This document shows positions 1 to 64,000 of a stretch of 64,000 nucleotides of DNA, piece by piece. The position numbers were made by a program, and so were the translations under genes. The stretch is from positions 992,001-1,056,000 of the forward strand of contig NZ_CP100404.1 in assembly GCF_024218775.1 (NCBI RefSeq), in the 5' to 3' direction. The notes beneath the pieces are model-generated. The model made no database searches. It saw only the letters and a list, made by a program, of their open reading frames with translations, and was not told the DNA's origin. Source of the stretch: Haloarcula marina (GTDB lineage: Archaea; Halobacteriota; Halobacteria; Halobacteriales; Haloarculaceae). The stretch's first letter is position 1, and every line of letters begins with the position of its first letter.

Positions 1-178
1 GTGGTCGGTCACGGTAGTTCCTCACCGGAACTCTCCGGCGGACCGTCCTCGTTATGCCGCTCCTACCCCTCGGCGGCGCGCGCCTCTGTTTCTCTCTTTT
101 CGACGCAATAGCTCTCCGTAGGACCCTCATCTCGACGAAATCGGGGGATTAAGTGCGGCCCGCGTCTGGGTTCGACCG
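1..178. other. Intergenic leader before the MFS gene
   Basis: No gene can be supported here. A minus-strand gene could begin just outside the window: a GTG on the minus strand at position 12 is in a plausible place, but only four codons are visible. ATTAAGTG near 146-153 lies about 28-32 nt before the ATG at 179 and is a reasonable TATA element for that gene. Confidence 0.4.
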
Positions 179-1525
179 ATGGGCACAGACCGCGCCAGCG
201 ACGGGGTGGACCTCCTCGACGCGTTCCGGCAGTTCTTCGCGCTCGAACGGGACGTGCTGGTGCTCTCGCTGTCGATGCTGGCGTTCTCGCTGGCCTTCCA
301 GATGACGAGTCGCTACATCCCCGAGTACATGCGCATCCTCGGGGCCAGTGCGGGCGTCATCGGCCTGTACGGGAGCGTCGGCAACCTCATCAGCGCCGTC
401 TACCCGTATCCCGGCGGGGCCGTCTCGGACCGCCTCGGTTCCCGATTCGCGCTGACGGCCTTCGCCGTGTTGGCGACGCTCGGGTTCGGTGTCTGGTACC
501 TCGCCGCCGTCGTCGGGTCCGTCGCCGTCGGCGGCCTGACCGTCCCGGCGTGGGCGTTCGTCTTCGTCGGTCTCTTCCTCGCGCAGGCGTGGAAATCGTT
601 CGGCCTCGGCGCGACGTTCGCCATCGTCAAACAGAGCGTGCCACCGGACCGACTGGCGATGGGGTTCGCGAGTACCGAGGTGTTCCGCCGACTGGGGTTC
701 CTCGTCGGACCGCTCGTCGCCGCCGGACTGCTCGCCGTCGCCCCCGCGTTCGTCGACGGGTTCCAACTCGTCTTGCTCGTGGCGGTGGCCTGCGGGGTGG
801 CCGCGACGGTGGCCCAGCACGTCCTCTACGACGCCAGCGAGGACTCGTTAGGGAAGTCCTTCGAGGGCGTCGGGCAGGTTATCGACGACCTGCGGGCGAT
901 GCCCGAGACGCTTCGGCCCTTGCTCGTCGCCGATACGCTGGTCCGGTTCGCCAACGGCATGGTGTACGTCTTCTTCGTCATCGTCGTCACGGACTTCCTC
1001 GCCGTCGGGTTCACGGGGTTCGGGTTCGACCTGCGACCCGACGCCTTCTTCGGAGTCTTGCTGGGCGTGGAGATGGTCGTCGCCATCATCTCGATGGTCC
1101 CCGTCTCGAAACTCGCGGAGAACGCCGGGCTGAAACCCGCTGTCGCGCTCGGGTTCTCGGTGTACGCGTTGTTCCCTCTCGTCCTCATCTACGCGCCCGC
1201 CGACCAGTGGATGCTGGTCGCCCTCTTCGCGTACTCCGGCCTCCGATTCGCGGGCCTGCCCGCGCACAAGGCGCTCATCGTCGGCCCGGCCGAACGCGAC
1301 GCGGGCGGCCGCGTCACCGGGAGTTACTACCTCGTCCGGAACACGCTCGTCATCCCGAGCGCCGCGCTCGGCGGGTGGCTCTACGGGAGTTCGTGGGCCG
1401 TCGACGTGGCCGGACGGACCCTCCGTGCCGGACCGGAACTGGCCTTCGGCGTCGCGTCTGTCGTCGGCGTCGTCGGCGTCGCGTACTTCCTCCTGTTCGG
1501 CGAGGAGTTCGAGGCCTACGAGTGA
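179..1525 (+). CDS. MFS-family transporter
   Basis: A 448-residue integral membrane protein with about 12 hydrophobic segments. The loop motif GAVSDRLGSR (about residues 80-89), after the second or third helix, is the major facilitator superfamily motif A (G-x-x-x-D-R-x-G-R-R type). An N-terminal cytoplasmic stretch of about 35 residues (DAFRQFFALERDV) precedes the first helix. The substrate cannot be read from the sequence; the general layout resembles drug/metabolite efflux MFS proteins. The gene stands alone, with its own AT-rich promoter upstream, and is followed by truD 42 nt later on the same strand. Confidence 0.88.
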   Translation: MGTDRASDGVDLLDAFRQFFALERDVLVLSLSMLAFSLAFQMTSRYIPEYMRILGASAGVIGLYGSVGNLISAVYPYPGGAVSDRLGSRFALTAFAVLATLGFGVWYLAAVVGSVAVGGLTVPAWAFVFVGLFLAQAWKSFGLGATFAIVKQSVPPDRLAMGFASTEVFRRLGFLVGPLVAAGLLAVAPAFVDGFQLVLLVAVACGVAATVAQHVLYDASEDSLGKSFEGVGQVIDDLRAMPETLRPLLVADTLVRFANGMVYVFFVIVVTDFLAVGFTGFGFDLRPDAFFGVLLGVEMVVAIISMVPVSKLAENAGLKPAVALGFSVYALFPLVLIYAPADQWMLVALFAYSGLRFAGLPAHKALIVGPAERDAGGRVTGSYYLVRNTLVIPSAALGGWLYGSSWAVDVAGRTLRAGPELAFGVASVVGVVGVAYFLLFGEEFEAYE

Positions 1526-1567
1526 GCGAACGCCAACGCTAAACCCGGCCCGCCGAACAGACCACCA

Positions 1568-2923
1568 ATGCGCGAAGCCCACCCGATAGAGCGAACGGTC
1601 GGCATGGAGTACTACGTCAGCGACGCCGACGGCGTGGGCGGCCGTCTCCGCGCATCGCCCGCGGATTTCCGGGTGACCGAACTGGAGGCGTTCGACACCG
1701 CGCCCGTCGACGCCGACACCGGCGGCTACCCCCATCTCGTCCTCCGGGTCGAACTGTCGAACTGGGACACGAACGACTTCGCCAGCGCGCTCTCCGATAG
1801 ACTCGGTATCTCGCGGGAGCGCGTCTCGTGGGCCGGAACGAAGGACAAGCGCGCCGTCACCCGACAACTGTTCTCGGTGAAGGGCGTCGGCCCCGCCGAC
1901 GTGCCCGAACTCGACGGCGCGGACATCGAGGTGGTGGGACGCGCGGGCCGCCCCGTCCTGTTCGGTGACCTCGCGGGAAACGCCTTCGACATCGTCGTTC
2001 GTGACGCCGACCATCCCGAGAACGCGGCGTCTGTCGTCGCGGACCTGCGGGCGTTCGCGGGCGGCGAGGAGACAGACACGCTCCCGAACGGCGAGACGGC
2101 CGTCGCCGTCCCGAACTACTTCGGCCAGCAGCGCTTCGGGTCGCGCCGCCCGGTCACCCACGAGGTGGGCCTCGCAATCGTCCGCGAAGATTGGGAGGGG
2201 GCGGTGTTGGCCTACGTGGGCAACCCCCACGAACGCGAACCCGAGGACACCCAAGCCGCGCGCGAATACGTCGACGAGACGCACGATTGGGCGGGTGCCT
2301 TGGACCGGCTGCCCCGTGCGCTGGGCTACGAGCGGTCGATGTGTCACACCCTCGTCGAGAACGGGGCCGAGGACCCCGAAGACTTCCGCGAGGCCGTCGA
2401 GACGCTGCCGACGAACCTCCAGACGCTGTTCGTCAACGCCGCCCAGTCGTACGTGTTCAACCGCATCCTCTCGGAGCGGTTGGAACGGGGGTTGCCGTTC
2501 GACCGGCCGGTGGCGGGGGACGTAGTGTGTTTCAGAGACAGCGACGCGCCCGCCGACCTGCCGCTCCCCGACACGGACCGCACCCAGCGCGTGACCGAAA
2601 AGCGCCTGCGGACCGTCGAGCGCCACTGCGAACGCGGCCGGGCGTTCGTCACCGCGCCGCTGGTCGGCACCGAGACGGACCTCGGCGAGGGCGAACCGGG
2701 CGAGATAGCGCGTGAGGTACTCGCCGACGTGGGCCTCGAACCGGCGGACTTCGACCTCCCCGGGGCGTTCGACAGCGAGGGGACCCGCCGGGCCGTCGCT
2801 GTGCGGACGAGCCTCGCCGTCGACCGGGACGGCGACGACCTCTCGTTCTCCTTTGCCTTGCCGAAGGGGAGTTACGCGACGGTCCTCCTGCGCGAGTTCC
2901 GGAAGGGCGACCCCGACGAGTAG
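1568..2923 (+). CDS. truD: tRNA pseudouridine(13) synthase TruD
   Basis: A 451-residue protein of the TruD family, which isomerises U13 of tRNA to pseudouridine. The signature [12 protein letters not shown] (about residues 93-104) carries the family's catalytic Asp. Other family hallmarks are FRVTELEAF near the N-terminus, [10 protein letters not shown] (about 178-187) and the C-terminal [14 protein letters not shown]. Archaeal TruD proteins are typically larger than bacterial ones and this length fits. The ATG at 1568 is used; a second in-frame Met (GMEYYV) lies 12 codons in and could be an alternative. The gene lies 42 nt after the MFS gene and 54 nt before the zinc-binding protein, so it may be read alone or with either. 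Confidence 0.93.
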
Positions 2924-2977
2924 TCGCGCGGGCACGAACCGTCTGGCTTATCCGGCCGAGCGACCCTACATCCGGTC

Positions 2978-3706
2978 ATGGAGTGTCGGCAGTGTGCGAC
3001 GCCGCTCGACCGCCCGGGCGATTACTGTCTGGTCTGTCACACTGCCAATACGGATGTCGTCGTCCTCGAACTGGGACGCGACAGAGCGACTGTCTCCTGT
3101 ATCGCCGAGGAGTCCGTCGTGGGTCAGCGGACGGTGACGACGACGCCCGAAGGCAACGACAGCGACGAGGCGGCCGTCGTCGAGTTGCGCAACTTCGCCG
3201 GACTGATCGCCGACGAGGTGCGGCGCAAGCGCCCCGAGGAGGTGTACGTCACCGGCGACCGGGACGTTATCGCCGCCGTGCGCGGGCAGTTACACTACGA
3301 GTTCTTCCGCGTCGAAGGGGACGACCCCGTCCAGCGGGTCATCGACCGACAGGGCGAGGCCGCCCTCGAAGTCGTCGACGCCGCGCCCGCCGAGAAACTG
3401 GGCGGCAGTCACTCGACGCTCATCGGCGGGCGGTCGGGCCAGCGGGCCATTCAGACCGTCGCGGGCCATCCGCACGTCAAGAAGGTCATCCCCGGCCCCA
3501 TCGACGCCGGTGGCTCTAGCTCTCGGACCGGCGTTCGGGCGAAGGCGACCCGCGCGGACAACAACGGTAACGTCCGCGTGCTCATCCGCGACGGGTCCAG
3601 CGTCCAGGAGAACCGCATCGTCACCACCGCCGGGGACCGCGAACTCGGCGAACACGTCCGCGCGGACCTCAACGAAGCGCTGCGCGAGGCCGAGTTACAG
3701 GACTGA
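2978..3706 (+). CDS. Zinc-ribbon protein, DUF2103 type
   Basis: A 242-residue protein that opens with a zinc-ribbon-like CxxC...CxxC (CRQC and CLVC, residues 3-21). It has a C-terminal conserved region with GGSHSTLIGGRSGQRA (about 147-162), VIPGPIDAGG and RADNNGNVRVLIRDGSSVQE, which I recall as the archaeal DUF2103 predicted metal-binding family. Function is unknown; the basic, nucleic-acid-like C-terminal region and its place beside truD suggest an RNA- or translation-linked role, but this is inference. A CTTAT element at 2947-2951, 31 nt before the ATG, supports this start and a near-leaderless transcript. Confidence 0.8.
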   Translation: MECRQCATPLDRPGDYCLVCHTANTDVVVLELGRDRATVSCIAEESVVGQRTVTTTPEGNDSDEAAVVELRNFAGLIADEVRRKRPEEVYVTGDRDVIAAVRGQLHYEFFRVEGDDPVQRVIDRQGEAALEVVDAAPAEKLGGSHSTLIGGRSGQRAIQTVAGHPHVKKVIPGPIDAGGSSSRTGVRAKATRADNNGNVRVLIRDGSSVQENRIVTTAGDRELGEHVRADLNEALREAELQD

Positions 3707-3721
3707 CGACGCCGAGGGCGC

Positions 3722-4063
3722 TCACTCTGCTTCTTCGAGCGCGGCCTCGTAGCTCGCTTCGAGAAACGGTGCGAGTCGCGCCGCGTCGCCCTCGTCGGCC
3801 GTCACCTGCACCCACTTCGTCACCGTCCGCTCGCCCGCCTGAAACGGCCCCGTCTCGAACGCCGCGTCCAGTTCCGTTCGGTGCGTCTCGGGGAGGCGCG
3901 TGAGGGCGACGCCATCGGTCACGACGACTGCGAACAGCGTCCCGTCGGCCCGATAGGACGGACAGCCGAACATCCGCTGCTCGGTCACCGACGGCCAGGC
4001 CGCCACGACGTCGTCGACGGCCGCCTTCAGCGCCGCGCCGGTCTCGGGGTCGTAGTACGTCAT
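3722..4063 (-). CDS. TfoX N-terminal-domain-like small protein
   Basis: A 113-residue protein with the TfoX_N-type core: TEQRMFGCPSYRADGTLFAVV (start of the beta-sheet, about residues 27-47) followed by LTRLPETHRTEL and a C-terminal WVQV segment. TfoX_N proteins are small, soluble and mostly of unknown biochemical role; the best-known member is the bacterial competence regulator TfoX/Sxy, but stand-alone N-domains like this are widespread and need not act in competence. It converges with the DUF2103-type gene (15-nt gap) and lies downstream of a membrane-protein gene on the same strand. Confidence 0.7.
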   Translation of the reverse strand: MTYYDPETGAALKAAVDDVVAAWPSVTEQRMFGCPSYRADGTLFAVVVTDGVALTRLPETHRTELDAAFETGPFQAGERTVTKWVQVTADEGDAARLAPFLEASYEAALEEAE

Positions 4064-4112
4064 CTCCGGACACTATGTTCGCTGGCTAACACGATAGTCG
4101 TGGCGGCGTCCG

Positions 4113-4715
4113 TCAGCCCACCGGGGTGCCGGTCGGGGCGTCCCACGACTGCCGCCGTGCGTCGAGTCCCAGCGGAATCGCGTGGAGCAGTGCCAGCAGG
4201 ACGAACGCCACCGATTCGAAACGCGCGAACGCGACGGTTCCGACCAGCAGGACCGAGAGCGCGACGAGGCCGGCGGCGAGGTAGCCACGGCCCCGGCCGC
4301 GCTGGCCTGCACCCGCCAGCAGGCCGCCGGTCCAGCAGTAGCCGACGGCCGCCGCGGCGACCCAGCCGTGCCAAAACGCCACCTGTCCGGGAACGAGGCC
4401 CGCGAGGCCCGCGAGCGACAGGGCCGTCGCGGCGCTGTTGACCGTCGCCCAGACGAACATCGCGTCCGAAAAGCGCGTCTCGTCGGGCCCGTGCAGGACG
4501 GTGAGAGCGGAGAACCCGGCGACGAGGACGACCCACAGCGCGACGGCGAGAAACGCGGCGCGCGGCGGGTCGACCCACGACAGTAGTTGGGTCCCGCCCC
4601 ATCCGAGGACGCCAGCCGTCGCGCCCGCCAACAGGAACTCCGATTCGGTGAGGCGGCCGCTGGTCGGCGGGGCGACGTACCGAAGCCGTGCCCGGAGGGA
4701 ATCTCCTGCGGACAT
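4113..4715 (-). CDS. Multipass membrane protein, unknown function
   Basis: A 200-residue protein beginning MSAGDSLRARLRYV, with about six hydrophobic helices rich in Ala, Leu, Val and Gly separated by short loops. No catalytic motif is recognisable. The open frame runs further upstream, but the extension is basic and low-complexity ([10 protein letters not shown]-like) and unlike a haloarchaeal protein, so the ATG at 4715 is chosen. It is followed by the TfoX-like gene 49 nt downstream on the same strand. I cannot assign a family. Confidence 0.7.
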   Translation of the reverse strand: MSAGDSLRARLRYVAPPTSGRLTESEFLLAGATAGVLGWGGTQLLSWVDPPRAAFLAVALWVVLVAGFSALTVLHGPDETRFSDAMFVWATVNSAATALSLAGLAGLVPGQVAFWHGWVAAAAVGYCWTGGLLAGAGQRGRGRGYLAAGLVALSVLLVGTVAFARFESVAFVLLALLHAIPLGLDARRQSWDAPTGTPVG

Positions 4716-4750
4716 CACCCTCCGTAGGGTCCCGACCGCCTTGGCTGTGC

Positions 4751-4975
4751 CTACGCCAACTCCGCGGCCAGCAGGAGGACGCTCGGCGCGGCCAGCAACA
4801 CGAGACCGGCCAGCATCAGCACGGCCGGGAGTACGAGGAGTCCCATCTCGGTGAACAGCCACAGTCCGAGTCCACCGAGTAGTACCAGTAGCCCCACGAC
4901 GCGGATGAGGCCGGTGACGATGCCCTCGAGTTCCGAGTCGGCGACGACGTCGACAACGTCGAGTGCTTCGTCCAT
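4751..4975 (-). CDS. Small two-helix membrane protein
   Basis: A 74-residue protein: an acidic soluble head ([20 protein letters not shown]) followed by two strongly hydrophobic segments, [19 protein letters not shown] and [20 protein letters not shown], joined by a very short turn. This is a hairpin membrane topology with no known motif. An in-frame ATG seven codons further upstream (4996) is possible. It sits 35 nt upstream of the larger membrane-protein gene on the same strand and may be co-transcribed with it. Its divergent neighbour is the rpl37ae operon. Confidence 0.65.
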
Positions 4976-5085
4976 TGCGGGCGACGGTTTCCCCACGGAG
5001 CCTGATAGTCGCTGTGGCTGTCCGCGCCCGTGGGGTCGCCTCTCACGGGCCCGTCAGGGGGCGGAAACGGGTTCGTCTCGAAGGG

Positions 5086-5090
5086 CTTAT
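5086..5090 (+). promoter_or_regulatory. CTTAT TATA-type element of the rpl37ae operon
   Basis: CTTAT lies 29-33 nt before the rpl37ae ATG, the same spacing as at several other genes here (for example 2947 before the gene at 2978). It places transcription start almost on the start codon, so the mRNA is probably leaderless. Confidence 0.5.
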
Positions 5091-5118
5091 GTGGCCGCTG
5101 TGCCGACCACAGAGTACT

Positions 5119-5394
5119 ATGGCCAACAAGAAGCGAACCGGGAGTGCTGGCCGATTCGGCGCTCGCTACGGTCGCGTCGCTCGCCGCCGCGTCGCCGAAA
5201 TCGAGTCGGAGATGAACGAAGACCACGCCTGCCCGAACTGCGGCGAGGACCGCGTCGACCGCCAAGGCACGGGCATCTGGCAGTGCAGCTACTGTGACTA
5301 CACGTTCACCGGTGGGAGCTACAAGCCCGAGACGCCCGGTGGCAAGACCGTCCGCCGCTCGATTCGCGCCGCGCTGGCCGAAGACGAGGAGTAA
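5119..5394 (+). CDS. rpl37ae: Large-subunit ribosomal protein eL43 (L37Ae)
   Basis: A 91-residue ribosomal protein with the C2C2 zinc ribbon CPNCGEDRV...WQCSYC (about residues 36-57) and the basic N-terminus [18 protein letters not shown] that contacts rRNA. Length and motif match archaeal L37Ae. The reading frame is open upstream to 4963, but that part is not conserved-looking and the ATG at 5119 has a well-placed TATA element. It is the first gene of the rpl37ae-rpoP-pcc1 cluster, an order widely kept in archaea that couples ribosome, RNA polymerase and tRNA-modification components. Confidence 0.96.
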
Positions 5395-5420
5395 AGGACC
5401 TCGACCCCTATCTCTCAGCT

Positions 5421-5555
5421 ATGAGCTACAAGTGTTCACGCTGCAAGCGAGACGTAACACTCGACGAGTACGGTGGCGTCCGCTGTCCGTACTGCGGCCA
5501 CCGCGTCCTGCTGAAAGAGCGGTCGCCCGACGTCAAAGAAATCGACGTCAAGTGA
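5421..5555 (+). CDS. rpoP: DNA-directed RNA polymerase subunit Rpo12 (P)
   Basis: A tiny 44-residue subunit of archaeal RNA polymerase, homologous to eukaryotic Rpb12. It starts [12 protein letters not shown] and has the zinc ribbon CSRC (residues 5-8) and CPYCGHRVL (about 22-30), followed by the conserved C-terminal [11 protein letters not shown]. The start at 5421 is 26 nt after the rpl37ae stop; the TGA (5553-5555) overlaps the GTG start of the following pcc1. Translational coupling of rpoP and pcc1 is likely. Confidence 0.96.
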
Positions 5556-5803
5556 CGGCTCGACCCCACCGCACGCTTCTCACGTTTCGGTACGCCGACG
5601 AAGAGCGCGCGCGCCGCGTCGAGCGGAGCGTTCGGCCCGAATTGGGCGACATCGACGGCGACCGGGCGACGGCGACGCTCGCACGCGACGGCGCGACGCT
5701 CGAAGTCACCGTCCTCGCCGACGACCTCGTGGCCCTGCGGGCGGGGTGTAACACGTGGGCGACGCTGGTCGGCGTCGCCGAGGCGGCGGGCGGCATCGCG
5801 TAA
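5552..5803 (+). CDS. pcc1: KEOPS complex subunit Pcc1
   Basis: An 83-residue Pcc1-like protein, the dimerisation and tRNA-binding subunit of the KEOPS complex that makes the t6A37 modification of ANN-decoding tRNAs. The sequence starts at the GTG that overlaps the rpoP stop (GTGA) and reads [19 protein letters not shown]; the C-terminal [20 protein letters not shown] holds the hydrophobic helix characteristic of Pcc1. The open frame extends upstream through rpoP, but that is only a shadow. A run of six T at 5816-5821, 13 nt after the stop, probably ends the operon transcript. Confidence 0.87.
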
Positions 5804-5815
5804 CGACGGGCGTGA

Positions 5816-5821
5816 TTTTTT
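5816..5821 (+). terminator. T-tract terminator after pcc1
   Basis: Six consecutive T residues start 13 nt after the pcc1 stop codon. Archaeal RNA polymerase terminates at such tracts without requiring a hairpin, and the next gene has its own promoter 25 nt further on. Confidence 0.55.
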
Positions 5822-5844
5822 GCTCCTGCTGTGATCTAGTCGAC

Positions 5845-5853
5845 AGTATATAG
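5845..5853 (+). promoter_or_regulatory. TATA box of the multi-PAS regulator gene
   Basis: AGTATATAG lies in an AT-rich patch about 35-43 nt before the first GTG (5888) and 47-55 nt before the second (5900). It predicts transcription start around 5875-5880, giving a very short leader. Confidence 0.6.
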
Positions 5854-5887
5854 TTCACAGAGATTGTTGGTCCAGTAACATCACTCG

Positions 5888-8800
5888 GTGTGTCAATTCG
5901 TGACAGAACGACCATCTCACGACGACCGTTCGGCGGTTCATCGGGACGCGTCTCGGTCGCAAGCGCCAATCGACATCCTCTACGTCGATAGCGACGCGGC
6001 GACGCGGGAGGCGGTAGCGGCGACGATGGACGAGTCGCATCCGGCCGCCGTCGTCACCACTGCCGAGAGTCTCGACGCGGCCGTCGAAGCGGTGACGGCG
6101 GACCCACCGTCGTGTTTGGTCGTCGACCCCGTCGGCGTCGAGGCGTCGGTGCGATTCCTCAGGGAGACGGATGTCCCGGTCGTCCTCTACACCGACCGCG
6201 ACCCGTCCGAACTCGACGACCGCATCCTCTCGGCGGCGTCGACGGTGGTCGAGAAGGCGTCTGACGGCGGGGGGTTACTCGCCGAGAAGGCCGTGAGCGC
6301 CGCGACGTCATCGGCCGACCGGCGCGAATACACCATCGACAACGCCCTCGACACCATCGACGCGGAGGCCGACACCGACCTGTCGGTCCTCGTCGACGGC
6401 GAGAGGGTGGCGTGGTCGAGTCGGCCGCTCGAAACGCTACTCGGGAGCGACGCGACGGGCGAGACGTTCTACGAGCGATTGGCGTCGGTGACGAAGGGGG
6501 GATACGGGACCGACGCGCCCGTGGCGTCGCTTCGACGGGACCCGAGCGAACCGGTGACGCTTTCCGTGACCGTCGATGGGGACCAGCGATGGCTCCGCTG
6601 TCGGGGACACGACCTGCCCGAATCCGCGGGGTCGCATCGGCTGTTCCACCTGACGGACATCACCGAGCGGGTCCACAGAGAGTCCCACCGCGAGTTACTG
6701 GCCGTACTCACCAAGCACGCACAGGACGGCCTGTACACGCTGGACAAACACGGCGTCATCGACTTCTGCAACGAGTCGTTCGCCGAGATGCTCGGGTACG
6801 AACCGGCGGAGTTACAGGGCCGTCACGCGGCCGTCACGCTCGCGCCGGGGGAACTCGAACGCGGCCAGCGAACGATATCGGAGTTGCTGGCGGCCGACAG
6901 CGACGAGACGACCGTCGACCTCACGTTCGTCCACCGGGACGGCACGGAGTTCGAGGTGTCTATTCACTACACGCTCCTGCGGGACGACGACGGGGTCTAC
7001 CGCGGACTGATGGGCGTCGCGCGAGACGTGACCGAGCGAAAACGCCGCGAGCACGAACTCCGACGCTGGAAAGAGTTGTTCGACGGCCTCGTGGAGAACT
7101 TCCCCAACGGCGGCGTGTTCATCTTCGACGAGGAGATGCGGTACATCGCGGCTGGCGGGGAGGACTTAGACGACGTGGGCCTCGGCGCGGACGACTTCGT
7201 CGGCCGGACGCCGAGAGAGGTGTTCCCGCCGGAGAACGCCGAACTACTGGAGGCGGCGTACGCGTCGGCCCTAAACGGCGAGAGCGACGCCTTCGAAGAC
7301 GAGTTCCTCGGACGGGAGTACCACGTCCAGACGATGCCGATAGGCAGTCCGGACGGCCACAGGATGGGGATGGGCGTCGCACAGAACATCTCCGAACGGG
7401 TCCAGCGCGAACGCGACCTAGAGCACTCGAACACCCTGCTCTCGACGCTGTTCGACGCACTCCCCGTCGGTATCCTCGTCGAGGGTCCCGACCGGGAGAT
7501 TCTGACGGCCAACGAGCGCTTCGTCGACCTCTTCGGGATATCGGCGTCACCGTCGGAACTCGAAGGGACGGACTGCGCCGAGAGCGTCGAGCGAGTGAGC
7601 GAACTCTTCGCGGACCCCGAGGCGTTCCGCGACGGCATCGAGCGTCACCTGGACGAGCGGGACCCGACGGTGGACGAATCGTTCGAACTGGTCGACGGTC
7701 GGACGGTCGAGCGGAGCTATCTCCCCATGGAACTGCCACGAGGGAACGGTAACCTCTGGCTGTACCGCGACGTGACCGACCGGACCGAGCGTCAGCGAGA
7801 ACTCGAACGGACCAGCGAGCGCCTCTCGTTGGCGCTCGAAGGTGCGGACGTGGGTATCTGGGACTGGGACCTCGAATCGGACGTGGTGACCGTCGACAAC
7901 CGCTGGGCCGAGATGCTGGGGTACGACTGGGACGACCACGCAGACATCCTCGCGGAACCGACAGCCCTCATCCATCCGGAGGACGAGGCGGACGTAGAGG
8001 CCAGGCTCGACCTGGTGCTCGACGGTGAGGCCGAGACGTACCAGAGCGAACATCGGATACTGTCGGCCAGCGGCGAGTACAGGTGGGTTCGCGGCACCGG
8101 CCGCGTCGTCTCGCGCGACGAGGACGGCGAACCGCTTCGCGCTGTCGGTATCGACCAAGACATCACCTACCGGAAAGAGCGCCAGCAGCAACTCGAAGCA
8201 CAGCGGGACGAACTGGCGAGGCTGACACAGACCCATCGACTCATCCACGACGTCATCGGTGCGCTCGGGTCGGCCGCGACGCGCGAGGAGATACAGCAGA
8301 CGGTCTGTGAGCGACTGGTCGCGTCGGACCTCTACGAACTCGCGTGGGTCGGCGAGCGCGACAGGCCGAGAAACGTGCTGTTGCCGGTGGTGTCGGCGGG
8401 GCGCGACGATGGGTACCTCGACATCGTCGCCGACCGCGCAACGGAAGAGGACCAAACCACCGACCCGGGACTGACCGCGATAGCGTCCGGGGAGGCACAG
8501 GTTATCGACGACATCACCACCGACAGGCGCATGGCGAAGTGGCGGACCGAAGCGCTGGCTCGGAACTTCCGGTCCGCGGCGGTCATCCCGCTCCGACACG
8601 ACCAGGTCGTTCACGCCGCCCTCGTCGTCTACGCCAACCGGCGCGGGGCGTTTACCGACCGCGTCGTCGAGGCCTTTACCGTCCTCGGCGAGATGGTCGG
8701 GTTCGCGTTCAGCGCCGTCCAGAATCGGAACCTGCTCACCAGCGACCGGTTCCTCGAAATGGAGTTTCAGACGGAGTCGAGCGACTCCGTCCTCCTCTCC

Positions 8801-9394
8801 GTCGCGGCGGAACACGGCTGTCGGTTCGAGTCCGCCGGGAGCGTGAACCTCGGAGACGAGACGCTCCAGTATCTCTCGGTCGAGGGCGCGTCGCCAGCGG
8901 CCGTTCTCGACAGTTTCCACTCGCGCCCGGCGGTAATCGAGGGGCGGGTCATCCGTAGTTCCGGGGAGACAGGCGTCATCGAAATCCTGCTCACAGAGAA
9001 GTACCAATCGGCGCTGTTGGACGCGGGGGCACGGCTCAGGGACTTCGTCGTCGACGACGGGCACTTTACGCTCACGGTCGAAGCGCCGACCGACGCCGAC
9101 CCGTGGACGATACAGCAGACGCTCCTCGACCACGTGCCAGGCCTGCGACTCGTCTCGAAACAGGAGCGGCAGCAGCGCCCGACCGAACCGGCCGATAGCT
9201 CGTCGCTCCGCGACAGGTTGACCGACCGGCAACTGGAGGTCCTGCAAGCGGCGTACCTCGCGGGCTACTACGAGTGGCCGCGGGACACGACCGCCGAGCA
9301 ACTCGCGGACACGCTGGACATCGCCTCGCCGACCCTCCACCAGCACCTCCGACGGGCCGAACGGAACCTGTTCGATGCCCTCCTCGACCTGTGA
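5888..9394 (+). CDS. Multi-PAS/GAF regulator with HTH_10 domain (Bat-like)
   Basis: An 1168-residue cytoplasmic sensor-regulator. Order of parts: a receiver-like N-terminal domain (about 27-125, IDILYVDSD...VVLYTDRD), a divergent PAS-like region (about 150-260), four clearer PAS/PAC units (about 270-390, 395-510, 515-635, 640-770; note FCNESFAEMLGYEPAEL and WDLESDVVTVDNRWAEMLGY), a GAF domain (about 780-930), a bacterio-opsin-activator domain (about 950-1090) and a C-terminal HTH_10 (LTDRQLEVLQAAYLAGYYEW...SPTLHQHLRRAE, about 1105-1160). Such haloarchaeal Bat-type proteins regulate transcription in response to redox or light; here the target is unknown. No transmembrane segments or histidine kinase are seen. 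Start is GTG at 5888 or 5900 (VTERPSHDD). Confidence 0.9.
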   Translation: MCQFVTERPSHDDRSAVHRDASRSQAPIDILYVDSDAATREAVAATMDESHPAAVVTTAESLDAAVEAVTADPPSCLVVDPVGVEASVRFLRETDVPVVLYTDRDPSELDDRILSAASTVVEKASDGGGLLAEKAVSAATSSADRREYTIDNALDTIDAEADTDLSVLVDGERVAWSSRPLETLLGSDATGETFYERLASVTKGGYGTDAPVASLRRDPSEPVTLSVTVDGDQRWLRCRGHDLPESAGSHRLFHLTDITERVHRESHRELLAVLTKHAQDGLYTLDKHGVIDFCNESFAEMLGYEPAELQGRHAAVTLAPGELERGQRTISELLAADSDETTVDLTFVHRDGTEFEVSIHYTLLRDDDGVYRGLMGVARDVTERKRREHELRRWKELFDGLVENFPNGGVFIFDEEMRYIAAGGEDLDDVGLGADDFVGRTPREVFPPENAELLEAAYASALNGESDAFEDEFLGREYHVQTMPIGSPDGHRMGMGVAQNISERVQRERDLEHSNTLLSTLFDALPVGILVEGPDREILTANERFVDLFGISASPSELEGTDCAESVERVSELFADPEAFRDGIERHLDERDPTVDESFELVDGRTVERSYLPMELPRGNGNLWLYRDVTDRTERQRELERTSERLSLALEGADVGIWDWDLESDVVTVDNRWAEMLGYDWDDHADILAEPTALIHPEDEADVEARLDLVLDGEAETYQSEHRILSASGEYRWVRGTGRVVSRDEDGEPLRAVGIDQDITYRKERQQQLEAQRDELARLTQTHRLIHDVIGALGSAATREEIQQTVCERLVASDLYELAWVGERDRPRNVLLPVVSAGRDDGYLDIVADRATEEDQTTDPGLTAIASGEAQVIDDITTDRRMAKWRTEALARNFRSAAVIPLRHDQVVHAALVVYANRRGAFTDRVVEAFTVLGEMVGFAFSAVQNRNLLTSDRFLEMEFQTESSDSVLLSVAAEHGCRFESAGSVNLGDETLQYLSVEGASPAAVLDSFHSRPAVIEGRVIRSSGETGVIEILLTEKYQSALLDAGARLRDFVVDDGHFTLTVEAPTDADPWTIQQTLLDHVPGLRLVSKQERQQRPTEPADSSSLRDRLTDRQLEVLQAAYLAGYYEWPRDTTAEQLADTLDIASPTLHQHLRRAERNLFDALLDL

Positions 9395-9484
9395 GCGACC
9401 CGTCGGCGCCAGTCCTCGGGACGGGCCTAGAAACCTAGGTGGAAGGTTGATGTGGCACTGTGATAGTCGTTTTCGTGGTCGTCC

Positions 9485-9889
9485 ATGACTAACAAACAAC
9501 GCGGGCCGGGAAGCGACGAGTGGCGCGGGATGACGCCACAGGACCGCGGCCTCACGACGCCGATGGTCGACGACGTGTTCGATGCGCTGTCGGACTGGCG
9601 ACGGCGGGCGGTGTGCCGCTATCTCGCGACGTGTGACGCGGGCGGAGTCGAGGTATCGACGCTCGCCACAGCGATTTCGAAGCGGGCACAAGCCAGCGAC
9701 GTTCCGGAAGCGGAGGCATCTGCTGCGGCTATCGAGCGCACGTTGACCGAAACGCATCTGCCAGTCCTTCACCGTCTCGGCATCGTCGACTTCGACGAAC
9801 GGAGCCAGTCAGTTCGCTACTGGGAGTCGCCCACCGTCGAGAAGTGGGCGGAACACGCACAGAGTGTCACCGACCGAACCGAGTTCTGA
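9485..9889 (+). CDS. Small HTH protein, DUF7344-type
   Basis: A 134-residue protein with a haloarchaeal winged-helix fold: VDDVFDALSDWRRRAVCRYLATC (about residues 28-50) followed by TLATAISKRA, a long helix and HLPVLHRLGIVDFDERSQSVRYW (about 94-116). This arrangement is typical of the abundant haloarchaeal DUF7344 regulators, which often sit beside Bat-type sensors, as here (90 nt after the multi-PAS gene). The 15-residue N-terminal extension is Gly/Asp/Arg rich. It may act as a downstream DNA-binding partner of the sensor; this is inference from context. Confidence 0.8.
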   Translation: MTNKQRGPGSDEWRGMTPQDRGLTTPMVDDVFDALSDWRRRAVCRYLATCDAGGVEVSTLATAISKRAQASDVPEAEASAAAIERTLTETHLPVLHRLGIVDFDERSQSVRYWESPTVEKWAEHAQSVTDRTEF

Positions 9890-9926
9890 CCGACACACCC
9901 TTTTCGCGGCCGCTCGACCCACCGCT

Positions 9927-10688
9927 ATGGACCTCCCAGCGGTCGGTCTCGGGACGATGGGCGTCGCTGACTCGGCGGCCATCGAGACGGCCATCGAGGC
10001 CGGGTACCGACACCTCGATACGGCACAGATTTACGAGAACGAACGCGTGGTCGGCGACGGCATCGCCGCGGCCGACACCGACCGCGAGGCGCTGACCGTC
10101 GCCACGAAACTGTGGATAGACCGTCTCGCGGCCGACGACGTTCGACCCGGGACCGAAGCGAGCCTCGACCGCTTGGGCCTCGACTCGGTCGACCTGCTGT
10201 ACGTCCACCGCCCGCGCGGCGGCTACGACGCCGAAACCACGCTCCCGGCACTCGAAGCGGTCCGCGACGACGGCTTGACCGACGCCGTCGGCCTCTCGAA
10301 CTTCGAACCAGCCCAACTCGACGCCGCCCGCGAGTACCTCGACGACATCGCCGCCCATCAGGTCGAGTTCCACCCCTACTTCTGGCGAGAGGCGCTCCTC
10401 GCCGACGCCCAGCGACACGGCTACCCGCTGGTCGCGTACTCGCCGCTCGCTGGCGGACAGGTGTTCGACGACCCCACGATACGGGCCGTCGCCGAGAAGC
10501 ACGACACGACGGCCGCCGCCGTCAGCATCGCGTGGGTTCTCTCCCACGACAACGTCATCACCATCCCGAAAGCCTCCTCGCGCGCGCACCTCGAAGCGAA
10601 CCTCGCGGCGGCCGCCCTCGAACTCGACGCCGAGGACATCGAACGAATCGACGGTATCGAGCGCGAAGAAGAACTGTTTCCGGAGTAA
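9927..10688 (+). CDS. Aldo/keto reductase
   Basis: A 253-residue NADPH-dependent oxidoreductase of the AKR superfamily (TIM barrel). The catalytic tetrad is visible: Asp and Tyr in HLDTAQIYENE (about 29-39), Lys in VATKLW (about 65-70) and His in LLYVHRPRG (about 96-104). The cofactor-binding end IPKASSRAHLEANL (about 213-226) is also present. Length is on the short side for the family, whose members are usually 270-320 residues. ATG at 9927 is chosen because the sequence starts directly at the first barrel strand (MDLPAVGLGTMG) and a T-rich element lies about 27 nt upstream; the open frame extends 21 codons further. Substrate unknown. Confidence 0.9.
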   Translation: MDLPAVGLGTMGVADSAAIETAIEAGYRHLDTAQIYENERVVGDGIAAADTDREALTVATKLWIDRLAADDVRPGTEASLDRLGLDSVDLLYVHRPRGGYDAETTLPALEAVRDDGLTDAVGLSNFEPAQLDAAREYLDDIAAHQVEFHPYFWREALLADAQRHGYPLVAYSPLAGGQVFDDPTIRAVAEKHDTTAAAVSIAWVLSHDNVITIPKASSRAHLEANLAAAALELDAEDIERIDGIEREEELFPE

Positions 10689-10931
10689 TCAGCGTCCGGG
10701 CGACGCTACGGCGAAAGTCGCTGCCGGTCCTGCGAGACTCACTCCACTCGCCTCGCTGGCTCCCACCGTCTTCGTCAGGGACTCAGACGTTGCCGGTCTC
10801 GCGGGAACGCCGTTGGACTCTCTCTGTTCGTCCAACGAGCCCCCGCTCGACACCGTGCGGTGTCGCCGCTCGCGTGTCGCCCCGCTCCCGCTCGCCTCTC
10901 CGAGGTCGCTCCCACGAGGTCACGACCTCGC
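10689..10931. repeat. Hairpin-rich intergenic region with aspS-end repeats
   Basis: The 243 nt between the convergent AKR and aspS genes hold no gene. The 18-mer TGCCGGTCTCGCGGGAAC occurs at 10791-10808 and again at 10948-10965, inside the aspS 3' end; a degenerate third copy starts at 10722. Three inverted repeats follow: 10811-10837 (CGTTGGAC / GTCCAACG, 11-nt loop), 10848-10865 (CGACACCG / CGGTGTCG) and 10915-10930 (CGAGGTC / GACCTCG), the last ending one base before the aspS stop codon. Partial duplication of the gene end plus hairpins suggests a structured RNA, a two-way transcription stop, or a recombination scar. Confidence 0.6.
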
Positions 10932-12236
10932 CTACGGCGACAACCGCTGCCGGTCTCGCGGGAACAGCACCGCTTCCCGGATGTTGCCGAGGCCGAGCAT
11001 CGTCATGACGAGGCGCTCGCCGCCGAGGCCCCATCCGGCGTGGGGCGGCATGCCGTACTTGAACATCTTCGTGTAGTACTCGAACGCCTCGGGGTCGAGG
11101 CCCTGCTGTTCGAACCCGGCGACGAGGTGGTCGTAGCGGTGTTCACGCTGCCCGCCGGAGACGAGTTCCATCGACGGGTGCATCATGTCGAAGCCGGTGG
11201 AAATCTCCTCGTCGTCGTCGTGGTCCTTGATGTAGAACGGCTTGATTTCGCTTGGCCAGTCCGTGATGAAGTAGTGTTCGCCGACTTCCTGGCCGAGGAC
11301 GTGTTCGGCCTCCGTCGAGAGGTCGTCGCCCCAGACGAGCGGTTCGTCGAGTTCGCCGGTGGCGTTGATTTTGTCGATGGCCTCCTGATAGCTCAGGCGG
11401 GGGAACTCGCCCTCGGGGGCCTCGAACTCGTCTTGCAGGTCCAGCGCTTCGAGTTGGTCCTGACAGTTCTCGGCGACGCCTTCGTAGGCGGCCTTGACGA
11501 CGTGTTCGCAGGCGTCCATCGCCTCGGTGTGGTCGTAGAAGGCCGACTCGAAGTCGATGGACGTCGCTTCGTTCAGGTGCCGCGGCGTGTTGTGCTCCTC
11601 GGCGCGGAAGATGGGGCCGATTTCGAAGACGCGTTCGAGGCCGGACCCGACCATCAGCTGTTTGAACAGCTGCGGGCTCTGGTTCATGAACGCCTCGCGG
11701 CCGAAGTACGTGATGGGGAACAGTTCGGTGCCGCCTTCGGTCCCCGTGGCGACGATTTTCGGCGTGTTGATTTCGGTGCACTGGAGGTCGCGGAAGGCCT
11801 CGCGGACCGAGCGCAGGACTTCGGCGCGAATCTCGAAGATGGCCTTCACGTCGTCCTTTCGGAGGTCGAGCGTGCGGTTGTCGAGTCGCGTCGGGAGTTC
11901 GGCGTCGACCTTCCCGGAGGGGTCGAGCGGCAGTTCCGGGTCGGCCTCGGAGATGACCTCGACGCTCTCGGGCGTGACTTCGACGCCGGTGGGTGCGCGC
12001 GGTTCTTCCTCCACGTCGCCGCTGACCGAGATGACGGACTCGCGGTGGACGTTCAGCCCCGTCTCCACGAGGTCTTCGTCCATCTCGTCTTTCTCGAATT
12101 TGACCTGAATCTTCCCCGTGGTGTCTCGCAGGATGAGGAAGGCGATGCCACCGAGGTCCCGAATCTCGTGGACCCAGCCAGCGACGGTGACCGTGTCGCC
12201 GGGTTCGGCGTCCGCTGTGTAGGTTCGGTCGTCCAT
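10932..12236 (-). CDS. aspS: Aspartyl-tRNA synthetase, archaeal type
   Basis: A 434-residue class II synthetase of the archaeal/eukaryal AspRS type, which charges tRNA-Asp. The N-terminal OB-fold anticodon-binding domain reads [20 protein letters not shown] (about 15-34). Class II motif 2 is [20 protein letters not shown] (about 210-229) and motif 3 is [21 protein letters not shown] GatB gene lies 10 kb away on the same strand, so this AspRS may also be non-discriminating and mischarge tRNA-Asn for amidation; that is inferred, not seen. Start ATG at 12236; just 35 nt separate it from the kinase-like gene upstream. Confidence 0.95.
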
Positions 12237-12271
12237 ACAGGGCCGTTTGCCGGGACGGACTTAAACTCCGT

Positions 12272-13207
12272 TTATTCGGATTCGGCGGCGTCGAGCCAGC
12301 GTGTGAGCCAGTCACGATGGACGGCGAGGGCGTCCTCGCCGGTGCGCTCGGGGTAGTGCGGGCGCGTCACCGTGCCGGTCGAGTCGACGGCGGCGCTGAC
12401 CACGGCGGCGAGTCGGTAGGCGACGGGTGCCTCCGGGAGCGGTCGAACCGACGCGTATCCCGTTCGGAACGCCCTCACGAGCGGTTCCGCGTCGACGCCG
12501 TACCAGTGAGCGACGAGGTGTTCGGCCTTGGCGACCGACAGCGCGGGGTCGGCCGCCCGCGGCGCACCCCAGTCGAGGACGGCGGCGAGGCGGCCGTCGG
12601 CGACCACGGCGTTCCCCGGCCGGAGGTCCCACGGGAACAGTCGCGGCGGTCGCGTCTCCTCGGGCGGCCGAAGCGCCGAATCGAGTGCGGGTCGGAGGCT
12701 GTCGAACGCCGAGGGGAGCGCCGCGAGCGCCGCATCCGTGGACGCGCGGAATTCCTCGCTGGGCGTCCGTCCGGCGGCGACGAGCGCCCCCGTCTCGTCG
12801 ACCGACAGCGGCCCGGCCGACTCGAACGGAAACGCCGCGTGGAGTTCGGCGAGAATCGCGCCGAATCGGCGAGCGATGGCCTCCCGTCGCGTTGGCGGGA
12901 GGTCGACGAACGCCGCGTGGAGGTCCACACCGCCGACGTACTCGGTGACGAGGTAGCCGCGGTCCCCGAGTTCGCCGTGTGCGAGCAGGTGCGGGACCGG
13001 CACGCTCGTCCGGTGGTCGATAGCGCTCAGCAGGTTCGCTTCGGTGTGGATTGCCGTCGGGTCGTCGGCCAGTTGGACGACGACGGCCGGGCGGTCCGAG
13101 TAGCGGGCGACGGCGGTTTGCTTGTGGTTGCCCTGTCTGGGCCGGTCGATTCGCTCCGGCGCTCGCTCCGGGAGGACGCGGCGGAGGACTGCCTCGGCGG
13201 GCGTCAC
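12272..13207 (-). CDS. Aminoglycoside phosphotransferase-like kinase
   Basis: A 311-residue protein of the APH/choline-kinase fold. The Brenner-type catalytic motif appears as LFPWDLRPGNAVV (about 213-225; usual H-x-D-x-x-x-x-N, here W-D-L-R-P-G-N with Trp replacing His), and the metal-binding Asp as AVLDWGAP (about 230-237). The lid region is VPHLLAHGELGDRGYLVTEY. It probably phosphorylates a small molecule rather than giving resistance. The GTG start at 13207 overlaps by 4 nt the stop of the HAD gene upstream (GTGA), so the two are translationally coupled; a kinase plus phosphatase pair suggests opposing or salvage reactions. Confidence 0.8.
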   Translation of the reverse strand: MTPAEAVLRRVLPERAPERIDRPRQGNHKQTAVARYSDRPAVVVQLADDPTAIHTEANLLSAIDHRTSVPVPHLLAHGELGDRGYLVTEYVGGVDLHAAFVDLPPTRREAIARRFGAILAELHAAFPFESAGPLSVDETGALVAAGRTPSEEFRASTDAALAALPSAFDSLRPALDSALRPPEETRPPRLFPWDLRPGNAVVADGRLAAVLDWGAPRAADPALSVAKAEHLVAHWYGVDAEPLVRAFRTGYASVRPLPEAPVAYRLAAVVSAAVDSTGTVTRPHYPERTGEDALAVHRDWLTRWLDAAESE

Positions 13208-13893
13208 GGTCGCTCGCCGCCACCGGCGTCCAGTACGCCCGCCAACTCGTCCGGACGGTCGAAGACGAACTCGGGACGATACCCGTCCGTGTCGCCGGGC
13301 GTTCGGGGACACCACGCCGCTTGCAGGCCCGCGCCGTGTGCGCCCGCCACGTCGTAGCCCAGCGAGTCGCCGACGTACAGCGTCCGCTCCGGGTCGACGC
13401 CGAGGGTCTCACAGACCGTCTCGAACGGTTCGGGATGGGGCTTGCGCCGCGGGAGGTCGCCTGCGTAACACACCGTTCCGACGCGGGCGGCGAGGGCGAG
13501 CGTCTCGATTTTCGGCCGCTGACGGCTCGCCGGGCCGTTCGTCAAGACGGCGACCGGACCGGCCTCGCGCGCGGCGTCGAGAGCCGTTTCGGCCCCTTCG
13601 CGAAAGGCGACGGCCCCGCGGTCGACGGCGTCCAGCAGGCCCGCCGCGAGGTCGTCGGCGGGAACGCGCTTGTGTCCGTGCTGGGCGGCGAGTCGCCGGA
13701 ACCCGGCGGCGAGGTAGTGCTGTTCGCCCGACGGGTCCGGCGGGCCGTCGAGCGCCGCCCACAGGTCGCCGACGGCCCCGAACGGTTCGTAGTCGACCGC
13801 CTCGAAGGCCGCAGAAAACAACGTCTCCTCGTCCTGTGTGGACTCACAGAGCGTCCCGTCGAGGTCGAAGACGACGGCACGTATCTCGGGCAT
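13204..13893 (-). CDS. HAD-superfamily hydrolase
   Basis: A 229-residue haloacid-dehalogenase-type phosphatase. Motif I is VVFDLDGTLCES (about 7-18) with the nucleophile and acid Asp residues, motif II is AVLTNGP (about 115-121), motif III Lys lies in PRRKPHPEPF (about 148-157), and motif IV is LYVGDSLGYDVAGA (about 169-182). A helical cap domain lies between motifs I and II. Substrates of this subgroup are typically sugar or nucleotide monophosphates. ATG at 13893 is chosen because the sequence starts right at motif I. It ends in a 4-nt overlap with the kinase-like gene. Confidence 0.9.
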   Translation of the reverse strand: MPEIRAVVFDLDGTLCESTQDEETLFSAAFEAVDYEPFGAVGDLWAALDGPPDPSGEQHYLAAGFRRLAAQHGHKRVPADDLAAGLLDAVDRGAVAFREGAETALDAAREAGPVAVLTNGPASRQRPKIETLALAARVGTVCYAGDLPRRKPHPEPFETVCETLGVDPERTLYVGDSLGYDVAGAHGAGLQAAWCPRTPGDTDGYRPEFVFDRPDELAGVLDAGGGERP

Positions 13894-13936
13894 GGGCGAG
13901 GTAGGCGCTCCGGCGAGAAAAGGAGGCGGGCGCCTG

Positions 13937-14656
13937 CTACTCGCTGGCGGCGGCGGCCTTCGCGTCGAGTGCGCCCTCGACCGTCTCGCGGACGGCGTCG
14001 ACGCCCTCGTCGTGGACGAGGTCACCGACGACGATGGTGTCGGCGTGCTGCGCCATCGTGCGAGCGGAGTCGTAGTCGTGGATGCCGCCGCCGTAGAAGA
14101 TGGTGGCGTCGTCGACGGCGTCGGCGGCCGCGGCGACTTTCTCGGTGTCGCCGAGCATCCCCGAGTATTCGACGTAGACGATTTCCTGTCCCAGCAGGTG
14201 TTCGGCGGCCTCGGCGTAGGCGGCCACCTCCTCCGCATCGAGGTCGCAGTTGGCCTGCGTGTAGGTGGCGACCGAGGCGTCCGGGTTCATCACGATGTAC
14301 GCCTCGGTGAAGGTCCGCGACCAGTCGATTTCGTCGTCGATGCGAATCCACTCCTTGTGGGCACCCGTAATCCACGTCACGTCGCCCGCGTTCATCACGA
14401 CGGGGATGAGGTAGCCGTCGTGGCGGTCGCTGTGGACCACGGAGGCGGGGTTCGAGGGTTCGATGTAGACGGGGATGTCGTACTTTCCGCAGGCGTCGAC
14501 GACCCGTTTCATCTTCTCCTCGGTCATGCCGGTGGTCCCGCCGACTTCGATGGCGTCGGTGCCGGTCGCGGCCACGTCCTCGAACGTCTCGCCGTCGACC
14601 AGCGTCTTGTCGGGGTCGATTTTGACGATGTGATTCCAATCCGCCCAGTCGCTCAT
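13937..14656 (-). CDS. Geranylgeranylglyceryl phosphate synthase
   Basis: A 239-residue TIM-barrel prenyltransferase of the GGGPS/PcrB family. It joins geranylgeranyl diphosphate to sn-glycerol-1-phosphate, the first ether-bond step of archaeal membrane lipids. Family motifs: HIVKIDPDK at the N-terminus, [14 protein letters not shown] (about 32-45), [12 protein letters not shown] (about 62-73), [19 protein letters not shown] and EYSGMLGD (about 161-168), then [10 protein letters not shown] for phosphate binding. ATG 14656 is chosen; the open frame extends upstream only as basic low-complexity sequence. It lies upstream of the HAD-kinase pair, 43 nt away, and may be co-transcribed. Confidence 0.92.
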
Positions 14657-14801
14657 ACCGCTTTGACTTTTGCGTGAGGGCATAACGCCTTCGGATGGCG
14701 GAACGTCGTCGGGCGAGCGGCGACGCGCGGTCTCTCGGTCGAACCTCTCCGCTCGTGGCGTGACCGCCACGGCTTACTCGCTGGCCGACGAGGGTCGTCT
14801 C

Positions 14802-15203
14802 GTGCACCAACTCACCACCGTCGACGAGGTTCACGAGTCGGGGTCGTATCTGTTCACCGCGACGGGTCCCTACGGTGACGCCGAGGAAGTCGTCGTCGTC
14901 CCCTGCGAGGACGGCGTCGAAGCGTGGGTAAACCGCTGTACCCACGAGGACCAGCGCTTCGACACGGGCCGCGGCGTCCCGATGCGCGAGGGGCAACTCA
15001 TCTGTCCGCGTCACGGGTCGCTGTTCGACGCGTGCGAGGGCGACTGCGACAACGGGGAGGCCGCTGGGACGACGCTTCCGGGCGTCGACATCGCCGAGCG
15101 CCACGGGACGGTGTTCCTCATCGACGACGACTACGCGTTCGACCACGAGGGCGGCGTCGACGACGACGACGGGCCGAGTTCCACGTCGCACCTCCAGTTG
15201 TAG
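14802..15203 (+). CDS. Rieske [2Fe-2S] ferredoxin-type protein
   Basis: A 133-residue soluble Rieske protein. The cluster ligands are C-x-H (VNRCTHEDQRF, about residues 44-54) and C-x-x-H (LICPRHGSLFDACEG, about 65-79). This ferredoxin-type domain passes electrons to an oxygenase or reductase; no membrane anchor is seen. It ends in an acidic tail (GGVDDDDGP). The GTG at 14802 (VHQLTTVDEV) is preferred because CTTAC lies 29 nt upstream; a GTG at 14760 would add 14 residues. MOSC, YqcI and isochorismatase-like genes follow on the same strand. Confidence 0.9.
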   Translation: MHQLTTVDEVHESGSYLFTATGPYGDAEEVVVVPCEDGVEAWVNRCTHEDQRFDTGRGVPMREGQLICPRHGSLFDACEGDCDNGEAAGTTLPGVDIAERHGTVFLIDDDYAFDHEGGVDDDDGPSSTSHLQL

Positions 15204-15245
15204 TCCGGACGAAACACTGAATCTCCCGACGGTCCAGCGGACGGT

Positions 15246-15710
15246 ATGCACGGCGAAGTCACGGCCATCCACCTCGCGCGCGATTCGGGCGGCACGGTCG
15301 AACCCGCCGAGAGCGCCGACGCCGTCGCCGGACGGGGCCTCCGCGGCGACCGGTACTTCCGCGACCAGGGGACCTTCGACGACCGCTCGGGGAGCGACCT
15401 CACGCTCATCGAGGCGGAAGCGCTTTCGGCCGTCGAAGACGACTACGGCGTCTCCATCGGGGCGGGAGAACACCGGCGCAACGTCACCACCGAGGGCGTG
15501 GCGCTGAACCACCTCGTCGGCAAGCGATTCGCCGTCGGCGGCGCCGTCTGCGTCGGCGAGGAACTGTGCGAACCCTGCGCGTACCTCGAAGACTTGCTGG
15601 ACGAAGCGGGCGTCCGCGAAGCGCTGGTCCACCGCGGCGGCCTGCGGGCGCGCATCGTCGAGAGCGGGACTATCGCGACAGGTGACGCCGTCGAGACGGC
15701 GTCGGTGTAG
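15246..15710 (+). CDS. MOSC-domain protein
   Basis: A 154-residue stand-alone MOSC domain, the fold found at the C-terminus of molybdenum-cofactor sulfurases and in mARC/YiiM/YcbX-type enzymes that reduce N-hydroxylated compounds. Seen: GRGLRGDRYFRDQGTF (about 29-44), LTLIEAEALSAV, RRNVTTEGVALNHLVG (about 77-92), and the conserved Cys region CVGEELCEPC (about 102-111) with several candidate ligand cysteines. It may bind molybdenum cofactor or handle sulfur. The gene starts 42 nt after the Rieske gene and is a plausible electron-transfer partner. Confidence 0.9.
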   Translation: MHGEVTAIHLARDSGGTVEPAESADAVAGRGLRGDRYFRDQGTFDDRSGSDLTLIEAEALSAVEDDYGVSIGAGEHRRNVTTEGVALNHLVGKRFAVGGAVCVGEELCEPCAYLEDLLDEAGVREALVHRGGLRARIVESGTIATGDAVETASV

Positions 15711-15731
15711 CCTCACGGCGGTCGCTCGAAG

Positions 15732-15737
15732 CATATT
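15732..15737 (+). promoter_or_regulatory. TATA-like element before the YqcI/YcgG gene
   Basis: CATATT in GCATATTTGC lies about 26-31 nt before the ATG at 15763, in an otherwise GC-rich gap of 52 nt. It supports that start and suggests the YqcI-isochorismatase pair has its own promoter. Confidence 0.5.
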
Positions 15738-15762
15738 TGCTCGCTCGGACGAACTAGCGGTA

Positions 15763-16590
15763 ATGACCGCCACCCGAGTCGGCACGCTACTCACACAGGC
15801 GGAACTGGCGTCGTGGGCCGAGAGCGGTGACGCGCCGGAGTGGGTCGCGGCCCACTGGCACACGTTCCGCGAGGGGTTGCTCGGCGAGCGTAACGGGTCG
15901 CCGTTCCCCTGCTTCTTCGGCGCGGAATCCGTCGCGCAGGGCGACCCGCTGTACACCGTCGTCCCGTCGCTGACCCGAACGGACGCGCTGCTGTCCTTTC
16001 GGGATACGCTGGCCACGTATCTCGACCGGTACGAGGACCACAGCGACCGCGCGTCGCTCGTGACGTTCTTCCGGCCGCCCGACCGCCATCTCTCGGAGGC
16101 TGAGTACCACGACACGCTGTGGCACATCTTGCAGTTCCTCCATCTCCACGACCCCGAACCGTGGCCCGAGGACATCCCGACGGACCCGGACGACCCCTAC
16201 TGGGAGTTCTCCTTCGCGGGCGTCCCGATGTTCCCGACCTGCCGCGCCCCGTTCTACGACGACCGCAAGAGTCGGTACTGCCCCATCGGACTGGAGATAA
16301 CGTTCCAACCGCGCGCCCTGTTCGAGAGCCTCGGCGTGACCGGCGACACCGAGGCCGGACAGCACGCCCGCGAGGTGATTCAGGACCGACTGGTCGACTA
16401 CGACGGCGTCTGCCCGCACGCCGACCTCGGGGACTGGGGCGTCGAGGGCGACCGGGAGTGGCCCCAGTACATGCTCGCCGCCGACGAATCGCAGGCCCCC
16501 GACGAGTGCCCGATGACCGTCTCCCGCGAGCACCCGAAGTTCGACCCGCGGTTCGACCCCGGCGTGGGTGCGCTCGCGGCGGAGAAGTGA
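15763..16590 (+). CDS. YqcI/YcgG-family protein (possible heme N-oxygenase)
   Basis: A 275-residue protein. Family hallmarks: [10 protein letters not shown] (about 47-56), [20 protein letters not shown] (about 145-164), [16 protein letters not shown] (about 173-188), and the C-terminal [13 protein letters not shown]. From established knowledge, this family includes GntA and DcsA, heme-dependent N-hydroxylases acting on arginine-type substrates; most members, including archaeal ones, are uncharacterised. ATG at 15763 fits the TATA element and sits right before the conserved region. It is followed after 2 nt by the isochorismatase-like gene, so the two form a tight pair. Confidence 0.82.
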
Positions 16591-16592
16591 CG

Positions 16593-17159
16593 ATGGCGCT
16601 CCCGGACGACGCCGTCCTCCTCCTGGTGGACTTTCAGCGGGGATTCGAGGCGGACGGGTGGGGCGAGCGCAACAACCCCGACGCCGAAGCGACGGCGCTG
16701 GAACTGCTGGCCGCGTGGCGCGAGGCCGACCGCCCTGTCGTCCACGTCCGTCACGACTCGACGGAACCCGACTCGCCGCTCCGCGGCGACGGACCGGGGT
16801 TCGCGTTCAAAGACGGCTTCGACTCCCACGAGAGCGAACCCGAGTTCGTCAAGCGCGTCAACGGCGCGTTCGTGGGGACCGAACTGGAGGGATGGCTCCG
16901 CGACCGGGGCTACACGACGCTCGTGGTCTGCGGCCTCACGACGGACCACTGCGTCTCGACGACGACGCGGATGGCGGAGAATCGCGGCTTCGACGTGGTC
17001 GTCGTCGCCGACGCCACCGCGACGTTCGACCGCACGCTCGACGGCGAGCGGTTCGACCCCGAGACGGTCCACCGGACGGCGCTGGCGCATTTACAGGGGG
17101 AGTTCGCGGCGATTCGGACGGCCGGGGAACTGCGTGAGGCAATCGGCGACGAATCTTAG
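16593..17159 (+). CDS. Isochorismatase-family cysteine hydrolase
   Basis: A 188-residue hydrolase of the isochorismatase/nicotinamidase superfamily. The catalytic triad is visible: Asp in [10 protein letters not shown] (about 9-18), Lys in FVKRVNGAF (about 87-95) and Cys in [14 protein letters not shown] (about 117-130); the typical cis-peptide region precedes the Cys. The substrate is an amide or vinyl ether, not deducible. It starts 2 nt after the YqcI/YcgG gene, so it is almost surely translated from the same mRNA and may process its product. Its stop codon interlocks with that of topA on the other strand (17156-17159). Confidence 0.9.
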
Positions 17160-19639
17160 GCCTGCAACTCTGATTGCCAGTCTCGCACCTGTCCGGCGCT
17201 GACGCCCTGCACTTCGCTGGCGACGGTGTCGGGGTCGGCGTCGCGCAGGGAGTCCAGCGAGTCGACGCCCGCGGCTTCGAGTTTCTCGGCCGTCGCAGAG
17301 CCGATACCCGAGAGGTCCTCTAAGTCCTGGACGGCGTTGCGGGCCTGATACTCGGCGAAGTTGCAGATGGGACAGCCCAGTTCCCACGGGTCGTCGCTGT
17401 CGGGGTCGACTACGAGTTCGGGGAGGCCGTGCTCCTCGCAGAACTCGTCGGTGACCTCGATGTCGCCGTTGCGGGGCAGCGGCAGGGAGTAGTCGCAGTC
17501 GGGGTAGCGCGTACACCCGACGAGCCGAGAGCCGGAGCGGAGGTGTTTGATGGCGAGTTCGCCGCCCTCGTCCTCGCCACACTCTGGACACGGGCCGATG
17601 ACCTCGTCGTCGCTCTCGTCGGCCTTCTCGGCCTCACAGCGGGGACACCCGTGGACGAAGGTGTCGCGTCCGGCGAGCATCTTCACGTGGTGCATGTCGT
17701 GGTCCTCGCATTTCTCGTCCAAGACGAGCGGTTCGCCCGTCGACGGGAGCGGGAGCGTGTTCCGGCACTCCGGGAAGCCGTCACACCCGACGAAGTACGA
17801 CCCCTGTCGGGAGCGCCGGACGAGCATGCTCTCGCCGCAGTCGGGACACGGGCCGAGCGTCTTGTCGGCCTTCAGCGACTCCTGGAGGTGGTCGCCGATT
17901 TCCTCGCTGGAGTCGCGCAGTTCCTCGAACACCTGCTGGAGCATCTCGCGGGACTCGTCGGCCACTTCCTCCAGCGTGGCCTCGCCGTTGGCGATGCGGG
18001 TCATGTCCGCTTCCAGTTGCGCGGTCATCTCGTCGCTGACCACGCGGTCGGCGAACTCCTCTGCGGCCTCGACGACGGCGTTGGCGAGCGCCGTCGGCCG
18101 GGGCGGGTCGCCCTCGATGTAGCCGCGGTCGTACAGCTTTTCGAGGGTGTTGTGACGGGTCGCCTTCGTCCCGAGGCCGCGGTCCTCCATCGTCTCGATG
18201 AGCCGCGACTGGCCGTAGCGGCGGGGTGGCTGGGTCTGTTTGGCCTCCAGTCGAACTTCGTCGATGGCGAGTTCCTCGCCCTCCTCCACGTCGGGGACGT
18301 GGTTCTCGCTGGCGCTGGAGTACGGATAGACGGCGTGGTAGCCGGGGTCGACGAGGCGCTTGCCGTTGGCCTTCAGCGAGCGACCGCCCGCCTCGCTGAC
18401 GACGCGCAGGCGCTCCCACGTCGCCGCCTCGGCGACGGTGGCGAAGAAGCGCCGGACGACGAGTTCGTAAATCTCCCACTCGTCCTCGGAGAGCTTCGCC
18501 TTCGAGGGAATCTCTCCGGTCGGGTGAATCGGCGGGTGGTCGGTCGTCTCTTCGTCGCCCTCGGTGGCGACGATGTCGTCCTGTTCGAGCAGGGACTCGG
18601 CGTCCTCACCGAAGTCGGGCGACCCGACGAACTCGTCCAAGAGAGCGTCCTCTTCCAAATCCTCGGGGTAGACCGTGTTGTCGGTCCGGGGGTAGGTCAT
18701 GTAGCCAGCCGTGTACAGTTCCTCGGCGATGGACATCGCTCGCTGGGCGGAGTATCCCAGCGAACTGGCCGCGGAGATGAAGGCCGTCGTGTTGAACGGC
18801 GTCGGCGGGCTATCGGTTCGGGTCCGACGGCGGACGCTGGTGACCGTGGCGGCGTCGACGCTCGTCAGGTCGGCGTAGGCGGCGTCGGCGTCGGCCTCGT
18901 TCCAGACGCGTTCGGCCTCGCTGCCGTCGTCGTCGTAGAAGTACTGGGCCTCGAACGAGGACCCGTTCTTCCCGAGGTCGGCGAATATCTCCCAGTAGTC
19001 CTCGGGGTCGAACGCCTCGATTTCGCGCTCGCGGTCGACGATGAGTTTCAGCGTCGGCGACTGGACCCGACCGACCGAGATGAAGTCGTCGCCCAACTGG
19101 CGGGCCGACAGCGAGAGGAAGCGCGTCAGCGCCGCGCCCCACACGAGGTCGATGATTTGGCGGGCCTCCCCCGCGGCCGCCAAGTCGAAGTCCACGTCCT
19201 CGGGTTCGGAAAAGGCGTTTCGCACCTCGCGCTCGGTAATCGAGGAGAACCGGACCCGCGAGACGGGGATGTCCGTCTCCTCGCGGATGAGTTCGTACGC
19301 CTCCTTCCCGATGAGTTCGCCCTCGCGGTCGTAGTCAGTCGCGATGACGGCCTCGTCGGCCCGGCGGGCGAGTTGCTTGAGCGTCGTGACTATGTTCTCT
19401 TGGGTCGGTTCCTTCGTCACCTCGGCGCTGATGAGTTCGACCGGTTCGACGTCGCGCCAGTCGTTGTACTCCGGCGGGAAGTCGACGCCGACGACGTGGC
19501 CCGAGAGGCCGACGACGCGGGTGTTGCCCCACCGGTAGACGTTGACGCCGTTTCGTCGCTCGGCCGACGCGCTCCCCTCCGAGAGGATTTCGGCGATGCG
19601 GCGGGCGGCGTTGTCCTTCTCCGTGATGATTAGCTCCAC
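17156..19639 (-). CDS. topA: DNA topoisomerase I (type IA)
   Basis: An 827-residue type IA topoisomerase that relaxes negative supercoils. Toprim domain at the N-terminus: [16 protein letters not shown] (3-18), then the acidic triad [12 protein letters not shown] (about 99-110). The active-site Tyr lies in [14 protein letters not shown] (about 310-323). Four Cys-rich motifs follow in the C-terminal third (CPDCG...CDGFPEC, CEDHD...CPRC, CPECG...CTRYPDC, CEEHG...CPIC), which are zinc-ribbon type, and a terminal helix-hairpin-helix ([20 protein letters not shown]). Length fits haloarchaeal TopA. Its 3' end overlaps the isochorismatase gene by 4 nt. Confidence 0.96.
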
Positions 19640-19798
19640 CGGACACCACCTGTTGCAGTCATTGGGGGTCGCTACGCTCGGAGATGTCCTAAAGACTTTC
19701 GGCGAACCGACACACAGCGCGGGTGTGCGGGCGCTAGCGGGCGTCTGCGGACGGTCGCGAGCACACGCGCGTAGGTGTCGAAAACGGTCGGTATCGGC
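19640..19798. other. Gap upstream of topA
   Basis: This 159-nt stretch holds no gene. On the minus strand CTTTAGGAC (about 19686-19694) could be part of the topA promoter, although it is further upstream than usual. Confidence 0.35.
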
Positions 19799-21205
19799 TC
19801 AGTCGGCCCGACGACGCCGCCCCAATCGGTCGCTCGTGCGGACGAACCGATACCCCGCGACGCCGAGTTCCGCCAGGAGCCATCCGGCGACGAGTAGCCC
19901 CGCAAGCATCGCGTAGAGGAGGTCCCATCCACTCATCCACACCGGGCGGAGCCACGGCGCGTAGTGGCCCCAGAGCGTTCCGAGTTCGCTACCGACCGCG
20001 GACAGGGGGGTGCCAGCCACCGTGGCCTCGATGAACGACCCGACATCGACGCGGTCGTTGCCGCCCGCGGTGAGGCCCGCGCTCCCGGTAATTTCGTACG
20101 TGCCGGTCGCGTTCTGCTCGCGGATGGTCGGGCCGTTGGACCCGTCACCGTGGGCGACCCGTTCGGCGTCGTAGGGTCCCCACGTCGCGTAGTACTCCCA
20201 GACGATTTCACCGGTCGGCGTCACCTCGATGACCCGGTGGTTCAGCGTGTCCGTGATGAGCGTGTTGCCGTTCGGGAGGCGGTCGGCGTCCCGGGGCCAG
20301 TTCAGCGAGTTGGACCCGACCTCCCACGTCTTCGTCCACGTGCCGTTGGTGCGGGCATACTCGACGATGCGGTTGTTGTGGCTGTCGGCGACGAGTATCG
20401 TCGGCGTGCCGTCCTCGCCGACGAGGTAGTCGGGGTTGTGTTGCTCGTTGAGGACGCTGTGGTTGTCGTCCTCGCCGAGTCGCATATCGATGGCCTTCGT
20501 CGACCGGTTGATGAGCAACACTTGGTCGAAGTTCCGCGGCGAGAGGAGGAACTGGTCGTCGCCGACGGCGTCCACGTCGTTGCTGTGGCTCCAGTCGGCG
20601 TTCATCCCGCCGTCTAAGTCGGTGTCGACGTGGTTCCGATAGCGCCAGCGCCACGTGACCGAATCGGTCGTGAGGTTGTAGACCACGATTTCGTCGTTGG
20701 ACACCTGCTGGCTCTCGTTCCACGCCCGCATGTGCGAGATGACCAGCGCGGTGTCGTTCAGCATATCGATGTCGTGGGTGTCCTCGTAGGGGAGCAACCG
20801 CTCCCACTCGCGGGTCCGCGTCTCGGGGTCGAGTTCGTAGACGAGGGTGTTACCCGAGCGCGGCGAGACGACGAGGAAGTTCCCGTTCGGCAGGGGGTCG
20901 ACGTCGAAGAACCACGCGTTCGCCCCCTCTCTGCTCTCGTAGGTCCAGTTCAACTCGCCGCGTTCGTCCAGCGCCACGAGTCGCGCGGGCTTCTTGGGGT
21001 TCGTATTCCCGTCGAAGGTGTAGCCCTGCGTACTCACGACCGTCGTCCCGTTCGCGGCGTCGGTGACGGTCCCGCGCTGAAGCGACTCGCCGTCGCTCGG
21101 TTCGTACGTCAGCGCGCCGACGACTGACGGCGTGAGAAGCGCGAGAACGAGCAGTAACACCGCACCGCGGGCGAGCGTTCGCCGAGAGGGACGACCGGAA
21201 AGCAC
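19799..21205 (-). CDS. Membrane-anchored arylsulfotransferase-like beta-propeller
   Basis: A 468-residue protein: basic N-terminus and signal-anchor (ARGAVLLLVLALLTPSVVGA, about 11-30), an extracellular beta-propeller, and a C-terminal transmembrane helix (LLYAMLAGLLVAGWLLAELG, about 429-448) followed by a basic tail. The propeller contains repeats of the ASST/arylsulfotransferase type (WFFDVDPLPNGNFLVVS, WSHSNDVDAVGDDQFLLSPR, RDADRLPNGNTLITDTLNHR) with conserved His residues. In bacteria such proteins transfer sulfate between phenols; in haloarchaea the activity is unproven. Potential N-glycosylation sites (NGT, NDT, NLT, NRS, NHS, NAT) fit an exported location. Confidence 0.82.
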   Translation of the reverse strand: MLSGRPSRRTLARGAVLLLVLALLTPSVVGALTYEPSDGESLQRGTVTDAANGTTVVSTQGYTFDGNTNPKKPARLVALDERGELNWTYESREGANAWFFDVDPLPNGNFLVVSPRSGNTLVYELDPETRTREWERLLPYEDTHDIDMLNDTALVISHMRAWNESQQVSNDEIVVYNLTTDSVTWRWRYRNHVDTDLDGGMNADWSHSNDVDAVGDDQFLLSPRNFDQVLLINRSTKAIDMRLGEDDNHSVLNEQHNPDYLVGEDGTPTILVADSHNNRIVEYARTNGTWTKTWEVGSNSLNWPRDADRLPNGNTLITDTLNHRVIEVTPTGEIVWEYYATWGPYDAERVAHGDGSNGPTIREQNATGTYEITGSAGLTAGGNDRVDVGSFIEATVAGTPLSAVGSELGTLWGHYAPWLRPVWMSGWDLLYAMLAGLLVAGWLLAELGVAGYRFVRTSDRLGRRRRAD

Positions 21206-21367
21206 ACTCGAACTGCGAGTGTCACACGATTAAACGCTTCGAGACTTTCCGCCCGACTGCAGTGGGGTGTTCGGTCGGCGACGGCAACCGCGAGCGGATT
21301 GGCGACCGCCGCACAGGACCGCCCCGGAGTCCGATGCCCTCATAGTGTCGACGGCCAACGTTCAGCT

Positions 21368-21919
21368 ATGGACAACCGGACCGTGACGGCGCTCCGCGTC
21401 GCCGCCGCCGCCCTCGTCTTCTCGACGGCGGCGTTCCACCTCTGGTGGGGGCTTCCCCGGAGCATCGTCTACTTCCAGGCCTACGGCCTCTCTCCAGCGG
21501 GGGGCATCGTCCCGGACCCGCGGCCGTACCTCTTCGTCGTCTTCGCGGTGCTCCTGCTGTCCGGCCCCTATCTCGTGACGCGTCGCGTGGTCAGCCTCCG
21601 TACCGCCTATCTCGCCGGGATGACCTTACTCACGCTCTCGATAGCCGCATGGGTCTTCTGGCACGCGACCGACCACGGCGCGTTTCTGCTCGGCGGGGCC
21701 GAGGCGGCGTCGTCGGCCGGGAGCGGCCACACGCACGGCCAACAGAGCACGGTGTTCCTCATCCTCGACCACTTCGACACCGAACCCGTCGAGTCGGCCA
21801 TCAAGACGATAGAGGCGCTCGGCGTCGCCATCTTCGTAACGCTCCTGTGGAGAGACCCCGCGATCCTGCCGGGCGACGGGCGGACTCACTCCGAATCGAG
21901 GGACGCGACGGAGAACTGA
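21368..21919 (+). CDS. Four-helix membrane protein, unknown function
   Basis: A 183-residue membrane protein with about four hydrophobic segments: ALRVAAAALVFSTAAFHLWW, YLFVVFAVLLLSGPYLV, LAGMTLLTLSIAAWVFW and AIKTIEALGVAIFVTLLW. A His-rich outer loop (GSGHTHGQQ, about 121-129) and HLWWGLPRS could bind a metal, but no family is recognised. ATG at 21368 is chosen; an upstream in-frame extension is open but unsupported. The divergent neighbour is the arylsulfotransferase-like gene; a 162-nt gap between them holds both promoters. Confidence 0.75.
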   Translation: MDNRTVTALRVAAAALVFSTAAFHLWWGLPRSIVYFQAYGLSPAGGIVPDPRPYLFVVFAVLLLSGPYLVTRRVVSLRTAYLAGMTLLTLSIAAWVFWHATDHGAFLLGGAEAASSAGSGHTHGQQSTVFLILDHFDTEPVESAIKTIEALGVAIFVTLLWRDPAILPGDGRTHSESRDATEN

Positions 21920-21923
21920 CCAC

Positions 21924-21938
21924 CCGCGTTTTTCGCGG
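21924..21938 (+). terminator. Hairpin with T-loop after the membrane-protein gene
   Basis: CCGCG-TTTTT-CGCGG starts 5 nt after the stop codon at 21919: a perfect 5-bp stem with a T5 loop. It is a likely transcription end for the plus-strand gene. Confidence 0.45.
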
Positions 21939-21969
21939 CCAGGTTCGCGCGGAGCGCACCGCTCCCGGG

Positions 21970-21988
21970 AAAAACGTGAGGGAAAAAA
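21970..21988 (-). terminator. T-tracts ending the gatB transcript
   Basis: Read on the minus strand, two T-runs (T6 at 21983-21988 and T5 at 21970-21974) lie 56-74 nt beyond the gatB stop. Such tracts are the usual archaeal termination signal. Confidence 0.5.
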
Positions 21989-22043
21989 GGCGCAGACCCG
22001 TCACCGCTTCGTCCGCGTGAAATCGCGCCCCAGGCGCGGTATG

Positions 22044-23558
22044 CTACTCCTCCAGCGCCTCTCGCAACATCCCGTTGACCTCGCCGGGGTCGGCGCTCCC
22101 CCCAGTTTTCTGCATCACCTGACCGACGAGGAAGTTCAGCGCGCCGCCCTCGCCGCTGTGGTAGTCCTCGACGGCGTCGGGATTTTCGTCGATAGCTTCC
22201 GCGACGGCCTGCTGGACCTCGTCGCCGGACGTCTTGCCGAGACCTTCGCGCTCGACGACGGTATCGGGGTCGTCGCCCTCGTCGAGCATGTCCCGCAGAA
22301 CCGTCTCGCGGGCGTTCTTCGCCGTAATCTCGTCGTCGTCGACGAGTTCGACCAGTCGCGTGACCTCGTCGAAGCGGTCGGCGACATCCGTAATCTCCAT
22401 GTCGCGGTAGTTCAGTTCGCCGAGGAGGTTGTCGGCGACCCACGTCGCCGCGAGGTCGGCGTCGAACTGCTCGGCCACGTCCTCGAAGAAGTCCGCGACC
22501 TGTTTCGTGCTGGTGAGTTTCGAGGCGGCCTCCTCGCTCAGGCCGTACTCGGCGACGAACCGTTCGCGGCGGGCGTCGGGCAGTTCCGGGATGGCGATTT
22601 CGTCCTTCCAACTGGAAACCCGGAGCGGCGGGATGTCGGCCTCGCGGAAGTAGCGGTAGTCCTTCTCCTCCTCTTTCGAGCGCATCGAGACGGTGTTGCC
22701 GTGCGTCTCGTTGAAGTGGCGCGTCTCCTGTTCGACGGCGCGGCCCGACTGGATGAGTTTGCGCTGGCGCGACGCCTCGAACGCGAGGGCCTGCTCTGCG
22801 CCCTTGTGGCTGGAGATGTTCTTGACTTCGGTGCGGTTCGCGTCCTCCAGCACGTCGCCGTCGATGTGGCCGTCGTCGCCCACTTCGTCGGCGTCGACCA
22901 TCGAGAGGTTCGCGTCGATGCGGAGACTGCCGTCGCGGGTCGCGTCGAACACGCCGAGGTATTCGAGGACTTCTTCGAGTTTTTCGAGGAAGGCGCGCAC
23001 CTCGCTCGGGTCGCGGAAGTCCGGTTCCGTCACGATTTCCATCAGGGGCGTGCCCGCGCGATTGTAGTCGATGAGCGTGTAGTCGGCGCGGTCGATGGAA
23101 CAGGTCCGCGATTCGAGCGGCCCGGTCCCGTCGCGGACGTGCTTGATGGACCCGGGGTCTTCCTCTAAGTGCGCGCGGCGGATATCGATGGCGCGTCGCT
23201 CGCTCTCGACGGCGAACTCCAGTTCGCCGTCCTGACAGATGGGGGCGTCGTACTGCGTGACCTGGAAGTTCTTGGGCAGGTCGGGGTAGTAGTAGTTCTT
23301 CCGGTGGAACGTCGTCTCCGCGGGGATGTCGGCGTCGATGGCCTTCCCGATTTTCACGGCGGCCTCGACGGCCCCTTCGTTGACGACCGGGAGCGCACCG
23401 GGAAGGCCGAGGCAGACCGGACAGGTGTGCGTGTTCGGTTCCTCGGTCGGTTCGGTGGAGCACCCGCAGAATATCTTCGTCTCCGTCTCCAGTTGGACGT
23501 GGACCTCCAACCCGATGACGGCCGCGAGTTCGCGGGACTCGGCGGCTTGCGCAGTCAT
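22044..23558 (-). CDS. gatB: Asp/Glu-tRNA amidotransferase subunit B
   Basis: A 504-residue GatB, the tRNA-binding kinase-like subunit of GatCAB. It activates mischarged Asp-tRNA-Asn or Glu-tRNA-Gln for amidation with ammonia delivered from GatA. N-terminal signature: VIGLEVHVQLETETKIFCGC (14-33) followed by CPVCLGLPGALPVVN (about 46-60), which includes zinc-site cysteines. C-terminal YqeY-like tail: LNFLVGQVMQKTGGSADP (about 471-488). The gatA and gatC genes are not in this window. The gene is monocistronic, converging on the membrane-protein gene and divergent from the Smc cluster. Confidence 0.96.
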   Translation of the reverse strand: MTAQAAESRELAAVIGLEVHVQLETETKIFCGCSTEPTEEPNTHTCPVCLGLPGALPVVNEGAVEAAVKIGKAIDADIPAETTFHRKNYYYPDLPKNFQVTQYDAPICQDGELEFAVESERRAIDIRRAHLEEDPGSIKHVRDGTGPLESRTCSIDRADYTLIDYNRAGTPLMEIVTEPDFRDPSEVRAFLEKLEEVLEYLGVFDATRDGSLRIDANLSMVDADEVGDDGHIDGDVLEDANRTEVKNISSHKGAEQALAFEASRQRKLIQSGRAVEQETRHFNETHGNTVSMRSKEEEKDYRYFREADIPPLRVSSWKDEIAIPELPDARRERFVAEYGLSEEAASKLTSTKQVADFFEDVAEQFDADLAATWVADNLLGELNYRDMEITDVADRFDEVTRLVELVDDDEITAKNARETVLRDMLDEGDDPDTVVEREGLGKTSGDEVQQAVAEAIDENPDAVEDYHSGEGGALNFLVGQVMQKTGGSADPGEVNGMLREALEE

Positions 23559-23617
23559 TACCCGCCGTTCGGCGTCCGCTGGCTAAAGGCTAACGACCCC
23601 CGGCCGTCGTCTCGCTG

Positions 23618-23646
23618 GCCTCCCGCGAGTATCGAACGCGGGAGGC
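23618..23646. repeat. Perfect 10-bp inverted repeat in the gatB/Smc divergent promoter
   Basis: GCCTCCCGCG and CGCGGGAGGC flank a 9-nt loop. It lies between two outward-facing promoters, so it is not a terminator for either gene; an operator or a small RNA hairpin are possibilities. Confidence 0.55.
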
Positions 23647-23711
23647 GTTGCGGCAGTCGACCGTCTGTGAGCAACCAATAAGTATCAGCTTCGTTGTGAA
23701 TGTCTGACGTA

Positions 23712-23719
23712 GGTATAAG
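23712..23719 (+). promoter_or_regulatory. TATA box of the coiled-coil/Smc operon
   Basis: GGTATAAG lies 26-33 nt before the ATG at 23745, in the canonical leaderless arrangement. A second TATA-like run (AATAAGTATC) is seen about 25 nt further upstream. Confidence 0.65.
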
Positions 23720-23744
23720 TGTGCGCGAGTGATGATTTGTCGGT

Positions 23745-24101
23745 ATGTGCGGCAACCGCGTCGAGGAACTCGAAGCGCAGGTCAAGGAACTGCAAGCATC
23801 GGTCGAGGGGCTGACTGACGAACTCGTCGAGTGTAAGGTTCGACTCCGCGAACTGGAGAACACCGTCGACGACGAAAGTGGATTCGGGGCCGACGCCCCG
23901 TCTCCGGCCGCTGCAGAGGTGGCGGAGACACCCGACACCGAGGCCGAGAGTCAGGACGACGGCGAGGACGAGATTCTGACGCCCGGTGCCGACACATCTA
24001 ACACGGAGGCTGCCGACGACACGGACAAGGAGGCCGAGGCCGCGTCCGAGTCAGAGTCCGAATCCGACGACGACTCTGGGTCGGACATCATCGTCGCGTA
24101 G
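23745..24101 (+). CDS. Acidic coiled-coil protein upstream of smc
   Basis: A 118-residue protein in two halves. Residues 1-45 form a coiled coil with a heptad pattern (VEELEAQVKELQASVEGLTD, then CKVRLRELENTV). Residues 46-118 are disordered and extremely acidic (runs such as SESESESDDDSGSD). I recall proteins like this as a haloarchaeal family (DUF7518-type) commonly placed before smc. The gene starts the operon, with 19 nt between its stop and the smc ATG. No enzymatic motif is present; a structural or adaptor role with Smc is suggested only by position and coiled coil. Confidence 0.78.
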   Translation: MCGNRVEELEAQVKELQASVEGLTDELVECKVRLRELENTVDDESGFGADAPSPAAAEVAETPDTEAESQDDGEDEILTPGADTSNTEAADDTDKEAEAASESESESDDDSGSDIIVA

Positions 24102-24120
24102 CGAGACGGCCCACGACCGT

Positions 24121-27100
24121 ATGCACATAAAAGAGCTCGTCCTCGACAATTTCAAGAGTTTCGGCCGGAAGACTCGGATTCCGTTCTACGAAGATTTCAC
24201 TACCATCAGCGGCCCGAACGGGTCGGGCAAGTCCAACATCATCGACGCCGTCCTGTTCGCGTTGGGACTCGCTCGAACCTCGGGCATCCGCGCCGAGAAA
24301 CTGACGGACCTCATCTACAACCCGGGCCACGCCGACGAGGACGTGGACGTTTCCGGCGACCGACAGGCCAGCGTCGAGGTCATCCTCGCCAACGACGACC
24401 GGACCGTCGGCCGAGCGCAGGTGGTCAACGCCGCCGGGACCGAAGACGTCGGCGACGTGGACGAAATCTCCATCAAGCGTCGCGTCAAGGAGACCGAGGA
24501 CAACTACTACTCCTACTACTACATCAACGGTCGCTCGGTCAACCTCTCGGACATTCAGGACTTGCTCGCGCAGGCGGGCGTCACGCCGGAAGGATACAAC
24601 GTCGTCATGCAGGGTGACGTGACCGAAATCATCAACATGACCGCGGGGTCGCGTCGCGAGATTATCGACGAGATAGCCGGGGTCGCCCAGTTCGACCAGA
24701 AGAAGGCCGACGCCTTCGACGAACTGGAAATCGTCGAGGAGCGAATCGACGAGGCGGAACTCCGTATGGAGGAGAAGCAGGACCGCCTCGACCAACTCGA
24801 AGACGAACGCGAGACGGCCTTGGAGTATCAGTCGCTCCGCGACGAACGCGAGGAGTACGAAGGCTACCGCAAGGCCGCCGAACTCGAAGACAAGCGGGAG
24901 GAACTCGACGCCGTCGAGGACCGCATCGCCGACCTCGAATCGGAACTCCGGGACCTCCAGCAGGAACTCGACGAGCGCCAGGGGAAGGTCATCCGACTGG
25001 AGGACGAACTCCACGAACTCAATCAGGAGATAGAGCGCAAGGGGGAGGACGAACAACTCGCCATCAAACGCGACATCGAGGAGATAAAGGGCGACATCTC
25101 GCGACTCGAAGACAAGATAGAGACGGCCGAGGAGTCCGTCGAGGCCGCCGAGAACGAGCGCCGACAGGCGTTCGTCCAAATCGACCGCAAGCAGGAGACC
25201 ATCGACGACCTCGAAACCGACATCCGCGAGACGAAGGTCGCCAAATCGAACGTCAAGGCCGACGTGGCGAGCAAGGAGTCCGAACTCGCCGAGGTCCAAC
25301 AGCGAATCGACGACATCGGCGAGGAGTTCGAGGAGATAAAGGACGAACTCGAAGCGAAACGCGACCGCCTCGAACAGTTGAAGAGCGAACGCAACGACCT
25401 CCAGCGAGAGCAGGACCGCCTGCTCGACGAGGCCCGCCGACGCTCCAACGAAGAGGACGAAAAGCGGGCGGCCATCGAGGAGGCCGAGGCGGAGATTCCC
25501 GACCTCGAAGCCGACATCGAGGACTTAGAGCGCGAACTGGAGAAGGCCCAGAAGAACAAGGCGACCATCGGCGAGGTGGTCGACGACCTGCGAGCGGAGA
25601 AACGGGAACTCCAGTCGGACTTGGACGACCTCGAAGACGAGATAAGCGCCAAACAGCAGGAGTACGCCCAACTCGAAGCGAAGGCCGGACAGGACGGCGA
25701 CTCCTCGTACGGCCGCGCGGTGACGGCCATCCTGAACGCCGACCGCGAGGGCGTCCACGGGACCGTCGGCCAGTTGGGCGGTGTCGACCCCGAGTACGCC
25801 ACGGCCTGTGAGACGGCCGCCGGGGGACGACTCGCCCACGTCGTCGTCGACGACGACGGCGTCGGCCAGTCCTGCATCGAGTACCTGAAAGCGCGCAACG
25901 CGGGTCGGGCGACGTTCCTGCCGATTACGCAGATGCAGAACCGCTCGCTCCCGTCGCTGCCGACCGCCGACGGCGTCGTCGACTTCGCGTACAACCTCGT
26001 CGACTTCGACCCCGAGTACGCGGGCGTGTTCGCCTACGTCCTCGGCGACACCGTCGTCGTCGACGAGATGGACACCGCCCGCGACCTGATGGGCAAGTAC
26101 CGGATGGTGACGCTGGACGGTGACCTCGTGGAGAAGTCCGGCGCGATGACCGGCGGGTCGTCCTCGGGGACGCGCTACTCCTTCTCCGGCGGGGCCGGGA
26201 AACTCGAACGGGTCGCGAAACGCATCAACGACCTCGAAGACGAACGCGCCGACGTTCGGTCGGACCTGCGCGACGTGGAGGAGCGCCTCGACGACGCGCG
26301 CGACCGGGAATCGGACGCGACCGAACAGGTCCGGGACATCGAGACGAGCATCGAGCGCAAGGAGACCGCACTAGAGGACGCGAAAGAGCGCATCTCGAAC
26401 CTGGAGGCGGACCTCGACGACATCGCGACCGACCGCGAGGAGGTCGCCGACGAGATGGACGAGTTGGAGGCCGACATCGAGGCCAAGAACGACGCCATCA
26501 CCGAGGTCGAAACCGACATCGAGGCCCTCGAAGCGGAGGTGCAGGACTCCGAACTGCCCGCGCTCACCGACGAACGAGAGTCCATTCGCGAGGACATCGA
26601 CGCGCTGGAGGACCGCCTCGACGACCTCGACGCCGAACTGAACGAACTCCAACTCGAAAAGCAGTACGCCGAGGACGCTATCGAGGGCCTGCACGACGAC
26701 ATCGAGGCCGCACAGAACCGCAAGGCCGAGAAGGAAGAACGCATCGCCGACCTCGAAGACCGAATCGAGGCGAAGCGCGAACAGAAAGTCGAGAAAGAAC
26801 AGGAGGTCGCCGACCTCGAAGACGAACTCGCGGACCTCAAAAGCGAGCGCGAGGACCTCCGTGAGTCCGTGCAGGCGGCCAAGGAGGCCCGCGACGAACA
26901 GCGCTCGAAGGTCGCCGACGTGGAACGTGACCTGGAAGACGAACGCGAGGACGAGGAGCGCCTCTCGTGGGAAATCGACGAACTCGAAGCGCAGGTCGAC
27001 GACTACGACCCCGAGGAGGTCCCGGACCACGACACTGTCGAGGCCGAAATCGAGCGCCTCACCGGCGAGATGGAGGCCTTAGAGCCGGTCAACATGCGGG

Positions 27101-27708
27101 CCATCGACGAGTACGACCGCGTCGCGGACGACCTCGCGGACCTCGAAGAGCAGATGGCGACCTTGGTCGAGGAGGCCGAGGGCATCCGGGACCGCATCGA
27201 CAGCTACGAGGCCCGGAAGAAGGAGACGTTCATGGAGTCGTTCGACGCCATCAACGAGCAGTTTCAGGACATCTTCGAACGCCTCTCGAACGGCACGGGG
27301 CACCTCCATCTGGAGGACGAGGACGACCCGTTCGACGGCGGCCTGACGATGAAGGCCCAACCCGGCGACAAACCCATCCAACGGTTGGCGGCGATGTCCG
27401 GCGGGGAGAAGTCCCTGACGGCGCTGGCGTTCATCTTCGCCATCCAGCGGCACAACCCCGCGCCGTTCTACGCGCTGGACGAAGTCGACGCGTTCCTCGA
27501 CGCGAAGAACGCCGACCTCGTGGGCGAGATGGTCGACGAACTCGCGGGTGACGCGCAGTTCGTGGTCGTTTCGCACCGCTCGGCCCTGTTGGAGCGGTCC
27601 GAACGCGCTATCGGCGTGATGATGCAGGGTAACAACGTGAGTTCGGTGACCGGTATCGACCTCTCCGGGGACAGTTCGGAGGACGAGGAAGTGGTGGCCG
27701 ATGACTAG
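24121..27708 (+). CDS. smc: Chromosome segregation protein Smc
   Basis: A 1195-residue SMC ATPase that organises and segregates chromosomes. Head: FKSFGRKTRIPF, Walker A GPNGSGKSNIIDAVLF (about 32-47). Two long coiled coils flank the hinge, which runs about 535-690 (DGDSSYGRAVTAIL to GAMTGGSSSG). C-terminal head: signature motif MSGGEKSLTALAFIFAIQ (about 1092-1109) and Walker B FYALDEVDAFLDAKN (about 1117-1131). The acidic tail is GDSSEDEEVVADD. The coiled-coil arms are unusually rich in Glu/Asp, as expected for haloarchaea. It is in an operon with the coiled-coil gene and scpA. Confidence 0.97.
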   Translation: MHIKELVLDNFKSFGRKTRIPFYEDFTTISGPNGSGKSNIIDAVLFALGLARTSGIRAEKLTDLIYNPGHADEDVDVSGDRQASVEVILANDDRTVGRAQVVNAAGTEDVGDVDEISIKRRVKETEDNYYSYYYINGRSVNLSDIQDLLAQAGVTPEGYNVVMQGDVTEIINMTAGSRREIIDEIAGVAQFDQKKADAFDELEIVEERIDEAELRMEEKQDRLDQLEDERETALEYQSLRDEREEYEGYRKAAELEDKREELDAVEDRIADLESELRDLQQELDERQGKVIRLEDELHELNQEIERKGEDEQLAIKRDIEEIKGDISRLEDKIETAEESVEAAENERRQAFVQIDRKQETIDDLETDIRETKVAKSNVKADVASKESELAEVQQRIDDIGEEFEEIKDELEAKRDRLEQLKSERNDLQREQDRLLDEARRRSNEEDEKRAAIEEAEAEIPDLEADIEDLERELEKAQKNKATIGEVVDDLRAEKRELQSDLDDLEDEISAKQQEYAQLEAKAGQDGDSSYGRAVTAILNADREGVHGTVGQLGGVDPEYATACETAAGGRLAHVVVDDDGVGQSCIEYLKARNAGRATFLPITQMQNRSLPSLPTADGVVDFAYNLVDFDPEYAGVFAYVLGDTVVVDEMDTARDLMGKYRMVTLDGDLVEKSGAMTGGSSSGTRYSFSGGAGKLERVAKRINDLEDERADVRSDLRDVEERLDDARDRESDATEQVRDIETSIERKETALEDAKERISNLEADLDDIATDREEVADEMDELEADIEAKNDAITEVETDIEALEAEVQDSELPALTDERESIREDIDALEDRLDDLDAELNELQLEKQYAEDAIEGLHDDIEAAQNRKAEKEERIADLEDRIEAKREQKVEKEQEVADLEDELADLKSEREDLRESVQAAKEARDEQRSKVADVERDLEDEREDEERLSWEIDELEAQVDDYDPEEVPDHDTVEAEIERLTGEMEALEPVNMRAIDEYDRVADDLADLEEQMATLVEEAEGIRDRIDSYEARKKETFMESFDAINEQFQDIFERLSNGTGHLHLEDEDDPFDGGLTMKAQPGDKPIQRLAAMSGGEKSLTALAFIFAIQRHNPAPFYALDEVDAFLDAKNADLVGEMVDELAGDAQFVVVSHRSALLERSERAIGVMMQGNNVSSVTGIDLSGDSSEDEEVVADD

Positions 27709-27793
27709 CGAGGGGCGCGCGGAGCGCGGTCCTCGGATGCGAGCGGTGGAGGCCGCGAGCAAGGCGACTACCGGGGTGAGTCGCCGTGACTGA
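27701..27793 (+). CDS. Possible 30-residue peptide bridging smc and scpA
   Basis: An ATG inside the last codons of smc (27701) opens a frame of 30 codons (MTSEGRAERGPRMRAVE start) that stops at 27791-27793, just inside the scpA start (GTG 27786). It would let ribosomes move from smc to scpA by stop/start coupling. The peptide is basic and not obviously conserved, so it may be only a translated linker. The DNA is GCG-rich in a way typical of haloarchaeal spacer insertions. Confidence 0.3.
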   Translation: MTSEGRAERGPRMRAVEAASKATTGVSRRD

Positions 27794-28742
27794 CGACGAC
27801 ATCCCGCTGGACATCACCGGCCACGAGGACAGAGAGCGGCCCGGCGGGTCGATGGACGGCGACTCGCCGTTCGGGGGCGAGGCGGCCGACACCGAGGACG
27901 TGGAACTCCTCGACGACGAGTCGGCGGCCGACGCGCCCGAGGACGAGCAAGACGCCGACGAGGAACCGGCCGAACCCGTCGAGGTGCTGGTCCAACTGGC
28001 CGACGACGGGGAAATCGACCCGTGGGACATCGACGTGGTGCAGGTCACGGACAAGTTTCTCGCGCGCATCGACGAGGGCGACCTGCGGACCGGCGGCCGG
28101 GCGCTGTTCTACGCTTCGGTCCTGATTCGGATGAAGAGCGACGCGATGCTCGGCGAGGACGAACCCGAGGAACCCCCGGCCGAACCGTGGGAGCAGGCGA
28201 TGACCGACGACGCGCCCATCGAGGACCCCGACCCGTTCGGCGCGCTCGAATCGGAGATGGACCGCCGTCTCGAACGCCGCCGCGCCCGCGGGATGCCCCA
28301 GACGCTGGACGAACTCGTCCGGGACCTGCGGGACGCCGAACGGGACTCGTGGTGGAAGGAATCCCGCGAGTACGACACCAGCGACTCGCCGAAGGGCTTC
28401 CAGCGCGGCACGCAGGAACTGGACTACCGCGGGGCCGACGACATGCGACTGGACGACGAACCCTCGGCCGCGGACGTGACGGGCACGGCCCACGCCGAGC
28501 AGATAGACGAGGTCATCGAGGACGTGTACGCGGCCGTCCGCGAGCAGTACGAGAAGGGCCGCGACGAAGTCCTCTACCGCGAGGTGGAGACGGCCGGTGG
28601 TTCGCGGGTCGAGACGTTCCTCGGCCTGCTCTTTCTGGCCCACCGCGGCCGGGTCCGCCTCCAGCAGGACGATTTGTTCGGCGACCTGTGGATACAGGAC
28701 CCCAACGCCGTGAGCGGGTCCGAGGAAGCCGTCGCGGACTGA
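27786..28742 (+). CDS. scpA: Segregation/condensation protein A (kleisin)
   Basis: A 318-residue kleisin that closes the Smc ring. An acidic disordered N-terminus of about 60 residues precedes the ScpA domain: VEVLVQLADDGEIDPWDIDV (about 65-84), VTDKFLARIDEGDLRTGGRA (about 87-106), then LIRMKSDAMLGED. The C-terminal winged helix is about 255-300 (VETFLGLLFLAHRGRVRLQQ...DLFGDLWI). The GTG start at 27786 is used. A ScpB gene is not present next to it in this window. It is in the smc operon and 77 nt after smc. Confidence 0.92.
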   Translation: MTDDDIPLDITGHEDRERPGGSMDGDSPFGGEAADTEDVELLDDESAADAPEDEQDADEEPAEPVEVLVQLADDGEIDPWDIDVVQVTDKFLARIDEGDLRTGGRALFYASVLIRMKSDAMLGEDEPEEPPAEPWEQAMTDDAPIEDPDPFGALESEMDRRLERRRARGMPQTLDELVRDLRDAERDSWWKESREYDTSDSPKGFQRGTQELDYRGADDMRLDDEPSAADVTGTAHAEQIDEVIEDVYAAVREQYEKGRDEVLYREVETAGGSRVETFLGLLFLAHRGRVRLQQDDLFGDLWIQDPNAVSGSEEAVAD

Positions 28743-28798
28743 GTTCTCGCGCCGACGCGGCGAACAGGTTCAAACGGGTCGAGTCCCTAGTATAAGTG

Positions 28799-29905
28799 AT
28801 GGCCCAGCAGTCGTTGCCGACGGACCTCCCGCACCCCGAACGACTCGCCGACGCCTTTCGGGTCTACGAGGTGGACACCACTCCCGAGGACGGGGTACGG
28901 TACTACGGTGAACCGGTGACGGAGTCCCAGCAAGTCCTCCGGCGGGTCGCACCCCGCTTTCGCAAGCGCGGGTATCGGGTCCGCCTCCAGCGCGAGATGG
29001 GCGAACACGTCCTCGTCGCCACCGAGCGCTCGCTGGGCGTCGACGGCGTGCCGTGGACGAACGTCGCGTTGGCGCTGGCGACGCTGCTCTCGACGCTGTT
29101 CGCGGGCAGTCGGTGGTACGGTCTCTCCGTCGTGGACGACCCGGCGGCGATACTCCAGGCGTGGCCCTTCGCGGCCGCCGTCCTCGGTATCCTCGCCGTT
29201 CACGAGTTCGGCCACTACGCGCTGAGTCGCTACCACGAGGTGCAGGCGAGTCTCCCCTATTTCATCCCGCTCCCCCTGAACGTCATCGGGACGCTCGGGG
29301 CGGTCATCCGGATGGACGACAACATCCCCGACCGACGGGCACTGTTCGACATCGGCGTGGCCGGGCCGCTGGCGGGACTCGCGGCCACGATAGCGGTCAC
29401 CGCTGTCGGCGTCTCGCTGGACCCGATTCGCGTCACGGGCGGCGTCGCCACGCAAATCGAACTGGGCTACCCGCTCCTGATTCGCGGTATCGCCGCGATT
29501 CTCGGCGAACAGGTCGTCTACGCCGACCCGACGCTGATTCCGAATCCGGTCGTCATCGGGGCGTGGGTCGGCGCGTTCGTCACGTTCCTGAATCTCCTGC
29601 CGGTGGGACAACTGGACGGCGCGCACATCACCCGCTCGCTGCTGGGCGACCGAACCGCGACGGTCCAGACGGCCGTCCCGTTCGCCCTGTTCGCGCTGGC
29701 GGGCTACCTCGTCGTCTTCGAGAGCGGGCGGGCCGCCGCGCTGTGGGGCTTCTGGGGCGTCCTGACGCTCTTGCTCGGACGGGCGGGGACGGCGACGCCG
29801 TTGGACGAGACGCCCCTCGGTCCGAAGCGGCAGGCCGTCGGTGTGTTGACGCTCGTGCTCGGGTTGCTGTGTTTCGTCCCGGTCCCCATCGCCATCACGC
29901 TCTAG
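28799..29905 (+). CDS. Site-2 protease (M50) intramembrane metalloprotease
   Basis: A 368-residue membrane zinc protease of the M50 family that cleaves substrates within the bilayer. A soluble N-terminal domain (about 1-85) is followed by multiple helices. The zinc site is VHEFGHYALSR (HExxH, about 136-146) and NLLPVGQLDGAH (about 263-274), with the third ligand Asp. Start ATG at 28799 (a GTG at 28796 is adjacent). It lies 56 nt after scpA on the same strand. Its stop codon interlocks with that of the convergent gene (CTAG at 29902-29905). Substrates are unknown; such proteases process membrane-bound regulators. Confidence 0.9.
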   Translation: MAQQSLPTDLPHPERLADAFRVYEVDTTPEDGVRYYGEPVTESQQVLRRVAPRFRKRGYRVRLQREMGEHVLVATERSLGVDGVPWTNVALALATLLSTLFAGSRWYGLSVVDDPAAILQAWPFAAAVLGILAVHEFGHYALSRYHEVQASLPYFIPLPLNVIGTLGAVIRMDDNIPDRRALFDIGVAGPLAGLAATIAVTAVGVSLDPIRVTGGVATQIELGYPLLIRGIAAILGEQVVYADPTLIPNPVVIGAWVGAFVTFLNLLPVGQLDGAHITRSLLGDRTATVQTAVPFALFALAGYLVVFESGRAAALWGFWGVLTLLLGRAGTATPLDETPLGPKRQAVGVLTLVLGLLCFVPVPIAITL

Positions 29906-30552
29906 ATGCCGTACGGGTCGTAGGTCGGCCGGGAATCTCCCTCGGGGTCGATGTCGTAGCGGTCGTACCACTCGTCGAGCACCGCGTCGGCGGCGTCGGT
30001 GAACAGGACGGCGACGCCGAACGGCCGGGAGTAGCCGTCGGAATCGGGCGCGTCGGGGTCGAGAAAGAGCGCGTCGGCAACCGATTTCCGAATCGTCGGC
30101 AGGTCGGTGAGCGTCGGTTCCATCGGGAGGAGACCGGTGAGGACGCTCGGGACGAACGACCCGCCGGGCAGCGGTGAGCGCGGTTGGACGTGGAGTTCGG
30201 CGACGGGGATGCCGTCTTCTTCGAGCGTGGTCGTCGCGGGGCGCTGCATTCCCTCGGTCCACAACTCCTCGGCGCGGGCGGGCATCTCGGCGCCGACGGC
30301 GAAGTGCATCCGGACGCCGTCGACGCGGTTCAGCGACTGGATTGACCACGCTTCCTCGGCGTCGTCGGGATTGCCGGCCAGCGTCGCGTCTACGAGGTCG
30401 CCGGTACGGAGTGCGTCCACGTCGGCCTGCCGGTCGCCGTAGCCCGACTGATACACGGTGTAGAGGCGCGTCGCGTCGGTGTCGAAGAAGTTGACGTGGG
30501 GCACGTCCTCGACGACGCGATAGACCCGGAACCGACCGGTGCGCTGTTCCAT
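29902..30552 (-). CDS. Haloarchaeal conserved protein (possibly DUF6663)
   Basis: A 216-residue soluble protein without a recognised catalytic motif. The N-terminal half looks like a small beta-barrel (RFRVYRVVEDVPHVNFFDTD ... GDLVDATLAGNP). The C-terminal half is mixed alpha/beta with the strand FGVAVLFTDAADAVLDEWYD. I recall similar proteins as DUF6663, but this is from memory. No nucleotide-binding or metal motif is evident. It converges on the site-2 protease gene and lies downstream of the small zinc-finger gene (48-nt gap) on the same strand. Confidence 0.65.
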   Translation of the reverse strand: MEQRTGRFRVYRVVEDVPHVNFFDTDATRLYTVYQSGYGDRQADVDALRTGDLVDATLAGNPDDAEEAWSIQSLNRVDGVRMHFAVGAEMPARAEELWTEGMQRPATTTLEEDGIPVAELHVQPRSPLPGGSFVPSVLTGLLPMEPTLTDLPTIRKSVADALFLDPDAPDSDGYSRPFGVAVLFTDAADAVLDEWYDRYDIDPEGDSRPTYDPYGI

Positions 30553-30600
30553 GGGGTCGGTAGCGGGGCGGACGGTAAGACTCCGCGGGTTCCGGTCGCA

Positions 30601-30834
30601 CTACGTCACGAGTCGGAGCCACGCCCGCAGGCAGTCGCCGCTACAGTAGTGGTGGTGCTGTCGCGGGCCGCCGCCGGTGTCGCGCACGTCGGCGACGACG
30701 TGCCAGCGGTCGTCGTAGACGTGGCCGCCGCAGACCAGACAGTCCCGGACCGTCTCGTCGTCGGGCAGTCGACCGACGGAGATTGCGTCGACGTAGTAGC
30801 GGCCGCCGAGGTGGTACGGCGTCGGGAGGTCCAT
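30601..30834 (-). CDS. Small zinc-finger protein
   Basis: A 77-residue protein with a probable Zn site: CLVCGGHVY (residues 32-40) and HYCSGDCLRAWLR (about 62-74), i.e. C-x2-C with C-x3-C. The middle is RWHVVADVR. It is of the small zinc-finger type (CPxCG-like) frequent in haloarchaea, where members have been linked to biofilm and motility regulation, but this one is unassigned. It lies upstream of the uncharacterised 216-residue gene and is divergent from the 90-residue plus-strand gene. Confidence 0.75.
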   Translation of the reverse strand: MDLPTPYHLGGRYYVDAISVGRLPDDETVRDCLVCGGHVYDDRWHVVADVRDTGGGPRQHHHYCSGDCLRAWLRLVT

Positions 30835-30915
30835 CGAACGCGCCTACGGGAGCCACCGGTATCGACCTTTGGTCACGGGGAAACACAGAGATACGTGGAG
30901 CGTGAACACGGGCGT

Positions 30916-31188
30916 ATGAGCGAGTCAGCGGGCGTGCCCGAACCGGACGCGGAACAGTTGCGCTTGGCCGTCGAGCGCCTCTTGGACGAGACGGTCGACC
31001 GGGAGGAGGCGCTGGCCGTCTCCGTCGAGGACCTCGAAGTCGACGTACCCATCCGCTTTGGCGACGACTCGCCGCGCGCGAAGTGGCGGTTCGACGGCGA
31101 CGTGACAGTCACCGTCGACGGGATTCGGGGGCCGCTGAGAGAGTGGTTCGACCTCCACGAACAGCGACCGGTCGAGGGCGACGACTAG
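30916..31188 (+). CDS. Small acidic haloarchaeal protein
   Basis: A 90-residue acidic protein (MSESAGVPEPDAEQLRLAVE...) with a predicted N-terminal helix of about 35 residues followed by a beta-rich half (VDVPIRFGDDSPRAKWRFDG, VTVTVDGIRG). No family is recognised. Its stop TAG interlocks with the stop of the SDR-like gene on the other strand (CTAG at 31185-31188). The composition and the clean start after a short leader make it a likely real gene. Confidence 0.6.
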   Translation: MSESAGVPEPDAEQLRLAVERLLDETVDREEALAVSVEDLEVDVPIRFGDDSPRAKWRFDGDVTVTVDGIRGPLREWFDLHEQRPVEGDD

Positions 31189-31886
31189 AACTCCTCGACG
31201 TGGGGCCGGAGGTCCAGTTCGAGCGTCCACGCCGAGCGGTCCTGTTCGACGAGGTGCCAGTACGACGCGGCGATGTCGTCCGGGTCTAAGTACGTCTCCT
31301 CGCCGCGGCCGGGGTCGGTCTCTCCGGACTCGGACGGCAGGATTTGGCCGTCGACGACGACGTGGGCGACGTGAATCCCCTCCGGGCCGAGTTCGCGGGC
31401 CATCGACTCGGCCATCCCGCGGACGGCGAACTTCGCGGCGCTGAATCCGATAGCGCCGCCCCGGCCGCGGACGGCCGAAGTCGCCCCGGTGAAGACGACG
31501 GTGCCGCCGTCGCCCGCCAGCATGTCCGAGACGGCTTCCTGCGAGCAGTGGAGGCCGCCCTCGACGCCGACGGCGAGGGCCGACTCGAACTCCGCGTGCG
31601 AGATGTCCGTGAGTCCCTTCCACGCGCCGCCGCTGGCGTTGACGACGAGAACGTCGACCGGACCGAACGCGTCCCGAACTGCTTCGAACCCGGCGGCGAC
31701 CGCCTCGCGGTCGGTGATGTCCGTCGGGACGGCGACGGCGTTCTCGCCGAGTTCGGCCGCGAGGGCGTCGATGTAGGCGTCTGTGCGGGCAAAGAGCGCG
31801 ACCTGACACCCTTCGGTGACGAATTTGCGGGCGAGCGACGCACCGAGACCGGGACCGACGCCAGCGATAACTGCGGTTCGTGACAT
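31185..31886 (-). CDS. SDR-family protein lacking the catalytic Tyr
   Basis: A 233-residue Rossmann-fold protein. Cofactor loop: GVGPGLGASLARKF (9-22), and VVNASGGAW (81-89) resembling the NNAG region. The catalytic Ser is present (TGATSAV, Ser137), but the usual Y-x-x-x-K reads F-S-A-A-K (Phe148, Lys152). A known SDR subgroup carries Phe here, so it may act by another mechanism or as a cofactor-binding protein. ATG at 31886 is chosen because it starts right at the first beta-strand; a Met seven codons upstream is less likely. Confidence 0.85.
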   Translation of the reverse strand: MSRTAVIAGVGPGLGASLARKFVTEGCQVALFARTDAYIDALAAELGENAVAVPTDITDREAVAAGFEAVRDAFGPVDVLVVNASGGAWKGLTDISHAEFESALAVGVEGGLHCSQEAVSDMLAGDGGTVVFTGATSAVRGRGGAIGFSAAKFAVRGMAESMARELGPEGIHVAHVVVDGQILPSESGETDPGRGEETYLDPDDIAASYWHLVEQDRSAWTLELDLRPHVEEF

Positions 31887-31980
31887 GTGGGGACATACGG
31901 CTTCCACTGGGAAGAGTGTGCTATTTTGTTACCAGATTGGAAAGAACTATGGATTGTAGAGTTGTATGCTAGCACAGCTC
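31887..31980. promoter_or_regulatory. AT-rich divergent promoter region
   Basis: About 90 nt between the SDR-like gene (minus) and a small plus-strand frame, visibly richer in A/T than its surroundings (GTGTGCTATTTTGTTACC; GGATTGTAGAGTTGTATGC). TATA-like runs exist for both directions. Confidence 0.4.
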
Positions 31981-32097
31981 ATGACTCCGACAAAGATACG
32001 CGAACGGCTCGAAGAGTCCGAGGACCGCGTCGATACGGAGAAATTCCTCACCGCGCTCGAGTACGTCCGCGACGACGGGCGGCGGCGTCGTCGCTGA
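31981..32097 (+). CDS. Possible 38-residue acidic peptide
   Basis: The frame starts at ATG 31981 and encodes a 38-residue peptide: MTPTKIRERLEESEDRVDTE, followed by a helical segment and a terminal run of five Arg. The charge-rich helical composition is like haloarchaeal proteins, and TATA-like sequence lies 20-30 nt upstream. It ends 12 nt before the stop of the phosphoribosyltransferase gene on the other strand. It is too short for family assignment and could be spurious. Confidence 0.4.
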   Translation: MTPTKIRERLEESEDRVDTEKFLTALEYVRDDGRRRRR

Positions 32098-32109
32098 GAG
32101 CCCTGGCGT

Positions 32110-32805
32110 TCAATCGCCCGCGAGTCGCCAGCCGTCGTCGGTAGCGACCGCCTCGTCGCGTCGGACCATCTCGTTCATCACTTCGTCGAGGCGGCCCGGT
32201 TGGGCTATCTCCATCTCGGTGTGGCTCACGTCGTGGTAGTCGGTGAGCAGGGCGCGAACGTCCTCCTCCGTGTGAACCTGTCGGTCGCTCTTCTCCATGA
32301 CGCCGCCGATCAATTCTATCATGTCCTCGACGAAGTTCCACGGGTAGACGACCCACGCCCACTCGTCGAGTCGCTCGCCGACGAAGTCCGGTTCGTGCTC
32401 GCTGGTCTGGAGCAGTTGGAGCGTCGCGGTGCGGACGCTCGCGGGGTCGCGGTCCCGGACGCATTCGGCGGCCGTCTCGATAGACTGGCCGGTGTCGGCG
32501 ATGTCGTCGACGACCAGTACGTCCTTGCCCGCGACGGCCCCGTCGGCCAACGGGTAGCGGACCTCGGGTTCGCCGCCCTTCTGGGCGGTTCCCACGTAGT
32601 GTTCGACCTTCAGCGACGCGAGGTCGTCCAGTCCGAGGAAGTCACACAGACAGCGGCCGCCGAACCACCCGCCGCGCGCCAGCGCGACGACCACGTCGGG
32701 TTCGAACTCGGCGGCTTTCACGTCGTCGGCCACGTCGCGGCAGAGGCCGTAGATGTACTCCCAGTTGGTGATGGTGCAGGGGAACTCGTCCGATAACTCG
32801 CCCAT
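32110..32805 (-). CDS. Phosphoribosyltransferase
   Basis: A 231-residue type I phosphoribosyltransferase. The PRPP-binding motif is DVLVVDDIADTGQS (about 94-107); an upstream loop is VVVALARGGWFGGRCL (about 38-53). The C-terminal 70 residues, beyond the PRTase core, look like a helical winged domain (HTEEDVRALLTDYHDVSHTE). Family members salvage purines such as xanthine, guanine or hypoxanthine; the haloarchaeal substrate cannot be read here. Start ATG at 32805. It lies between the small frame and the secreted-protein gene, each oppositely oriented. Confidence 0.85.
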   Translation of the reverse strand: MGELSDEFPCTITNWEYIYGLCRDVADDVKAAEFEPDVVVALARGGWFGGRCLCDFLGLDDLASLKVEHYVGTAQKGGEPEVRYPLADGAVAGKDVLVVDDIADTGQSIETAAECVRDRDPASVRTATLQLLQTSEHEPDFVGERLDEWAWVVYPWNFVEDMIELIGGVMEKSDRQVHTEEDVRALLTDYHDVSHTEMEIAQPGRLDEVMNEMVRRDEAVATDDGWRLAGD

Positions 32806-33003
32806 ACAGGGAGGCGTCGGTGCGCGGACTTAACCGTTTCAGGACTCAGCGATGGGTCGGTGGTGTTCGGACCGTGAGAAGACCGGTCGGCGGCGTCGCT
32901 CCCCTCCCCCGTCTGGGCGGTTGGCTCGGCTTACTCGCGGCCGGTCGTCGCCGCCGCGGAAATGTGGTGTCTAACTAACTATCCCGTCTCGCATGGCCCG
33001 CGT

Positions 33004-33423
33004 ATGAAAGCGGCCCGGACCCACGCTGGATTGCTCCTCCTCTCGGCGCTCATCGTCGCGGGAACGACGGGTATCGGCCTGTTCCCGATGATGGGCGCGG
33101 CCCAGTCAGTCGACGACGGAACCCTCGTCGTCGAATCGACCACGGCGGACGCCGAGTTCACCTACACGTTCACGGTCAACGGCACGGTGGCCCCCGCCGA
33201 CGATGCGCGCTTTACAAGCGAAGACAGCGACCACATCACCGACAACGGGGACGGGACGGTGACCGTCACCGGGTACGCCGGGGACCAGTCGGGCGACGCC
33301 TACGTCATCGACGGCCGGATAACGAACTTCGAGAAGACCGGCGGCGAGTCGGAGTACCGACTGCTCATCGACGGCGAGAACGTGACGCACACCTTCGTCG
33401 CGAGGGGCCGACAGACGCTGTAG
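33004..33423 (+). CDS. Secreted beta-domain protein
   Basis: A 139-residue protein with an N-terminal signal peptide (MKAARTHAGLLLLSALIVAG, then a second hydrophobic stretch to GAAQS, probable cleavage around 32). The mature part is beta-rich and acidic (VVESTTADAEFTYTFTVNGT; VIDGRITNFEKT; YRLLIDGENVTHTF), with N-glycosylation sequons NGT and NVT. No lipobox Cys is present, so it is likely released or loosely bound. Start ATG at 33004 is chosen, 14 codons into the longer open frame, since it opens with the signal peptide. Confidence 0.7.
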   Translation: MKAARTHAGLLLLSALIVAGTTGIGLFPMMGAAQSVDDGTLVVESTTADAEFTYTFTVNGTVAPADDARFTSEDSDHITDNGDGTVTVTGYAGDQSGDAYVIDGRITNFEKTGGESEYRLLIDGENVTHTFVARGRQTL

Positions 33424-33463
33424 TCCAGCAACTGTTATCCGGGGGGTTGTCGAACACTGCGGC

Positions 33464-34372
33464 ATGGAGACGCGACAGGTGTCGCTCGTCGACGCGTTCA
33501 CTGCGGAACCGCTGACGGGCAACCCGGCGGGGGTCGTGACGGACGCCGACGGACTGACCGACGACCAGATGCGGGCTATCGCGAGCGAACTGGGGGCCAG
33601 CGAGACGGCGTTCGTCGTCGACAGCGACGACGCCGACCGCCGACTGCGCTTCTTTACACCGGAACAGGAGGTGGACCTCTGCGGGCACGCCACTATCGGC
33701 GCGCACGCCGCCCTGTTCGAGCGAGGGGTCGTCGAGACGGGCCAGCACACGATGGCGACGGAACGGGGCGTCCTCGACGTGGAGACGAAGGCCGACGGGA
33801 CCGTCTGGATGGACCACGGGAGCGTCGACCTCCGGGAAGTCGACCTCGGGCACGAGACGGCCGCCGACGCCCTCGGCGTCGACGTGGCGACGCTCCGGGA
33901 CGTGGGTGCGGACCTCCCGATGGCCGTCGGGGACAGCGGGTTCCCGTGGCTGTTGGTCCCGGTCAACTACTTCGAGCACCTGAGCGGCGCGGCCCCCGAT
34001 ATGGCGGCCATCGCCGCGATGTGCGAATCCGTCGACGCGATGGGCGTCTACGCGTTCACCTTCGACACCATCGCGGGGGAGTCGACGCTCCACGCTCGGG
34101 CGTTCGCGCCGCGGGCGGGCATCACCGAGGACCCGGTCACCGGGACGGGCGCGGCGGCCTGCGGCGCGTTCATCCGTCGACACGGGGCCATCGACGAGAC
34201 AGTCGAGCAGGTGGTCGTCGAACAGGGACACTTCATCGACCGACCGGGGACGGTCAAAGTCGATACGGACGGGTCCGACGTGTGGGTCGGCGGCCGCGGC
34301 GTGACGACGATGGACGGGACGCTGACGGTCCCCGCGGCCGACGACGACGAAGACGGCATCATCGAGGCGTAG
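33464..34372 (+). CDS. PhzF-family isomerase-like protein
   Basis: A 302-residue protein of the PhzF/YddE fold (two diaminopimelate-epimerase-like lobes). Seen: VSLVDAFTAEPLTGNPAGVV (6-25), the acidic residue region ELGASETAFVV (about 43-53), FTPEQEVDLCGHATIGAHAA (about 65-84) and, in the second lobe, AFAPRAGITEDPVTGTGAAA (about 211-230). Members isomerise small acids (PhzF makes phenazine precursors), but most are uncharacterised and phenazine synthesis is not implied. It is 40 nt after the secreted-protein gene and 90 nt before ppsA. Confidence 0.88.
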   Translation: METRQVSLVDAFTAEPLTGNPAGVVTDADGLTDDQMRAIASELGASETAFVVDSDDADRRLRFFTPEQEVDLCGHATIGAHAALFERGVVETGQHTMATERGVLDVETKADGTVWMDHGSVDLREVDLGHETAADALGVDVATLRDVGADLPMAVGDSGFPWLLVPVNYFEHLSGAAPDMAAIAAMCESVDAMGVYAFTFDTIAGESTLHARAFAPRAGITEDPVTGTGAAACGAFIRRHGAIDETVEQVVVEQGHFIDRPGTVKVDTDGSDVWVGGRGVTTMDGTLTVPAADDDEDGIIEA

Positions 34373-34430
34373 GTCGTTCTTTCGGATTCGAGTGAACGAC
34401 CCCCCGAACGTGCCGCGGCCGAAAGGTCCA

Positions 34431-34461
34431 TAATATTAGTTAGTGTACCAGAACACGAGTC
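34431..34461 (+). promoter_or_regulatory. ppsA promoter with TATA box and TrmB-like site
   Basis: TAATATTAG (34431-34439) is a strong TATA box 24-32 nt before the ppsA ATG. Overlapping the start region is TACC-N7-GAGTC (34446-34461), close to the TACT-N7/8-GAGTA site I recall for the sugar-responsive regulator TrmB in haloarchaea (two mismatches). Its position downstream of the TATA box would suit repression. Confidence 0.5.
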
Positions 34462-34462
34462 A

Positions 34463-36769
34463 ATGCCAACATTGTGGCTCGACGAAATCGGTGCCGACGA
34501 CCTGGACCGGGTCGGCGGCAAGGCGGCGTCTCTCGGAGAACTGACCGCGGCGGGCCTGCCCGTCCCGTCGGCGTTCGTGGTGACCGCCGACACCTACCGG
34601 TCGTTCATCGAAGTAAGCGGCATCGACGACGAACTGTTCGACGTCGTCGATGTCGACAGCGACGACTCCCACGCCCTCGCGGGGGCGGCGGAGCGCGCAC
34701 AGGAGCTCATCCTCGAAACGGACGTTCCGCAGTCGGTCCGCGAGGAACTGCTCGCGGCCTACGACGAGATGGGCGATATGGACGTGGCGGTGCGGTCCTC
34801 GGCGACGGCCGAAGACCTCCCCGACGCCTCGTTCGCGGGCCAACAGGACACCTATCTGAACGTCTCGCGGGCGGACCTCCTCCAGCGAGTCAAGGAGTGT
34901 TGGGCATCGCTGTTCACCCAGCGGGCCATCTACTACCGCAACGAACAGGGATTCGACGACGCCTCGGTGGACATCGCCGTCGTCGTCCAGCAGATGGTCG
35001 ACGCCGAGAAGTCCGGCGTCATGTTCACCAGCCATCCCTCGACCGGCGCGCCGACGGCCATCCTCGAAGCGGCGTGGGGCCTCGGCGAGGCCGTGGTCTC
35101 CGGCGCTGTATCGCCGGACAACTACGTCGTCGACCGCGAGAGCGGCGAGATAGACGAGGTAACCGTCGCCGAGAAGAAGGTGATGTGCGTCCGCGGCGAC
35201 GACGGCGAGACCGTCGAACGGTCGGTCCCCGAGGAGAAGCGGACCGAACGCGTCCTGTCCGCCGAGGAGATTCACCGCCTCGTCGAAGTCGGTGAACGCG
35301 TCCAGGACCACTACGGCACGCCACAGGACGTGGAGTGGGCCATCTTCGAGGACGAGGTGTACCTCCTCCAGTCCCGCCCCATCACGACCATCGACGAGAG
35401 CGTCGACACCACCGCGACGGCCGACCGGTCGAGCGACTCCGGCGTCGCCGACGGCGGGTCGATGCAGTCCCAGAGCGACGACGTGCGCCTCTCGGGTATC
35501 GGGTCCAGTCCCGGCAAGGCGACCGGCGAGGTCCGCATCGTGACGAAACTGGACAACCTCGACAAGGTCGAGGAGGGCGACATCATCGTCACCGAGATGA
35601 CGACGCCCGACATGGTCCCCGCGATGAAGCGCGCCGCGGGCATCGTCACCGACCAAGGCGGCATGACCAGTCACGCCGCTATCGTCTCGCGCGAACTCGG
35701 GGTCCCGGCCGTCGTCGGGGCGGACGACGCTACCGACCGACTCCGGGACGGCCAGACGGTCACCATCGACGGCGACATGGGGACCGTCGAGCAGGGGACC
35801 GAAATCGCAGACACCGAGAGCGAGGCCGAGGAACCGGCCGGGCAGACGGCCCAGCAGCCACAGGCCCACTCCCCGGTCAAGCCGATGACCGGGACCGAGG
35901 TCAAGGTCAACGTCTCCATCCCCGAGGCGGCCGAACGCGCCGCGGCGACGGGAGCGGACGGCGTCGGCTTGCTCCGCATCGAACACATGATTCTCTCGAC
36001 GGACAAGACGCCCGCCTGCTACGTCGAGGACCACGGCGAACGCGCCTACATCGATGAAATCGTCGACGGCGTCCGGGCCGTCGCCGACGCGTTCTACCCG
36101 CGCCCGGTTCGCGTCCGCACGCTCGACGCCCCCTCCGACGAGTTCCGGCAGTTGCAGGGCGGGGAGGACGAACCCAGCGAGCACAACCCGATGCTCGGGT
36201 ATCGGGGCATCCGACGGTCGCTGGACCGTCCCGGCGAGTTCAAACTCGAACTCCGGGCGTTCGAGCGCCTGTACGAACTCGGCTACGACAACGTCGAACT
36301 GATGTTGCCGCTGGTGACCGACGCCGAGGACGTACTCCGGGCGAAGTCCTTGATGCAGGAGGTCGGCATCGACCCCGAGAAGCGCGACTGGGGCGTGATG
36401 GTCGAGACGCCCGCCAGCGCCCTCTGCATCGAGGACCTCTGTGAGACGGGACTGGACTTCGTCTCCTTCGGCACGAACGACCTCACCCAGTACACGCTGG
36501 CCGTCGACCGCAACAACGGCAACGTCGCCGGTCGCTTCGACGAACTCCACCCGGCCGTGTTAGACCTGATGAGTCGGGTCATCGGGACGTGCCGCGAATA
36601 CGACGTGGCGACGAGCATCTGCGGACAGGCCGCCTCGAAACCCGAGATGGTCCAGTTCCTCGTCGACGAGGGCGTCACTTCCATCTCCGCGAACATCGAC
36701 GCGGTCCGCGACGTGCAACACGAGGTCAAGCGGGTCGAACAGCGACTCCTCCTCGAATCGGTCCGCTGA
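34463..36769 (+). CDS. ppsA: Phosphoenolpyruvate synthase
   Basis: A 768-residue PEP synthase, which converts pyruvate plus ATP to PEP, AMP and phosphate and is the entry to gluconeogenesis. N-terminal ATP-grasp nucleotide-binding domain (GGKAASLGELTAAGLPVPSA at 18-37; RSSATAEDLPDASFAGQQDT about 112-131). The central phosphohistidine domain carries GGMTSHAAIVSRELG (about 400-414). The C-terminal PEP-binding TIM barrel contains FGTNDLTQYTLAVDRN (about 670-685) and the catalytic Cys in ICGQAASKP (about 718-726). Length matches the family. A T5 run (36799-36803) follows 29 nt after the stop. Confidence 0.95.
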   Translation: MPTLWLDEIGADDLDRVGGKAASLGELTAAGLPVPSAFVVTADTYRSFIEVSGIDDELFDVVDVDSDDSHALAGAAERAQELILETDVPQSVREELLAAYDEMGDMDVAVRSSATAEDLPDASFAGQQDTYLNVSRADLLQRVKECWASLFTQRAIYYRNEQGFDDASVDIAVVVQQMVDAEKSGVMFTSHPSTGAPTAILEAAWGLGEAVVSGAVSPDNYVVDRESGEIDEVTVAEKKVMCVRGDDGETVERSVPEEKRTERVLSAEEIHRLVEVGERVQDHYGTPQDVEWAIFEDEVYLLQSRPITTIDESVDTTATADRSSDSGVADGGSMQSQSDDVRLSGIGSSPGKATGEVRIVTKLDNLDKVEEGDIIVTEMTTPDMVPAMKRAAGIVTDQGGMTSHAAIVSRELGVPAVVGADDATDRLRDGQTVTIDGDMGTVEQGTEIADTESEAEEPAGQTAQQPQAHSPVKPMTGTEVKVNVSIPEAAERAAATGADGVGLLRIEHMILSTDKTPACYVEDHGERAYIDEIVDGVRAVADAFYPRPVRVRTLDAPSDEFRQLQGGEDEPSEHNPMLGYRGIRRSLDRPGEFKLELRAFERLYELGYDNVELMLPLVTDAEDVLRAKSLMQEVGIDPEKRDWGVMVETPASALCIEDLCETGLDFVSFGTNDLTQYTLAVDRNNGNVAGRFDELHPAVLDLMSRVIGTCREYDVATSICGQAASKPEMVQFLVDEGVTSISANIDAVRDVQHEVKRVEQRLLLESVR

Positions 36770-36798
36770 CGCCCGGCGGACCGCGGTAGCCGGTACAC

Positions 36799-36803
36799 TT
36801 TTT
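36799..36803 (+). terminator. T5 tract after ppsA (or TATA-like element)
   Basis: The T-run CACTTTTTGCC lies 29 nt past the ppsA stop and about 25-29 nt before the next ATG. It could end the ppsA transcript or serve as a T-rich promoter element for the next gene; the sequence does not decide. Confidence 0.4.
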
Positions 36804-36827
36804 GCCTCGTTTTCGCTTGCCGGATGT

Positions 36828-37730
36828 ATGGGTGGGCTATCCGGTTCGGACGCGAAGAGCATCAGTAGCGCGGTGTCGTACATCCCCTTCGGTGTCCCGG
36901 GGCTGGACGGGGCCGTTCGCGGGATTCCAACCGGAAGCGCCGTCTTGCTCGCGGGGGCCTCGGACGCGGGCGGCGACGCCTTCGCCTACACGAGTCTCGC
37001 GACGCTGATGCTCGCCAAGCACGACCCGGACCTCGTCCCCAACGGCCTCGCTCGGCGGAGCGAGGCGATTCCGTCCTCGGTGACCTACATCACGCTCTCG
37101 CACGACCGCGAACACCTCTACAGCGAACTCGACGCCGTGCTGGACGGCTACCAGTTCGAGGCGCTCACGGAGAACCTCACCGTCGCGGACTTCTCCCAGC
37201 GGTTCATGGAACTGCTCCCGGTACCACCGGCGCTGTTTCGCGCCCGCCGGAACTCCCCCGACATCGAGCAACCCGACGACGAACCCGACGCGACGGAACC
37301 GGACGACGAGACGTTTCAAGCGTTGTTGAACGACCTGAGCGAGCGCATCATCGAGGCCGAAGACGACATCGTCGTGGTCGACTCGCTGACCGACCTCCAA
37401 CGCGCCGGAGAGTTCGGCCTCTCGCAGGGCCGGGTCATCGCGTTCCTGATGGGCTTGCGCGAGGCGGTGGTCAACTGGGGCAACGTCGCCTACGTCAAAC
37501 TCGACCGGCCCGCTGGCGCGGTCCGGCAAGACGACCGGATTCACGGCCTGCTTCACGGGTCCGTCTACTTCTACTCCAACGACAAGGGGTTCGAGACGTA
37601 CCGGACGATGCGGGTTGGCTCTTTCGGGGGCGCGCTGGATACGGAACAGCAGATGGTGTTCGAGTCGCAAGTCGGGCCGACGGGGTTCCGCGCGAAGGCC
37701 ACGAAGAAAATCGGCCCGTCGAACTGGTAG
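36828..37730 (+). CDS. KaiC/RAD55-like protein without a P-loop
   Basis: A 300-residue RecA-superfamily protein, of the type called HTR-like in haloarchaeal genomes. The fold is KaiC/GvpD/RAD55: [20 protein letters not shown] (19-38) is the region that normally ends in the Walker A GKT, but here it continues [13 protein letters not shown] with no Lys-Thr/Ser. The Walker B-like strand is [16 protein letters not shown] (about 177-192). An acidic insertion ([13 protein letters not shown]) interrupts the middle. It is probably a non-ATPase or altered-nucleotide partner. It is 58 nt after ppsA and 50 nt before mfnA. Confidence 0.8.
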
Positions 37731-37780
37731 CGTCCCCGAGCAAAACGGCTAAACGGTTTGCACACATGAGTGCCGATAGA

Positions 37781-38833
37781 ATGCTCCAGCGGGCCGAGCC
37801 ACAGGATTTCGACCGCGTCCTCTCCTCGATGTGTACCGTCCCACATCCCGCGGCCCGCGAGGCGGCCGAGCGATTCCTCGCCACCAACCCCGGCGACCCC
37901 GGCACCTACGACACGGTGGCCGAACTCGAACGCGAGGCCGTCGACTCCCTCGGCGAACTGACCGGCCTCACGGACCCCGCGGGGTACGTCGCTTCGGGCG
38001 GGACGGAGGCCAACATCCAAGCGATTCGCATCGCCCGCAACCGGGCCGACACCGACGACCCGAACGTCGTCGCACCGGTCCACGCGCACTTTTCGTTCAC
38101 GAAAGCCGCGGACGTTCTCGGCGTCGAGTTGCGGACCGCGCCCGCGGAGGACTACCGCGTCAACACCGACGCGATGGCCGAACTGATAGACGAGGACACG
38201 GTCTGTGTCGTCGGCGTCGCCGGGTCGACCGAGTACGGGTTCGTCGACCCGATTCCGGCCATCGCTGACCTCGCGGCCGAGGCCGACGCCATCTGTCACG
38301 TCGACGCCGCGTGGGGCGGGTTCTATCTGCCCTTCACGGCCCACGACTGGCACTTCGGCCACGCCGACGTGGACACGATGACCATCGACCCCCACAAGGT
38401 CGGGCAGGCGGCGGTTCCGGCGGGCGGCCTCCTCGCCCGCGACGAGACGCTGTTGGACGAACTGGCCGTCGAGACGCCCTATCTGGAGTCGACGAGCCAG
38501 TTGACGCTGACGGGCACCCGGTCGGGCGCGGGCGTCGCCTCCGCCGTCGCCGCGATGGACGCGCTGTGGCCCGGCGGCTACCGCGAACAGTACGAGGTGT
38601 CGATGGACAACGCGCGATGGCTGGCCGACCAACTCGACGCCCGCGGTCACGACGTGGTCGGCCCGGAACTGCCCCTCGTCGCCGCCGACCTCTCGGTGCC
38701 GATGACCGACGAACTCCGCGACCGGGGCTGGCGCGTCTCGAAGACGGGGTCCGGAGAGATGCGCGTCGTCTGTATGCCCCACGTCACGCGGTCGATGCTG
38801 CGGTCGTTCGTGGCGGACCTCGACTGGTACTGA
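37781..38833 (+). CDS. mfnA: MfnA-type L-aspartate/L-tyrosine decarboxylase
   Basis: A 350-residue PLP-dependent group II decarboxylase of the MfnA family. In haloarchaea this family is mostly thought to act as L-aspartate decarboxylase that makes beta-alanine for coenzyme A. The PLP site includes [13 protein letters not shown] and [10 protein letters not shown], with the Schiff-base Lys in [16 protein letters not shown] (about 204-219). ATG 37781 ([10 protein letters not shown]) is preferred, since CTAAAC lies 27-32 nt upstream; an ATG five codons earlier (37766) is possible. Confidence 0.9.
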
Positions 38834-38927
38834 GCGTCGCTGCGACCGAGAGCGAACTGGCGGCCTCTCGGTAGCACTCCTGAGAGAACATACCAAGATT
38901 TACTTCGCCCTGTAGGATAGGAGTGGT

Positions 38928-39512
38928 GTGGACTTGGTGGCCTCCCTCCCGATACTGGTGTCGTTCGTCGGCGACTGTACGACCGCGGGCGACTCGCTCG
39001 CGCTGTTAGAGGAGGCCGTCTGTACCGCGACTGGCCCGACGGGGCTGGCCATCATCGCGGTGTACTCGTTCCTCATCGCCTTCGTCCTCCCCCTCCCGAG
39101 CGAAGTCGTCCTCGTCCCGGCCGAGTCGCTCCGCTTGGGGCTGTCGACGACGGGGAACATCGTGGCCATCGTCATCGTCAGCGCGTTCGGGAAGGCCGTC
39201 GGGAGCCTCTTCGCCTTCCACATCGGCCAAGAGGCCAAGGAGTACGGCCCGCTCGTCCGCTGGATACAGCGCTCGCGGTTCGACATCATCGCGTGGTCCG
39301 AGAAGAACACCATCAAACTCGCGAAGAAGTACGGCTACGTCGGCCTCGCGCTGGCGCTGTGTGTCCCCTTCTTCCCGGACACGCTCTCCATCTACGCCTT
39401 CACCGTCCTCGAAGAGGACTATCTCCGGTTCGGCGCGGCCACCTTCGCGGGCAGTGCGGGCCGCTTGATAGTGACTCTCGGCCTCGCGGGCGGCACGCTG
39501 GCCCTGCTGTGA
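38928..39512 (+). CDS. VTT/DedA-type membrane protein
   Basis: A 194-residue polytopic membrane protein of the VTT (SNARE-associated, DedA-like) type: LPLPSEVVLVPAESLRLGL (about 50-68), an amphipathic re-entrant region with FGKAVGSLFAFHIGQEAKEY, and a C-terminal segment LALALCVPFFPDTLSIYAF. Family members have been linked to lipid scrambling or flipping and envelope homeostasis. Start GTG at 38928 with an AT-rich element (AGATTTACTT) about 24-33 nt upstream. It is followed by metG after 44 nt. Confidence 0.83.
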   Translation: MDLVASLPILVSFVGDCTTAGDSLALLEEAVCTATGPTGLAIIAVYSFLIAFVLPLPSEVVLVPAESLRLGLSTTGNIVAIVIVSAFGKAVGSLFAFHIGQEAKEYGPLVRWIQRSRFDIIAWSEKNTIKLAKKYGYVGLALALCVPFFPDTLSIYAFTVLEEDYLRFGAATFAGSAGRLIVTLGLAGGTLALL

Positions 39513-39556
39513 GGAAACCAACCCCCTTTTGACCCGTCGGCGGTTCACGGGTAGGT

Positions 39557-41716
39557 ATGAGCCACGACGAGTTCCCCACGGACCGACCGGCGGTGGTCAC
39601 TTGCGGGTTGCCCTACGCCAACGGCGACCTGCACGTCGGCCACCTGCGGACGTACGTCGACGGGGACGCCCTCTCGCGGGGCCTGCGACGCATCGGCCAG
39701 CAGACCGCCTTCGTCTGCGGGTCGGACATGCACGGCACGCCCGTCGCCGTCAACGCCGCGAAAGAGGGCGTCGAACCCCGCGAGTTCGCCCTCCAGTACC
39801 ACGAGACGTACGCGGAGACGTTCCCGCAGTTCAACGTCGAGTTCGACAACTACGGCCACACCGACGACGAGACGAACACCGAACTCACACAGGAGTTCGT
39901 CCGGTCGTGGATTGACGAGGGCCACATCCAGGAGCAGGAAATCGAAGTCGCGTGGGACACCGAGGAGGACCAACCGCTCCCCGACCGCTTCGTCGAGGGC
40001 ACGTGCCCGTACTGCGGCGAGAAGGCCCGCGGCGACGAGTGCGACGAGGGGTGTCAGCGCCACCTCGAACCCGGCGAAATCGAGGACCCGGTCAGCACCA
40101 TCACGGGGAACCCCGCCGAGTACCGCACCCGCGAACACAAGTTCCTGCGGCTTGCGGACTTCCAGGAGTACCTCCAGGGCTTCCTCGACCGCATCGAGGG
40201 GACGGACAACGCGCAGAATCAGCCCCGCGAGTGGGTCGAGGGCGAACTGCAGGACCTCTGTATCACGCGGGACATGGACTGGGGCATCGACTATCCGGGC
40301 GAGGACGGCGACGGGGAGGACCTCGTCCTGTACGTCTGGGTCGACGCCCCCATCGAGTACGTCGCCTCCACCAAGCAGTACTCCGAACGCGTCGGGAGCG
40401 AGGAGTACGACTGGGAGCAGGTCTGGAAGTTCGACGGCGAGACGCGCCACGGGACCGAGTGGGACGACTCGTGGACCGACGAGGGCGGCGAGATAATTCA
40501 CGTCATCGGCCGGGACATCATCCAGCATCACGCCGTCTTCTGGCCCGCGATGCTGCGGGGCGCGGGGTACAACGAACCGCGGACCATCCTCGCCACCGGG
40601 TTCGTCGGCATCGACGGGAAGGCGCTCTCGACCTCCCGGAATCGGGCGGTGTGGGCCGACGAGTACCTCGACGCGGGCTTCCACCCCGACCTGTTCCGCT
40701 ACTACATCGCGACCGGCGCGGGCTTGGAGACGGACGTGGACTTCTCGTGGAACCGCTTCCAAGAGCGCGTCAACGGCGAACTCGTCGGTAACGTCGGCAA
40801 CTTCATCTACCGCTCGCTGCTGTTCGCCGAGCGCAACTACGACGGGACGCCCGAGGCCGCCGTCAGCGACGACGTGCGCGACCGTATCGAGGACGCGCTC
40901 GACGGGTTCGAGGCCGCCGTGCGCGAGTACGACGTGCGCACCCTCGCGGACGTGGCAATCGAACTCTCGAACTTCGGCAACGAGTACATCCAGCGCAACG
41001 AACCGTGGAACCTCGTCGACGACGACCCCGAGCGAGCGGAACAGGTCATCCGCGACTGCGTCCAGTTGACCAAGGCCGTCGCCGTCGTCATGCAACCCGT
41101 TCTGCCCGGGAAAGCCGAACGGTTGTGGGGCCAACTCAACGAGGAAGGCTCCGTCGCGGACGTATCGCTCGACGCCGCGCTGGAAGCGCCACCGGCCGAG
41201 TTCGACGCGCCCGAGGAACTGTTCGAACAGGTCGAGGACGACCACATCGAAGACCTCAACGCGGAACTACAGAACCGAGTCGAGGCCGCGAGTGAGGACG
41301 ACGCGGACGACGAGAGCGGCGGCGAGGACGACGAGAGCGGCGACGCGGACGACGAGAGCGGCGATGCGGACGCCGCCGACCTCGAACCGTTGGTCGAGGA
41401 CCGCATCGGCTTCGAGGATTTCCAGGGCGTCGACATGCGCGTCGGCGAAATCGTCGCCGCCGAACCGGTCGACGGCGCGGATAAACTCCTCCGTCTGGAG
41501 GTCGACATCGGCCACGAGGTCCGGCAGGTGGTCGCCGGTCTCGCGGAACTCCACCAAATCGACGACCTGCCGGGCACGCGGGTCATCCTGCTGGCCAACA
41601 TGGAGAAGGCGGAACTGTTCGGTATCGAGTCCAACGGGATGGTCCTCGCGGCGGGGGACGAGGCGGACCTGCTGACCACACACGAGGACGCGCCGCTGGG
41701 GACCCGCGTCCAGTAG
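39557..41716 (+). CDS. metG: Methionyl-tRNA synthetase with C-terminal tRNA-binding domain
   Basis: A 719-residue class I synthetase that charges tRNA-Met. HIGH-type motif: GLPYANGDLHVGHLRTY (17-33; HVGH). A zinc knuckle insertion CPYCGEKARGDECDEGC (about 150-166). The KMSKS loop is GIDGKALSTSRNRAVW (about 350-365), a degenerate form. The Met/anticodon domain follows to about 575. Then an acidic linker of tandem D/E/S/G repeats (about 580-610) joins the C-terminal EMAP-type tRNA-binding domain (about 620-719, VDMRVGEIVAAEPVDGADKL). Length fits archaeal MetRS with a fused C-domain. Confidence 0.95.
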   Translation: MSHDEFPTDRPAVVTCGLPYANGDLHVGHLRTYVDGDALSRGLRRIGQQTAFVCGSDMHGTPVAVNAAKEGVEPREFALQYHETYAETFPQFNVEFDNYGHTDDETNTELTQEFVRSWIDEGHIQEQEIEVAWDTEEDQPLPDRFVEGTCPYCGEKARGDECDEGCQRHLEPGEIEDPVSTITGNPAEYRTREHKFLRLADFQEYLQGFLDRIEGTDNAQNQPREWVEGELQDLCITRDMDWGIDYPGEDGDGEDLVLYVWVDAPIEYVASTKQYSERVGSEEYDWEQVWKFDGETRHGTEWDDSWTDEGGEIIHVIGRDIIQHHAVFWPAMLRGAGYNEPRTILATGFVGIDGKALSTSRNRAVWADEYLDAGFHPDLFRYYIATGAGLETDVDFSWNRFQERVNGELVGNVGNFIYRSLLFAERNYDGTPEAAVSDDVRDRIEDALDGFEAAVREYDVRTLADVAIELSNFGNEYIQRNEPWNLVDDDPERAEQVIRDCVQLTKAVAVVMQPVLPGKAERLWGQLNEEGSVADVSLDAALEAPPAEFDAPEELFEQVEDDHIEDLNAELQNRVEAASEDDADDESGGEDDESGDADDESGDADAADLEPLVEDRIGFEDFQGVDMRVGEIVAAEPVDGADKLLRLEVDIGHEVRQVVAGLAELHQIDDLPGTRVILLANMEKAELFGIESNGMVLAAGDEADLLTTHEDAPLGTRVQ

Positions 41717-41726
41717 CGTTGCGGTC

Positions 41727-41732
41727 TTTTTT
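41727..41732 (+). terminator. T6 tract after metG
   Basis: Six T residues start 11 nt past the metG stop. The same run is about 26-31 nt before the next gene's ATG, so it may double as a promoter element. Confidence 0.45.
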
Positions 41733-41757
41733 GTAGTCGCCGCCCGTACCTGTGTTC

Positions 41758-42111
41758 ATGGTAGCCGACGGGAGCGACCAGACGGAGGAAGACGATTTCG
41801 TCGACGCGTACGAGTACGCCACGGAGGCCGACGTGATTCAGGTCGAAGAGCCCGATACGGCCGACCCGTCCGAGGAGGGCGCGGTCGCCGGGTCGTTCGC
41901 CCCGGACCTCGACGTGAAACCGCAGACGCCGACGCCCGAGAACGTCCTGTTCGTCGCCGTCGGCGTCTACGTCGCGACGCTCGCCATCGGACAGATGTTC
42001 GTCGGCCCCGTCATCTACGCTCCGGAGACGCTCGCGGCCATCACCGCCGCCGTGGCGGTCGGAACCGCTGTCTGTTACGGCATCTTCTCGCGGACGGACC
42101 CCGACACTTAA
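41758..42111 (+). CDS. Acidic small membrane protein, possibly DUF7312
   Basis: A 117-residue protein. An acidic disordered N-terminus of about 60 residues (DGSDQTEEDDFVDAYEYATE) precedes two hydrophobic helices, NVLFVAVGVYVATLAIGQMF and TLAAITAAVAVGTAVCYGIF, joined by a short loop. I recall this shape as the haloarchaeal DUF7312 family. The ATG at 41758 is preferred over the GTG at 41752 by a few residues. It lies 25 nt upstream of the NfeD gene and 41 nt after metG, and so is likely part of the NfeD/SPFH operon. Confidence 0.7.
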   Translation: MVADGSDQTEEDDFVDAYEYATEADVIQVEEPDTADPSEEGAVAGSFAPDLDVKPQTPTPENVLFVAVGVYVATLAIGQMFVGPVIYAPETLAAITAAVAVGTAVCYGIFSRTDPDT

Positions 42112-42136
42112 TCCCGCCGACACCGTAGGTTCGGGT

Positions 42137-42754
42137 ATGGCAGTCCCTCCGGGGTCGCTCACGTTCGCGCTGACTCCCGCGCTCTCGCCCGCGCAGGTCG
42201 ACCCGCTGTTCAGCCTCTCGCTCTCTCTACTGCTGTTTCTCGCCGGTGCGGGCCTCGTCGCGGCCGAGGCGTTCGCGCCGGGGACTCACTTCTTCGTCCT
42301 CGGTATCGCGCTGCTGACGGCCGGACTCGTCGGGTTGTTCATCCCGGCGAGTCTGGGTATCTTCGCGCCCATCATCCTCGCCGTCGTCGTCCTCGCGACC
42401 ACGGGGGCGACGCTGTGGGGGTACCGAAAACTCGACTTCGCCGGGGGCGAACGCGGCCAGACGCTCAGTTCGAGTTCCCTCCAAGGCCAGTTCGGCACCG
42501 TTACCGAACGCGTCACGCGGTCGTCGGGCGAGGTCAAACTCGAAGACGGCGGCTTCAATCCCTACTATCAGGCCCGGAGCGTCGACGGTGTCATCGAGGA
42601 AGGCACCGAAGTGATGGTCGTCGACCCCGGTGGCGGGAACGTCATCACTGTCGAATCGGTGGACGCGGCGGGCGACGACATCGACCGGGCGCTGGAGCGC
42701 GACCGCGCGGCGAGCGAGGAGGCGGAGCGCGACACGGAATCAGAGCGGGCGTAG
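42137..42754 (+). CDS. NfeD-family membrane protein
   Basis: A 205-residue NfeD protein. Three hydrophobic helices (LFSLSLSLLLFLAGAGLVA; TPGTHFFVLGIALLTAGLV-like; LGIFAPIILAVVVLATTGA) are followed by the OB-fold NfeD C-terminal domain (LQGQFGTVTERVTRSSGEVK, then DGVIEEGTEVMVVDPGGGN, about 115-175) and an acidic tail. NfeD proteins usually work with SPFH/stomatin-type proteins, as here (gene 71 nt downstream). The pair is thought to shape membrane microdomains. A serine-protease domain, present in some NfeD proteins, is absent. Confidence 0.88.
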   Translation: MAVPPGSLTFALTPALSPAQVDPLFSLSLSLLLFLAGAGLVAAEAFAPGTHFFVLGIALLTAGLVGLFIPASLGIFAPIILAVVVLATTGATLWGYRKLDFAGGERGQTLSSSSLQGQFGTVTERVTRSSGEVKLEDGGFNPYYQARSVDGVIEEGTEVMVVDPGGGNVITVESVDAAGDDIDRALERDRAASEEAERDTESERA

Positions 42755-42825
42755 CCGTGCGATACGTCAGTATGTGACAGACGCACCGAAGGCTTTTCTT
42801 TCAGCGACCCTGAGCTTCAATCGTT

Positions 42826-43995
42826 ATGTTCCCCGCGCTAGCACCGCTGCAAATCGGAGGTATCATCGGCTTCGTCACGGTGATTTTCCTCCTCCTCGCT
42901 ATCGCGCTGGTGTATTCCAGCGTCGTAATCATCCGCCCGTATCAGAAGGGGGCCTACACCGTCCTCGGGACGTACCGCGGTATCCTCGACCAGGGGATTC
43001 ACTTCATCTACCCGTTCGTCTCCGACGTGACACGGTTCGACATGCGTACGCAGACGCTCGACGTGCCCCGACAGGAAGCCATCACCCGCGACAACTCGCC
43101 GGTCACCGCCGACGCCGTCGTCTACATCAAGGTGATGGACCCGAAGAAGGCGTTCCTCGAAGTCGACAACTACGAACGTGCCGTCTCCAACCTCGCCCAG
43201 ACCACCCTCCGCGCCGTCCTGGGCGACATGGAACTCGACGACACGCTCAACAAGCGACAGGAGATAAACGCCCGCATCCGGAAGGAACTCGACGAACCCA
43301 CCGACGAGTGGGGTGTCCGCGTCGAGAGCGTCGAGGTCCGCGAGGTCAACCCCTCGAAAGACGTTCAGCAGGCCATGGAGCAACAGACCTCCGCAGAGCG
43401 GAAACGCCGCGCCATGATTCTGGAGGCGCAGGGTGAACGCCGCTCCGCCATCGAGACGGCGGAAGGTGACAAGCAGTCCAACATCATCCGCGCACAGGGT
43501 GAGAAGCAGAGTCAGATTCTCGAAGCGCAGGGTGACGCCATCTCGACGGTCCTGCGCGCGAAGTCCGCCGAGTCGATGGGCGAACGCGCCGTCATCGACA
43601 AGGGGATGGAGACGCTCGCCGAAATCGGCGGGTCCGAGTCGACGACGTTCATCCTCCCGCAGGAACTCACCTCGCTGGTCGGCCGCTACGGCAAGCACCT
43701 CACCGGGTCCGACATCAAGGAGAACGGCCACGTGCTGGACGGCCTGGACTTCGACGAGGAGACTCGCGAGATGCTCGGACTGGACGACATCGAGGAGATT
43801 CTCGGCCAGATAGACGAGGAAGCGGAAGTCGACGTGGAAGCGATGGAACAGGAGGCACAGAAGATAAAACACGGCGAGGACTCCGGCGTCGACAGCGCCG
43901 ACGAGGTCATCGAACAGATGGACGCCGAAATCGACGGCGGACAGACCGACATCGCTGGCGGGCCGGAGGAATCCGACACCGCCGAGGACCAATAA
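42826..43995 (+). CDS. SPFH/stomatin-family membrane protein
   Basis: A 389-residue stomatin/prohibitin-like protein. One N-terminal helix (GGIIGFVTVIFLLLAIALVY, about 11-30) precedes the SPFH domain (VIIRPYQKGAYTVLGTYRGI; FDMRTQTLDVPRQEAITRDN, about 34-200). A coiled-coil region with repeated EAQGE/RAQGEK/EAQGD units (about 205-245) follows, and then a long acidic tail to residue 389. These proteins oligomerise at the membrane and regulate proteases and microdomains. It directly follows NfeD and precedes a winged-helix regulator. Confidence 0.92.
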   Translation: MFPALAPLQIGGIIGFVTVIFLLLAIALVYSSVVIIRPYQKGAYTVLGTYRGILDQGIHFIYPFVSDVTRFDMRTQTLDVPRQEAITRDNSPVTADAVVYIKVMDPKKAFLEVDNYERAVSNLAQTTLRAVLGDMELDDTLNKRQEINARIRKELDEPTDEWGVRVESVEVREVNPSKDVQQAMEQQTSAERKRRAMILEAQGERRSAIETAEGDKQSNIIRAQGEKQSQILEAQGDAISTVLRAKSAESMGERAVIDKGMETLAEIGGSESTTFILPQELTSLVGRYGKHLTGSDIKENGHVLDGLDFDEETREMLGLDDIEEILGQIDEEAEVDVEAMEQEAQKIKHGEDSGVDSADEVIEQMDAEIDGGQTDIAGGPEESDTAEDQ

Positions 43996-44039
43996 GCGTA
44001 GCCGAAGACGTTTTGTAGGGGAATCTCCTTCCGAAAGAT

Positions 44040-44645
44040 ATGACGAAAACTGGTGACGTCGACGAGGACAAGCGCGCCACGTTGCGCCGCTTCGCCGCTC
44101 TCGGCGCTGCCAGCCCCTTCGTGCGATTCACCGACGACGGGAGCGACAGCGACGCTCCCGACGCCATCGCCGGGTACGTCTCCGCCCACCCCGGCACCCA
44201 CTTTTCGAAACTCCGCGACGACCTGCAACTCGGGACCGGCGAGGCCCAACACCACCTCCACCGCCTCGAAAACGACGGCGTCGTCGCCTCGCGGAAGGAC
44301 GGCGACTACCGCCGGTACTTTCCGGCGGGCCAGTTCTCCGAGTTCGAGCAAGTCACGCTCGGCTACCTCCGTCGGAAGACGCCGCGTGGAATGCTGGTGA
44401 CGCTCCTCCGAGACCCGACGGTGACCGCCTCGGAACTGGCGACGACACTGGGCGTCTCGCGGCCGACCATCAGCAACTACGCGGGGGACCTCGAATCGGC
44501 GGACCTGCTCTCGCGTGACGACGGCTACGCCGTCGCCGAACCGGAGACGGTGTTGACGCTCCTGATTCGCTACGCCGACTCGTTCGGCGACGAGGCCGCG
44601 GAACTCGCCAACGAGGCGTCGTCGCTGTTCCGGTACGACCCGTAA
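44040..44645 (+). CDS. Double winged-helix regulator
   Basis: A 201-residue protein with two helix-turn-helix units. The first is about 45-100 (HFSKLRDDLQLGTGEAQHHL ... DGVVASRKDGDYRRYF); the second is about 120-170 (TASELATTLGVSRPTISNYA ... LLSRDDGYAVAEPE). Each looks like a winged helix with a DNA-contacting recognition helix. No ligand-binding domain is evident. It lies 44 nt after the SPFH gene on the same strand, so it may respond to membrane state and regulate the operon, but its role is unknown. Note the hydrophobic N-terminal stretch FAALGAASPFVRF. Confidence 0.82.
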   Translation: MTKTGDVDEDKRATLRRFAALGAASPFVRFTDDGSDSDAPDAIAGYVSAHPGTHFSKLRDDLQLGTGEAQHHLHRLENDGVVASRKDGDYRRYFPAGQFSEFEQVTLGYLRRKTPRGMLVTLLRDPTVTASELATTLGVSRPTISNYAGDLESADLLSRDDGYAVAEPETVLTLLIRYADSFGDEAAELANEASSLFRYDP

Positions 44646-44732
44646 CCGTCGCTCGGCGGTGGGAGAACGGGAAAATCTGACTCGCCGTGTGGTGCAACCG
44701 GGCGAGTCGGAACCGGCCTTCGACGGGGCCGC

Positions 44733-44975
44733 TCAGGCGTCGACCATCCACGTCGTCGAGGAGGAGTACCCCCACTTCTCGACGTGGATGCCGTGGTCGC
44801 CGTCGGCGATTGCGCTCATGTTCGTCCCCACTTCCTTTGCCGAGAGGCCCAGTTCGTCGCCGATGAGGCGGGATTTGAAGTACGTCTGGTCGTCCGCGTT
44901 CGTTTGCAGGTACTCCAAGATTCGCCGCTGTTTCTCCGAGAGTGGGCCATCGGCCGCCTGTGCAGTCGCGCTCAT
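44733..44975 (-). CDS. DUF7123-type small protein
   Basis: An 80-residue protein, MSATAQAADGPLSEKQRRIL (1-20), with a wHTH-like helix pattern: LEYLQTNADDQTYFKSRLIG, then DELGLSAKEVGTNMSAIADG and the conserved C-terminus VEKWGYSSSTTWMVDA. I recall this as the haloarchaeal DUF7123 family. It looks like a small DNA- or RNA-binding winged helix. The ATG at 44975 is chosen because the upstream open frame is basic and low-complexity. It is divergent from the TRAM gene and converges with the double winged-helix gene. Confidence 0.78.
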   Translation of the reverse strand: MSATAQAADGPLSEKQRRILEYLQTNADDQTYFKSRLIGDELGLSAKEVGTNMSAIADGDHGIHVEKWGYSSSTTWMVDA

Positions 44976-45198
44976 TGCTACACCCGTTCCTTTCGGCGAG
45001 ATACCCTTAGTGAGTTTGGTACAGTCGGTTAACGCGCCGCTGTCTTGCGGTTTCGGTCGGCGGCCGGTGTCGACAGCGGTGGTAGTTGTCCGTCTGCCCC
45101 GTCGCTTGGTACGTGCAGGAAACAGGCCTCGGGCGTGCGTCAACGGCCGGTTTGACCGTCCGGCAGTTCTTTAGTAGTGGAACGACATTACGGCGAAC

Positions 45199-45204
45199 GG
45201 AGGT
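45199..45204 (+). promoter_or_regulatory. Shine-Dalgarno GGAGGT fixing a TTG start
   Basis: GGAGGT, complementary to the 16S rRNA 3' end, ends 8 nt before TTG at 45213. This is unusual in a region where most genes look leaderless and fixes the start of the TRAM gene at a TTG codon. Confidence 0.75.
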
Positions 45205-45212
45205 CTACTACA

Positions 45213-45617
45213 TTGGAAATCTCGGACGAACTCCTGTGTCTGTTCAGTGCTGAGGTAAGCGACGACGGCGACCGCTACGTCGTCGAAGTGCCGCGTCGCG
45301 AAGTCGAGACCGGGGCGGTCGAATCTGGCGGCACGTATCGCGTCGCGCTCATCTCTGCGGCGGGTGAGGACGGGACGGCCACCGACGACGAGGAGGTGGA
45401 GACCCCGCCAGACCAACCGCAACCGCCCGTCGAACCCGGTGAAGTCCGGTACGTCGAAATCGAGGACATCGGTAAGCAGGGCGACGGCATCGCCCGCGTC
45501 GAACGCGGCTACGTCATCATCGTCCCCGGCGCGGACATCGGGGAGCGGGTGAAAATCGAGGTGACCGAGGTCAAGTCCAACTTCGCGGTCGGCGAGATAC
45601 TCGACGAAAGCGTCTGA
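45213..45617 (+). CDS. TRAM-domain RNA-binding protein
   Basis: A 134-residue protein with an N-terminal beta region (EISDELLCLFSAEVSDDGDR) and a C-terminal TRAM domain (VRYVEIEDIGKQGDGIARVE...GYVIIVPGADIGERVKIEVT, about 75-125), an OB-like fold that binds tRNA and rRNA. Small TRAM proteins act as RNA chaperones in some archaea and are common in haloarchaea. The acidic Pro-rich linker (VETPPDQPQPPVEPGE) separates the parts. Start is TTG at 45213, supported by the Shine-Dalgarno sequence; the frame is open to a GTG at 45177. The YkgJ gene converges 3 nt downstream. Confidence 0.88.
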   Translation: MEISDELLCLFSAEVSDDGDRYVVEVPRREVETGAVESGGTYRVALISAAGEDGTATDDEEVETPPDQPQPPVEPGEVRYVEIEDIGKQGDGIARVERGYVIIVPGADIGERVKIEVTEVKSNFAVGEILDESV

Positions 45618-45620
45618 GTC

Positions 45621-46313
45621 TCAGTCTCTCTGTAGTCGCGTCCCGTCGGGCCGCTTTTGCCCTTCCGAGTCGTGGACGACGACGCCGTCACCGTCCGTCG
45701 GCCGGTAGTTCTCTCGGACGGCGATTGCCTCTTCCAGTTCCCGAACCGCTCGCTCTTTCAGCGCCGCGGCCAGTTCTTCGGCGTCTTCGCGGGAGATGTC
45801 GCGACCGAGACCTTCGCACTCGTGGGCGCGGACTATCCCGTCCGTATCAACCGCTTCGCCCATCGGTTGACTCGTCCCGCCGAGGGCGACGCTGAACGGG
45901 TAGGTCCGACAGATGAGCGGCCGGTCGCCGTGGACCGAACACGCCCCGACGCCGTCGTCGTCCTCGGTGTAGAACGTGCAGTCGCCGCAGTCGTCGGTCT
46001 GGAGCGCCCACTCGAAGGTCTCGCCCCGCGGCCCGTCCGGTGTCTGTTCGATGCCGTACGGCATCGGGCGGGCCACGTCGCGGAAATCGTACCCCTCGGC
46101 CTGTAACGCCCGAATCTCGTCGGGGAACACAGTCGCTGTGTGGGGTTCCGGGTCCGTCTCGGAAGCAGCACCCCCGTCGTCACAGGCCGCCTCACCGGCC
46201 TTACAGCAGGCCCCACAGCGCGTACACTCGAAGCCGATGGACTCGACGGCGTCGGCCAGTTCGGCCTCGTCGAGGTCGCGGGCGCGGTCGAGTTCGGCTT
46301 CGAGCGACTCCAT
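45621..46313 (-). CDS. YkgJ-family cysteine-cluster protein
   Basis: A 230-residue protein with two conserved Cys clusters that bind zinc or iron: FECTRCGACCKAGEAACDDG (about 28-47) and, further on, DDCGDCTFYTEDDDGVGACS then LICRTYPFSV (about 105-145), the usual YkgJ layout. The C-terminal part is helical and acidic. Members are found throughout bacteria and archaea and are poorly understood, perhaps Fe-S or zinc cofactor handling. ATG at 46313 is chosen because it begins just before the first Cys cluster. It converges on the TRAM gene and lies downstream of the MBL gene. Confidence 0.85.
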   Translation of the reverse strand: MESLEAELDRARDLDEAELADAVESIGFECTRCGACCKAGEAACDDGGAASETDPEPHTATVFPDEIRALQAEGYDFRDVARPMPYGIEQTPDGPRGETFEWALQTDDCGDCTFYTEDDDGVGACSVHGDRPLICRTYPFSVALGGTSQPMGEAVDTDGIVRAHECEGLGRDISREDAEELAAALKERAVRELEEAIAVRENYRPTDGDGVVVHDSEGQKRPDGTRLQRD

Positions 46314-46372
46314 ACGTACTCGTCGGCCTCGGCGGTGAAAAAGGGCGCGACGGCGGGTCGGTCCACGTCCGG

Positions 46373-47161
46373 TTATCCCCCGGCCTCGGCGCTCGGTCGC
46401 GCCCGCCGACCGTCCCATGCAATCGCGTCCTCGACGGCGAGTTTCTCCAGATGGGCGACGACGGTGGCGCGCGCGAGGTCACGCACGCCGTCGAGGTCCT
46501 TCTCGTAGGCCGCGTCGAGCACTTCGTCGGCGGTCCGTGCGCCCGTCGCTACCGCTTCTCGGACCCGACGCTCGCGGCGCAAGCGATGCCCGATGAGTCG
46601 TTGGCAGGTCGCTCGCGGGTCGTCGACGGTCGGGCCGTGCCCGGGGAGCAGTTGCGGTGGATTCCGTACGTAGAGGCGACGGAGCGACGTGAGATACGCT
46701 CGCAAGTCGCCTTCCGGCGCGCCGACGACGACGCTCCCCTCGGCGACGGCCACGTCACCGCTCACGACGCCGCTCTCCGTGACGAAGCCGACGTGTTCGG
46801 GCGCGTGGCCGGGCAAATCGAGGACGGTGACGCCGTCCGCGGCGGGAATCGTCGTCCCGTCGGCGAAGGTTCGGTCGGGCCGGATACCGGTTGCCGCCTC
46901 GAACGCGTCGGCGCGACCGCGCCGCGCCCACACCGTCGCGTCCGTCTCGTCGGCGTAGCGGGCGACGGCCCCGACGTGGTCGGGATGGTGGTGCGTGACG
47001 GCGACGTGGCCGACCGACCGCTCGGCGACGGCGCGGTCCAATCCGTCGGTTCGGGCCGCCGGGTCGACGAGGAGCGCGTCCGGCCCCGAAGAGAGGTACG
47101 CGGCCGTCTCGCCGGTCGGTGCGCGGGTCGCTACCGGTACGTCCACCCGGGTCCATGTCAT
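46373..47161 (-). CDS. MBL-fold metallohydrolase
   Basis: A 262-residue metallo-beta-lactamase fold hydrolase. Metal-binding signature THHHPDHVGAVARYAD (about 56-71; HxHxDH-type). Later ligands: LDLPGHAPEHVGFV (His), GVVSGDVAVAEG (Asp) and LLPGHGPTVDD (His). The C-terminal part (about 190-262) is a winged helix with an arrangement like LACTB2-type hydrolases (DEVLDAAYEKDLDGVRDLAR). The substrate is not apparent. It is upstream of the YkgJ gene (59-nt gap) and downstream of the small HTH gene (48-nt gap), all on the minus strand, so they could form a unit. Confidence 0.9.
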   Translation of the reverse strand: MTWTRVDVPVATRAPTGETAAYLSSGPDALLVDPAARTDGLDRAVAERSVGHVAVTHHHPDHVGAVARYADETDATVWARRGRADAFEAATGIRPDRTFADGTTIPAADGVTVLDLPGHAPEHVGFVTESGVVSGDVAVAEGSVVVGAPEGDLRAYLTSLRRLYVRNPPQLLPGHGPTVDDPRATCQRLIGHRLRRERRVREAVATGARTADEVLDAAYEKDLDGVRDLARATVVAHLEKLAVEDAIAWDGRRARPSAEAGG

Positions 47162-47209
47162 CGAATGAGTTCTCGCGGGTGACGGGCAAAACTCCAGCGG
47201 CGGGCGGGA

Positions 47210-47482
47210 CTACGCGGTGAGGAAGTAGACCTGCTTGCGGGCGTCCGTGAAACTGTACCGGGAGCCTACGAGGCCGGACTCTTCGAGGCGGTTCAGCGCG
47301 TACCGGACCGTCCGGTCCGGGAGCAGCGAGGATTCGGCGAGTTGCCCCTGTGAGAGCGGGGAGTCGTCTTCCAGAACCTTCGCGACGAGTTTCGCGCTCG
47401 GCGGGAGTTCGCGGAGGCGCTCGCGGAACTCGTCTTCGGCGAAGGGGGAAACGGCTACGTCCTCGGTGGTAGTGGTGCTCAT
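47210..47482 (-). CDS. Small winged-helix (MarR/TrmB-like) regulator
   Basis: A 90-residue DNA-binding protein: LPPSAKLVAKVLEDDSPLSQ (about 26-45), the recognition region GQLAESSLLPDRTVRYALNR (about 45-64), and the wing EESGLVGSRYSFTDARKQVYFL (to the C-terminus). It is a stand-alone winged helix without a ligand domain, of a type common in haloarchaea. The gene's 5' side holds a strikingly AT-rich region (47505-47580) with inverted repeats that may be its autoregulatory site. It is the first gene of the minus-strand HTH-MBL-YkgJ group. Confidence 0.83.
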   Translation of the reverse strand: MSTTTTEDVAVSPFAEDEFRERLRELPPSAKLVAKVLEDDSPLSQGQLAESSLLPDRTVRYALNRLEESGLVGSRYSFTDARKQVYFLTA

Positions 47483-47506
47483 ACTGACCGATGGTCCAAC
47501 GCTACG

Positions 47507-47577
47507 GGTAAAACTTGGCTATATGTATGACCAAACAATACCGATTCTTAGATGTGTTTAATGTATCCTTATACAAC
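47507..47577. promoter_or_regulatory. AT-rich divergent control region
   Basis: About 70 nt, far richer in A/T than its surroundings, between the winged-helix regulator (minus) and the methyltransferase (plus). It contains GTTTTACCC on the minus strand about 25-33 nt before the regulator's ATG (its likely TATA), TATATGTAT, and the inverted repeat TGTAT-CCTT-ATACA at 47562-47575. Confidence 0.55.
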
Positions 47578-47681
47578 TGACCGTCGGGGCTGTCAGACGA
47601 CCAGTCCCGAGGCGGCGCGACCCGTTCGACCGCGCCCTCGCGTGGCCGTCACGGCCGCGCGGAGCCACGATTCCAGTATCG

Positions 47682-47688
47682 TTTTATC
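47682..47688 (+). promoter_or_regulatory. TATA element of the methyltransferase gene
   Basis: TTTTATC lies 24-30 nt before the GTG start at 47712, fitting a leaderless transcript. Confidence 0.55.
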
Positions 47689-47711
47689 CCCCCGGCGGGG
47701 AGAGTTGTAGC

Positions 47712-48416
47712 GTGAAAGGGCAGGAGTGGTACCAGGCCGACACGGTGGCCGAAGAGTACGAAGCCAAGCGGTTCTCCCGCGGCGGCCGCCTCATCGACCG
47801 CCGGGAGAAGCAGGCGGTACTTGACGCTATCGGCCCCGTCGACGAGAAGAGGGTCCTCGAAGTCGCCTGCGGGACCGGTCGATTCACCGTGATGCTCGCA
47901 GAACGCGGCGCGGACATCACCGGCCTCGACATCTCCGGGCCGATGCTCCAGCAGGGCCGACAAAAGGCGCAGGCCGCGGGCGTCGCCGACCACGTGGAGT
48001 TCATGCGCGGCGACGCCGCCCGCCTCCCGTTCCCGGACGACCACTTCGACACCGTGATGGCGATGCGGTTTTTCCACCTCGCCGACACTCCGGCGGCCTT
48101 CCTCGCCGAGATGCGCCGGGTCTCGAAGGAACAGGTGTTCTTCGACACCTTCAACCGATTCTCCACTCGGTCGCTGTACAACTGGGCGCTCCCGATGGGG
48201 TCGCGGCTCTACTCCCGGTGGGAAATCGACCGCCTACTGGACGGCGCGGGACTCGAACTCTCGACGGAGTCCCACGACTGGATCCTCCCCTACGGCTTCT
48301 ACCGCAAGATTCCGAACGAACTGGCGGCCTCGTTCCGCTCTATCGACACGGCTATCGGCGGGACGCCGCTGGGAACGAAACTCGCGTCGGTGTCCTACTG
48401 GAACACGCACGTCTGA
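47712..48416 (+). CDS. Class I SAM-dependent methyltransferase
   Basis: A 234-residue Rossmann-fold methyltransferase. Motif I is VLEVACGTGRFTVMLAERG (about 49-67), motif II ITGLDISGPMLQQGR (about 69-83), motif III EFMRGDAARLPFPDDHFDTV (about 97-116), and a post-core region (MRFFHLADTPAAFLAEM). The Met/Phe-rich substrate end carries no clear signature; targets may be quinones, lipids or small molecules. The N-terminal YQADTVAEEYEAKRFSRGGR resembles UbiE-like methyltransferases. GTG start at 47712 is leaderless-like. It is followed by the glycosyltransferase-like gene after a 156-nt gap. Confidence 0.87.
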   Translation: MKGQEWYQADTVAEEYEAKRFSRGGRLIDRREKQAVLDAIGPVDEKRVLEVACGTGRFTVMLAERGADITGLDISGPMLQQGRQKAQAAGVADHVEFMRGDAARLPFPDDHFDTVMAMRFFHLADTPAAFLAEMRRVSKEQVFFDTFNRFSTRSLYNWALPMGSRLYSRWEIDRLLDGAGLELSTESHDWILPYGFYRKIPNELAASFRSIDTAIGGTPLGTKLASVSYWNTHV

Positions 48417-48509
48417 CTGCGCGAGTCGCGAGCGCCCGGTTCCCGATTCAATTCTGGGTCGCTCCCGGTCTATTGCGATTCGGTCACTGACGCTCCCCAG
48501 TCGCATGTG

Positions 48510-48521
48510 ACGTGCGCACGT
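48510..48521. repeat. 12-bp palindrome ACGTGCGCACGT
   Basis: A perfect 12-bp palindrome about 19 bp before the TTTTAAG element that precedes the next gene. Could be an operator, but short palindromes are also expected by chance in GC-rich DNA. Confidence 0.35.
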
Positions 48522-48572
48522 GGCCCCGTTCGCCCGCGACTTTTAAGCGGTTCCGGAGTAGAATCGAGACGT

Positions 48573-49475
48573 ATGGAGCTCTCGGTGGTAGTCCCGACAT
48601 TGAACGGCCGCGAGGAACTGGCCGGTAGTCTGGACGCACTCGCCGAGGAGGCCCCCGACGCGGAGACCATCGTCGTCAACGGCCCCTCCGCCGACGGGAC
48701 GACGGGCATGATTCGCGACCGGCCGGACGTGGACGTGCTGGTCGAAATCGCGGACCGCTCGGTCAACGTCGCTCGGAACGCCGGACTGGACCGCGCGACG
48801 GGCGACGTGGTGGCGCTGGTGAGTCAAGGTCTCTCTGTCGAGGCAGGGTGGGCCGACGCCGTCCGTGCGGGCTTAGCGGAGGCCGCCGCGGTGACGGGAC
48901 CGACACACGAGCAACTCGTCGCGGGCATGACCACCGAGTCGAAGGAGACGCGGACCATCGGCGGTCGGGAGGTGACGTACTTCAACCCCGGTAACGTCGC
49001 CTTCCACCGCGGGACGCTCGACGCGTTGGACGGCTTCGACGAGTACCTCGAAATCGGCGGGTCCCGCGACGTGGCCCACCGACTCGCCGCGCGCGGCGAC
49101 CGGGTCGGGTGGAACACGGGGATGTGCGTCAGCCGCGAGTTCGAGGCCGACGGCGGCATCCGCGAGACGGACTGGAACTGGAAGTACCGGTCGCTGACGT
49201 ACCGACTCGTCAAGAACTACGGGGTGCGTCCAACGGTCGCCCGACGCGTCGTGAGCCACGCGGGTCGGGACGCGCTGGAGACACTGAAAGACGTCGCGCG
49301 CGGCGAGACGGCCCCCTCGCAGTGGCTCGGAACCGGAGAGAACGTCCTCAAGGGCGCGGGCATCGGCGTGAAAGACGGCGTCCTCGCCCGCTACCGCGAC
49401 CGGAGCGAACAGCGCAACCCGAACGGGCGCTCGCAGCGGGCCGACCGGGCCGTGGCCGTCTACGACTGGCGCTGA
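48573..49475 (+). CDS. GT2-like glycosyltransferase without a DxD motif
   Basis: A 300-residue GT-A-fold protein of the GT2 type: MELSVVVPTLNGREELAGSL (1-20), with VNVARNAGLDRATGDVVALV (about 64-83). The usual first Asp in the VVDxxSxDGT region is VVNGPSADGTTG, and the catalytic DxD position reads VSQGLS (about 83-88). A later element FNPGNVAFHRGTLDALDGFD looks like the acceptor-site region, and the C-terminus is helical and basic. It may be inactive or use a different metal-free mechanism. TATA TTTTAAG lies at 48541-48547. The adjacent amidohydrolase-like gene converges with a 1-nt gap. Confidence 0.8.
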   Translation: MELSVVVPTLNGREELAGSLDALAEEAPDAETIVVNGPSADGTTGMIRDRPDVDVLVEIADRSVNVARNAGLDRATGDVVALVSQGLSVEAGWADAVRAGLAEAAAVTGPTHEQLVAGMTTESKETRTIGGREVTYFNPGNVAFHRGTLDALDGFDEYLEIGGSRDVAHRLAARGDRVGWNTGMCVSREFEADGGIRETDWNWKYRSLTYRLVKNYGVRPTVARRVVSHAGRDALETLKDVARGETAPSQWLGTGENVLKGAGIGVKDGVLARYRDRSEQRNPNGRSQRADRAVAVYDWR

Positions 49476-49476
49476 C

Positions 49477-50286
49477 TCACGGCGCGAGTTCCTCGACTAC
49501 GCGGCCCGGGTTGTTCGAGAACACCTTCTTCATCGCGTCCTCGGACACGTCTAGTGTGAGTATCTCCATGACCGCCACGTTCGGGTGGGCGTGGGGCGCG
49601 CCGCTCCCGAACAATACCCGGTCGGGGTGCTCCCTGATGGCCCGTTCGAGCGGTTCTCGATAGCGGACCACGCTCGTGTCCAGATACAGGTGGTCGTGGT
49701 CGTCCAGTCGGTCGATGGCGTCGTTCATCAATTCCTTCCGGAGCGGGTGGCCGCCGAAGTGCGAGAGGATCACCGGGAAGTCGTAGGGGAGCAGTTCGTT
49801 GGCGACTTTCTTCGGCGAACAGTCCGCACCGCCGTGGACGATGACCGGGAGCGACACGTCGGCCAGTTCTTCCAAGACTTCCTCGTCCGGAAGGCCGTCT
49901 TTCGGCGGATGGAGTTTGAAGCCGTAGAAGCGGTCGTCGTAGGCGTACTTCTCGATGTCGCCGGGCGAGGTGTGGTCGTCGCTCCGGCGGCCGGTGAGGT
50001 TGCGCAGGCGAATGCTCGGCCCGGTCGTCACGTCCCGAGAGCCGTTGACGCGGGCGAACGCGACCAGCGGGCGACCGACGGACATCCGGGCGACGGCGTT
50101 GTTCGCCTTCAGATAGCCGTCCTCGCGCGGTCCCGGATAGACGACGGAGCGGACGACCCCTGCCTGATGCATCTCCCGTTCGAGTTGCTCCGGGTCGCCT
50201 ATTCCCGCCCGCGGCCGTCGGGTTTCGTCGGGTTCGACCCGGGCGTGGATGTCGACGATTCGGAACTCGTGTTCCAACTCCAGCAT
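49477..50286 (-). CDS. Amidohydrolase-like (TIM barrel) protein with altered metal site
   Basis: A 269-residue protein of the amidohydrolase-2 type. The first HxH is H14-A-R16 in RIVDIHARVEPD (10-21), with the second His replaced by Arg. Later strand motifs: FYGFKLHPPKDGLPDEEV (about 119-136), LPVIVHGGADCSP (about 146-158), FPVILSHFGGHPLRKEL (about 168-184). The final metal-ligand Asp position reads RVLFGSGAPHAHPN (usual FGSDxP), with Gly for Asp. So the metal site is at best changed. Such haloarchaeal proteins may be non-catalytic or have a different activity. It converges on the glycosyltransferase-like gene. Confidence 0.8.
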   Translation of the reverse strand: MLELEHEFRIVDIHARVEPDETRRPRAGIGDPEQLEREMHQAGVVRSVVYPGPREDGYLKANNAVARMSVGRPLVAFARVNGSRDVTTGPSIRLRNLTGRRSDDHTSPGDIEKYAYDDRFYGFKLHPPKDGLPDEEVLEELADVSLPVIVHGGADCSPKKVANELLPYDFPVILSHFGGHPLRKELMNDAIDRLDDHDHLYLDTSVVRYREPLERAIREHPDRVLFGSGAPHAHPNVAVMEILTLDVSEDAMKKVFSNNPGRVVEELAP

Positions 50287-50413
50287 CTATCCCACCTTGA
50301 GTGGAACCCTGTATTAAATCATCCGGGCGTTACGGAGCGCGCACGTCCGCCGCCAGTGCGCGCCACCGGGGCGGCGTCTGCGGGTCCCGGGGATAGGGGT
50401 CGCTACACTGTTA

Positions 50414-50428
50414 GAAAAGCTTATATAG
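50414..50428 (+). promoter_or_regulatory. BRE/TATA of the thermosome gene
   Basis: GAAAAGCTTATATAG: an A-rich BRE (50414-50419) followed by CTTATATAG (50420-50428). It predicts transcription start around 50450, giving a leader of about 14 nt that contains AGGTGA (50447-50452), a Shine-Dalgarno-like sequence 11 nt before the ATG at 50464. Confidence 0.7.
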
Positions 50429-50463
50429 AACCGCTTACGATGAAATAGGTGAGGCTACACAAT

Positions 50464-52044
50464 ATGTCATCTGGCCAGCGACGCATGGGCGGCCAGCCCC
50501 TCTTCATTCTCGACGAGGACGCCCAGCGCACACACGGCAAGGACGCACAGTCGTCGAACATCTCCGCCGGGAAGGCCGTCAGCGAAGCGGTACGCACCAC
50601 GCTCGGCCCCCGTGGCATGGACAAGATGCTCGTCTCCGACAGCGGTGACGTCGTCATCACGAACGACGGCGCGACCATCCTCTCGGAGATGGACATCGAG
50701 CACCCGGCCGCGCAGATGATCGTCGAAGTCGCCCAGACCCAGGAGGACGAAGTCGGCGACGGGACGACCACGGCGTCCGTGCTGGCGGGTCAACTGCTCG
50801 CGAAGGCGGAGGACCTGCTGGACGACGACGTTCACCCGACGACCATCGTCGAGGGCTACCACACCGCCTCCCAACTCGCCCAAGAGGCCATCGACGAGCA
50901 AGTGCTCGACGTCGACCTCGACGACGAGACGCTCGTCGAAGTCGCCGAGTCCTCCATGACCGGGAAGGGCACCGGTGACGTCGACGCGCACCGCCTCGCG
51001 GAAGTCGTCGTCGAAGCGGTCCGCCACGCCAAGTCGGATAACGGCGTCCGTCGGGACAACATCGAGATTCACACGCAGACCGGCGCGGCCACCTCCGCGA
51101 CGGAACTGGTCGAGGGCGTCATCATCGACGACACCCCCGTCCACGACAACATGCCCCGCTCCGCCGAGGACGCCTCCGTGGCGGTCCTCGACACCGAACT
51201 CGACGTGCGCGAGAGCAACGTCGACGCCGCTTACAACGTCACGAACGTCGACCAACTCAACGCCGCGCTCGACGCCGAGGAACAGGAACTCCGCGGCTAC
51301 GCCGAGGCCATCGTCGACGCTGACGTCGACGTCGTCTTCGTCACCGACGACGTCGCCGACCGCGTCGCCTCCCAACTCGCGAAGGCGGGCGTCATCGCCA
51401 TCGACAGCGTCAGTTCCTCGACGGCGAAGGACGTGGTCGAGACGACCGGCGCGAAGCGACTCGGCTCCGTCGAGGCGCTCGACGAGGACGCACTGGGACA
51501 CGTCGACAGCATCAGCGTCCAGAAGCACGGTGACGAGGAAGTGACGTTCATCCAGGGCGGTGCGGCCGCCGAGTCCGTCACCGTCTTCGCCCGTGGCTCG
51601 ACCGACCACGTCGTCGACGAAATCGAGCGCGCGCTCAACGACGCGCTGGACGTCGTCGTCGCCGCGCTCGACGCGGGCGGCGTCGTCCCCGGCGCTGGCG
51701 CGACCGAAATCTCCATCGCCGACCACATCCGCTCGACGGCCGCGTCCATCGAGGGCCGCAAGCAGTTGGCCGTCGAGGCCTTCGCGGACGCCGTCGACGT
51801 GCTGCCGCGCACGCTCGCCGAGAACACCGGACTTGACGCCATCGACGCGCTCGTCGACCTGCGGGCCGAGCACGAGAGTGAGGGCATCGCTGGCGTCATC
51901 AGCGAGGGCCAGACGGGCGTCGTCGGCGACCCCGTCGAGCACGGCATCCTCGACCCCGCCGCGGTCAAGCGCGAGGCCATCGACTCGGCGACCGAAGCCG
52001 CGACGATGATCGTCCGCATCGACGACGTCATCTCGTCTAGTTAA
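50464..52044 (+). CDS. Thermosome subunit without the GGM tail
   Basis: A 526-residue group II chaperonin subunit (CCT/thermosome) that folds proteins in an ATP-driven double ring. Seen: [20 protein letters not shown] (equatorial domain), [20 protein letters not shown] (about 70-89), [16 protein letters not shown] (about 92-107) with the ATP-hydrolysis Asp, and [13 protein letters not shown] (about 409-421). The C-terminus ends ...[11 protein letters not shown]; the Gly-Gly-Met tail of the main haloarchaeal subunits is absent, so this is likely a divergent Cct3-type subunit. No second subunit is in the window. ATG 50464 is used. Confidence 0.92.
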
Positions 52045-52197
52045 ACACCCGAGGGTCTCGGCCAGAGGGTCTAAGCCGACGAAATCTCGAATCGAGCTAA
52101 CGAGGTCGATTTCGACCGCGGACGCCGGACGACCGCCGAACTACCAATTTTCGCAGTCCCGTTCCGCTTTCAGTCGCAGTGGGCGGTCACAGTTAAG
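52045..52197. other. Gap between thermosome and APC genes
   Basis: 153 nt without a gene. Two small inverted repeats lie here: CTCGA-A-TCGAG (52086-52096) and GGTCGA-TT-TCGACC (52104-52117). CCAATTTT at 52143-52150 is a possible T-rich promoter element. Termination or regulation of the chaperonin transcript is possible. Confidence 0.35.
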
Positions 52198-53565
52198 GTG
52201 CAAGCACAGGGTATAGAAGGCCCGACGACGAATCAAAACGGCGACATGAGCGGAGACAAACTCGGACTGCCCGGCGCGGCCGCAATCGGCCTCGGCGGGA
52301 TGATCGGCGGTGGCGTTTTCTCGGTGTTGGGCGTCGTCGTCGGCGTCGCGGGTCCGGCGGCGTGGATGGCCTTCACCGCTGCGAGCCTCGTCTCGATGTG
52401 CGCGGCGTACTCCTACATCGCGCTCAATCGCATCAGCGACCAGAACGGCGGGTCGGTAACGCAGATAGAGCAGTTCCTCGGGAACGGGACATTGGCCGGG
52501 ATGGTCGGGTGGACGCTCCTCTTCGGCTACGTCGGCGCTATCGCGATGTACGCCTTCGCGTTCGGGGAGTTCGCCGTGCGGTTGGTTCCCGACCTCGGTC
52601 TCGGCGTTCCGATTCGGCCGGTGGCCTCTATCGCCGCCGTCGGCCTATTCGTGCTGTTGAACGTCGTCGGCGCGCGGGCGACAGGGACCTCCGAGGAGGT
52701 GCTCGTCGCGCTGAAGATACTCATCCTCGGCGGGGTCAGCGTCGCCGGACTGTACTTCGGGTGGCAGTCGCCGGAGTACACGCTCACGCTCGGATTCTCC
52801 CGAGCGGCCAGTATCGGGCTGGTGACCGCGACGGCCATCTCGTTCGTCTCGTTTCAGGGGTGGCAGTTGCTGGTCTACGACTACGAGAGCATCAAGGACG
52901 CCAGCAAGACCATCCCGCGGGCGATATACGTCTCCATCGTCGGGGCAATCATCATCGACAGCCTCGTGGCGATTCTGGTGGTCAACTTGGCGGAGCGACA
53001 GACCATCCAAGCGCATCCCGAAATCGCCGTCGCGCAGGCCGTCGAACCGTTTCTCGGAGAAATCGGGTTCACGTTCGTCGCCGTCGCCGCGCTGTTCTCG
53101 ACGGGGAGCGCCATCAACGGGACGCTGTTCTCGGCCGCGCACTTCACTAAGCGGTTACTCTCGGATGGGTTGGTGCCGGATCAACTCGGTGACTCGGACT
53201 CCGACGGCGCGCCCCAACGGACCGTCGTCGTCCTCGGTTTCGGGGCCGCGGCGTTCGCGGCCGTCGGCAGTCTGGAGGGCATCACGTCGTTCGGGTCGCT
53301 CGCCTTCCTCGTCGTCTTCGGGACGATGAGTTGGCTCGCGTTCACACAGCGCGACCACGAGGAGGTGTCGGCCGTCTGGCCCGCCTGCGGAGTTCTCGGG
53401 ACGGCGGCGTTCGGTCCGATTCTCCTGTGGCACCTCGCGACGAAGCAACCGGCCGTCTTCGAGACGGTGGTACTCCTCACGGCCGTCGTCGTCGGGTTGG
53501 AACTGCTCTACTTCGAGCGCGACTCCATCGAGGACGGTGTCGCACAGATAGAGACGAAGCTCTGA
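52198..53565 (+). CDS. APC-family amino-acid permease
   Basis: A 455-residue permease of the amino acid-polyamine-organocation superfamily with about 12 helices. The N-terminal signature GLPGAAAIGLGGMIGGGVFSVLG (about 23-45) holds the G-x-x-I-G-G-G-V/I-F motif of the substrate site. A later region FVSFQGWQLLVYDYESIKDASK (about 219-240) is typical of cationic-amino-acid-like transporters. Substrate not determined. The N-terminal stretch is hydrophilic; GTG at 52198 is used, and ATG at 52246 (MSGDKLGLP) would shorten it by 16 residues. It stands alone. Confidence 0.86.
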   Translation: MQAQGIEGPTTNQNGDMSGDKLGLPGAAAIGLGGMIGGGVFSVLGVVVGVAGPAAWMAFTAASLVSMCAAYSYIALNRISDQNGGSVTQIEQFLGNGTLAGMVGWTLLFGYVGAIAMYAFAFGEFAVRLVPDLGLGVPIRPVASIAAVGLFVLLNVVGARATGTSEEVLVALKILILGGVSVAGLYFGWQSPEYTLTLGFSRAASIGLVTATAISFVSFQGWQLLVYDYESIKDASKTIPRAIYVSIVGAIIIDSLVAILVVNLAERQTIQAHPEIAVAQAVEPFLGEIGFTFVAVAALFSTGSAINGTLFSAAHFTKRLLSDGLVPDQLGDSDSDGAPQRTVVVLGFGAAAFAAVGSLEGITSFGSLAFLVVFGTMSWLAFTQRDHEEVSAVWPACGVLGTAAFGPILLWHLATKQPAVFETVVLLTAVVVGLELLYFERDSIEDGVAQIETKL

Positions 53566-53707
53566 ACGGTGCGGTCACGGACTGCGAAATCGCGAAGAAG
53601 GGGGACAGACACGAGCTGGGACTCGTGGTGCGGCGACGGCGTCGGTCCACACGGACCGACCAGCCATGCCCACGGCCGTCGTCGCCGCGAGGGTCGAAGG
53701 GGGGAGA
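53566..53707. other. Intergenic part downstream of the APC gene
   Basis: About 140 nt without a supportable gene. It lies under the 3' end of any transcript started leftward from the metal-type promoter at 53855-53862. A 30-codon frame on the minus strand here has no support. Confidence 0.4.
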
Positions 53708-53830
53708 TTATTGAGTCGCCGGGACGCTCACCTCCGCTGTCGTCGGGAAAGTGACGGCTCGGCCAGTGACAGTCGTCTCGTCGTCCGCCGGGCGACCGCT
53801 CGTCGGCCACCGGACCGAGGGAGTCCTCAT
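53708..53830 (-). CDS. Possible 40-residue ORF under a metal-type promoter
   Basis: Starting at ATG 53830 (minus strand), 40 codons reading MRTPSVRWPTSGRPADDETT and ending ...VSVPATQ. The start is 25-32 nt downstream of the TATA box at 53855-53862, the exact leaderless spacing of this genome. The composition is basic and Thr/Pro-rich, unlike typical haloarchaeal proteins, so it may be a leader or the remnant of a lost gene rather than a working protein. No family is recognised. Confidence 0.4.
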   Translation of the reverse strand: MRTPSVRWPTSGRPADDETTVTGRAVTFPTTAEVSVPATQ

Positions 53831-53837
53831 GCAATCG

Positions 53838-53853
53838 TTTAGGTGTACCTAAA
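53838..53853. promoter_or_regulatory. DtxR-type operator TTTAGGT-GT-ACCTAAA
   Basis: A perfect 7-bp palindrome with a 2-nt spacer, matching the TTAGGT-N2-ACCTAA pattern bound by metal-dependent DtxR/IdeR-family repressors (haloarchaeal members are Idr, SirR and TroR). Placed between the TATA box and the ATG of the minus-strand ORF, where binding would block initiation. Confidence 0.65.
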
Positions 53854-53854
53854 G

Positions 53855-53862
53855 AATAAAAA
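53855..53862 (-). promoter_or_regulatory. TATA box for a leftward transcript
   Basis: TTTTTATT on the minus strand, 25-32 nt before ATG 53830. It is sandwiched between two TTTAGGT-type palindromes. Confidence 0.55.
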
Positions 53863-53872
53863 CGTGTCGGTT

Positions 53873-53888
53873 TTTCGGACGACCTAAA
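53873..53888. promoter_or_regulatory. Second, imperfect DtxR-type operator
   Basis: On the minus strand TTTAGGT-CG-TCCGAAA: the left half is perfect and the right half has two mismatches from ACCTAAA. Its centre is 35 bp from the first operator, with the TATA box between, so two repressor dimers could clamp the promoter. Confidence 0.5.
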
Positions 53889-53897
53889 ACCTCGGTG

Positions 53898-54653
53898 TCA
53901 CCACGCCACCGTCACGCTGTCGCCGACGCCGACGCCGAACGCGTCGTCGCCGCGGCCCCGGTTCACCGCGAGTTCGACGTTACCGTGACTGCCGACGGTG
54001 ACGAGTCGCTGGCCGTGGTCGAGCGTCGCGTACGCCTGCCGGACCGGCACCGACTCGCCGTTCACGAGGACGGACCCGCCGACGGCGTCGGTCACCGCGT
54101 CGCCGGGGATGTTCGTCACGGCGTTCCCGAAGTCGTCGACGACGAGGACTTCGCCGACGGCGCGGTCGTCGGTAACGGTCGGGTCGGGAAAGCGGAGGTC
54201 GACGAACTCGGTCGTCGGGGCGGTCGCATCGAGCGATTCGACGGCGTCTACGCCCGCGTCGTGGACCGTCGCCGCCGCGGGCGCGAACACGTCTCGGCCG
54301 TGGAACGTGGTGCTGGCGGGGTCGTCGTACGCCCACGTGAACGCCTCGAACTCGTCGGCGAGTTCGCGGGCCACCGGGAGGAGGACGCCGTTGTCGGGGC
54401 CGACCAGCGCGTGGTCGCCCGCACGCACGACTACCGCATCTCGGCCGGTTCCGACGCCGGGGTCGACCACGACGCAGTGGACTGCGGGCGGAAAGTACGG
54501 GAGGGTTTGGGTCAACCAGAACGCCGCCGTTCGCACGTCTTGGCGCGGGAAGTCGTGGGCGATATCTTCGATGCGGGCGTCGCTCCGCTGGCAGATGACG
54601 CCCTTCATCGCCGCCGGGTACGGCGACCCGAAGTCGGAGGCGAGCGTAATCAT
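53898..54653 (-). CDS. SAM hydrolase (SAM hydroxide adenosyltransferase)
   Basis: A 251-residue protein of the DUF62/duf-62 family, which hydrolyses S-adenosylmethionine to adenosine and methionine; relatives are fluorinases and chlorinases. Motifs: MITLASDFGSPYPAAMKGVI (1-20; SAM-site Asp), VVVDPGVGTGRDAVVVRAG (about 60-78) and LVGPDNGVLLPVARE (about 83-97). The substrate loop is STTFHGRDVFAPAAA. It is translationally coupled to the NMN adenylyltransferase gene by a 4-nt overlap (ATGA at 54650-54653), a pairing seen in other haloarchaea. ATG at 54653 is used. Confidence 0.9.
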   Translation of the reverse strand: MITLASDFGSPYPAAMKGVICQRSDARIEDIAHDFPRQDVRTAAFWLTQTLPYFPPAVHCVVVDPGVGTGRDAVVVRAGDHALVGPDNGVLLPVARELADEFEAFTWAYDDPASTTFHGRDVFAPAAATVHDAGVDAVESLDATAPTTEFVDLRFPDPTVTDDRAVGEVLVVDDFGNAVTNIPGDAVTDAVGGSVLVNGESVPVRQAYATLDHGQRLVTVGSHGNVELAVNRGRGDDAFGVGVGDSVTVAW

Positions 54654-55216
54654 TCCTCGTCGCCGATATCCGGTTCGTCGAGCGCTTCGTTTTCGGCGGT
54701 GTAACGGTCCAGCGAATCCGAGTCGGAGACGTGCTGAAGCCGCTTGACGCCGTTTATCTCCTCGATAGTCTCGACGACGGGGTCGGGCACGCGGTCGCGC
54801 CACGACTCGTCGTGAATCATCCGCTCGCGTATCTCGCTGCCCTCCAATCGGTCCCGTTCGAACATCGGCGACTGACGCACCTCGATGCCGCTCTCCTCGA
54901 AGAGGCGGACGACGAGCGGGTTGTTCGAGTAGGCGAGGTCGAAGTCAGGACACATGCTCTCGACGTGGCTCACCCAGACGGCGTTGCGGTTGATGTCCTC
55001 TAGGGGGACGACGTACGTGGGCAGGTCGAAGCCCGCGACGGCCTTCGTAATCATCATGATTCGCTCGCCGGCGGTGAAGGGGTCGTGCGTGGTGTGTGAG
55101 TCGTCGGCGCTGCCGATACCCAGCACCAACTCGTCCACCTCCTTGGCGATGCGTTCGACCATCGCGTGGTGGCCGTCGTGGTACGGCTGGAACCGGCCGA
55201 TGTAGAACCCGCGCAT
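54650..55216 (-). CDS. nadM: Nicotinamide-nucleotide adenylyltransferase
   Basis: A 188-residue archaeal-type NMNAT that makes NAD+ from NMN and ATP. The (H/T)xGH motif is MRGFYIGRFQPYHDGHHAMV (1-20), with the ATP-site region ELVLGIGSADDSHTTHDPFT (about 29-48). The C-terminal nucleotide-binding part is RLEGSEIRERMIHDE (about 123-137). The acidic tail (ENEALDEPDIGDEE) is haloarchaeal. Start ATG at 55216, divergent from lonB (170-nt gap holding both promoters). It is coupled to the SAM hydrolase gene. Confidence 0.94.
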   Translation of the reverse strand: MRGFYIGRFQPYHDGHHAMVERIAKEVDELVLGIGSADDSHTTHDPFTAGERIMMITKAVAGFDLPTYVVPLEDINRNAVWVSHVESMCPDFDLAYSNNPLVVRLFEESGIEVRQSPMFERDRLEGSEIRERMIHDESWRDRVPDPVVETIEEINGVKRLQHVSDSDSLDRYTAENEALDEPDIGDEE

Positions 55217-55339
55217 ACTCGACTGTGCGATTGGTGGTTTGATAAACCCGACGACGGGACGGCGACTGTGGTTCGGAACCGCTTACCCCGACGCAGTCGG
55301 GCGATTACGGGGGTGTGGCAAGGACGGACGCGGGGAGAA

Positions 55340-55347
55340 AGTATATC
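55340..55347 (+). promoter_or_regulatory. TATA box of lonB
   Basis: AGTATATC lies 40-47 nt before the lonB ATG (55387), predicting a leader of about 15 nt. Confidence 0.6.
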
Positions 55348-55386
55348 AGTCGACAGTCCTTCCAACAGAGTGTTAGCAACGTTTGT

Positions 55387-57468
55387 ATGAGCGACAACAC
55401 CGACACTGACGGGGCCCCCGAAGCCGGCCCGGAGGACCACGCCAACGACGGCCACCAGGCCGACGAGCAGGCGTCGCCTCCGGCCGACGAGTCGGCGACC
55501 GGCGACGGTGCTTCGTCCGATACGACTCTCGGCAGCGACGTCGAGGTGGAGGGCGAGTCCAGCCTCCAAGACGACGAGGAGAACCTCCTCGGCGGCCTCG
55601 ACATCGACTCGACCGCGGAGATTGAGGTGCCCGAACGATTGGTGGACCAAGTCATCGGGCAAGACCACGCACGCGACGTCATCAAGAAGGCGGCCAAACA
55701 GCGCCGTCACGTGATGATGATCGGCTCCCCCGGGACGGGGAAGTCGATGCTCGCGAAGGCGATGAGCCAACTCCTCCCGCGTGAGGAACTACAGGACGTA
55801 CTCGTCTACCACAACCCCGACGACGGGAACGAACCGAAGGTTCGGACCGTCCCCGGCGGGAAGGGCGAGCAAATCGTCGAAGCTCACAAGGAGGAGGCCC
55901 GCAAGCGCAACCAGATGCGGACCTTCCTGATGTGGATCATCATCGCCATCGTCATCGGGTACTCGCTGATAATCGTCCAGCAGATTCTGCTGGGCATCCT
56001 CGCGGCCGGTGTCATCTACCTCGCCTTCCGCTACGGTTCCCGCGGCAGCGACGCGATGATTCCGAACCTGCTCCTCAACAACGCCAACCAGAAGACGGCT
56101 CCGTTCGAGGACGCGACGGGCGCGCACGCCGGTGCGCTGCTCGGCGACGTTCGGCACGACCCGTTCCAGTCCGGCGGGATGGAGACGCCCAGCCACGACC
56201 GCGTCGAAGCGGGCGCGATTCACAAGGCCAACAAGGGCGTCCTGTTCGTCGACGAAATCAACACGCTGGACATCCGCAGCCAGCAGAAACTGATGACGGC
56301 GATTCAGGAGGGCGAGTTCTCGATTACGGGCCAGTCCGAGCGCTCCTCGGGCGCGATGGTCCAGACCGAACCCGTCCCCTGTGACTTCATCATGATCGCG
56401 GCGGGGAACCTCGACGCGATGGAGAACATGCACCCCGCGCTGCGCTCCCGTATCAAGGGGTACGGCTACGAGGTGTACATGGACGACACCATCGAGGACG
56501 CCCCCGAGATGCGCCGGAAGTACGCCCGGTTCGTCGCCCAAGAGGTCGAGAACGACGGACGGCTACCCCACTTCACCGAGGCGGCCGTCGAGGAAGTCGT
56601 TCTCGAAGCCCGGCGTCGCGCCGGCCGGAAGGGCCACCTTACGCTGGAATTCCGGAACCTCGGCGGTCTGGTCCGCGTCGCGGGCGACATCGCCCGCTCG
56701 GAGGACCGCGAGTTCACCGAGCGCAAGGACGTGCTGCAGGCCAAGCGCCGCTCGCGCTCCATCGAGCAACAGCTCGCGGACAACTACATCGAGCGCCGCA
56801 AGGACTACGAACTCACCGTCAACGCGGGCGACGTGGTCGGCCGCGTCAACGGCCTCGCGGTCATGGGTGAGGACAGCGGTATCGTCCTCCCGGTGATGGC
56901 CGAAGTCACGCCCTCGCAGGGTCCGGGACAGGTCATCGCCACCGGCCAACTCCAGGAGATGGCCGAGGAGGCGGTCCAGAACGTCTCGGCCATCATCAAG
57001 AAGTTCAGCGACGAGGACATCTCCGAGAAGGACGTCCACATCCAGTTCGTGCAGGCGGGTGAGGGCGGCGTCGACGGCGACTCCGCCTCCATCACCGTCG
57101 CCACCGCGGTCATCTCCGCGCTGGAGGACGTGCCGGTCGAGCAGAACATCGCCATGACCGGGTCGCTCTCGGTCCGCGGCGACGTGCTCCCGGTCGGCGG
57201 CGTCACGCACAAGATAGAGGCCGCCGCGAAAGCGGGACTGGACACGGTCATCATCCCCGAAGCGAACACGCAGGACGTGATGATAGAAGAGGAGTACGAG
57301 GACATGATAGAGATAATCCCCGTCTCCCACATCTCCGAAGTGCTGGAAGTCGCCCTCGCGGGCGAACCCGAGAAGGACTCGCTGGTCGACCGCCTCAAGT
57401 CCATCACGGGCAAGGCGCTCGAACACGAGGTCGGCCGACAGGGAAGCGGCAGTCCCAGTCCGCAGTAA
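55387..57468 (+). CDS. lonB: ATP-dependent protease LonB (membrane-bound)
   Basis: A 693-residue archaeal LonB, a membrane-tethered AAA+ protease that degrades misfolded and regulatory proteins; it is essential and controls carotenoid levels in Haloferax. An acidic N-terminus precedes the AAA+ domain: Walker A MIGSPGTGKSMLAKAM (about 115-130), two membrane helices (LMWIIIAIVIGYSLIIV; GILAAGVIYLAFRYG, about 180-215), Walker B GVLFVDEIN (about 286-294), and the protease domain with the Ser in DGDSASITVATAVIS (about 564-578) and Lys in HKIEAAAKAGLD. ATG at 55387 is preferred. Confidence 0.96.
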   Translation: MSDNTDTDGAPEAGPEDHANDGHQADEQASPPADESATGDGASSDTTLGSDVEVEGESSLQDDEENLLGGLDIDSTAEIEVPERLVDQVIGQDHARDVIKKAAKQRRHVMMIGSPGTGKSMLAKAMSQLLPREELQDVLVYHNPDDGNEPKVRTVPGGKGEQIVEAHKEEARKRNQMRTFLMWIIIAIVIGYSLIIVQQILLGILAAGVIYLAFRYGSRGSDAMIPNLLLNNANQKTAPFEDATGAHAGALLGDVRHDPFQSGGMETPSHDRVEAGAIHKANKGVLFVDEINTLDIRSQQKLMTAIQEGEFSITGQSERSSGAMVQTEPVPCDFIMIAAGNLDAMENMHPALRSRIKGYGYEVYMDDTIEDAPEMRRKYARFVAQEVENDGRLPHFTEAAVEEVVLEARRRAGRKGHLTLEFRNLGGLVRVAGDIARSEDREFTERKDVLQAKRRSRSIEQQLADNYIERRKDYELTVNAGDVVGRVNGLAVMGEDSGIVLPVMAEVTPSQGPGQVIATGQLQEMAEEAVQNVSAIIKKFSDEDISEKDVHIQFVQAGEGGVDGDSASITVATAVISALEDVPVEQNIAMTGSLSVRGDVLPVGGVTHKIEAAAKAGLDTVIIPEANTQDVMIEEEYEDMIEIIPVSHISEVLEVALAGEPEKDSLVDRLKSITGKALEHEVGRQGSGSPSPQ

Positions 57469-57474
57469 CGACCG

Positions 57475-58377
57475 ATGCCCGAGTGGGCCGCCTTCGTCGG
57501 CCTGACGGGCCTCCTTTTGACCGCGCTGCTCGCGCTCGCACGACTCTCACAGCAGGCGCTCTCCGGTTCCGAATCGAGTTCTACGGCCAGTGGCGGCCTC
57601 ACCGCCACGGGCGACCAGTTACGCCGCGCCACTTCCGGCGGCCCCACCGACCCGACGTATCCGCGGTTCGAGACGGCAGCGGCGGCCCGCCAGCGACGAC
57701 ACCTCGAAGCGCAACTGACGCCCGACTCGCTTTCGACGGGCGCGTTGCTGGTCAACGTCGCGCTCACACAGGGCCTGTTCGGCGTCTTGCTCGTCGCCGG
57801 GGCGGTTTACTTCGCTATCCCGGCGTCGGCGTTCGGCGTCACGAACGCGCCGTTCTCGACGGGCCTGCCTGCGCTGGGTGTCGGCCTCGCCGCTGGCGTC
57901 GGCTTCTGGGTCGGGAACGAGGCGGCCGCGGTTCTCGCCGACGGGTTCGGTATCACCTTCGACGAGTCCCTCAGGGAGATGCTCGCACCCGACTCCGTCG
58001 GCGGGTGGGTCGTCCTCCTCGGCCTCGTCCTGCCGACCATCGCTGTCGTCGAGGAACTGCTCTTTCGCGCGGCGGCCGTCGGTGTCCCCGTCGCGGGACT
58101 GGGCGCGCCGCCAGCCCTCATGGTCGTCGTCTCGTCGGCGGCGTTCGCGCTCGGCCACGGGGCGCAAGGACGGGTCGGTATCGTCGTCACCGGCGTCCTC
58201 GGCGCGGCCCTCGCGGTGCTGTTCGTCCTCACGAACAGCCTCCTCGCCGTGGTCGTCGCACACTACCTGGTGAATGCGCTGGAACTAGTCGTCCACGAAG
58301 GGCTGGGCGTGGGACGATTCGGTTCGGCCGACAACCGAGCAACAACGGACGGCTCAGAGTCCTTCGACGGCTCGTAA
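57475..58377 (+). CDS. CPBP-family intramembrane protease
   Basis: A 300-residue polytopic membrane protein of the CPBP (CAAX protease/bacteriocin processing) family. The metal-site motif is AVVEELLFRAAAV (about 189-201; EExxxR), with FALGHGAQGRVGIVV (about 224-238; the His of FxxxH) and, further on, VVVAHYLVNALELVVHE (about 260-276). Members cleave membrane or signal substrates. The N-terminal half is hydrophilic with a first helix (VGLTGLLLTALLALARL). It starts 6 nt after lonB, so the two are likely one transcription unit. Its 3' end overlaps the MGMT-like gene by 24 nt (58354-58377). Confidence 0.87.
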   Translation: MPEWAAFVGLTGLLLTALLALARLSQQALSGSESSSTASGGLTATGDQLRRATSGGPTDPTYPRFETAAAARQRRHLEAQLTPDSLSTGALLVNVALTQGLFGVLLVAGAVYFAIPASAFGVTNAPFSTGLPALGVGLAAGVGFWVGNEAAAVLADGFGITFDESLREMLAPDSVGGWVVLLGLVLPTIAVVEELLFRAAAVGVPVAGLGAPPALMVVVSSAAFALGHGAQGRVGIVVTGVLGAALAVLFVLTNSLLAVVVAHYLVNALELVVHEGLGVGRFGSADNRATTDGSESFDGS

Positions 58378-58824
58378 CTTCTGTTCGACCGGCGGCGGCA
58401 CGGCGCTCGGACCGTCGCGGACGCGGTGGTCCGGAATGAGCAGGGGAACGGGGTTCGCGGCCAGCGCCTCGCGGACGGCCGTCAGGTCCTCCTGTTCGGT
58501 CGCGCTCAGACCGGCGGTCATCTGCGTAACTTCCTCGACGGTGGCGTCTCGGCCGTACGGAATCTCCCGGACGGCTTCGAGGACCGTTCGCTGGTCGGTC
58601 GGGACGGTGAGGCCGACGGTCACGTCCTCGAACTCGTCTTTGGCCCCGTTGAGGTAGCGCTCGATTCGGTCCAACAGCGGGTGGTCGTCGGAACTATCGG
58701 TTTCTGGTTGTGCCGGGAACGACACCGAGATAACCCTGTCACCGGCCTCGCCGAACTGGACGAATCGGTCGAGATACGCCGACTCGCGTGCGTAGATGCC
58801 TGCCTCTGCGGGCCCAGCGCTCAT
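58354..58824 (-). CDS. MGMT/Ogt-like protein lacking the acceptor Cys
   Basis: A 156-residue protein resembling O6-alkylguanine-DNA alkyltransferases, with an N-terminal domain (IYARESAYLDRFVQF...VISVSFPAQPE) and a C-terminal winged helix (REIPYGRDATVEEVTQMTAG, about 86-105; ALAANPVPLLIPDHRVRDGP, about 120-139). The conserved PCHR acceptor reads P-D-H-R: Asp132 (codon 58429-58431) replaces Cys. It therefore cannot carry out normal alkyl transfer and may be an alkyl-lesion-binding (ATL-like) protein. It converges on the CPBP gene and overlaps it by 24 nt. Confidence 0.8.
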   Translation of the reverse strand: MSAGPAEAGIYARESAYLDRFVQFGEAGDRVISVSFPAQPETDSSDDHPLLDRIERYLNGAKDEFEDVTVGLTVPTDQRTVLEAVREIPYGRDATVEEVTQMTAGLSATEQEDLTAVREALAANPVPLLIPDHRVRDGPSAVPPPVEQKLRAVEGL

Positions 58825-58943
58825 ACCCCCACTCTGGACGGGCAGCGCCTTGAACGTTCGCCAGTCAGGCGGGCCGTGGCCCGAATCGCGAGACGATACG
58901 CCGACGGGTGGCGGGCGGGGTGCACCGCGCTACTGCGCAAGCC

Positions 58944-58972
58944 TTATGTACACTTCTGTACGTTAGTGTTCG
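58944..58972 (+). promoter_or_regulatory. trp operon promoter with triple TGT-type operator
   Basis: TTATGTA (58944-58950) is the TATA element 26-32 nt before trpC. Overlapping and following it are TGTACA (58947-58952), TGTACG (58957-58962) and TGTTCG (58967-58972), at exact 10-bp spacing. TGTACA is the TRP box I recall for the regulator TrpY of Methanothermobacter. The array on one face of the helix, at the start of transcription, fits an operator. Confidence 0.6.
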
Positions 58973-58975
58973 GTA

Positions 58976-59773
58976 ATGGAAACCGAATCGGGGATGGCTC
59001 CGGCAGTCGAGTCGATACTCGCGGCGGCGCGCGAGCGCGGCGGCGGGGGCGAGCGGGTGTCCGTCGACGCCCGGTCACTGCCGGAGGCGTTCGAACGAGC
59101 GGAAGCGGACGGGCGCGTGCCCGTCGTCGCGGAGGTGAAACCGACCAGTCCGACGGCCGACGGCGAGCGGACGGACGACCCCGTCGAACTCGCCGAGCAG
59201 ATGGTCGCAGGCGGAGCGGCGGCCCTCTCGGTGCTGACCGAACCCGAGCATTTCGGCGGGTCGGCGGAGACGCTCGAACGGGTCCGCGCGGCCGTCGACG
59301 TGCCGGTCCTCCGCAAGGACTTCGTCCTCCACGAGGCCCAACTCGACGTGGTCGAGGCCGACGTGATACTCCTCATCGTCCGGTTTCTGGACGAGGAGGG
59401 GACCGACGAACTCTCGGACCTGTTGGCGGCGGCCCGTGAACGCGGCTTTCAGGTGCTCGTGGAGGCCCACACGGCCGACGAAGTCGAGCGAGCGGTCGAC
59501 GCCGGTGCCGACATCGTCGGGGTGAACAACCGCGACTTGGCGAAGTTGGAGGTGGACCTGGATACGTTCCCCGCCGCGGCGGCAGCGGCCCCCGAGAGCG
59601 TCACGCTCATTGCGGAAAGCGGCATAGGCACACCGGACGATGTCGCGGCGATGCGCGCGGCCGGTGCGGACGCACTGCTCGTCGGGTCGGCCATCATGGA
59701 CCACGGTGGCGACTCCGACGTGACCGAGAACACGCGGCGACTGACGGACGCAGAACGCGAGACACAGACATGA
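58976..59773 (+). CDS. trpC: Indole-3-glycerol-phosphate synthase
   Basis: A 265-residue TIM-barrel enzyme of tryptophan synthesis, closing the indole ring from CdRP. Motifs: [17 protein letters not shown] (about 47-63; usual AEVKxxSPS), [18 protein letters not shown] (about 108-125; catalytic Lys), [15 protein letters not shown] (about 160-174), [15 protein letters not shown] (about 181-195), and the phosphate loop [16 protein letters not shown]. The 3' end overlaps trpB by 4 nt (ATGA), so the trpCBA operon is translationally coupled. The divergent MGMT-like gene is 151 nt away. Length fits. Confidence 0.95.
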
Positions 59774-61029
59774 GCACTGACGACGCACACGACCCCAAGT
59801 TCGGCGAGTACGGCGGACAGTACGTTCCCGAGGCGCTGATGCCAGCCATCGAAGAGCTGACAGACGCCTACGAGCGGTACGTACTGCACAACGAGGACGG
59901 CTTCATGGACGACTTCCGGGAGCGACTGGCGGACTTCGGCGGCCGACCGACGCCGCTCCAGTACGCCGAGCAACTCTCCGAGCGCTACGACACCGAGGTG
60001 TATCTGAAGCGCGAGGACCTGCTCCACGGCGGCGCGCACAAACTCAACAATGCGCTCGGACAGGTCCTGCTGGCGAAGTACATGGGCAAAGAGCGCATCA
60101 TCGCCGAGACGGGGGCCGGTCAGCACGGCACCGCGACGGCGATGGCCGCCGCCCACCTCGATATGCCCTGTGAGATATACATGGGCGAGACGGACATCGC
60201 CCGACAGCGACCCAACGTCTTCCGGATGCGCATCAACGGGGCCGAGGTCAACCCCGTCACCGTCGGTCGCGGCACCCTGAAAGAGGCCATCTCGGAGACG
60301 ATGCGCGACTGGGCGACCACCGTCGAGAACACCCACTACGTAATCGGGAGCGTCGTCGGCCCGCACCCGTTCCCGAAGATGGTCCGGGACTTTCAGGCGG
60401 TCATCTCCGAAGAGGCCCGCGAACAGGCCATCGAGAAGACGGGCGGCCTGCCCGATTCGGTCGTCGCCTGCGCTGGCGGCGGGTCGAACACGATGGGCGC
60501 GTTCGCCGAGTTCGTCGACGACGAGAGCGTGGCCCTCGTGGCCGTCGAGGCTGGAGGGTCCTCGCTCACCGTCGACGAAGAACAGGGCGTCGCCCCCAAC
60601 TCGGCGACGCTCTCGACCGGGAACGAGGGCGTTCTCCACGGTGCGCGGACGAAACTCCTGCAGGACTCGGACGGGCAGATTATGGAGTCCCACTCCGTTT
60701 CGGCGGGACTCGACTACGCGGGCGTCGGTCCGGAACTGGCCCACCTCGTCGACGAGGGCCGCGTGACGCCGGTCAACGTCGACGACGAGGTGGCGCTCGA
60801 AGCGTTCCACCGTCTCTCGCAGGACGAGGGCGTCATCCCGGCGCTCGAAACCGCGCACGCCTTTGGCTATCTCGAAGAAAACCACGACGAACTGGGAGAC
60901 ATCGTCGTCGTGAACGTCTCCGGTCGCGGCGACAAAGACTTAGAGACGGTCATCGAGGAGACGAGCAAGCGGGACCTCGACATCGCGCCGGACATGTCTA
61001 TCCTCAACCGCGTCGGGGGTGGCCTCTGA
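59770..61029 (+). CDS. trpB: Tryptophan synthase beta subunit
   Basis: A 419-residue PLP enzyme that joins indole and serine to tryptophan. N-terminal [16 protein letters not shown] (about 12-27). The PLP Lys is in [19 protein letters not shown] (about 85-103); [17 protein letters not shown] (about 114-130) is the Glu-containing catalytic loop; PLP-phosphate motif is [15 protein letters not shown] (about 234-248), and the C-terminal [13 protein letters not shown] follows. Length and motifs fit TrpB1. The start overlaps trpC and the stop overlaps the trpA ATG (TGATG at 61027-61031). Confidence 0.96.
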
Positions 61030-61859
61030 TGGGCCTCGAACGCGCCTTCGCCGACGAACCGGCGTTCGTACCGTACCTGGCCGCTGGCGACCCGAACTAC
61101 GAGGACTCGCTCGAATACGTCGAAGCGCTCGCCGCGGGCGGGGCCGACGTCATCGAACTCGGCCTGCCCTTCTCGGAACCCATCGCCGAGGGGAAGACGA
61201 TTCAAGACGCCATCGTTCGGTCGCTGGAGTCGGGGATGACTCCCGGACGGTTCTTCGAGTTCGTCGGAGACCTCGACGTGGACGTGCCGCTCGTCTGCAT
61301 GACCTACTACAACCTCATCTACCAGTACGGTGACGAGGAAGGTCCCCGGCCGTTCGTCGAGAAGGCCGCCGAAGTTGGCATCGAGGGGTTCGTCGTCCCG
61401 GACCTGCCCGCCGAGGAGGCCGGACCGCTCCGCGAGGCCTGCGACGAGTTCGGACTGGACCTCGTGTTCATCGTCGCGCCGACGACGCGGGGGGACCGCC
61501 TCGAACGCATGATGGAGCAGGTGTCCGGCTACGTCTACGTGCAGGCCCGGTTGGGCGTCACCGGCGCACGCGACGACGTGGACGACGCCACCGAAGCGTC
61601 GCTGGCGCGACTCTCCGACTGGGACGTGCCGAAGGCCGTCGGGTTCGGCATCAAGACCGGTGACCACGCCGCGGAAATCGTCGCCGCGGGGGCCGACGGC
61701 ATCATCGTCGGGTCCGCGCTGGTCGACATCGTCGCCGAAGGCGAGGCGAACGGCGACCCGACCGAGGCGACGGCCGACCGCCTCGAATCGCTGGCCCGCG
61801 AACTCAAGGAAGGGGCGCTCCGCGGGGCGCAGGAGCGGCCGCAACCGGAACGCACATAA
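61029..61859 (+). CDS. trpA: Tryptophan synthase alpha subunit
   Basis: A 276-residue TIM barrel that cleaves indole-3-glycerol phosphate to indole and glyceraldehyde-3-phosphate. The catalytic Glu49 equivalent is Glu43 in [20 protein letters not shown]. The catalytic Asp60 of the E. coli enzyme (PFSDPLADG) is here Glu54 (codon 61188-61190) and Asp56 is Glu50. The loop motifs [14 protein letters not shown] (about 97-110) and the phosphate site [20 protein letters not shown] (about 204-223) are present. It is the last gene of the coupled trpCBA unit, 26 nt before the ADH synthase gene. Confidence 0.94.
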
Positions 61860-61885
61860 TCGTTCTTGCCACACTCTCGCATATC

Positions 61886-62689
61886 ATGAACACAGGGACA
61901 CGCGCACGACTCGACCGCATCGGGACAGACGGGCAGTACGTCATCGTCCCGATGGACCACGGAATCACCATGGGGGCCGTAACGGGCCTCAAAGACCTCG
62001 AAGGGACCGTCGACGCGATTACGCGCGGCGGGGCCGACGCCGTCCTCACCCAACGCGGCGTCGCCGACCGCGTCCACCCGAACAAGAACGGCGCGGGCTA
62101 CATCGCCCACCTCAACGGGTCGACGACCATCGGCCCCGACGAGAACGACAAGCGGACTACTGGCACCGTCGAGGACGCGATTCGCGTCGGTGCCGACGCC
62201 GTCTCTTTCCATATCAACGTCGGCAGCACGTACGAACGCGAACAGATAGCCGCACTCTCCGAACTGACGACCGAAGCCAAGCGGTACGGGATGCCGGTGC
62301 TGGCGATGGCCTACGCCCGCGGCCCGGACATCGACCCCGAAGCCGACGACTACAACCAGTACGTCGGCCACGCTGTCCGACTCGCCGAGGAACTCGGGTC
62401 CGACGTGGTAAAGACGGGCTACACCGGCGACGCCGAGAGCTTCCAGCACGTCGTCGAGTCCACGTCGCTCCCGGTGGTCATCGCGGGTGGCGCGAAAGGC
62501 ACCGACGAGGAGACGCTCGATATGGTCCGCGGGGCCGTCGACGCCGGGGCCGCCGGCGTCTCGATGGGCCGCTCTATCTTCCAGCACGAGGACCCAGAGA
62601 AGATTACCCGCGCCGTCGCCAGCGTCGTCCACGACGACGCCGAGGCCGCGGAGGCGCTCCGCGACGCCGAGTTGGCCGTCGAGGCCTAA
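61886..62689 (+). CDS. 2-amino-3,7-dideoxy-D-threo-hept-6-ulosonate synthase
   Basis: A 267-residue class I aldolase-type TIM barrel, the archaeal enzyme that condenses aspartate semialdehyde with a sugar-phosphate-derived unit to start the non-canonical shikimate route to aromatic amino acids. Motifs: YVIVPMDHGITMGAVTGLKD (about 18-37), GGADAVLTQRGVADR (about 48-62) and DVVKTGYTGDAESF (about 173-186, with a putative Schiff-base Lys), plus VVIAGGAKGTDEETL (about 196-210). It lies directly after trpA, tying aromatic and tryptophan pathways. CATAATCG about 30 nt upstream may be a secondary promoter. Its stop interlocks with minD-like on the other strand. Confidence 0.9.
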   Translation: MNTGTRARLDRIGTDGQYVIVPMDHGITMGAVTGLKDLEGTVDAITRGGADAVLTQRGVADRVHPNKNGAGYIAHLNGSTTIGPDENDKRTTGTVEDAIRVGADAVSFHINVGSTYEREQIAALSELTTEAKRYGMPVLAMAYARGPDIDPEADDYNQYVGHAVRLAEELGSDVVKTGYTGDAESFQHVVESTSLPVVIAGGAKGTDEETLDMVRGAVDAGAAGVSMGRSIFQHEDPEKITRAVASVVHDDAEAAEALRDAELAVEA

Positions 62690-64000
62690 AACCCGAACAG
62701 CGACCGCACTCGCTCGGTGACCGACCGACCGCCGGTTTCGGCGCTCGCGGTCACACCGGATATCTCGTTCTCTCTTTGCTCCGGTTCCGTCTCGGGACCG
62801 ATCGCTTCACCGTCGGACCCGGAGTCGGCACCGTCTTCGGTGGAGTCACTCGACTCAGTATCCGGTACGATGAGATCCGCATCGGTCGATTCTGACGCGT
62901 TGTCGTCCGTCGTCTCGTCGACGACGGTGTCATCGTTGTCTGCTCGGTCGTCGTCACCGGCCCGTTCGGGAGCGCCCTCGCCGGCCGTCACGTCGCTATC
63001 GTAGCCCTCCGCGCCCTCGTCGTTGACAACTCCATCGGCTTCTTCGTGTCCATCGGACTCGGGACGGCGTGGGCCGACGATAGGCCGTGACTCGTCGCCG
63101 TCCGACACGCCGACGGGAGGTGCGTCGGTTTCGGCGTCGGTTCCTTCCGGCGCTTCCGTCTCGCTCTCGGTGCTGGTGTGGTCCCCCGCATCCGCCGTCG
63201 CGTACTCGTCTGCCGGTGTGTCGTCATCTTCATCTCTCTCGGCAGCCGCGCCTTCGCCGCCCACCACAGCCTGGGGTTCGATGACGCGCCCGCCGTCCGT
63301 GGTACCGTGGCGGGCGGTAGCGGGTCGTTCCGGCCCGCCCGAAGGGTTCCGGTCGGGGCCGTTCGGTTCGGCGGGAGAACGAGCCACCGACTCGTCGACG
63401 CGTTCGACTTCCGTCGGGTCGAGGTCGACCAGCGCGCGCCCGATTTTCCGGTACGCGATGGCCGCGCCGCTGCGTGGGGCGTTCGAGACGACCGGCAGGC
63501 CCTTGTCCTGTGAGTGCGGGACGGCCTCGTCCTCGGGGACGTGGCCGAGCAGTTCCACGTCGAGGAACGCCGCGATGCGGTCCGCACCGGGCGAAGAACC
63601 AGTGCCGGACTTCGTCAGGACGAGGCCGCGGATGGGCGTGTCGACGCGGTCGGCGAGTTCCATCGTGTTCTGAACGTTGCGAATCGAGGCGACTCGCGGT
63701 GTCGAGACGAGGAGGGCTTCGTCTGCCAACTGGAGCGGCCGCACCGTCTCCTCGCTGAGTCCGGCAGGCGTGTCCAGTAGGACGACATCGTAGCGCCACC
63801 GGAGCGTCTCGACGGCGTCCGGAAGCCGCTCCAGGTCGGTCGCGGCGTAGCCACCGAGGTCAGTACCACTCGGGACGACGGCGAAACCGGGGTCGGTCTC
63901 GTAGGTCGCAGTATCGAGGTCGGTGGTCCCGGCGAGAACGTCGTGAAGCGTTGCCGCCTCGCTGACGTCGATGTCTACGTCCAGGAAATCAACGAGGTTC
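62686..64000 (-). CDS. MinD/ParA-type ATPase, 3' part, with long acidic tail
   Basis: The visible part (437 codons) is the C-terminal portion of a MinD-like ATPase; the 5' end with the P-loop lies beyond the window edge. Seen in the visible part: the hydrophobic DVVLLDTPAGLSEET (Walker B-type), LQLADEALLVSTPRVASIRN, LVLTKSGTG, and IAAFLDVELLGHVPEDEAVP. After about residue 180 of the visible part comes an acidic, disordered stretch of about 240 residues rich in D, E, T and S, and finally a short amphipathic end, GGRSVTERVRSLFGF, like the membrane-targeting helix of MinD. It may help position cell-division or polar proteins. Confidence 0.85.
   Translation of the reverse strand, partial: NLVDFLDVDIDVSEAATLHDVLAGTTDLDTATYETDPGFAVVPSGTDLGGYAATDLERLPDAVETLRWRYDVVLLDTPAGLSEETVRPLQLADEALLVSTPRVASIRNVQNTMELADRVDTPIRGLVLTKSGTGSSPGADRIAAFLDVELLGHVPEDEAVPHSQDKGLPVVSNAPRSGAAIAYRKIGRALVDLDPTEVERVDESVARSPAEPNGPDRNPSGGPERPATARHGTTDGGRVIEPQAVVGGEGAAAERDEDDDTPADEYATADAGDHTSTESETEAPEGTDAETDAPPVGVSDGDESRPIVGPRRPESDGHEEADGVVNDEGAEGYDSDVTAGEGAPERAGDDDRADNDDTVVDETTDDNASESTDADLIVPDTESSDSTEDGADSGSDGEAIGPETEPEQRENEISGVTASAETGGRSVTERVRSLFGF

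Follow-up and report, generated by a model that had tools for sequence, protein, structure and literature searches.

Organization of the locus

The window, meaning the whole stretch of 64,000 nucleotides analysed, covers positions 992001-1056000 of the 3.74 Mb genome of Haloarcula marina (NZ_CP100404.1). It carries four consecutive genes on one strand, as described in the first-pass annotation, and profile matches place all four on the plus strand, with the following features:

before the Rieske gene, minus strand: GGGP synthase (PF01884)
14802-15203, plus strand: Rieske [2Fe-2S] protein, GTG start (PF00355, 34.6 bits)
15246-15710, plus strand: stand-alone MOSC domain protein, 154 aa (PF03473, 41.6 bits)
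15732-15738, plus strand: putative TATA box CATATTT, 25-31 nt 5' of the YqcI start, read from the sequence
15763-16590, plus strand: YqcI/YcgG protein, 275 aa (PF08892, 238.2 bits)
16593-17159, plus strand: isochorismatase-type cysteine hydrolase, 188 aa (PF00857, 111.6 bits)
after the hydrolase gene, minus strand: DNA topoisomerase (topA), whose end overlaps with that of the hydrolase gene

The Rieske and MOSC genes are 42 bp apart. The stop codon of the YqcI gene ends at 16590 and the hydrolase ATG begins at 16593, which confirms the 2 nt spacing noted earlier for the last two genes. Beyond topA there is an arylsulfotransferase-family (PF05935) protein at 19799-21205 of the window, on the minus strand.

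Conservation of the gene neighbourhood

The neighbourhood was surveyed around the best 80 of 123 confirmed relatives of YqcI, all 80 of which are haloarchaeal. In 75 of these 80 loci the hydrolase gene is directly downstream of the YqcI gene, the five without an adjoining hydrolase being two Halomarina, one Halostagnicola, one Natronosalvus, and one Natrarchaeobius. A MOSC gene is directly upstream in 33 of the 80, with one further locus (L016) where the upstream stretch is too short to judge, and MOSC, YqcI, and hydrolase are found together in 31. There is no Rieske gene near YqcI in the fetched stretches of any of the 80 loci. Apart from the hydrolase, the MOSC, and frames antisense to YqcI and the hydrolase, no gene cluster is present in more than 23 of the 80 loci; with flanks that change to this extent, general synteny does not explain the YqcI-hydrolase pair.

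Gene order is thus conserved beyond chance for YqcI and the hydrolase, partly so for the MOSC, and not for the Rieske gene. The conserved core is the YqcI-hydrolase pair, with the MOSC as an optional member. The first-pass annotation had proposed one pathway for all four genes, to be doubted if they were rarely adjacent in relatives; this is the case for the quartet, it is not the case for the pair, and the trio is intermediate. The hydrolase, in particular, stands as a near-constant partner of YqcI, both in these loci and across the 77 genomes described below.

The other neighbours differ by lineage and are not supported as members of the unit. In the Natrialbaceae they include DUF2071 proteins (L013, L032, L075) and a short-chain dehydrogenase (L019), in Haloferax a GNAT acetyltransferase (L068), in Halegenticoccus a sodium:solute symporter (L067), and in Halomarina (L002, L008) a polysaccharide deacetylase-like protein and a formyltransferase domain. 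In Halomarina oriensis (L008:5022-5891), which has no adjacent hydrolase, the formyltransferase-domain protein precedes YqcI. In Saliphagus infecundisoli (L031:9845-12313), topA lies about 2.4 kb past a YqcI-hydrolase pair that has neither Rieske nor MOSC gene; this is the only one of the 80 loci with topA in the fetched stretch.

Co-occurrence across genomes

Presence and absence were compared in 77 genomes of the window's family, the window genome included; this survey and the 80-locus set share members. YqcI is matched in 41 of the 77 (E ≤1e-10), the hydrolase in 39 (E ≤1e-25), the MOSC, with paralogues counted, in 39 (E ≤1e-8), and the Rieske protein in 67 (E ≤1e-5). Both YqcI and the hydrolase are present in 38 genomes, YqcI only in 3, the hydrolase only in 1, and neither in 35 (Fisher p 2.9e-17). 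The same four classes number 22, 19, 2, and 34 for YqcI and the close MOSC group (E ≤1e-38; p 4e-6) and 28, 13, 18, and 18 for YqcI and the close Rieske group (E ≤1e-30; Fisher p 0.11), where the MOSC and Rieske E-value limits were fixed after the matches were known. Because related genomes are not independent, labels were also permuted within genera, which gave p 1e-4 for the hydrolase against YqcI, p 0.065 for the MOSC (in a set holding one extra genome, 013, with a partial match), and p 0.60 for the Rieske protein. The MOSC has no match in the five same-genus genomes.

YqcI adjoins the hydrolase in 31, and the MOSC in 9, of the 41 YqcI-bearing genomes, a total that includes two distant matches (038 and 051, 41% identity) and one that is short and contains a stop (063). 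Among the ten exceptions to adjacency with the hydrolase, genome 010 has a weaker hydrolase match (46%) beside YqcI. Six genomes (008, 011, 015, 028, 030, 067) have a long YqcI match and a hydrolase match elsewhere in the genome; these displaced copies are 60-63% identical to the window hydrolase and may be a paralogue.

Transcription of the pair

A 4-nt overlap of the YqcI and hydrolase genes is present in 32 of the 72 loci that could be measured (the 75 with a downstream hydrolase less 3), and in 58 of the 72 there is either an overlap or a gap of at most 10 nt. From this spacing they are predicted to be a translationally coupled pair.

In 78 aligned regions upstream of YqcI, window included, the A+T fraction is 0.86 at -28 and 0.85 at -26, against 0.26-0.53 between -70 and -42. 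The TATA box of leaderless haloarchaeal transcripts sits at about that distance upstream of the start. The peak is seen both in the 31 loci with an upstream MOSC (0.81 at -28, 0.84 at -26) and in the remaining 47 rows (0.89 and 0.85), into which the window was sorted even though it has a MOSC. With the peak there both with and without a MOSC upstream, it is probable that the pair has a promoter of its own, the MOSC being an optional neighbour.

The Rieske gene and the origin of the arrangement

Thirty Rieske loci (L112-L141), the window among them, were fetched with about 1.5 kb on either side. There is no YqcI within this distance in 29 of the 30, and the thirtieth is the window itself. Of the other 29, topA is present in 12 and GGGP synthase in 9. 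In all five same-genus genomes GGGP synthase is on the other strand 675-683 bp before the Rieske gene, a distance that is 122 bp in the window, and in the three of these with topA in reach the gap between the Rieske gene and topA is 201-216 bp. In the window this gap is occupied by the MOSC-YqcI-isochorismatase cassette, an arrangement present in no relative examined; the same-genus genomes carry YqcI and the hydrolase at places other than the Rieske locus. The Rieske gene is therefore judged to be a resident of an older GGGP-synthase/Rieske/topA neighbourhood and outside the unit, and seems to be beside the cassette by accident. A short frame with two CPxC motifs, identified by eye, follows the Rieske gene in all five same-genus genomes (L113-L117), and is not found directly after it in the window, where the cassette stands.

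The earlier proposal of a Rieske electron carrier in a four-gene pathway is not borne out, and on the neighbourhood surveys and co-occurrence tests together the Rieske protein is rejected as a pathway member. A sequence search of the PDB found no relative of this protein.

In Haloarcula salina (L023), the YqcI of which groups with those of the same-genus genomes, there is a MOSC upstream, so the three-gene arrangement is not alien to Haloarcula. Among genomes that share the window's genus, the YqcI of L092 is identical to that of Haloarcula vallismortis (L007), and the YqcI of L085 to that of H. argentinensis (L003). Five of the six named Haloarcula loci have a gene of 625 or 646 aa upstream of YqcI, the 625-aa version appearing PIN-like by eye only; it too is not supported as a member of the unit. 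The window genome has one relative of this gene, 87% identical, and sequence likeness to G065 ends at the end of the gene. The only YqcI of the genome is that of the window. In a tree of 127 YqcI rows, from which short frames and repeat loci were excluded, it falls outside the supported group (100/99) of the five same-genus genomes and six named Haloarcula loci, and its nearest kin within the 127 rows were not resolved. The simplest account is that the cassette arrived from another haloarchaeon.

Residues and predicted substrate of YqcI

The PF08892 match spans profile positions 7-210 of 211. Among proteins of known structure, the nearest are chains of AglA, from the argolaphos pathway (PDB 9ub3, 9uba, 9ubb), a member of the same family (phmmer E 8e-39). 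The five best PDB fold matches to the YqcI model are likewise all AglA, with a TM of about 0.7 and 34% identity in the structural alignment, from a model of only modest confidence (mean pLDDT 64.5).

In AglA the heme is held by Cys44 and its carboxylates by R166, K196, and R200, while the residues that contact the substrate include F152, Q177, R179, F182, K225, and Q228 (PMC12866846). Cys50 of the window YqcI aligns with Cys44 and is kept in 80/80 of the relatives (the best 80 of 123), as are the equivalents of F152, R166, Q177, R179, F182, and Q228. In the same 80, without exception, K196 is replaced by Arg and K225 by Glu. At the position of R200, 75 of the relatives have Gln and the other 5 His, a point against the N-hydroxylase reading. 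The AglA row in this alignment is the K196R chain, with the wild-type Lys196 taken from the AglA paper and the K225E chain.

The first-pass annotation had placed YqcI with the heme N-hydroxylases and looked to absent heme binding and missing conserved residues as the sign against this. The heme-ligand cysteine and the substrate residues are in fact present, and by these residues YqcI may be assigned to that group. GntA, of the guanitoxin pathway, gives only a partial profile match, over residues 46-161, and identity with GntA is ruled out by a score of 47.9 bits against the NCBIfam model NF041366, which has a cut-off of 145.

The substrate of AglA itself is AMPn-Arg, free arginine being hardly used, and no phosphonate cluster was seen at the window locus. 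The K196R, K225E, and double mutants of AglA hydroxylate free L-arginine at N-delta (PMC12866846). The window pocket natively has both of these changes, which gives a direct and testable prediction of substrate. Among 18 family members carried on plasmids, of which three are closely related to the window YqcI, 17 have Glu at position 225 and 11 have Arg at 196, so the Glu may mean only that a protein is unlike AglA, and not that it uses arginine; lysine at 225 looks to be a speciality of AglA.

ChmN, a family member from the chalkophomycin pathway, acts on free L-arginine, has Cys47 as its heme ligand, and works with ferredoxin. The oxidation of free L-arginine was driven by ferredoxin from spinach together with the matching reductase (PMC11177257), so that a dedicated electron carrier need not be encoded nearby. 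ChmN works beside an SznF-like enzyme, whereas the partner of the window YqcI is a cysteine hydrolase. The AglA-type residues, taken with the precedent of ChmN on free arginine, lead to the prediction that YqcI N-hydroxylates the guanidine group of a free amino acid. The predicted N-hydroxylation step is well supported by the residues, and YqcI very likely binds heme; the chances that its substrate is free arginine or a near relative appear about even.

The hydrolase and the MOSC protein

Isochorismatase-like cysteine hydrolases have an Asp-Lys-Cys triad, and the corresponding D13, K87, and C120 are kept in at least 97% of 75 aligned hydrolase rows, the window included. By these residues and the PF00857 match the protein may be classed with this family. 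It matches five NCBIfam models, among them the equivalogs for biuret amidohydrolase, nicotinamidase/pyrazinamidase, RutB, and YcaC, in each case with a score under the cut-off. The closest PDB entry, 3mcw, has no cysteine aligned with C120 and is therefore no guide to the substrate, the class of which the sequence does not define. It is likely that the hydrolase acts in the same pathway as YqcI. In the D-cycloserine pathway, DcsA is followed by the hydrolase DcsB, which is arginase-like and thus of a fold unrelated to the isochorismatase-like fold here. DcsA is a YqcI/YcgG protein reported to make N-omega-hydroxy-L-arginine, an activity that another paper describes as not confirmed in vitro. 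A sampylated isochorismatase-family hydrolase is mentioned for Haloferax volcanii (PMC4443979), a species that, as a control genome, gave a PF08892 match.

In the MOSC protein, C102, C108, and C111 are present in 24/24 rows chosen for clean frames, and in 30, 31, and 30 of 32 rows in a cruder alignment. It has no PDB relative by sequence search. Its model (mean pLDDT 84.2) matches YuaD (E 1e-9), YiiM (E ~1e-6), and human mARC1 (E 3e-4), so that the likeness to enzymes reducing N-hydroxylated compounds, suggested in the earlier description, is recovered at the level of the predicted fold. YiiM and mARC reduce such compounds (PMC5818509), and human mARC converts N-omega-hydroxy-L-arginine to arginine (PMC10637980). 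The window protein shares the MOSC fold with YiiM, YuaD, and mARC, but is shorter and is without an electron-transfer domain; YiiM and mARC have an invariant reactive cysteine (C119 in gsYiiM), to which C102, C108, and C111 are the candidate counterparts. A reverting or protective role for the MOSC is plausible, and it may tentatively be seen as an enzyme that reverts the hydroxylation.

A proposed pathway and its alternatives

The gene pairing, the close spacing, the residue conservation, and the predicted folds are established here, and their best explanation overall is a haloarchaeal module for guanidine N-oxygenation, to which a probability of roughly 0.55 is given. YqcI, as a thiolate-heme enzyme, would use O2 to hydroxylate a free amino acid on one of its guanidine nitrogens, with a general ferredoxin as the source of electrons. 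The most likely substrate is L-arginine, with N-delta favoured and N-omega possible. By means of C120, the coupled cysteine hydrolase would then break a C-N bond of the hydroxylated compound, which could give either N-hydroxyornithine and urea or ornithine and hydroxyurea. In some species only, the MOSC would act as a molybdenum-dependent reductase returning surplus N-OH to N-H, and the Rieske gene would be an unrelated neighbour. Against this stand the 5 of the 80 loci with no hydrolase nearby and the six family genomes in which it is elsewhere, as well as the weakening of the MOSC association to p 0.065 within genera and the lack of a MOSC match in the five same-genus genomes.

The pair might instead be catabolic, YqcI oxidising a guanidino or amidino compound from outside and the hydrolase freeing its nitrogen for growth. 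The sub-threshold matches of the hydrolase to biuret amidohydrolase and other models for amide- and urea-cleaving enzymes, with similar PDB matches, point this way, as do neighbours that, where identified, are unlike a biosynthetic cluster; given that a transporter cluster is conserved in no more than 23/80 loci and that the conserved YqcI pocket is like that of AglA, this is considered unlikely. That the hydrolase is a housekeeping amidase only sharing a promoter with YqcI is improbable, since adjacency persists in 75/80 loci despite the changing flanks and joint presence holds within genera (p 1e-4), although the displaced match, perhaps a paralogue, in six family genomes with a long YqcI would fit such a role. 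Least probable is a single system of all four genes in which the Rieske protein passes electrons to YqcI or the MOSC. The genes are adjacent on one strand here, with only 42 bp between Rieske and MOSC, and Rieske proteins have been noted in predicted peptide-synthesis operons akin to those that hold YqcI/YcgG (PMC2922099). Yet the Rieske gene is near YqcI in 0/80 loci and does not track it (p 0.11 and p 0.60), and all five same-genus genomes are among the 29/30 Rieske loci without YqcI. It is a weaker objection that AglA worked with a PDR/VanB reductase and not with another 2Fe-2S reductase (PMC12866846), as neither is a stand-alone Rieske protein. As a conserved system, the quartet is largely refuted.

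Returning to the N-oxygenation module, one specific form of it would be an archaeal route of arginine oxidation, in which a thiolate-heme enzyme makes N-hydroxyarginine, an isochorismatase-fold enzyme rather than an arginase splits it to N-hydroxyornithine or hydroxyurea, and the MOSC serves as a brake. This is unlikely in full; if true, it would have no precedent outside the natural-product clusters of bacteria, as far as the literature found goes, and the pair would offer a candidate for a reaction new to isochorismatase-fold enzymes.

The wider YqcI family

Only six members of the family have been functionally characterised, all of them bacterial and in natural-product pathways (PMC12866846). 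The open-licence literature on the family, on archaeal hydroxyarginine, and on hydroxyguanidine hydrolysis, judged by titles and abstract openings, offered the natural-product papers cited and no archaeal work on this pair, and no archaeal member of this enzyme family is described in the papers found. The haloarchaeal version is conserved across many genera, nearly always keeps its hydrolase partner, and was not seen within a biosynthetic cluster, and so bears on the role of the family outside natural-product clusters.

YqcI matches occur in 49 plasmid records, 18 of which supplied the plasmid-borne members. In nine annotated bacterial plasmids YqcI has among its neighbours LysE exporters, permeases for amino acids, cupins, or a DUF1989 protein, with no cysteine hydrolase beside it in any of the nine; a tenth bacterial plasmid bears no annotation. 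Eight are haloarchaeal, two of which have the hydrolase, and these two are the only plasmids of the 18 that the window hydrolase matches.

A second group of haloarchaeal plasmid YqcI proteins (L165, L166, L171, L172) is 40-44% identical to that of the window and adjoins genes for a sulfotransferase and an adenylyl-sulfate kinase (opposite strand in L171), suggesting that O-sulfation comes after N-hydroxylation. In Halorussus limi (L170:4310-5753) and Deinococcus ficus (L178:4899-6381), YqcI adjoins a urea carboxylase-associated protein and a DUF1989 protein, both of families linked to guanidine metabolism. A LysE-type amino acid exporter follows YqcI in four bacterial plasmids, directly in L167, L168, and L176 and after two intervening genes in L174.

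Follow-up and report, generated by a model that had tools for sequence, protein, structure and literature searches.

A conserved candidate iron-sparing small RNA behind a DtxR-type promoter in Haloarcula

What does a metal-responsive promoter control when no ordinary protein gene stands behind it? The question is raised by an intergenic region of Haloarcula marina within the window analysed here, a stretch of 64,000 nucleotides. An earlier note had described a DtxR/IdeR-type promoter in this region without an ordinary protein gene behind it, and this description holds. The palindromes, the TATA box and the 40-codon ORF that it reported are all present at the coordinates listed below. Its view of the promoter as an orphan does not hold, since a predicted, unannotated and conserved RNA gene of ~230 nt stands behind the promoter on the minus strand. 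The features are as follows:

53873–53888, minus strand: upstream DtxR-type operator TTTAGGTCGTCCGAAA, 5' of the TATA box; a second operator copy, equally spaced, is present in most relatives
53855–53862, minus strand: TATA box TTTTTATT, with the ATG 25–32 nt downstream; its position aligns in 29 relatives
53838–53853, minus strand: promoter-proximal DtxR-type operator TTTAGGTACACCTAAA, between the TATA box and the predicted start site
53602–53830, minus strand: proposed sRNA of ~229 nt; the promoter-to-tail unit is conserved in 31 of 32 genomes of the genus
53708–53830, minus strand: 40-codon ORF, beginning at the predicted 5' end of the transcript; 36–43 codons in 29 of 31 relatives
53729–53735, minus strand: GG[AG]GGUG element (GGAGGUG here), present in 31 of 31 relatives, including one without the ORF
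53630–53688, minus strand: 3' structured domain, an outer stem GCGGCGAC/GTCGCCGC around two hairpins, with conserved CCGUGGGCA inside
53610–53627, minus strand: 3' hairpin CACGAG-tcccag-CTCGTG, with 99.3% of cells paired
53602–53609, minus strand: invariant tail UCUGUCCC, present in 31 of 31 sRNAs; proposed seed for the acn start codon

The promoter and its operator regulon

The promoter-proximal operator is a perfect palindrome (TTTAGGTGTACCTAAA, 53838–53853), and a second copy with two mismatches (TTTCGGACGACCTAAA, 53873–53888) lies 35 bp from it. When up to three mismatches are allowed, three operator matches are observed in the window compared with 0.15 expected by chance, and none of 100 window shuffles gave three matches. 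The earlier note had proposed a search of relatives for operator conservation. In this search the operator was kept throughout, as an operator of the TTTAGGNNNNCCTAAA type (zero to two mismatches) occurs at a constant position in 31 of 31 Haloarcula loci. Across the loci compared in the genus, the ATG begins 8 nt past the proximal operator.

A member of a DtxR/IdeR regulon is expected to have a palindrome in its promoter and to share its operators with iron-uptake and Fe-S genes, in a genome that encodes a DtxR-family protein; all three are found here. Genome-wide, 11 sites match the operator pattern with up to two mismatches, compared with 4 for the reversed control pattern, and several of the sites at iron-uptake genes are paired, 26–36 bp apart. 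Operator pairs 36 bp apart (1741599/1741635 and 1745384/1745420) are located at two genes for Peripla_BP_2 substrate-binding proteins with a FecCD permease and an ATPase. Further operators are found at another ABC substrate-binding protein gene with a permease (1951185), at sufC (1105278) and at a ZIP transporter gene (3177741). At 1741599, the promoter of the substrate-binding gene is laid out like that of the sRNA locus: an operator, an AT-rich box, an operator and an ATG a few bases on. Two full DtxR-family proteins are encoded in the genome; the gene for the first is ~6 kb from sufC, and the second protein is closer to MntR models than to DtxR. The earlier reading of a metal-responsive promoter of DtxR/IdeR type is thereby borne out, the motif being common to iron-uptake and Fe-S genes and kept among the relatives. 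The same kind of operator and the same kinds of target (siderophore ABC, suf and metal transporter genes) characterize the haloarchaeal DtxR/IdeR/SirR/Idr regulons of iron homeostasis in Halobacterium and Haloferax. However, the targets reported for these regulons in the literature searched are protein-coding, whereas the predicted member described here is an sRNA.

Other palindromes were also observed. A different one, TTTAGACTCGTCTAA, stands directly 5' of the gene (~1567580) for the second of these regulators, a DtxR/FeoA-domain protein, with a GDT1 cation antiporter gene following; it possibly marks a distinct, autoregulated manganese regulon. A perfect palindrome, TTTAGATGCATCTAAA, is located at 2594447–2594462, 5' of a multicopper oxidase gene. 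Unexpectedly, the regulon also takes in a leaderless gene with a match to RGP (PF03214), which adjoins the ABC substrate-binding gene and has an operator pair (1949950–1949992) immediately 5' of it. The sufS gene of most Haloarcula, and of some genera besides, is preceded at 20–55 bp by a DtxR-like operator, in half or full form (e.g. TTTAGGCGAACCGAA).

The RNA gene and its 3' domain

The best conserved part of the locus is the 3' domain, which the earlier note had overlooked. When 60 relatives were searched at the nucleotide level, congeneric intergenic matches were best at 53602–53690 and in the operator region, mostly outside the ORF. The order of the unit is fixed: operator, TATA box, operator, ATG, a variable middle with GG[AG]GGUG, 3' domain, hairpin and UCUGUCCC. 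We infer that the 5' end of the sRNA lies at, or a few nucleotides from, the ATG at 53830.

The distribution of the RNA was assessed with R1, a covariance model built on the 3' domain. Exactly one good copy was detected in 31 of the 32 Haloarcula genomes (including Halomicroarcula), and the sole genome of the genus without a match is 71% complete. Outside Haloarcula, R1 gave no match above thresholds in 392 genomes of the order and 116 of the family (stricter filters). When 84,980 species were scanned for the pattern, Haloarcula, Halomicroarcula and related MAGs were identified as hosts, with a perfect operator 5' of 12 of 12; four bacterial pattern matches, all without an operator, were rejected as chance. 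In Rfam, no covariance model matched the window region at E ≤ 1 or five homologous loci at the gathering threshold, and on this absence of matches a known Rfam RNA family was rejected.

A transcript antisense to the APC permease gene, which the earlier note had considered, would overlap that gene, and the geometry in the H. marina genome is indeed tail-to-tail. However, the conserved unit and the RNA end at ~53602, 37 nt short of the APC stop codon (53565), and the genes adjoining the sRNA vary by species, relatives carrying a thermosome, halocyanin, SAM hydrolase or other gene as neighbour. Since the gene neighbours differ between species, the RNA is independent of any single one, and an antisense role is highly improbable. 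The locus has the character of an independent, conserved non-coding RNA gene, with a short ORF of conserved length overlapping its 5' half. It very likely represents a conserved RNA gene belonging to the metal regulon, and the sRNA is a candidate new RNA family and, functionally, a candidate archaeal analogue of RyhB.

The structure of the 3' domain was examined in an alignment of 31 sequences, 23 of them distinct. In this alignment, which was fitted to the model and so favours it, 96.7% of cells are paired, compared with 22–52% in slid controls, and both-side changes occur in 9 of 27 pairs, compared with 2.1 ± 1.1 in shuffles. None of 500 shuffles was as high on any covariation measure. An earlier, unfitted MAFFT alignment agrees, with 97.2% of cells paired and four double-change pairs. 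A 5' stem, P1, keeps its register across most lineages; it is tentative because it lies on average only ~1.3 SD beyond shuffles.

The 40-codon reading frame

A small-protein gene is expected to conserve its start and length and to exhibit purifying selection at the codon level. Here, the first is observed and the second is not. Of the 31 members, 30 retain the ATG, and a length of 36–43 codons is maintained in 29 of 31 despite lineage-specific stops; the probability of such a length in random sequence of similar dinucleotide make-up is only ~0.04–0.08 in most lineages. The predicted peptides are often Arg-rich, and the conserved length hints at translation. However, among the Haloarcula homologues no codon-position bias of substitutions was found in the ORF, and frame 0 has no consistent BLOSUM excess over the other frames. 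In species L012 the ATG and ~60 nt are gone, with the operators, GGAGGUG, 3' domain and tail retained, and in L017 the ORF is frameshifted to 89 codons. The ORF is without a match in distant relatives and is much less conserved than the 3' domain. Because there is no codon-level signal, and because L012 has lost the ORF while retaining the rest and L017 carries a frameshift, the region is read as functioning at the RNA level, with translation of its 5' part possible. Thus, the small-protein mRNA proposed in the earlier note stands as regards start and length, but not as regards amino-acid constraint, and one species is without the ATG.

These results bear on two alternatives. In the first, the effector is a protein, a microprotein of ~40 residues made in iron starvation, and the transcript is its leaderless mRNA with a long structured 3' UTR. 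An ATG at the predicted 5' end and an ORF length that is improbable by chance in each lineage would be explained in this way, but the silence of frame 0 on both coding measures, the fate of the ORF in L012 and L017, and the far stronger conservation of the 3' domain all point away from it, and we regard it as quite improbable. In the second, the RNA has a dual function, as a base-pairing sRNA and as the mRNA for a helper small protein. This would account at once for the ORF start and length and for the conservation of the 3' domain and the tail, and its logic is comparable to that of FsrA and the small basic Fbp proteins of Bacillus, although here a single transcript would be involved. Yet constraint at the amino-acid level was not detected, L012 does without the ORF, and L017 has it in altered form; such a dual function is therefore considered unlikely.

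The GG[AG]GGUG element has the same letters as a haloarchaeal Shine-Dalgarno sequence and is found near the ORF stop in all 31 RNAs. GGAGGUG as a ribosome site for a second ORF was rejected, since a start codon is not consistently downstream.

Aconitase mRNA as a predicted target

RyhB-type bacterial RNAs spare iron when iron is scarce, and iron-sparing sRNAs have been described across bacteria. Genes for aconitase, for succinate dehydrogenase and for Fe-S assembly belong to the standard target set of RyhB, FsrA and IsrR (PMC11257911). Since the promoter suggests an iron-sparing RNA, the usual targets of such RNAs were examined for complementarity.

An iron-sparing RNA is expected to have conserved complementarity to an iron-enzyme mRNA near its start codon, and this is observed for acn (aconitase, TIGR01342). 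The gene begins with AUGGGACAGAC in 10 of 10 Haloarcula genomes examined, and TTTATA lies ~27 nt upstream of its start, so that the acn mRNA is probably leaderless or nearly so. In all 10 genomes, the tail UCUGUCCC is perfectly complementary to GGGACAGA at the acn start codon, and the adjacent GUG, plus one or two bases in some species, lengthens the duplex to 11–13 bp. This duplex has an energy between –21.8 and –23.9 kcal/mol (p ≤ 0.002 compared with shuffled targets in each of the 10 genomes). Genome-wide there are 55 GGGACAGAC sites, and only two of them, at acn and sufS, lie exactly at a gene start, where ~0.03 matches are expected assuming ~3,700 genes. No tail match was found at sdhC in the Haloarcula genomes examined, and sufS was rejected as a conserved target, full-length pairing being present in only 2 of 16 Haloarcula species. 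Since the sufS match is complete in two species only, acn is the only conserved target found. The signal is clear from the tail alone; long-range duplex energies for the entire sRNA were not informative in a genome so rich in G+C.

Because three genes were examined and several RNA elements could have served as seed, the acn pairing alone is not overwhelming. In some folds the tail is also able to pair within the sRNA. An alternative accepts a real, iron-controlled RNA but has it act via a protein or other targets, through GGAGGUG or the CCGUGGGCA hairpin, with the acn match a coincidence. Elements other than the tail are indeed equally conserved, and the lack of pairing at sdhC and of conserved pairing at sufS would be consistent with this possibility. 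Nevertheless, the acn match falls exactly on the start codon in all 10 genomes and uses the invariant tail 3' of the last hairpin. We consider action through other targets rather unlikely, and aconitase a probable direct target of the RNA.

Taken as a whole, the best explanation, which we favour with modest confidence, is a trans-acting, RyhB-like iron-sparing sRNA repressed by a DtxR-family protein. When iron is plentiful, metal-loaded repressor on both TATA-flanking operators would block transcription, as the motif and the regulon suggest. When iron is scarce, the ~230-nt RNA would be made and would be stabilized by its 3' domain and terminal hairpin. The single-stranded tail and the adjacent GUG would then form 11–13 bp with AUGGGACAGAC at the (near-)leaderless start of acn mRNA, so that the start codon would be masked and less of the 4Fe-4S enzyme aconitase made. 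Expression, iron dependence and repression of acn are each deduced from sequence. A leaderless mRNA has no Shine-Dalgarno leader to mask, and the mechanism, if true, would show how an sRNA could silence such an mRNA. With its promoter logic, structure and precise predicted target, this conserved single-copy candidate is directly testable in Haloarcula. A fuller version, in which one archaeal, DtxR-controlled iron-sparing transcript both regulates aconitase at a leaderless start codon and serves as leaderless mRNA for a partner microprotein, appears doubtful.

The proposed sRNA resembles RyhB of E. coli and its analogues FsrA, PrrF and IsrR in being an independent RNA gene with a promoter under the main type of iron repressor. 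Production at low iron and action on aconitase at the translation start, which these RNAs share, are predicted for the Haloarcula RNA. In contrast to them, it is archaeal and has DtxR-type operators in place of Fur boxes, and no sequence relation was found in Rfam. Its putative seed is the 3' tail past the last hairpin, an ORF of conserved length extends from its 5' end, and it is predicted to act on a (near-)leaderless start codon instead of on a Shine-Dalgarno region. Known archaeal sRNAs, such as sRNA162 of Methanosarcina mazei and the stress and nitrogen sRNAs of Haloferax, are likewise intergenic and act on mRNAs, but none was found that is under iron or DtxR control or that targets aconitase. 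The literature searched contained no report of an archaeal or haloarchaeal sRNA controlled by iron or by a DtxR protein. As far as found, the Haloarcula RNA is previously undescribed and would be the first archaeal iron-sparing sRNA.

Complementarity to the tail was also seen elsewhere. In leuC, which encodes an Fe-S enzyme, partial tail pairing is present in only 6 or 7 of 10 genomes, and the 55 genomic copies of GGGACAGAC compare with 22 for the reversed control.
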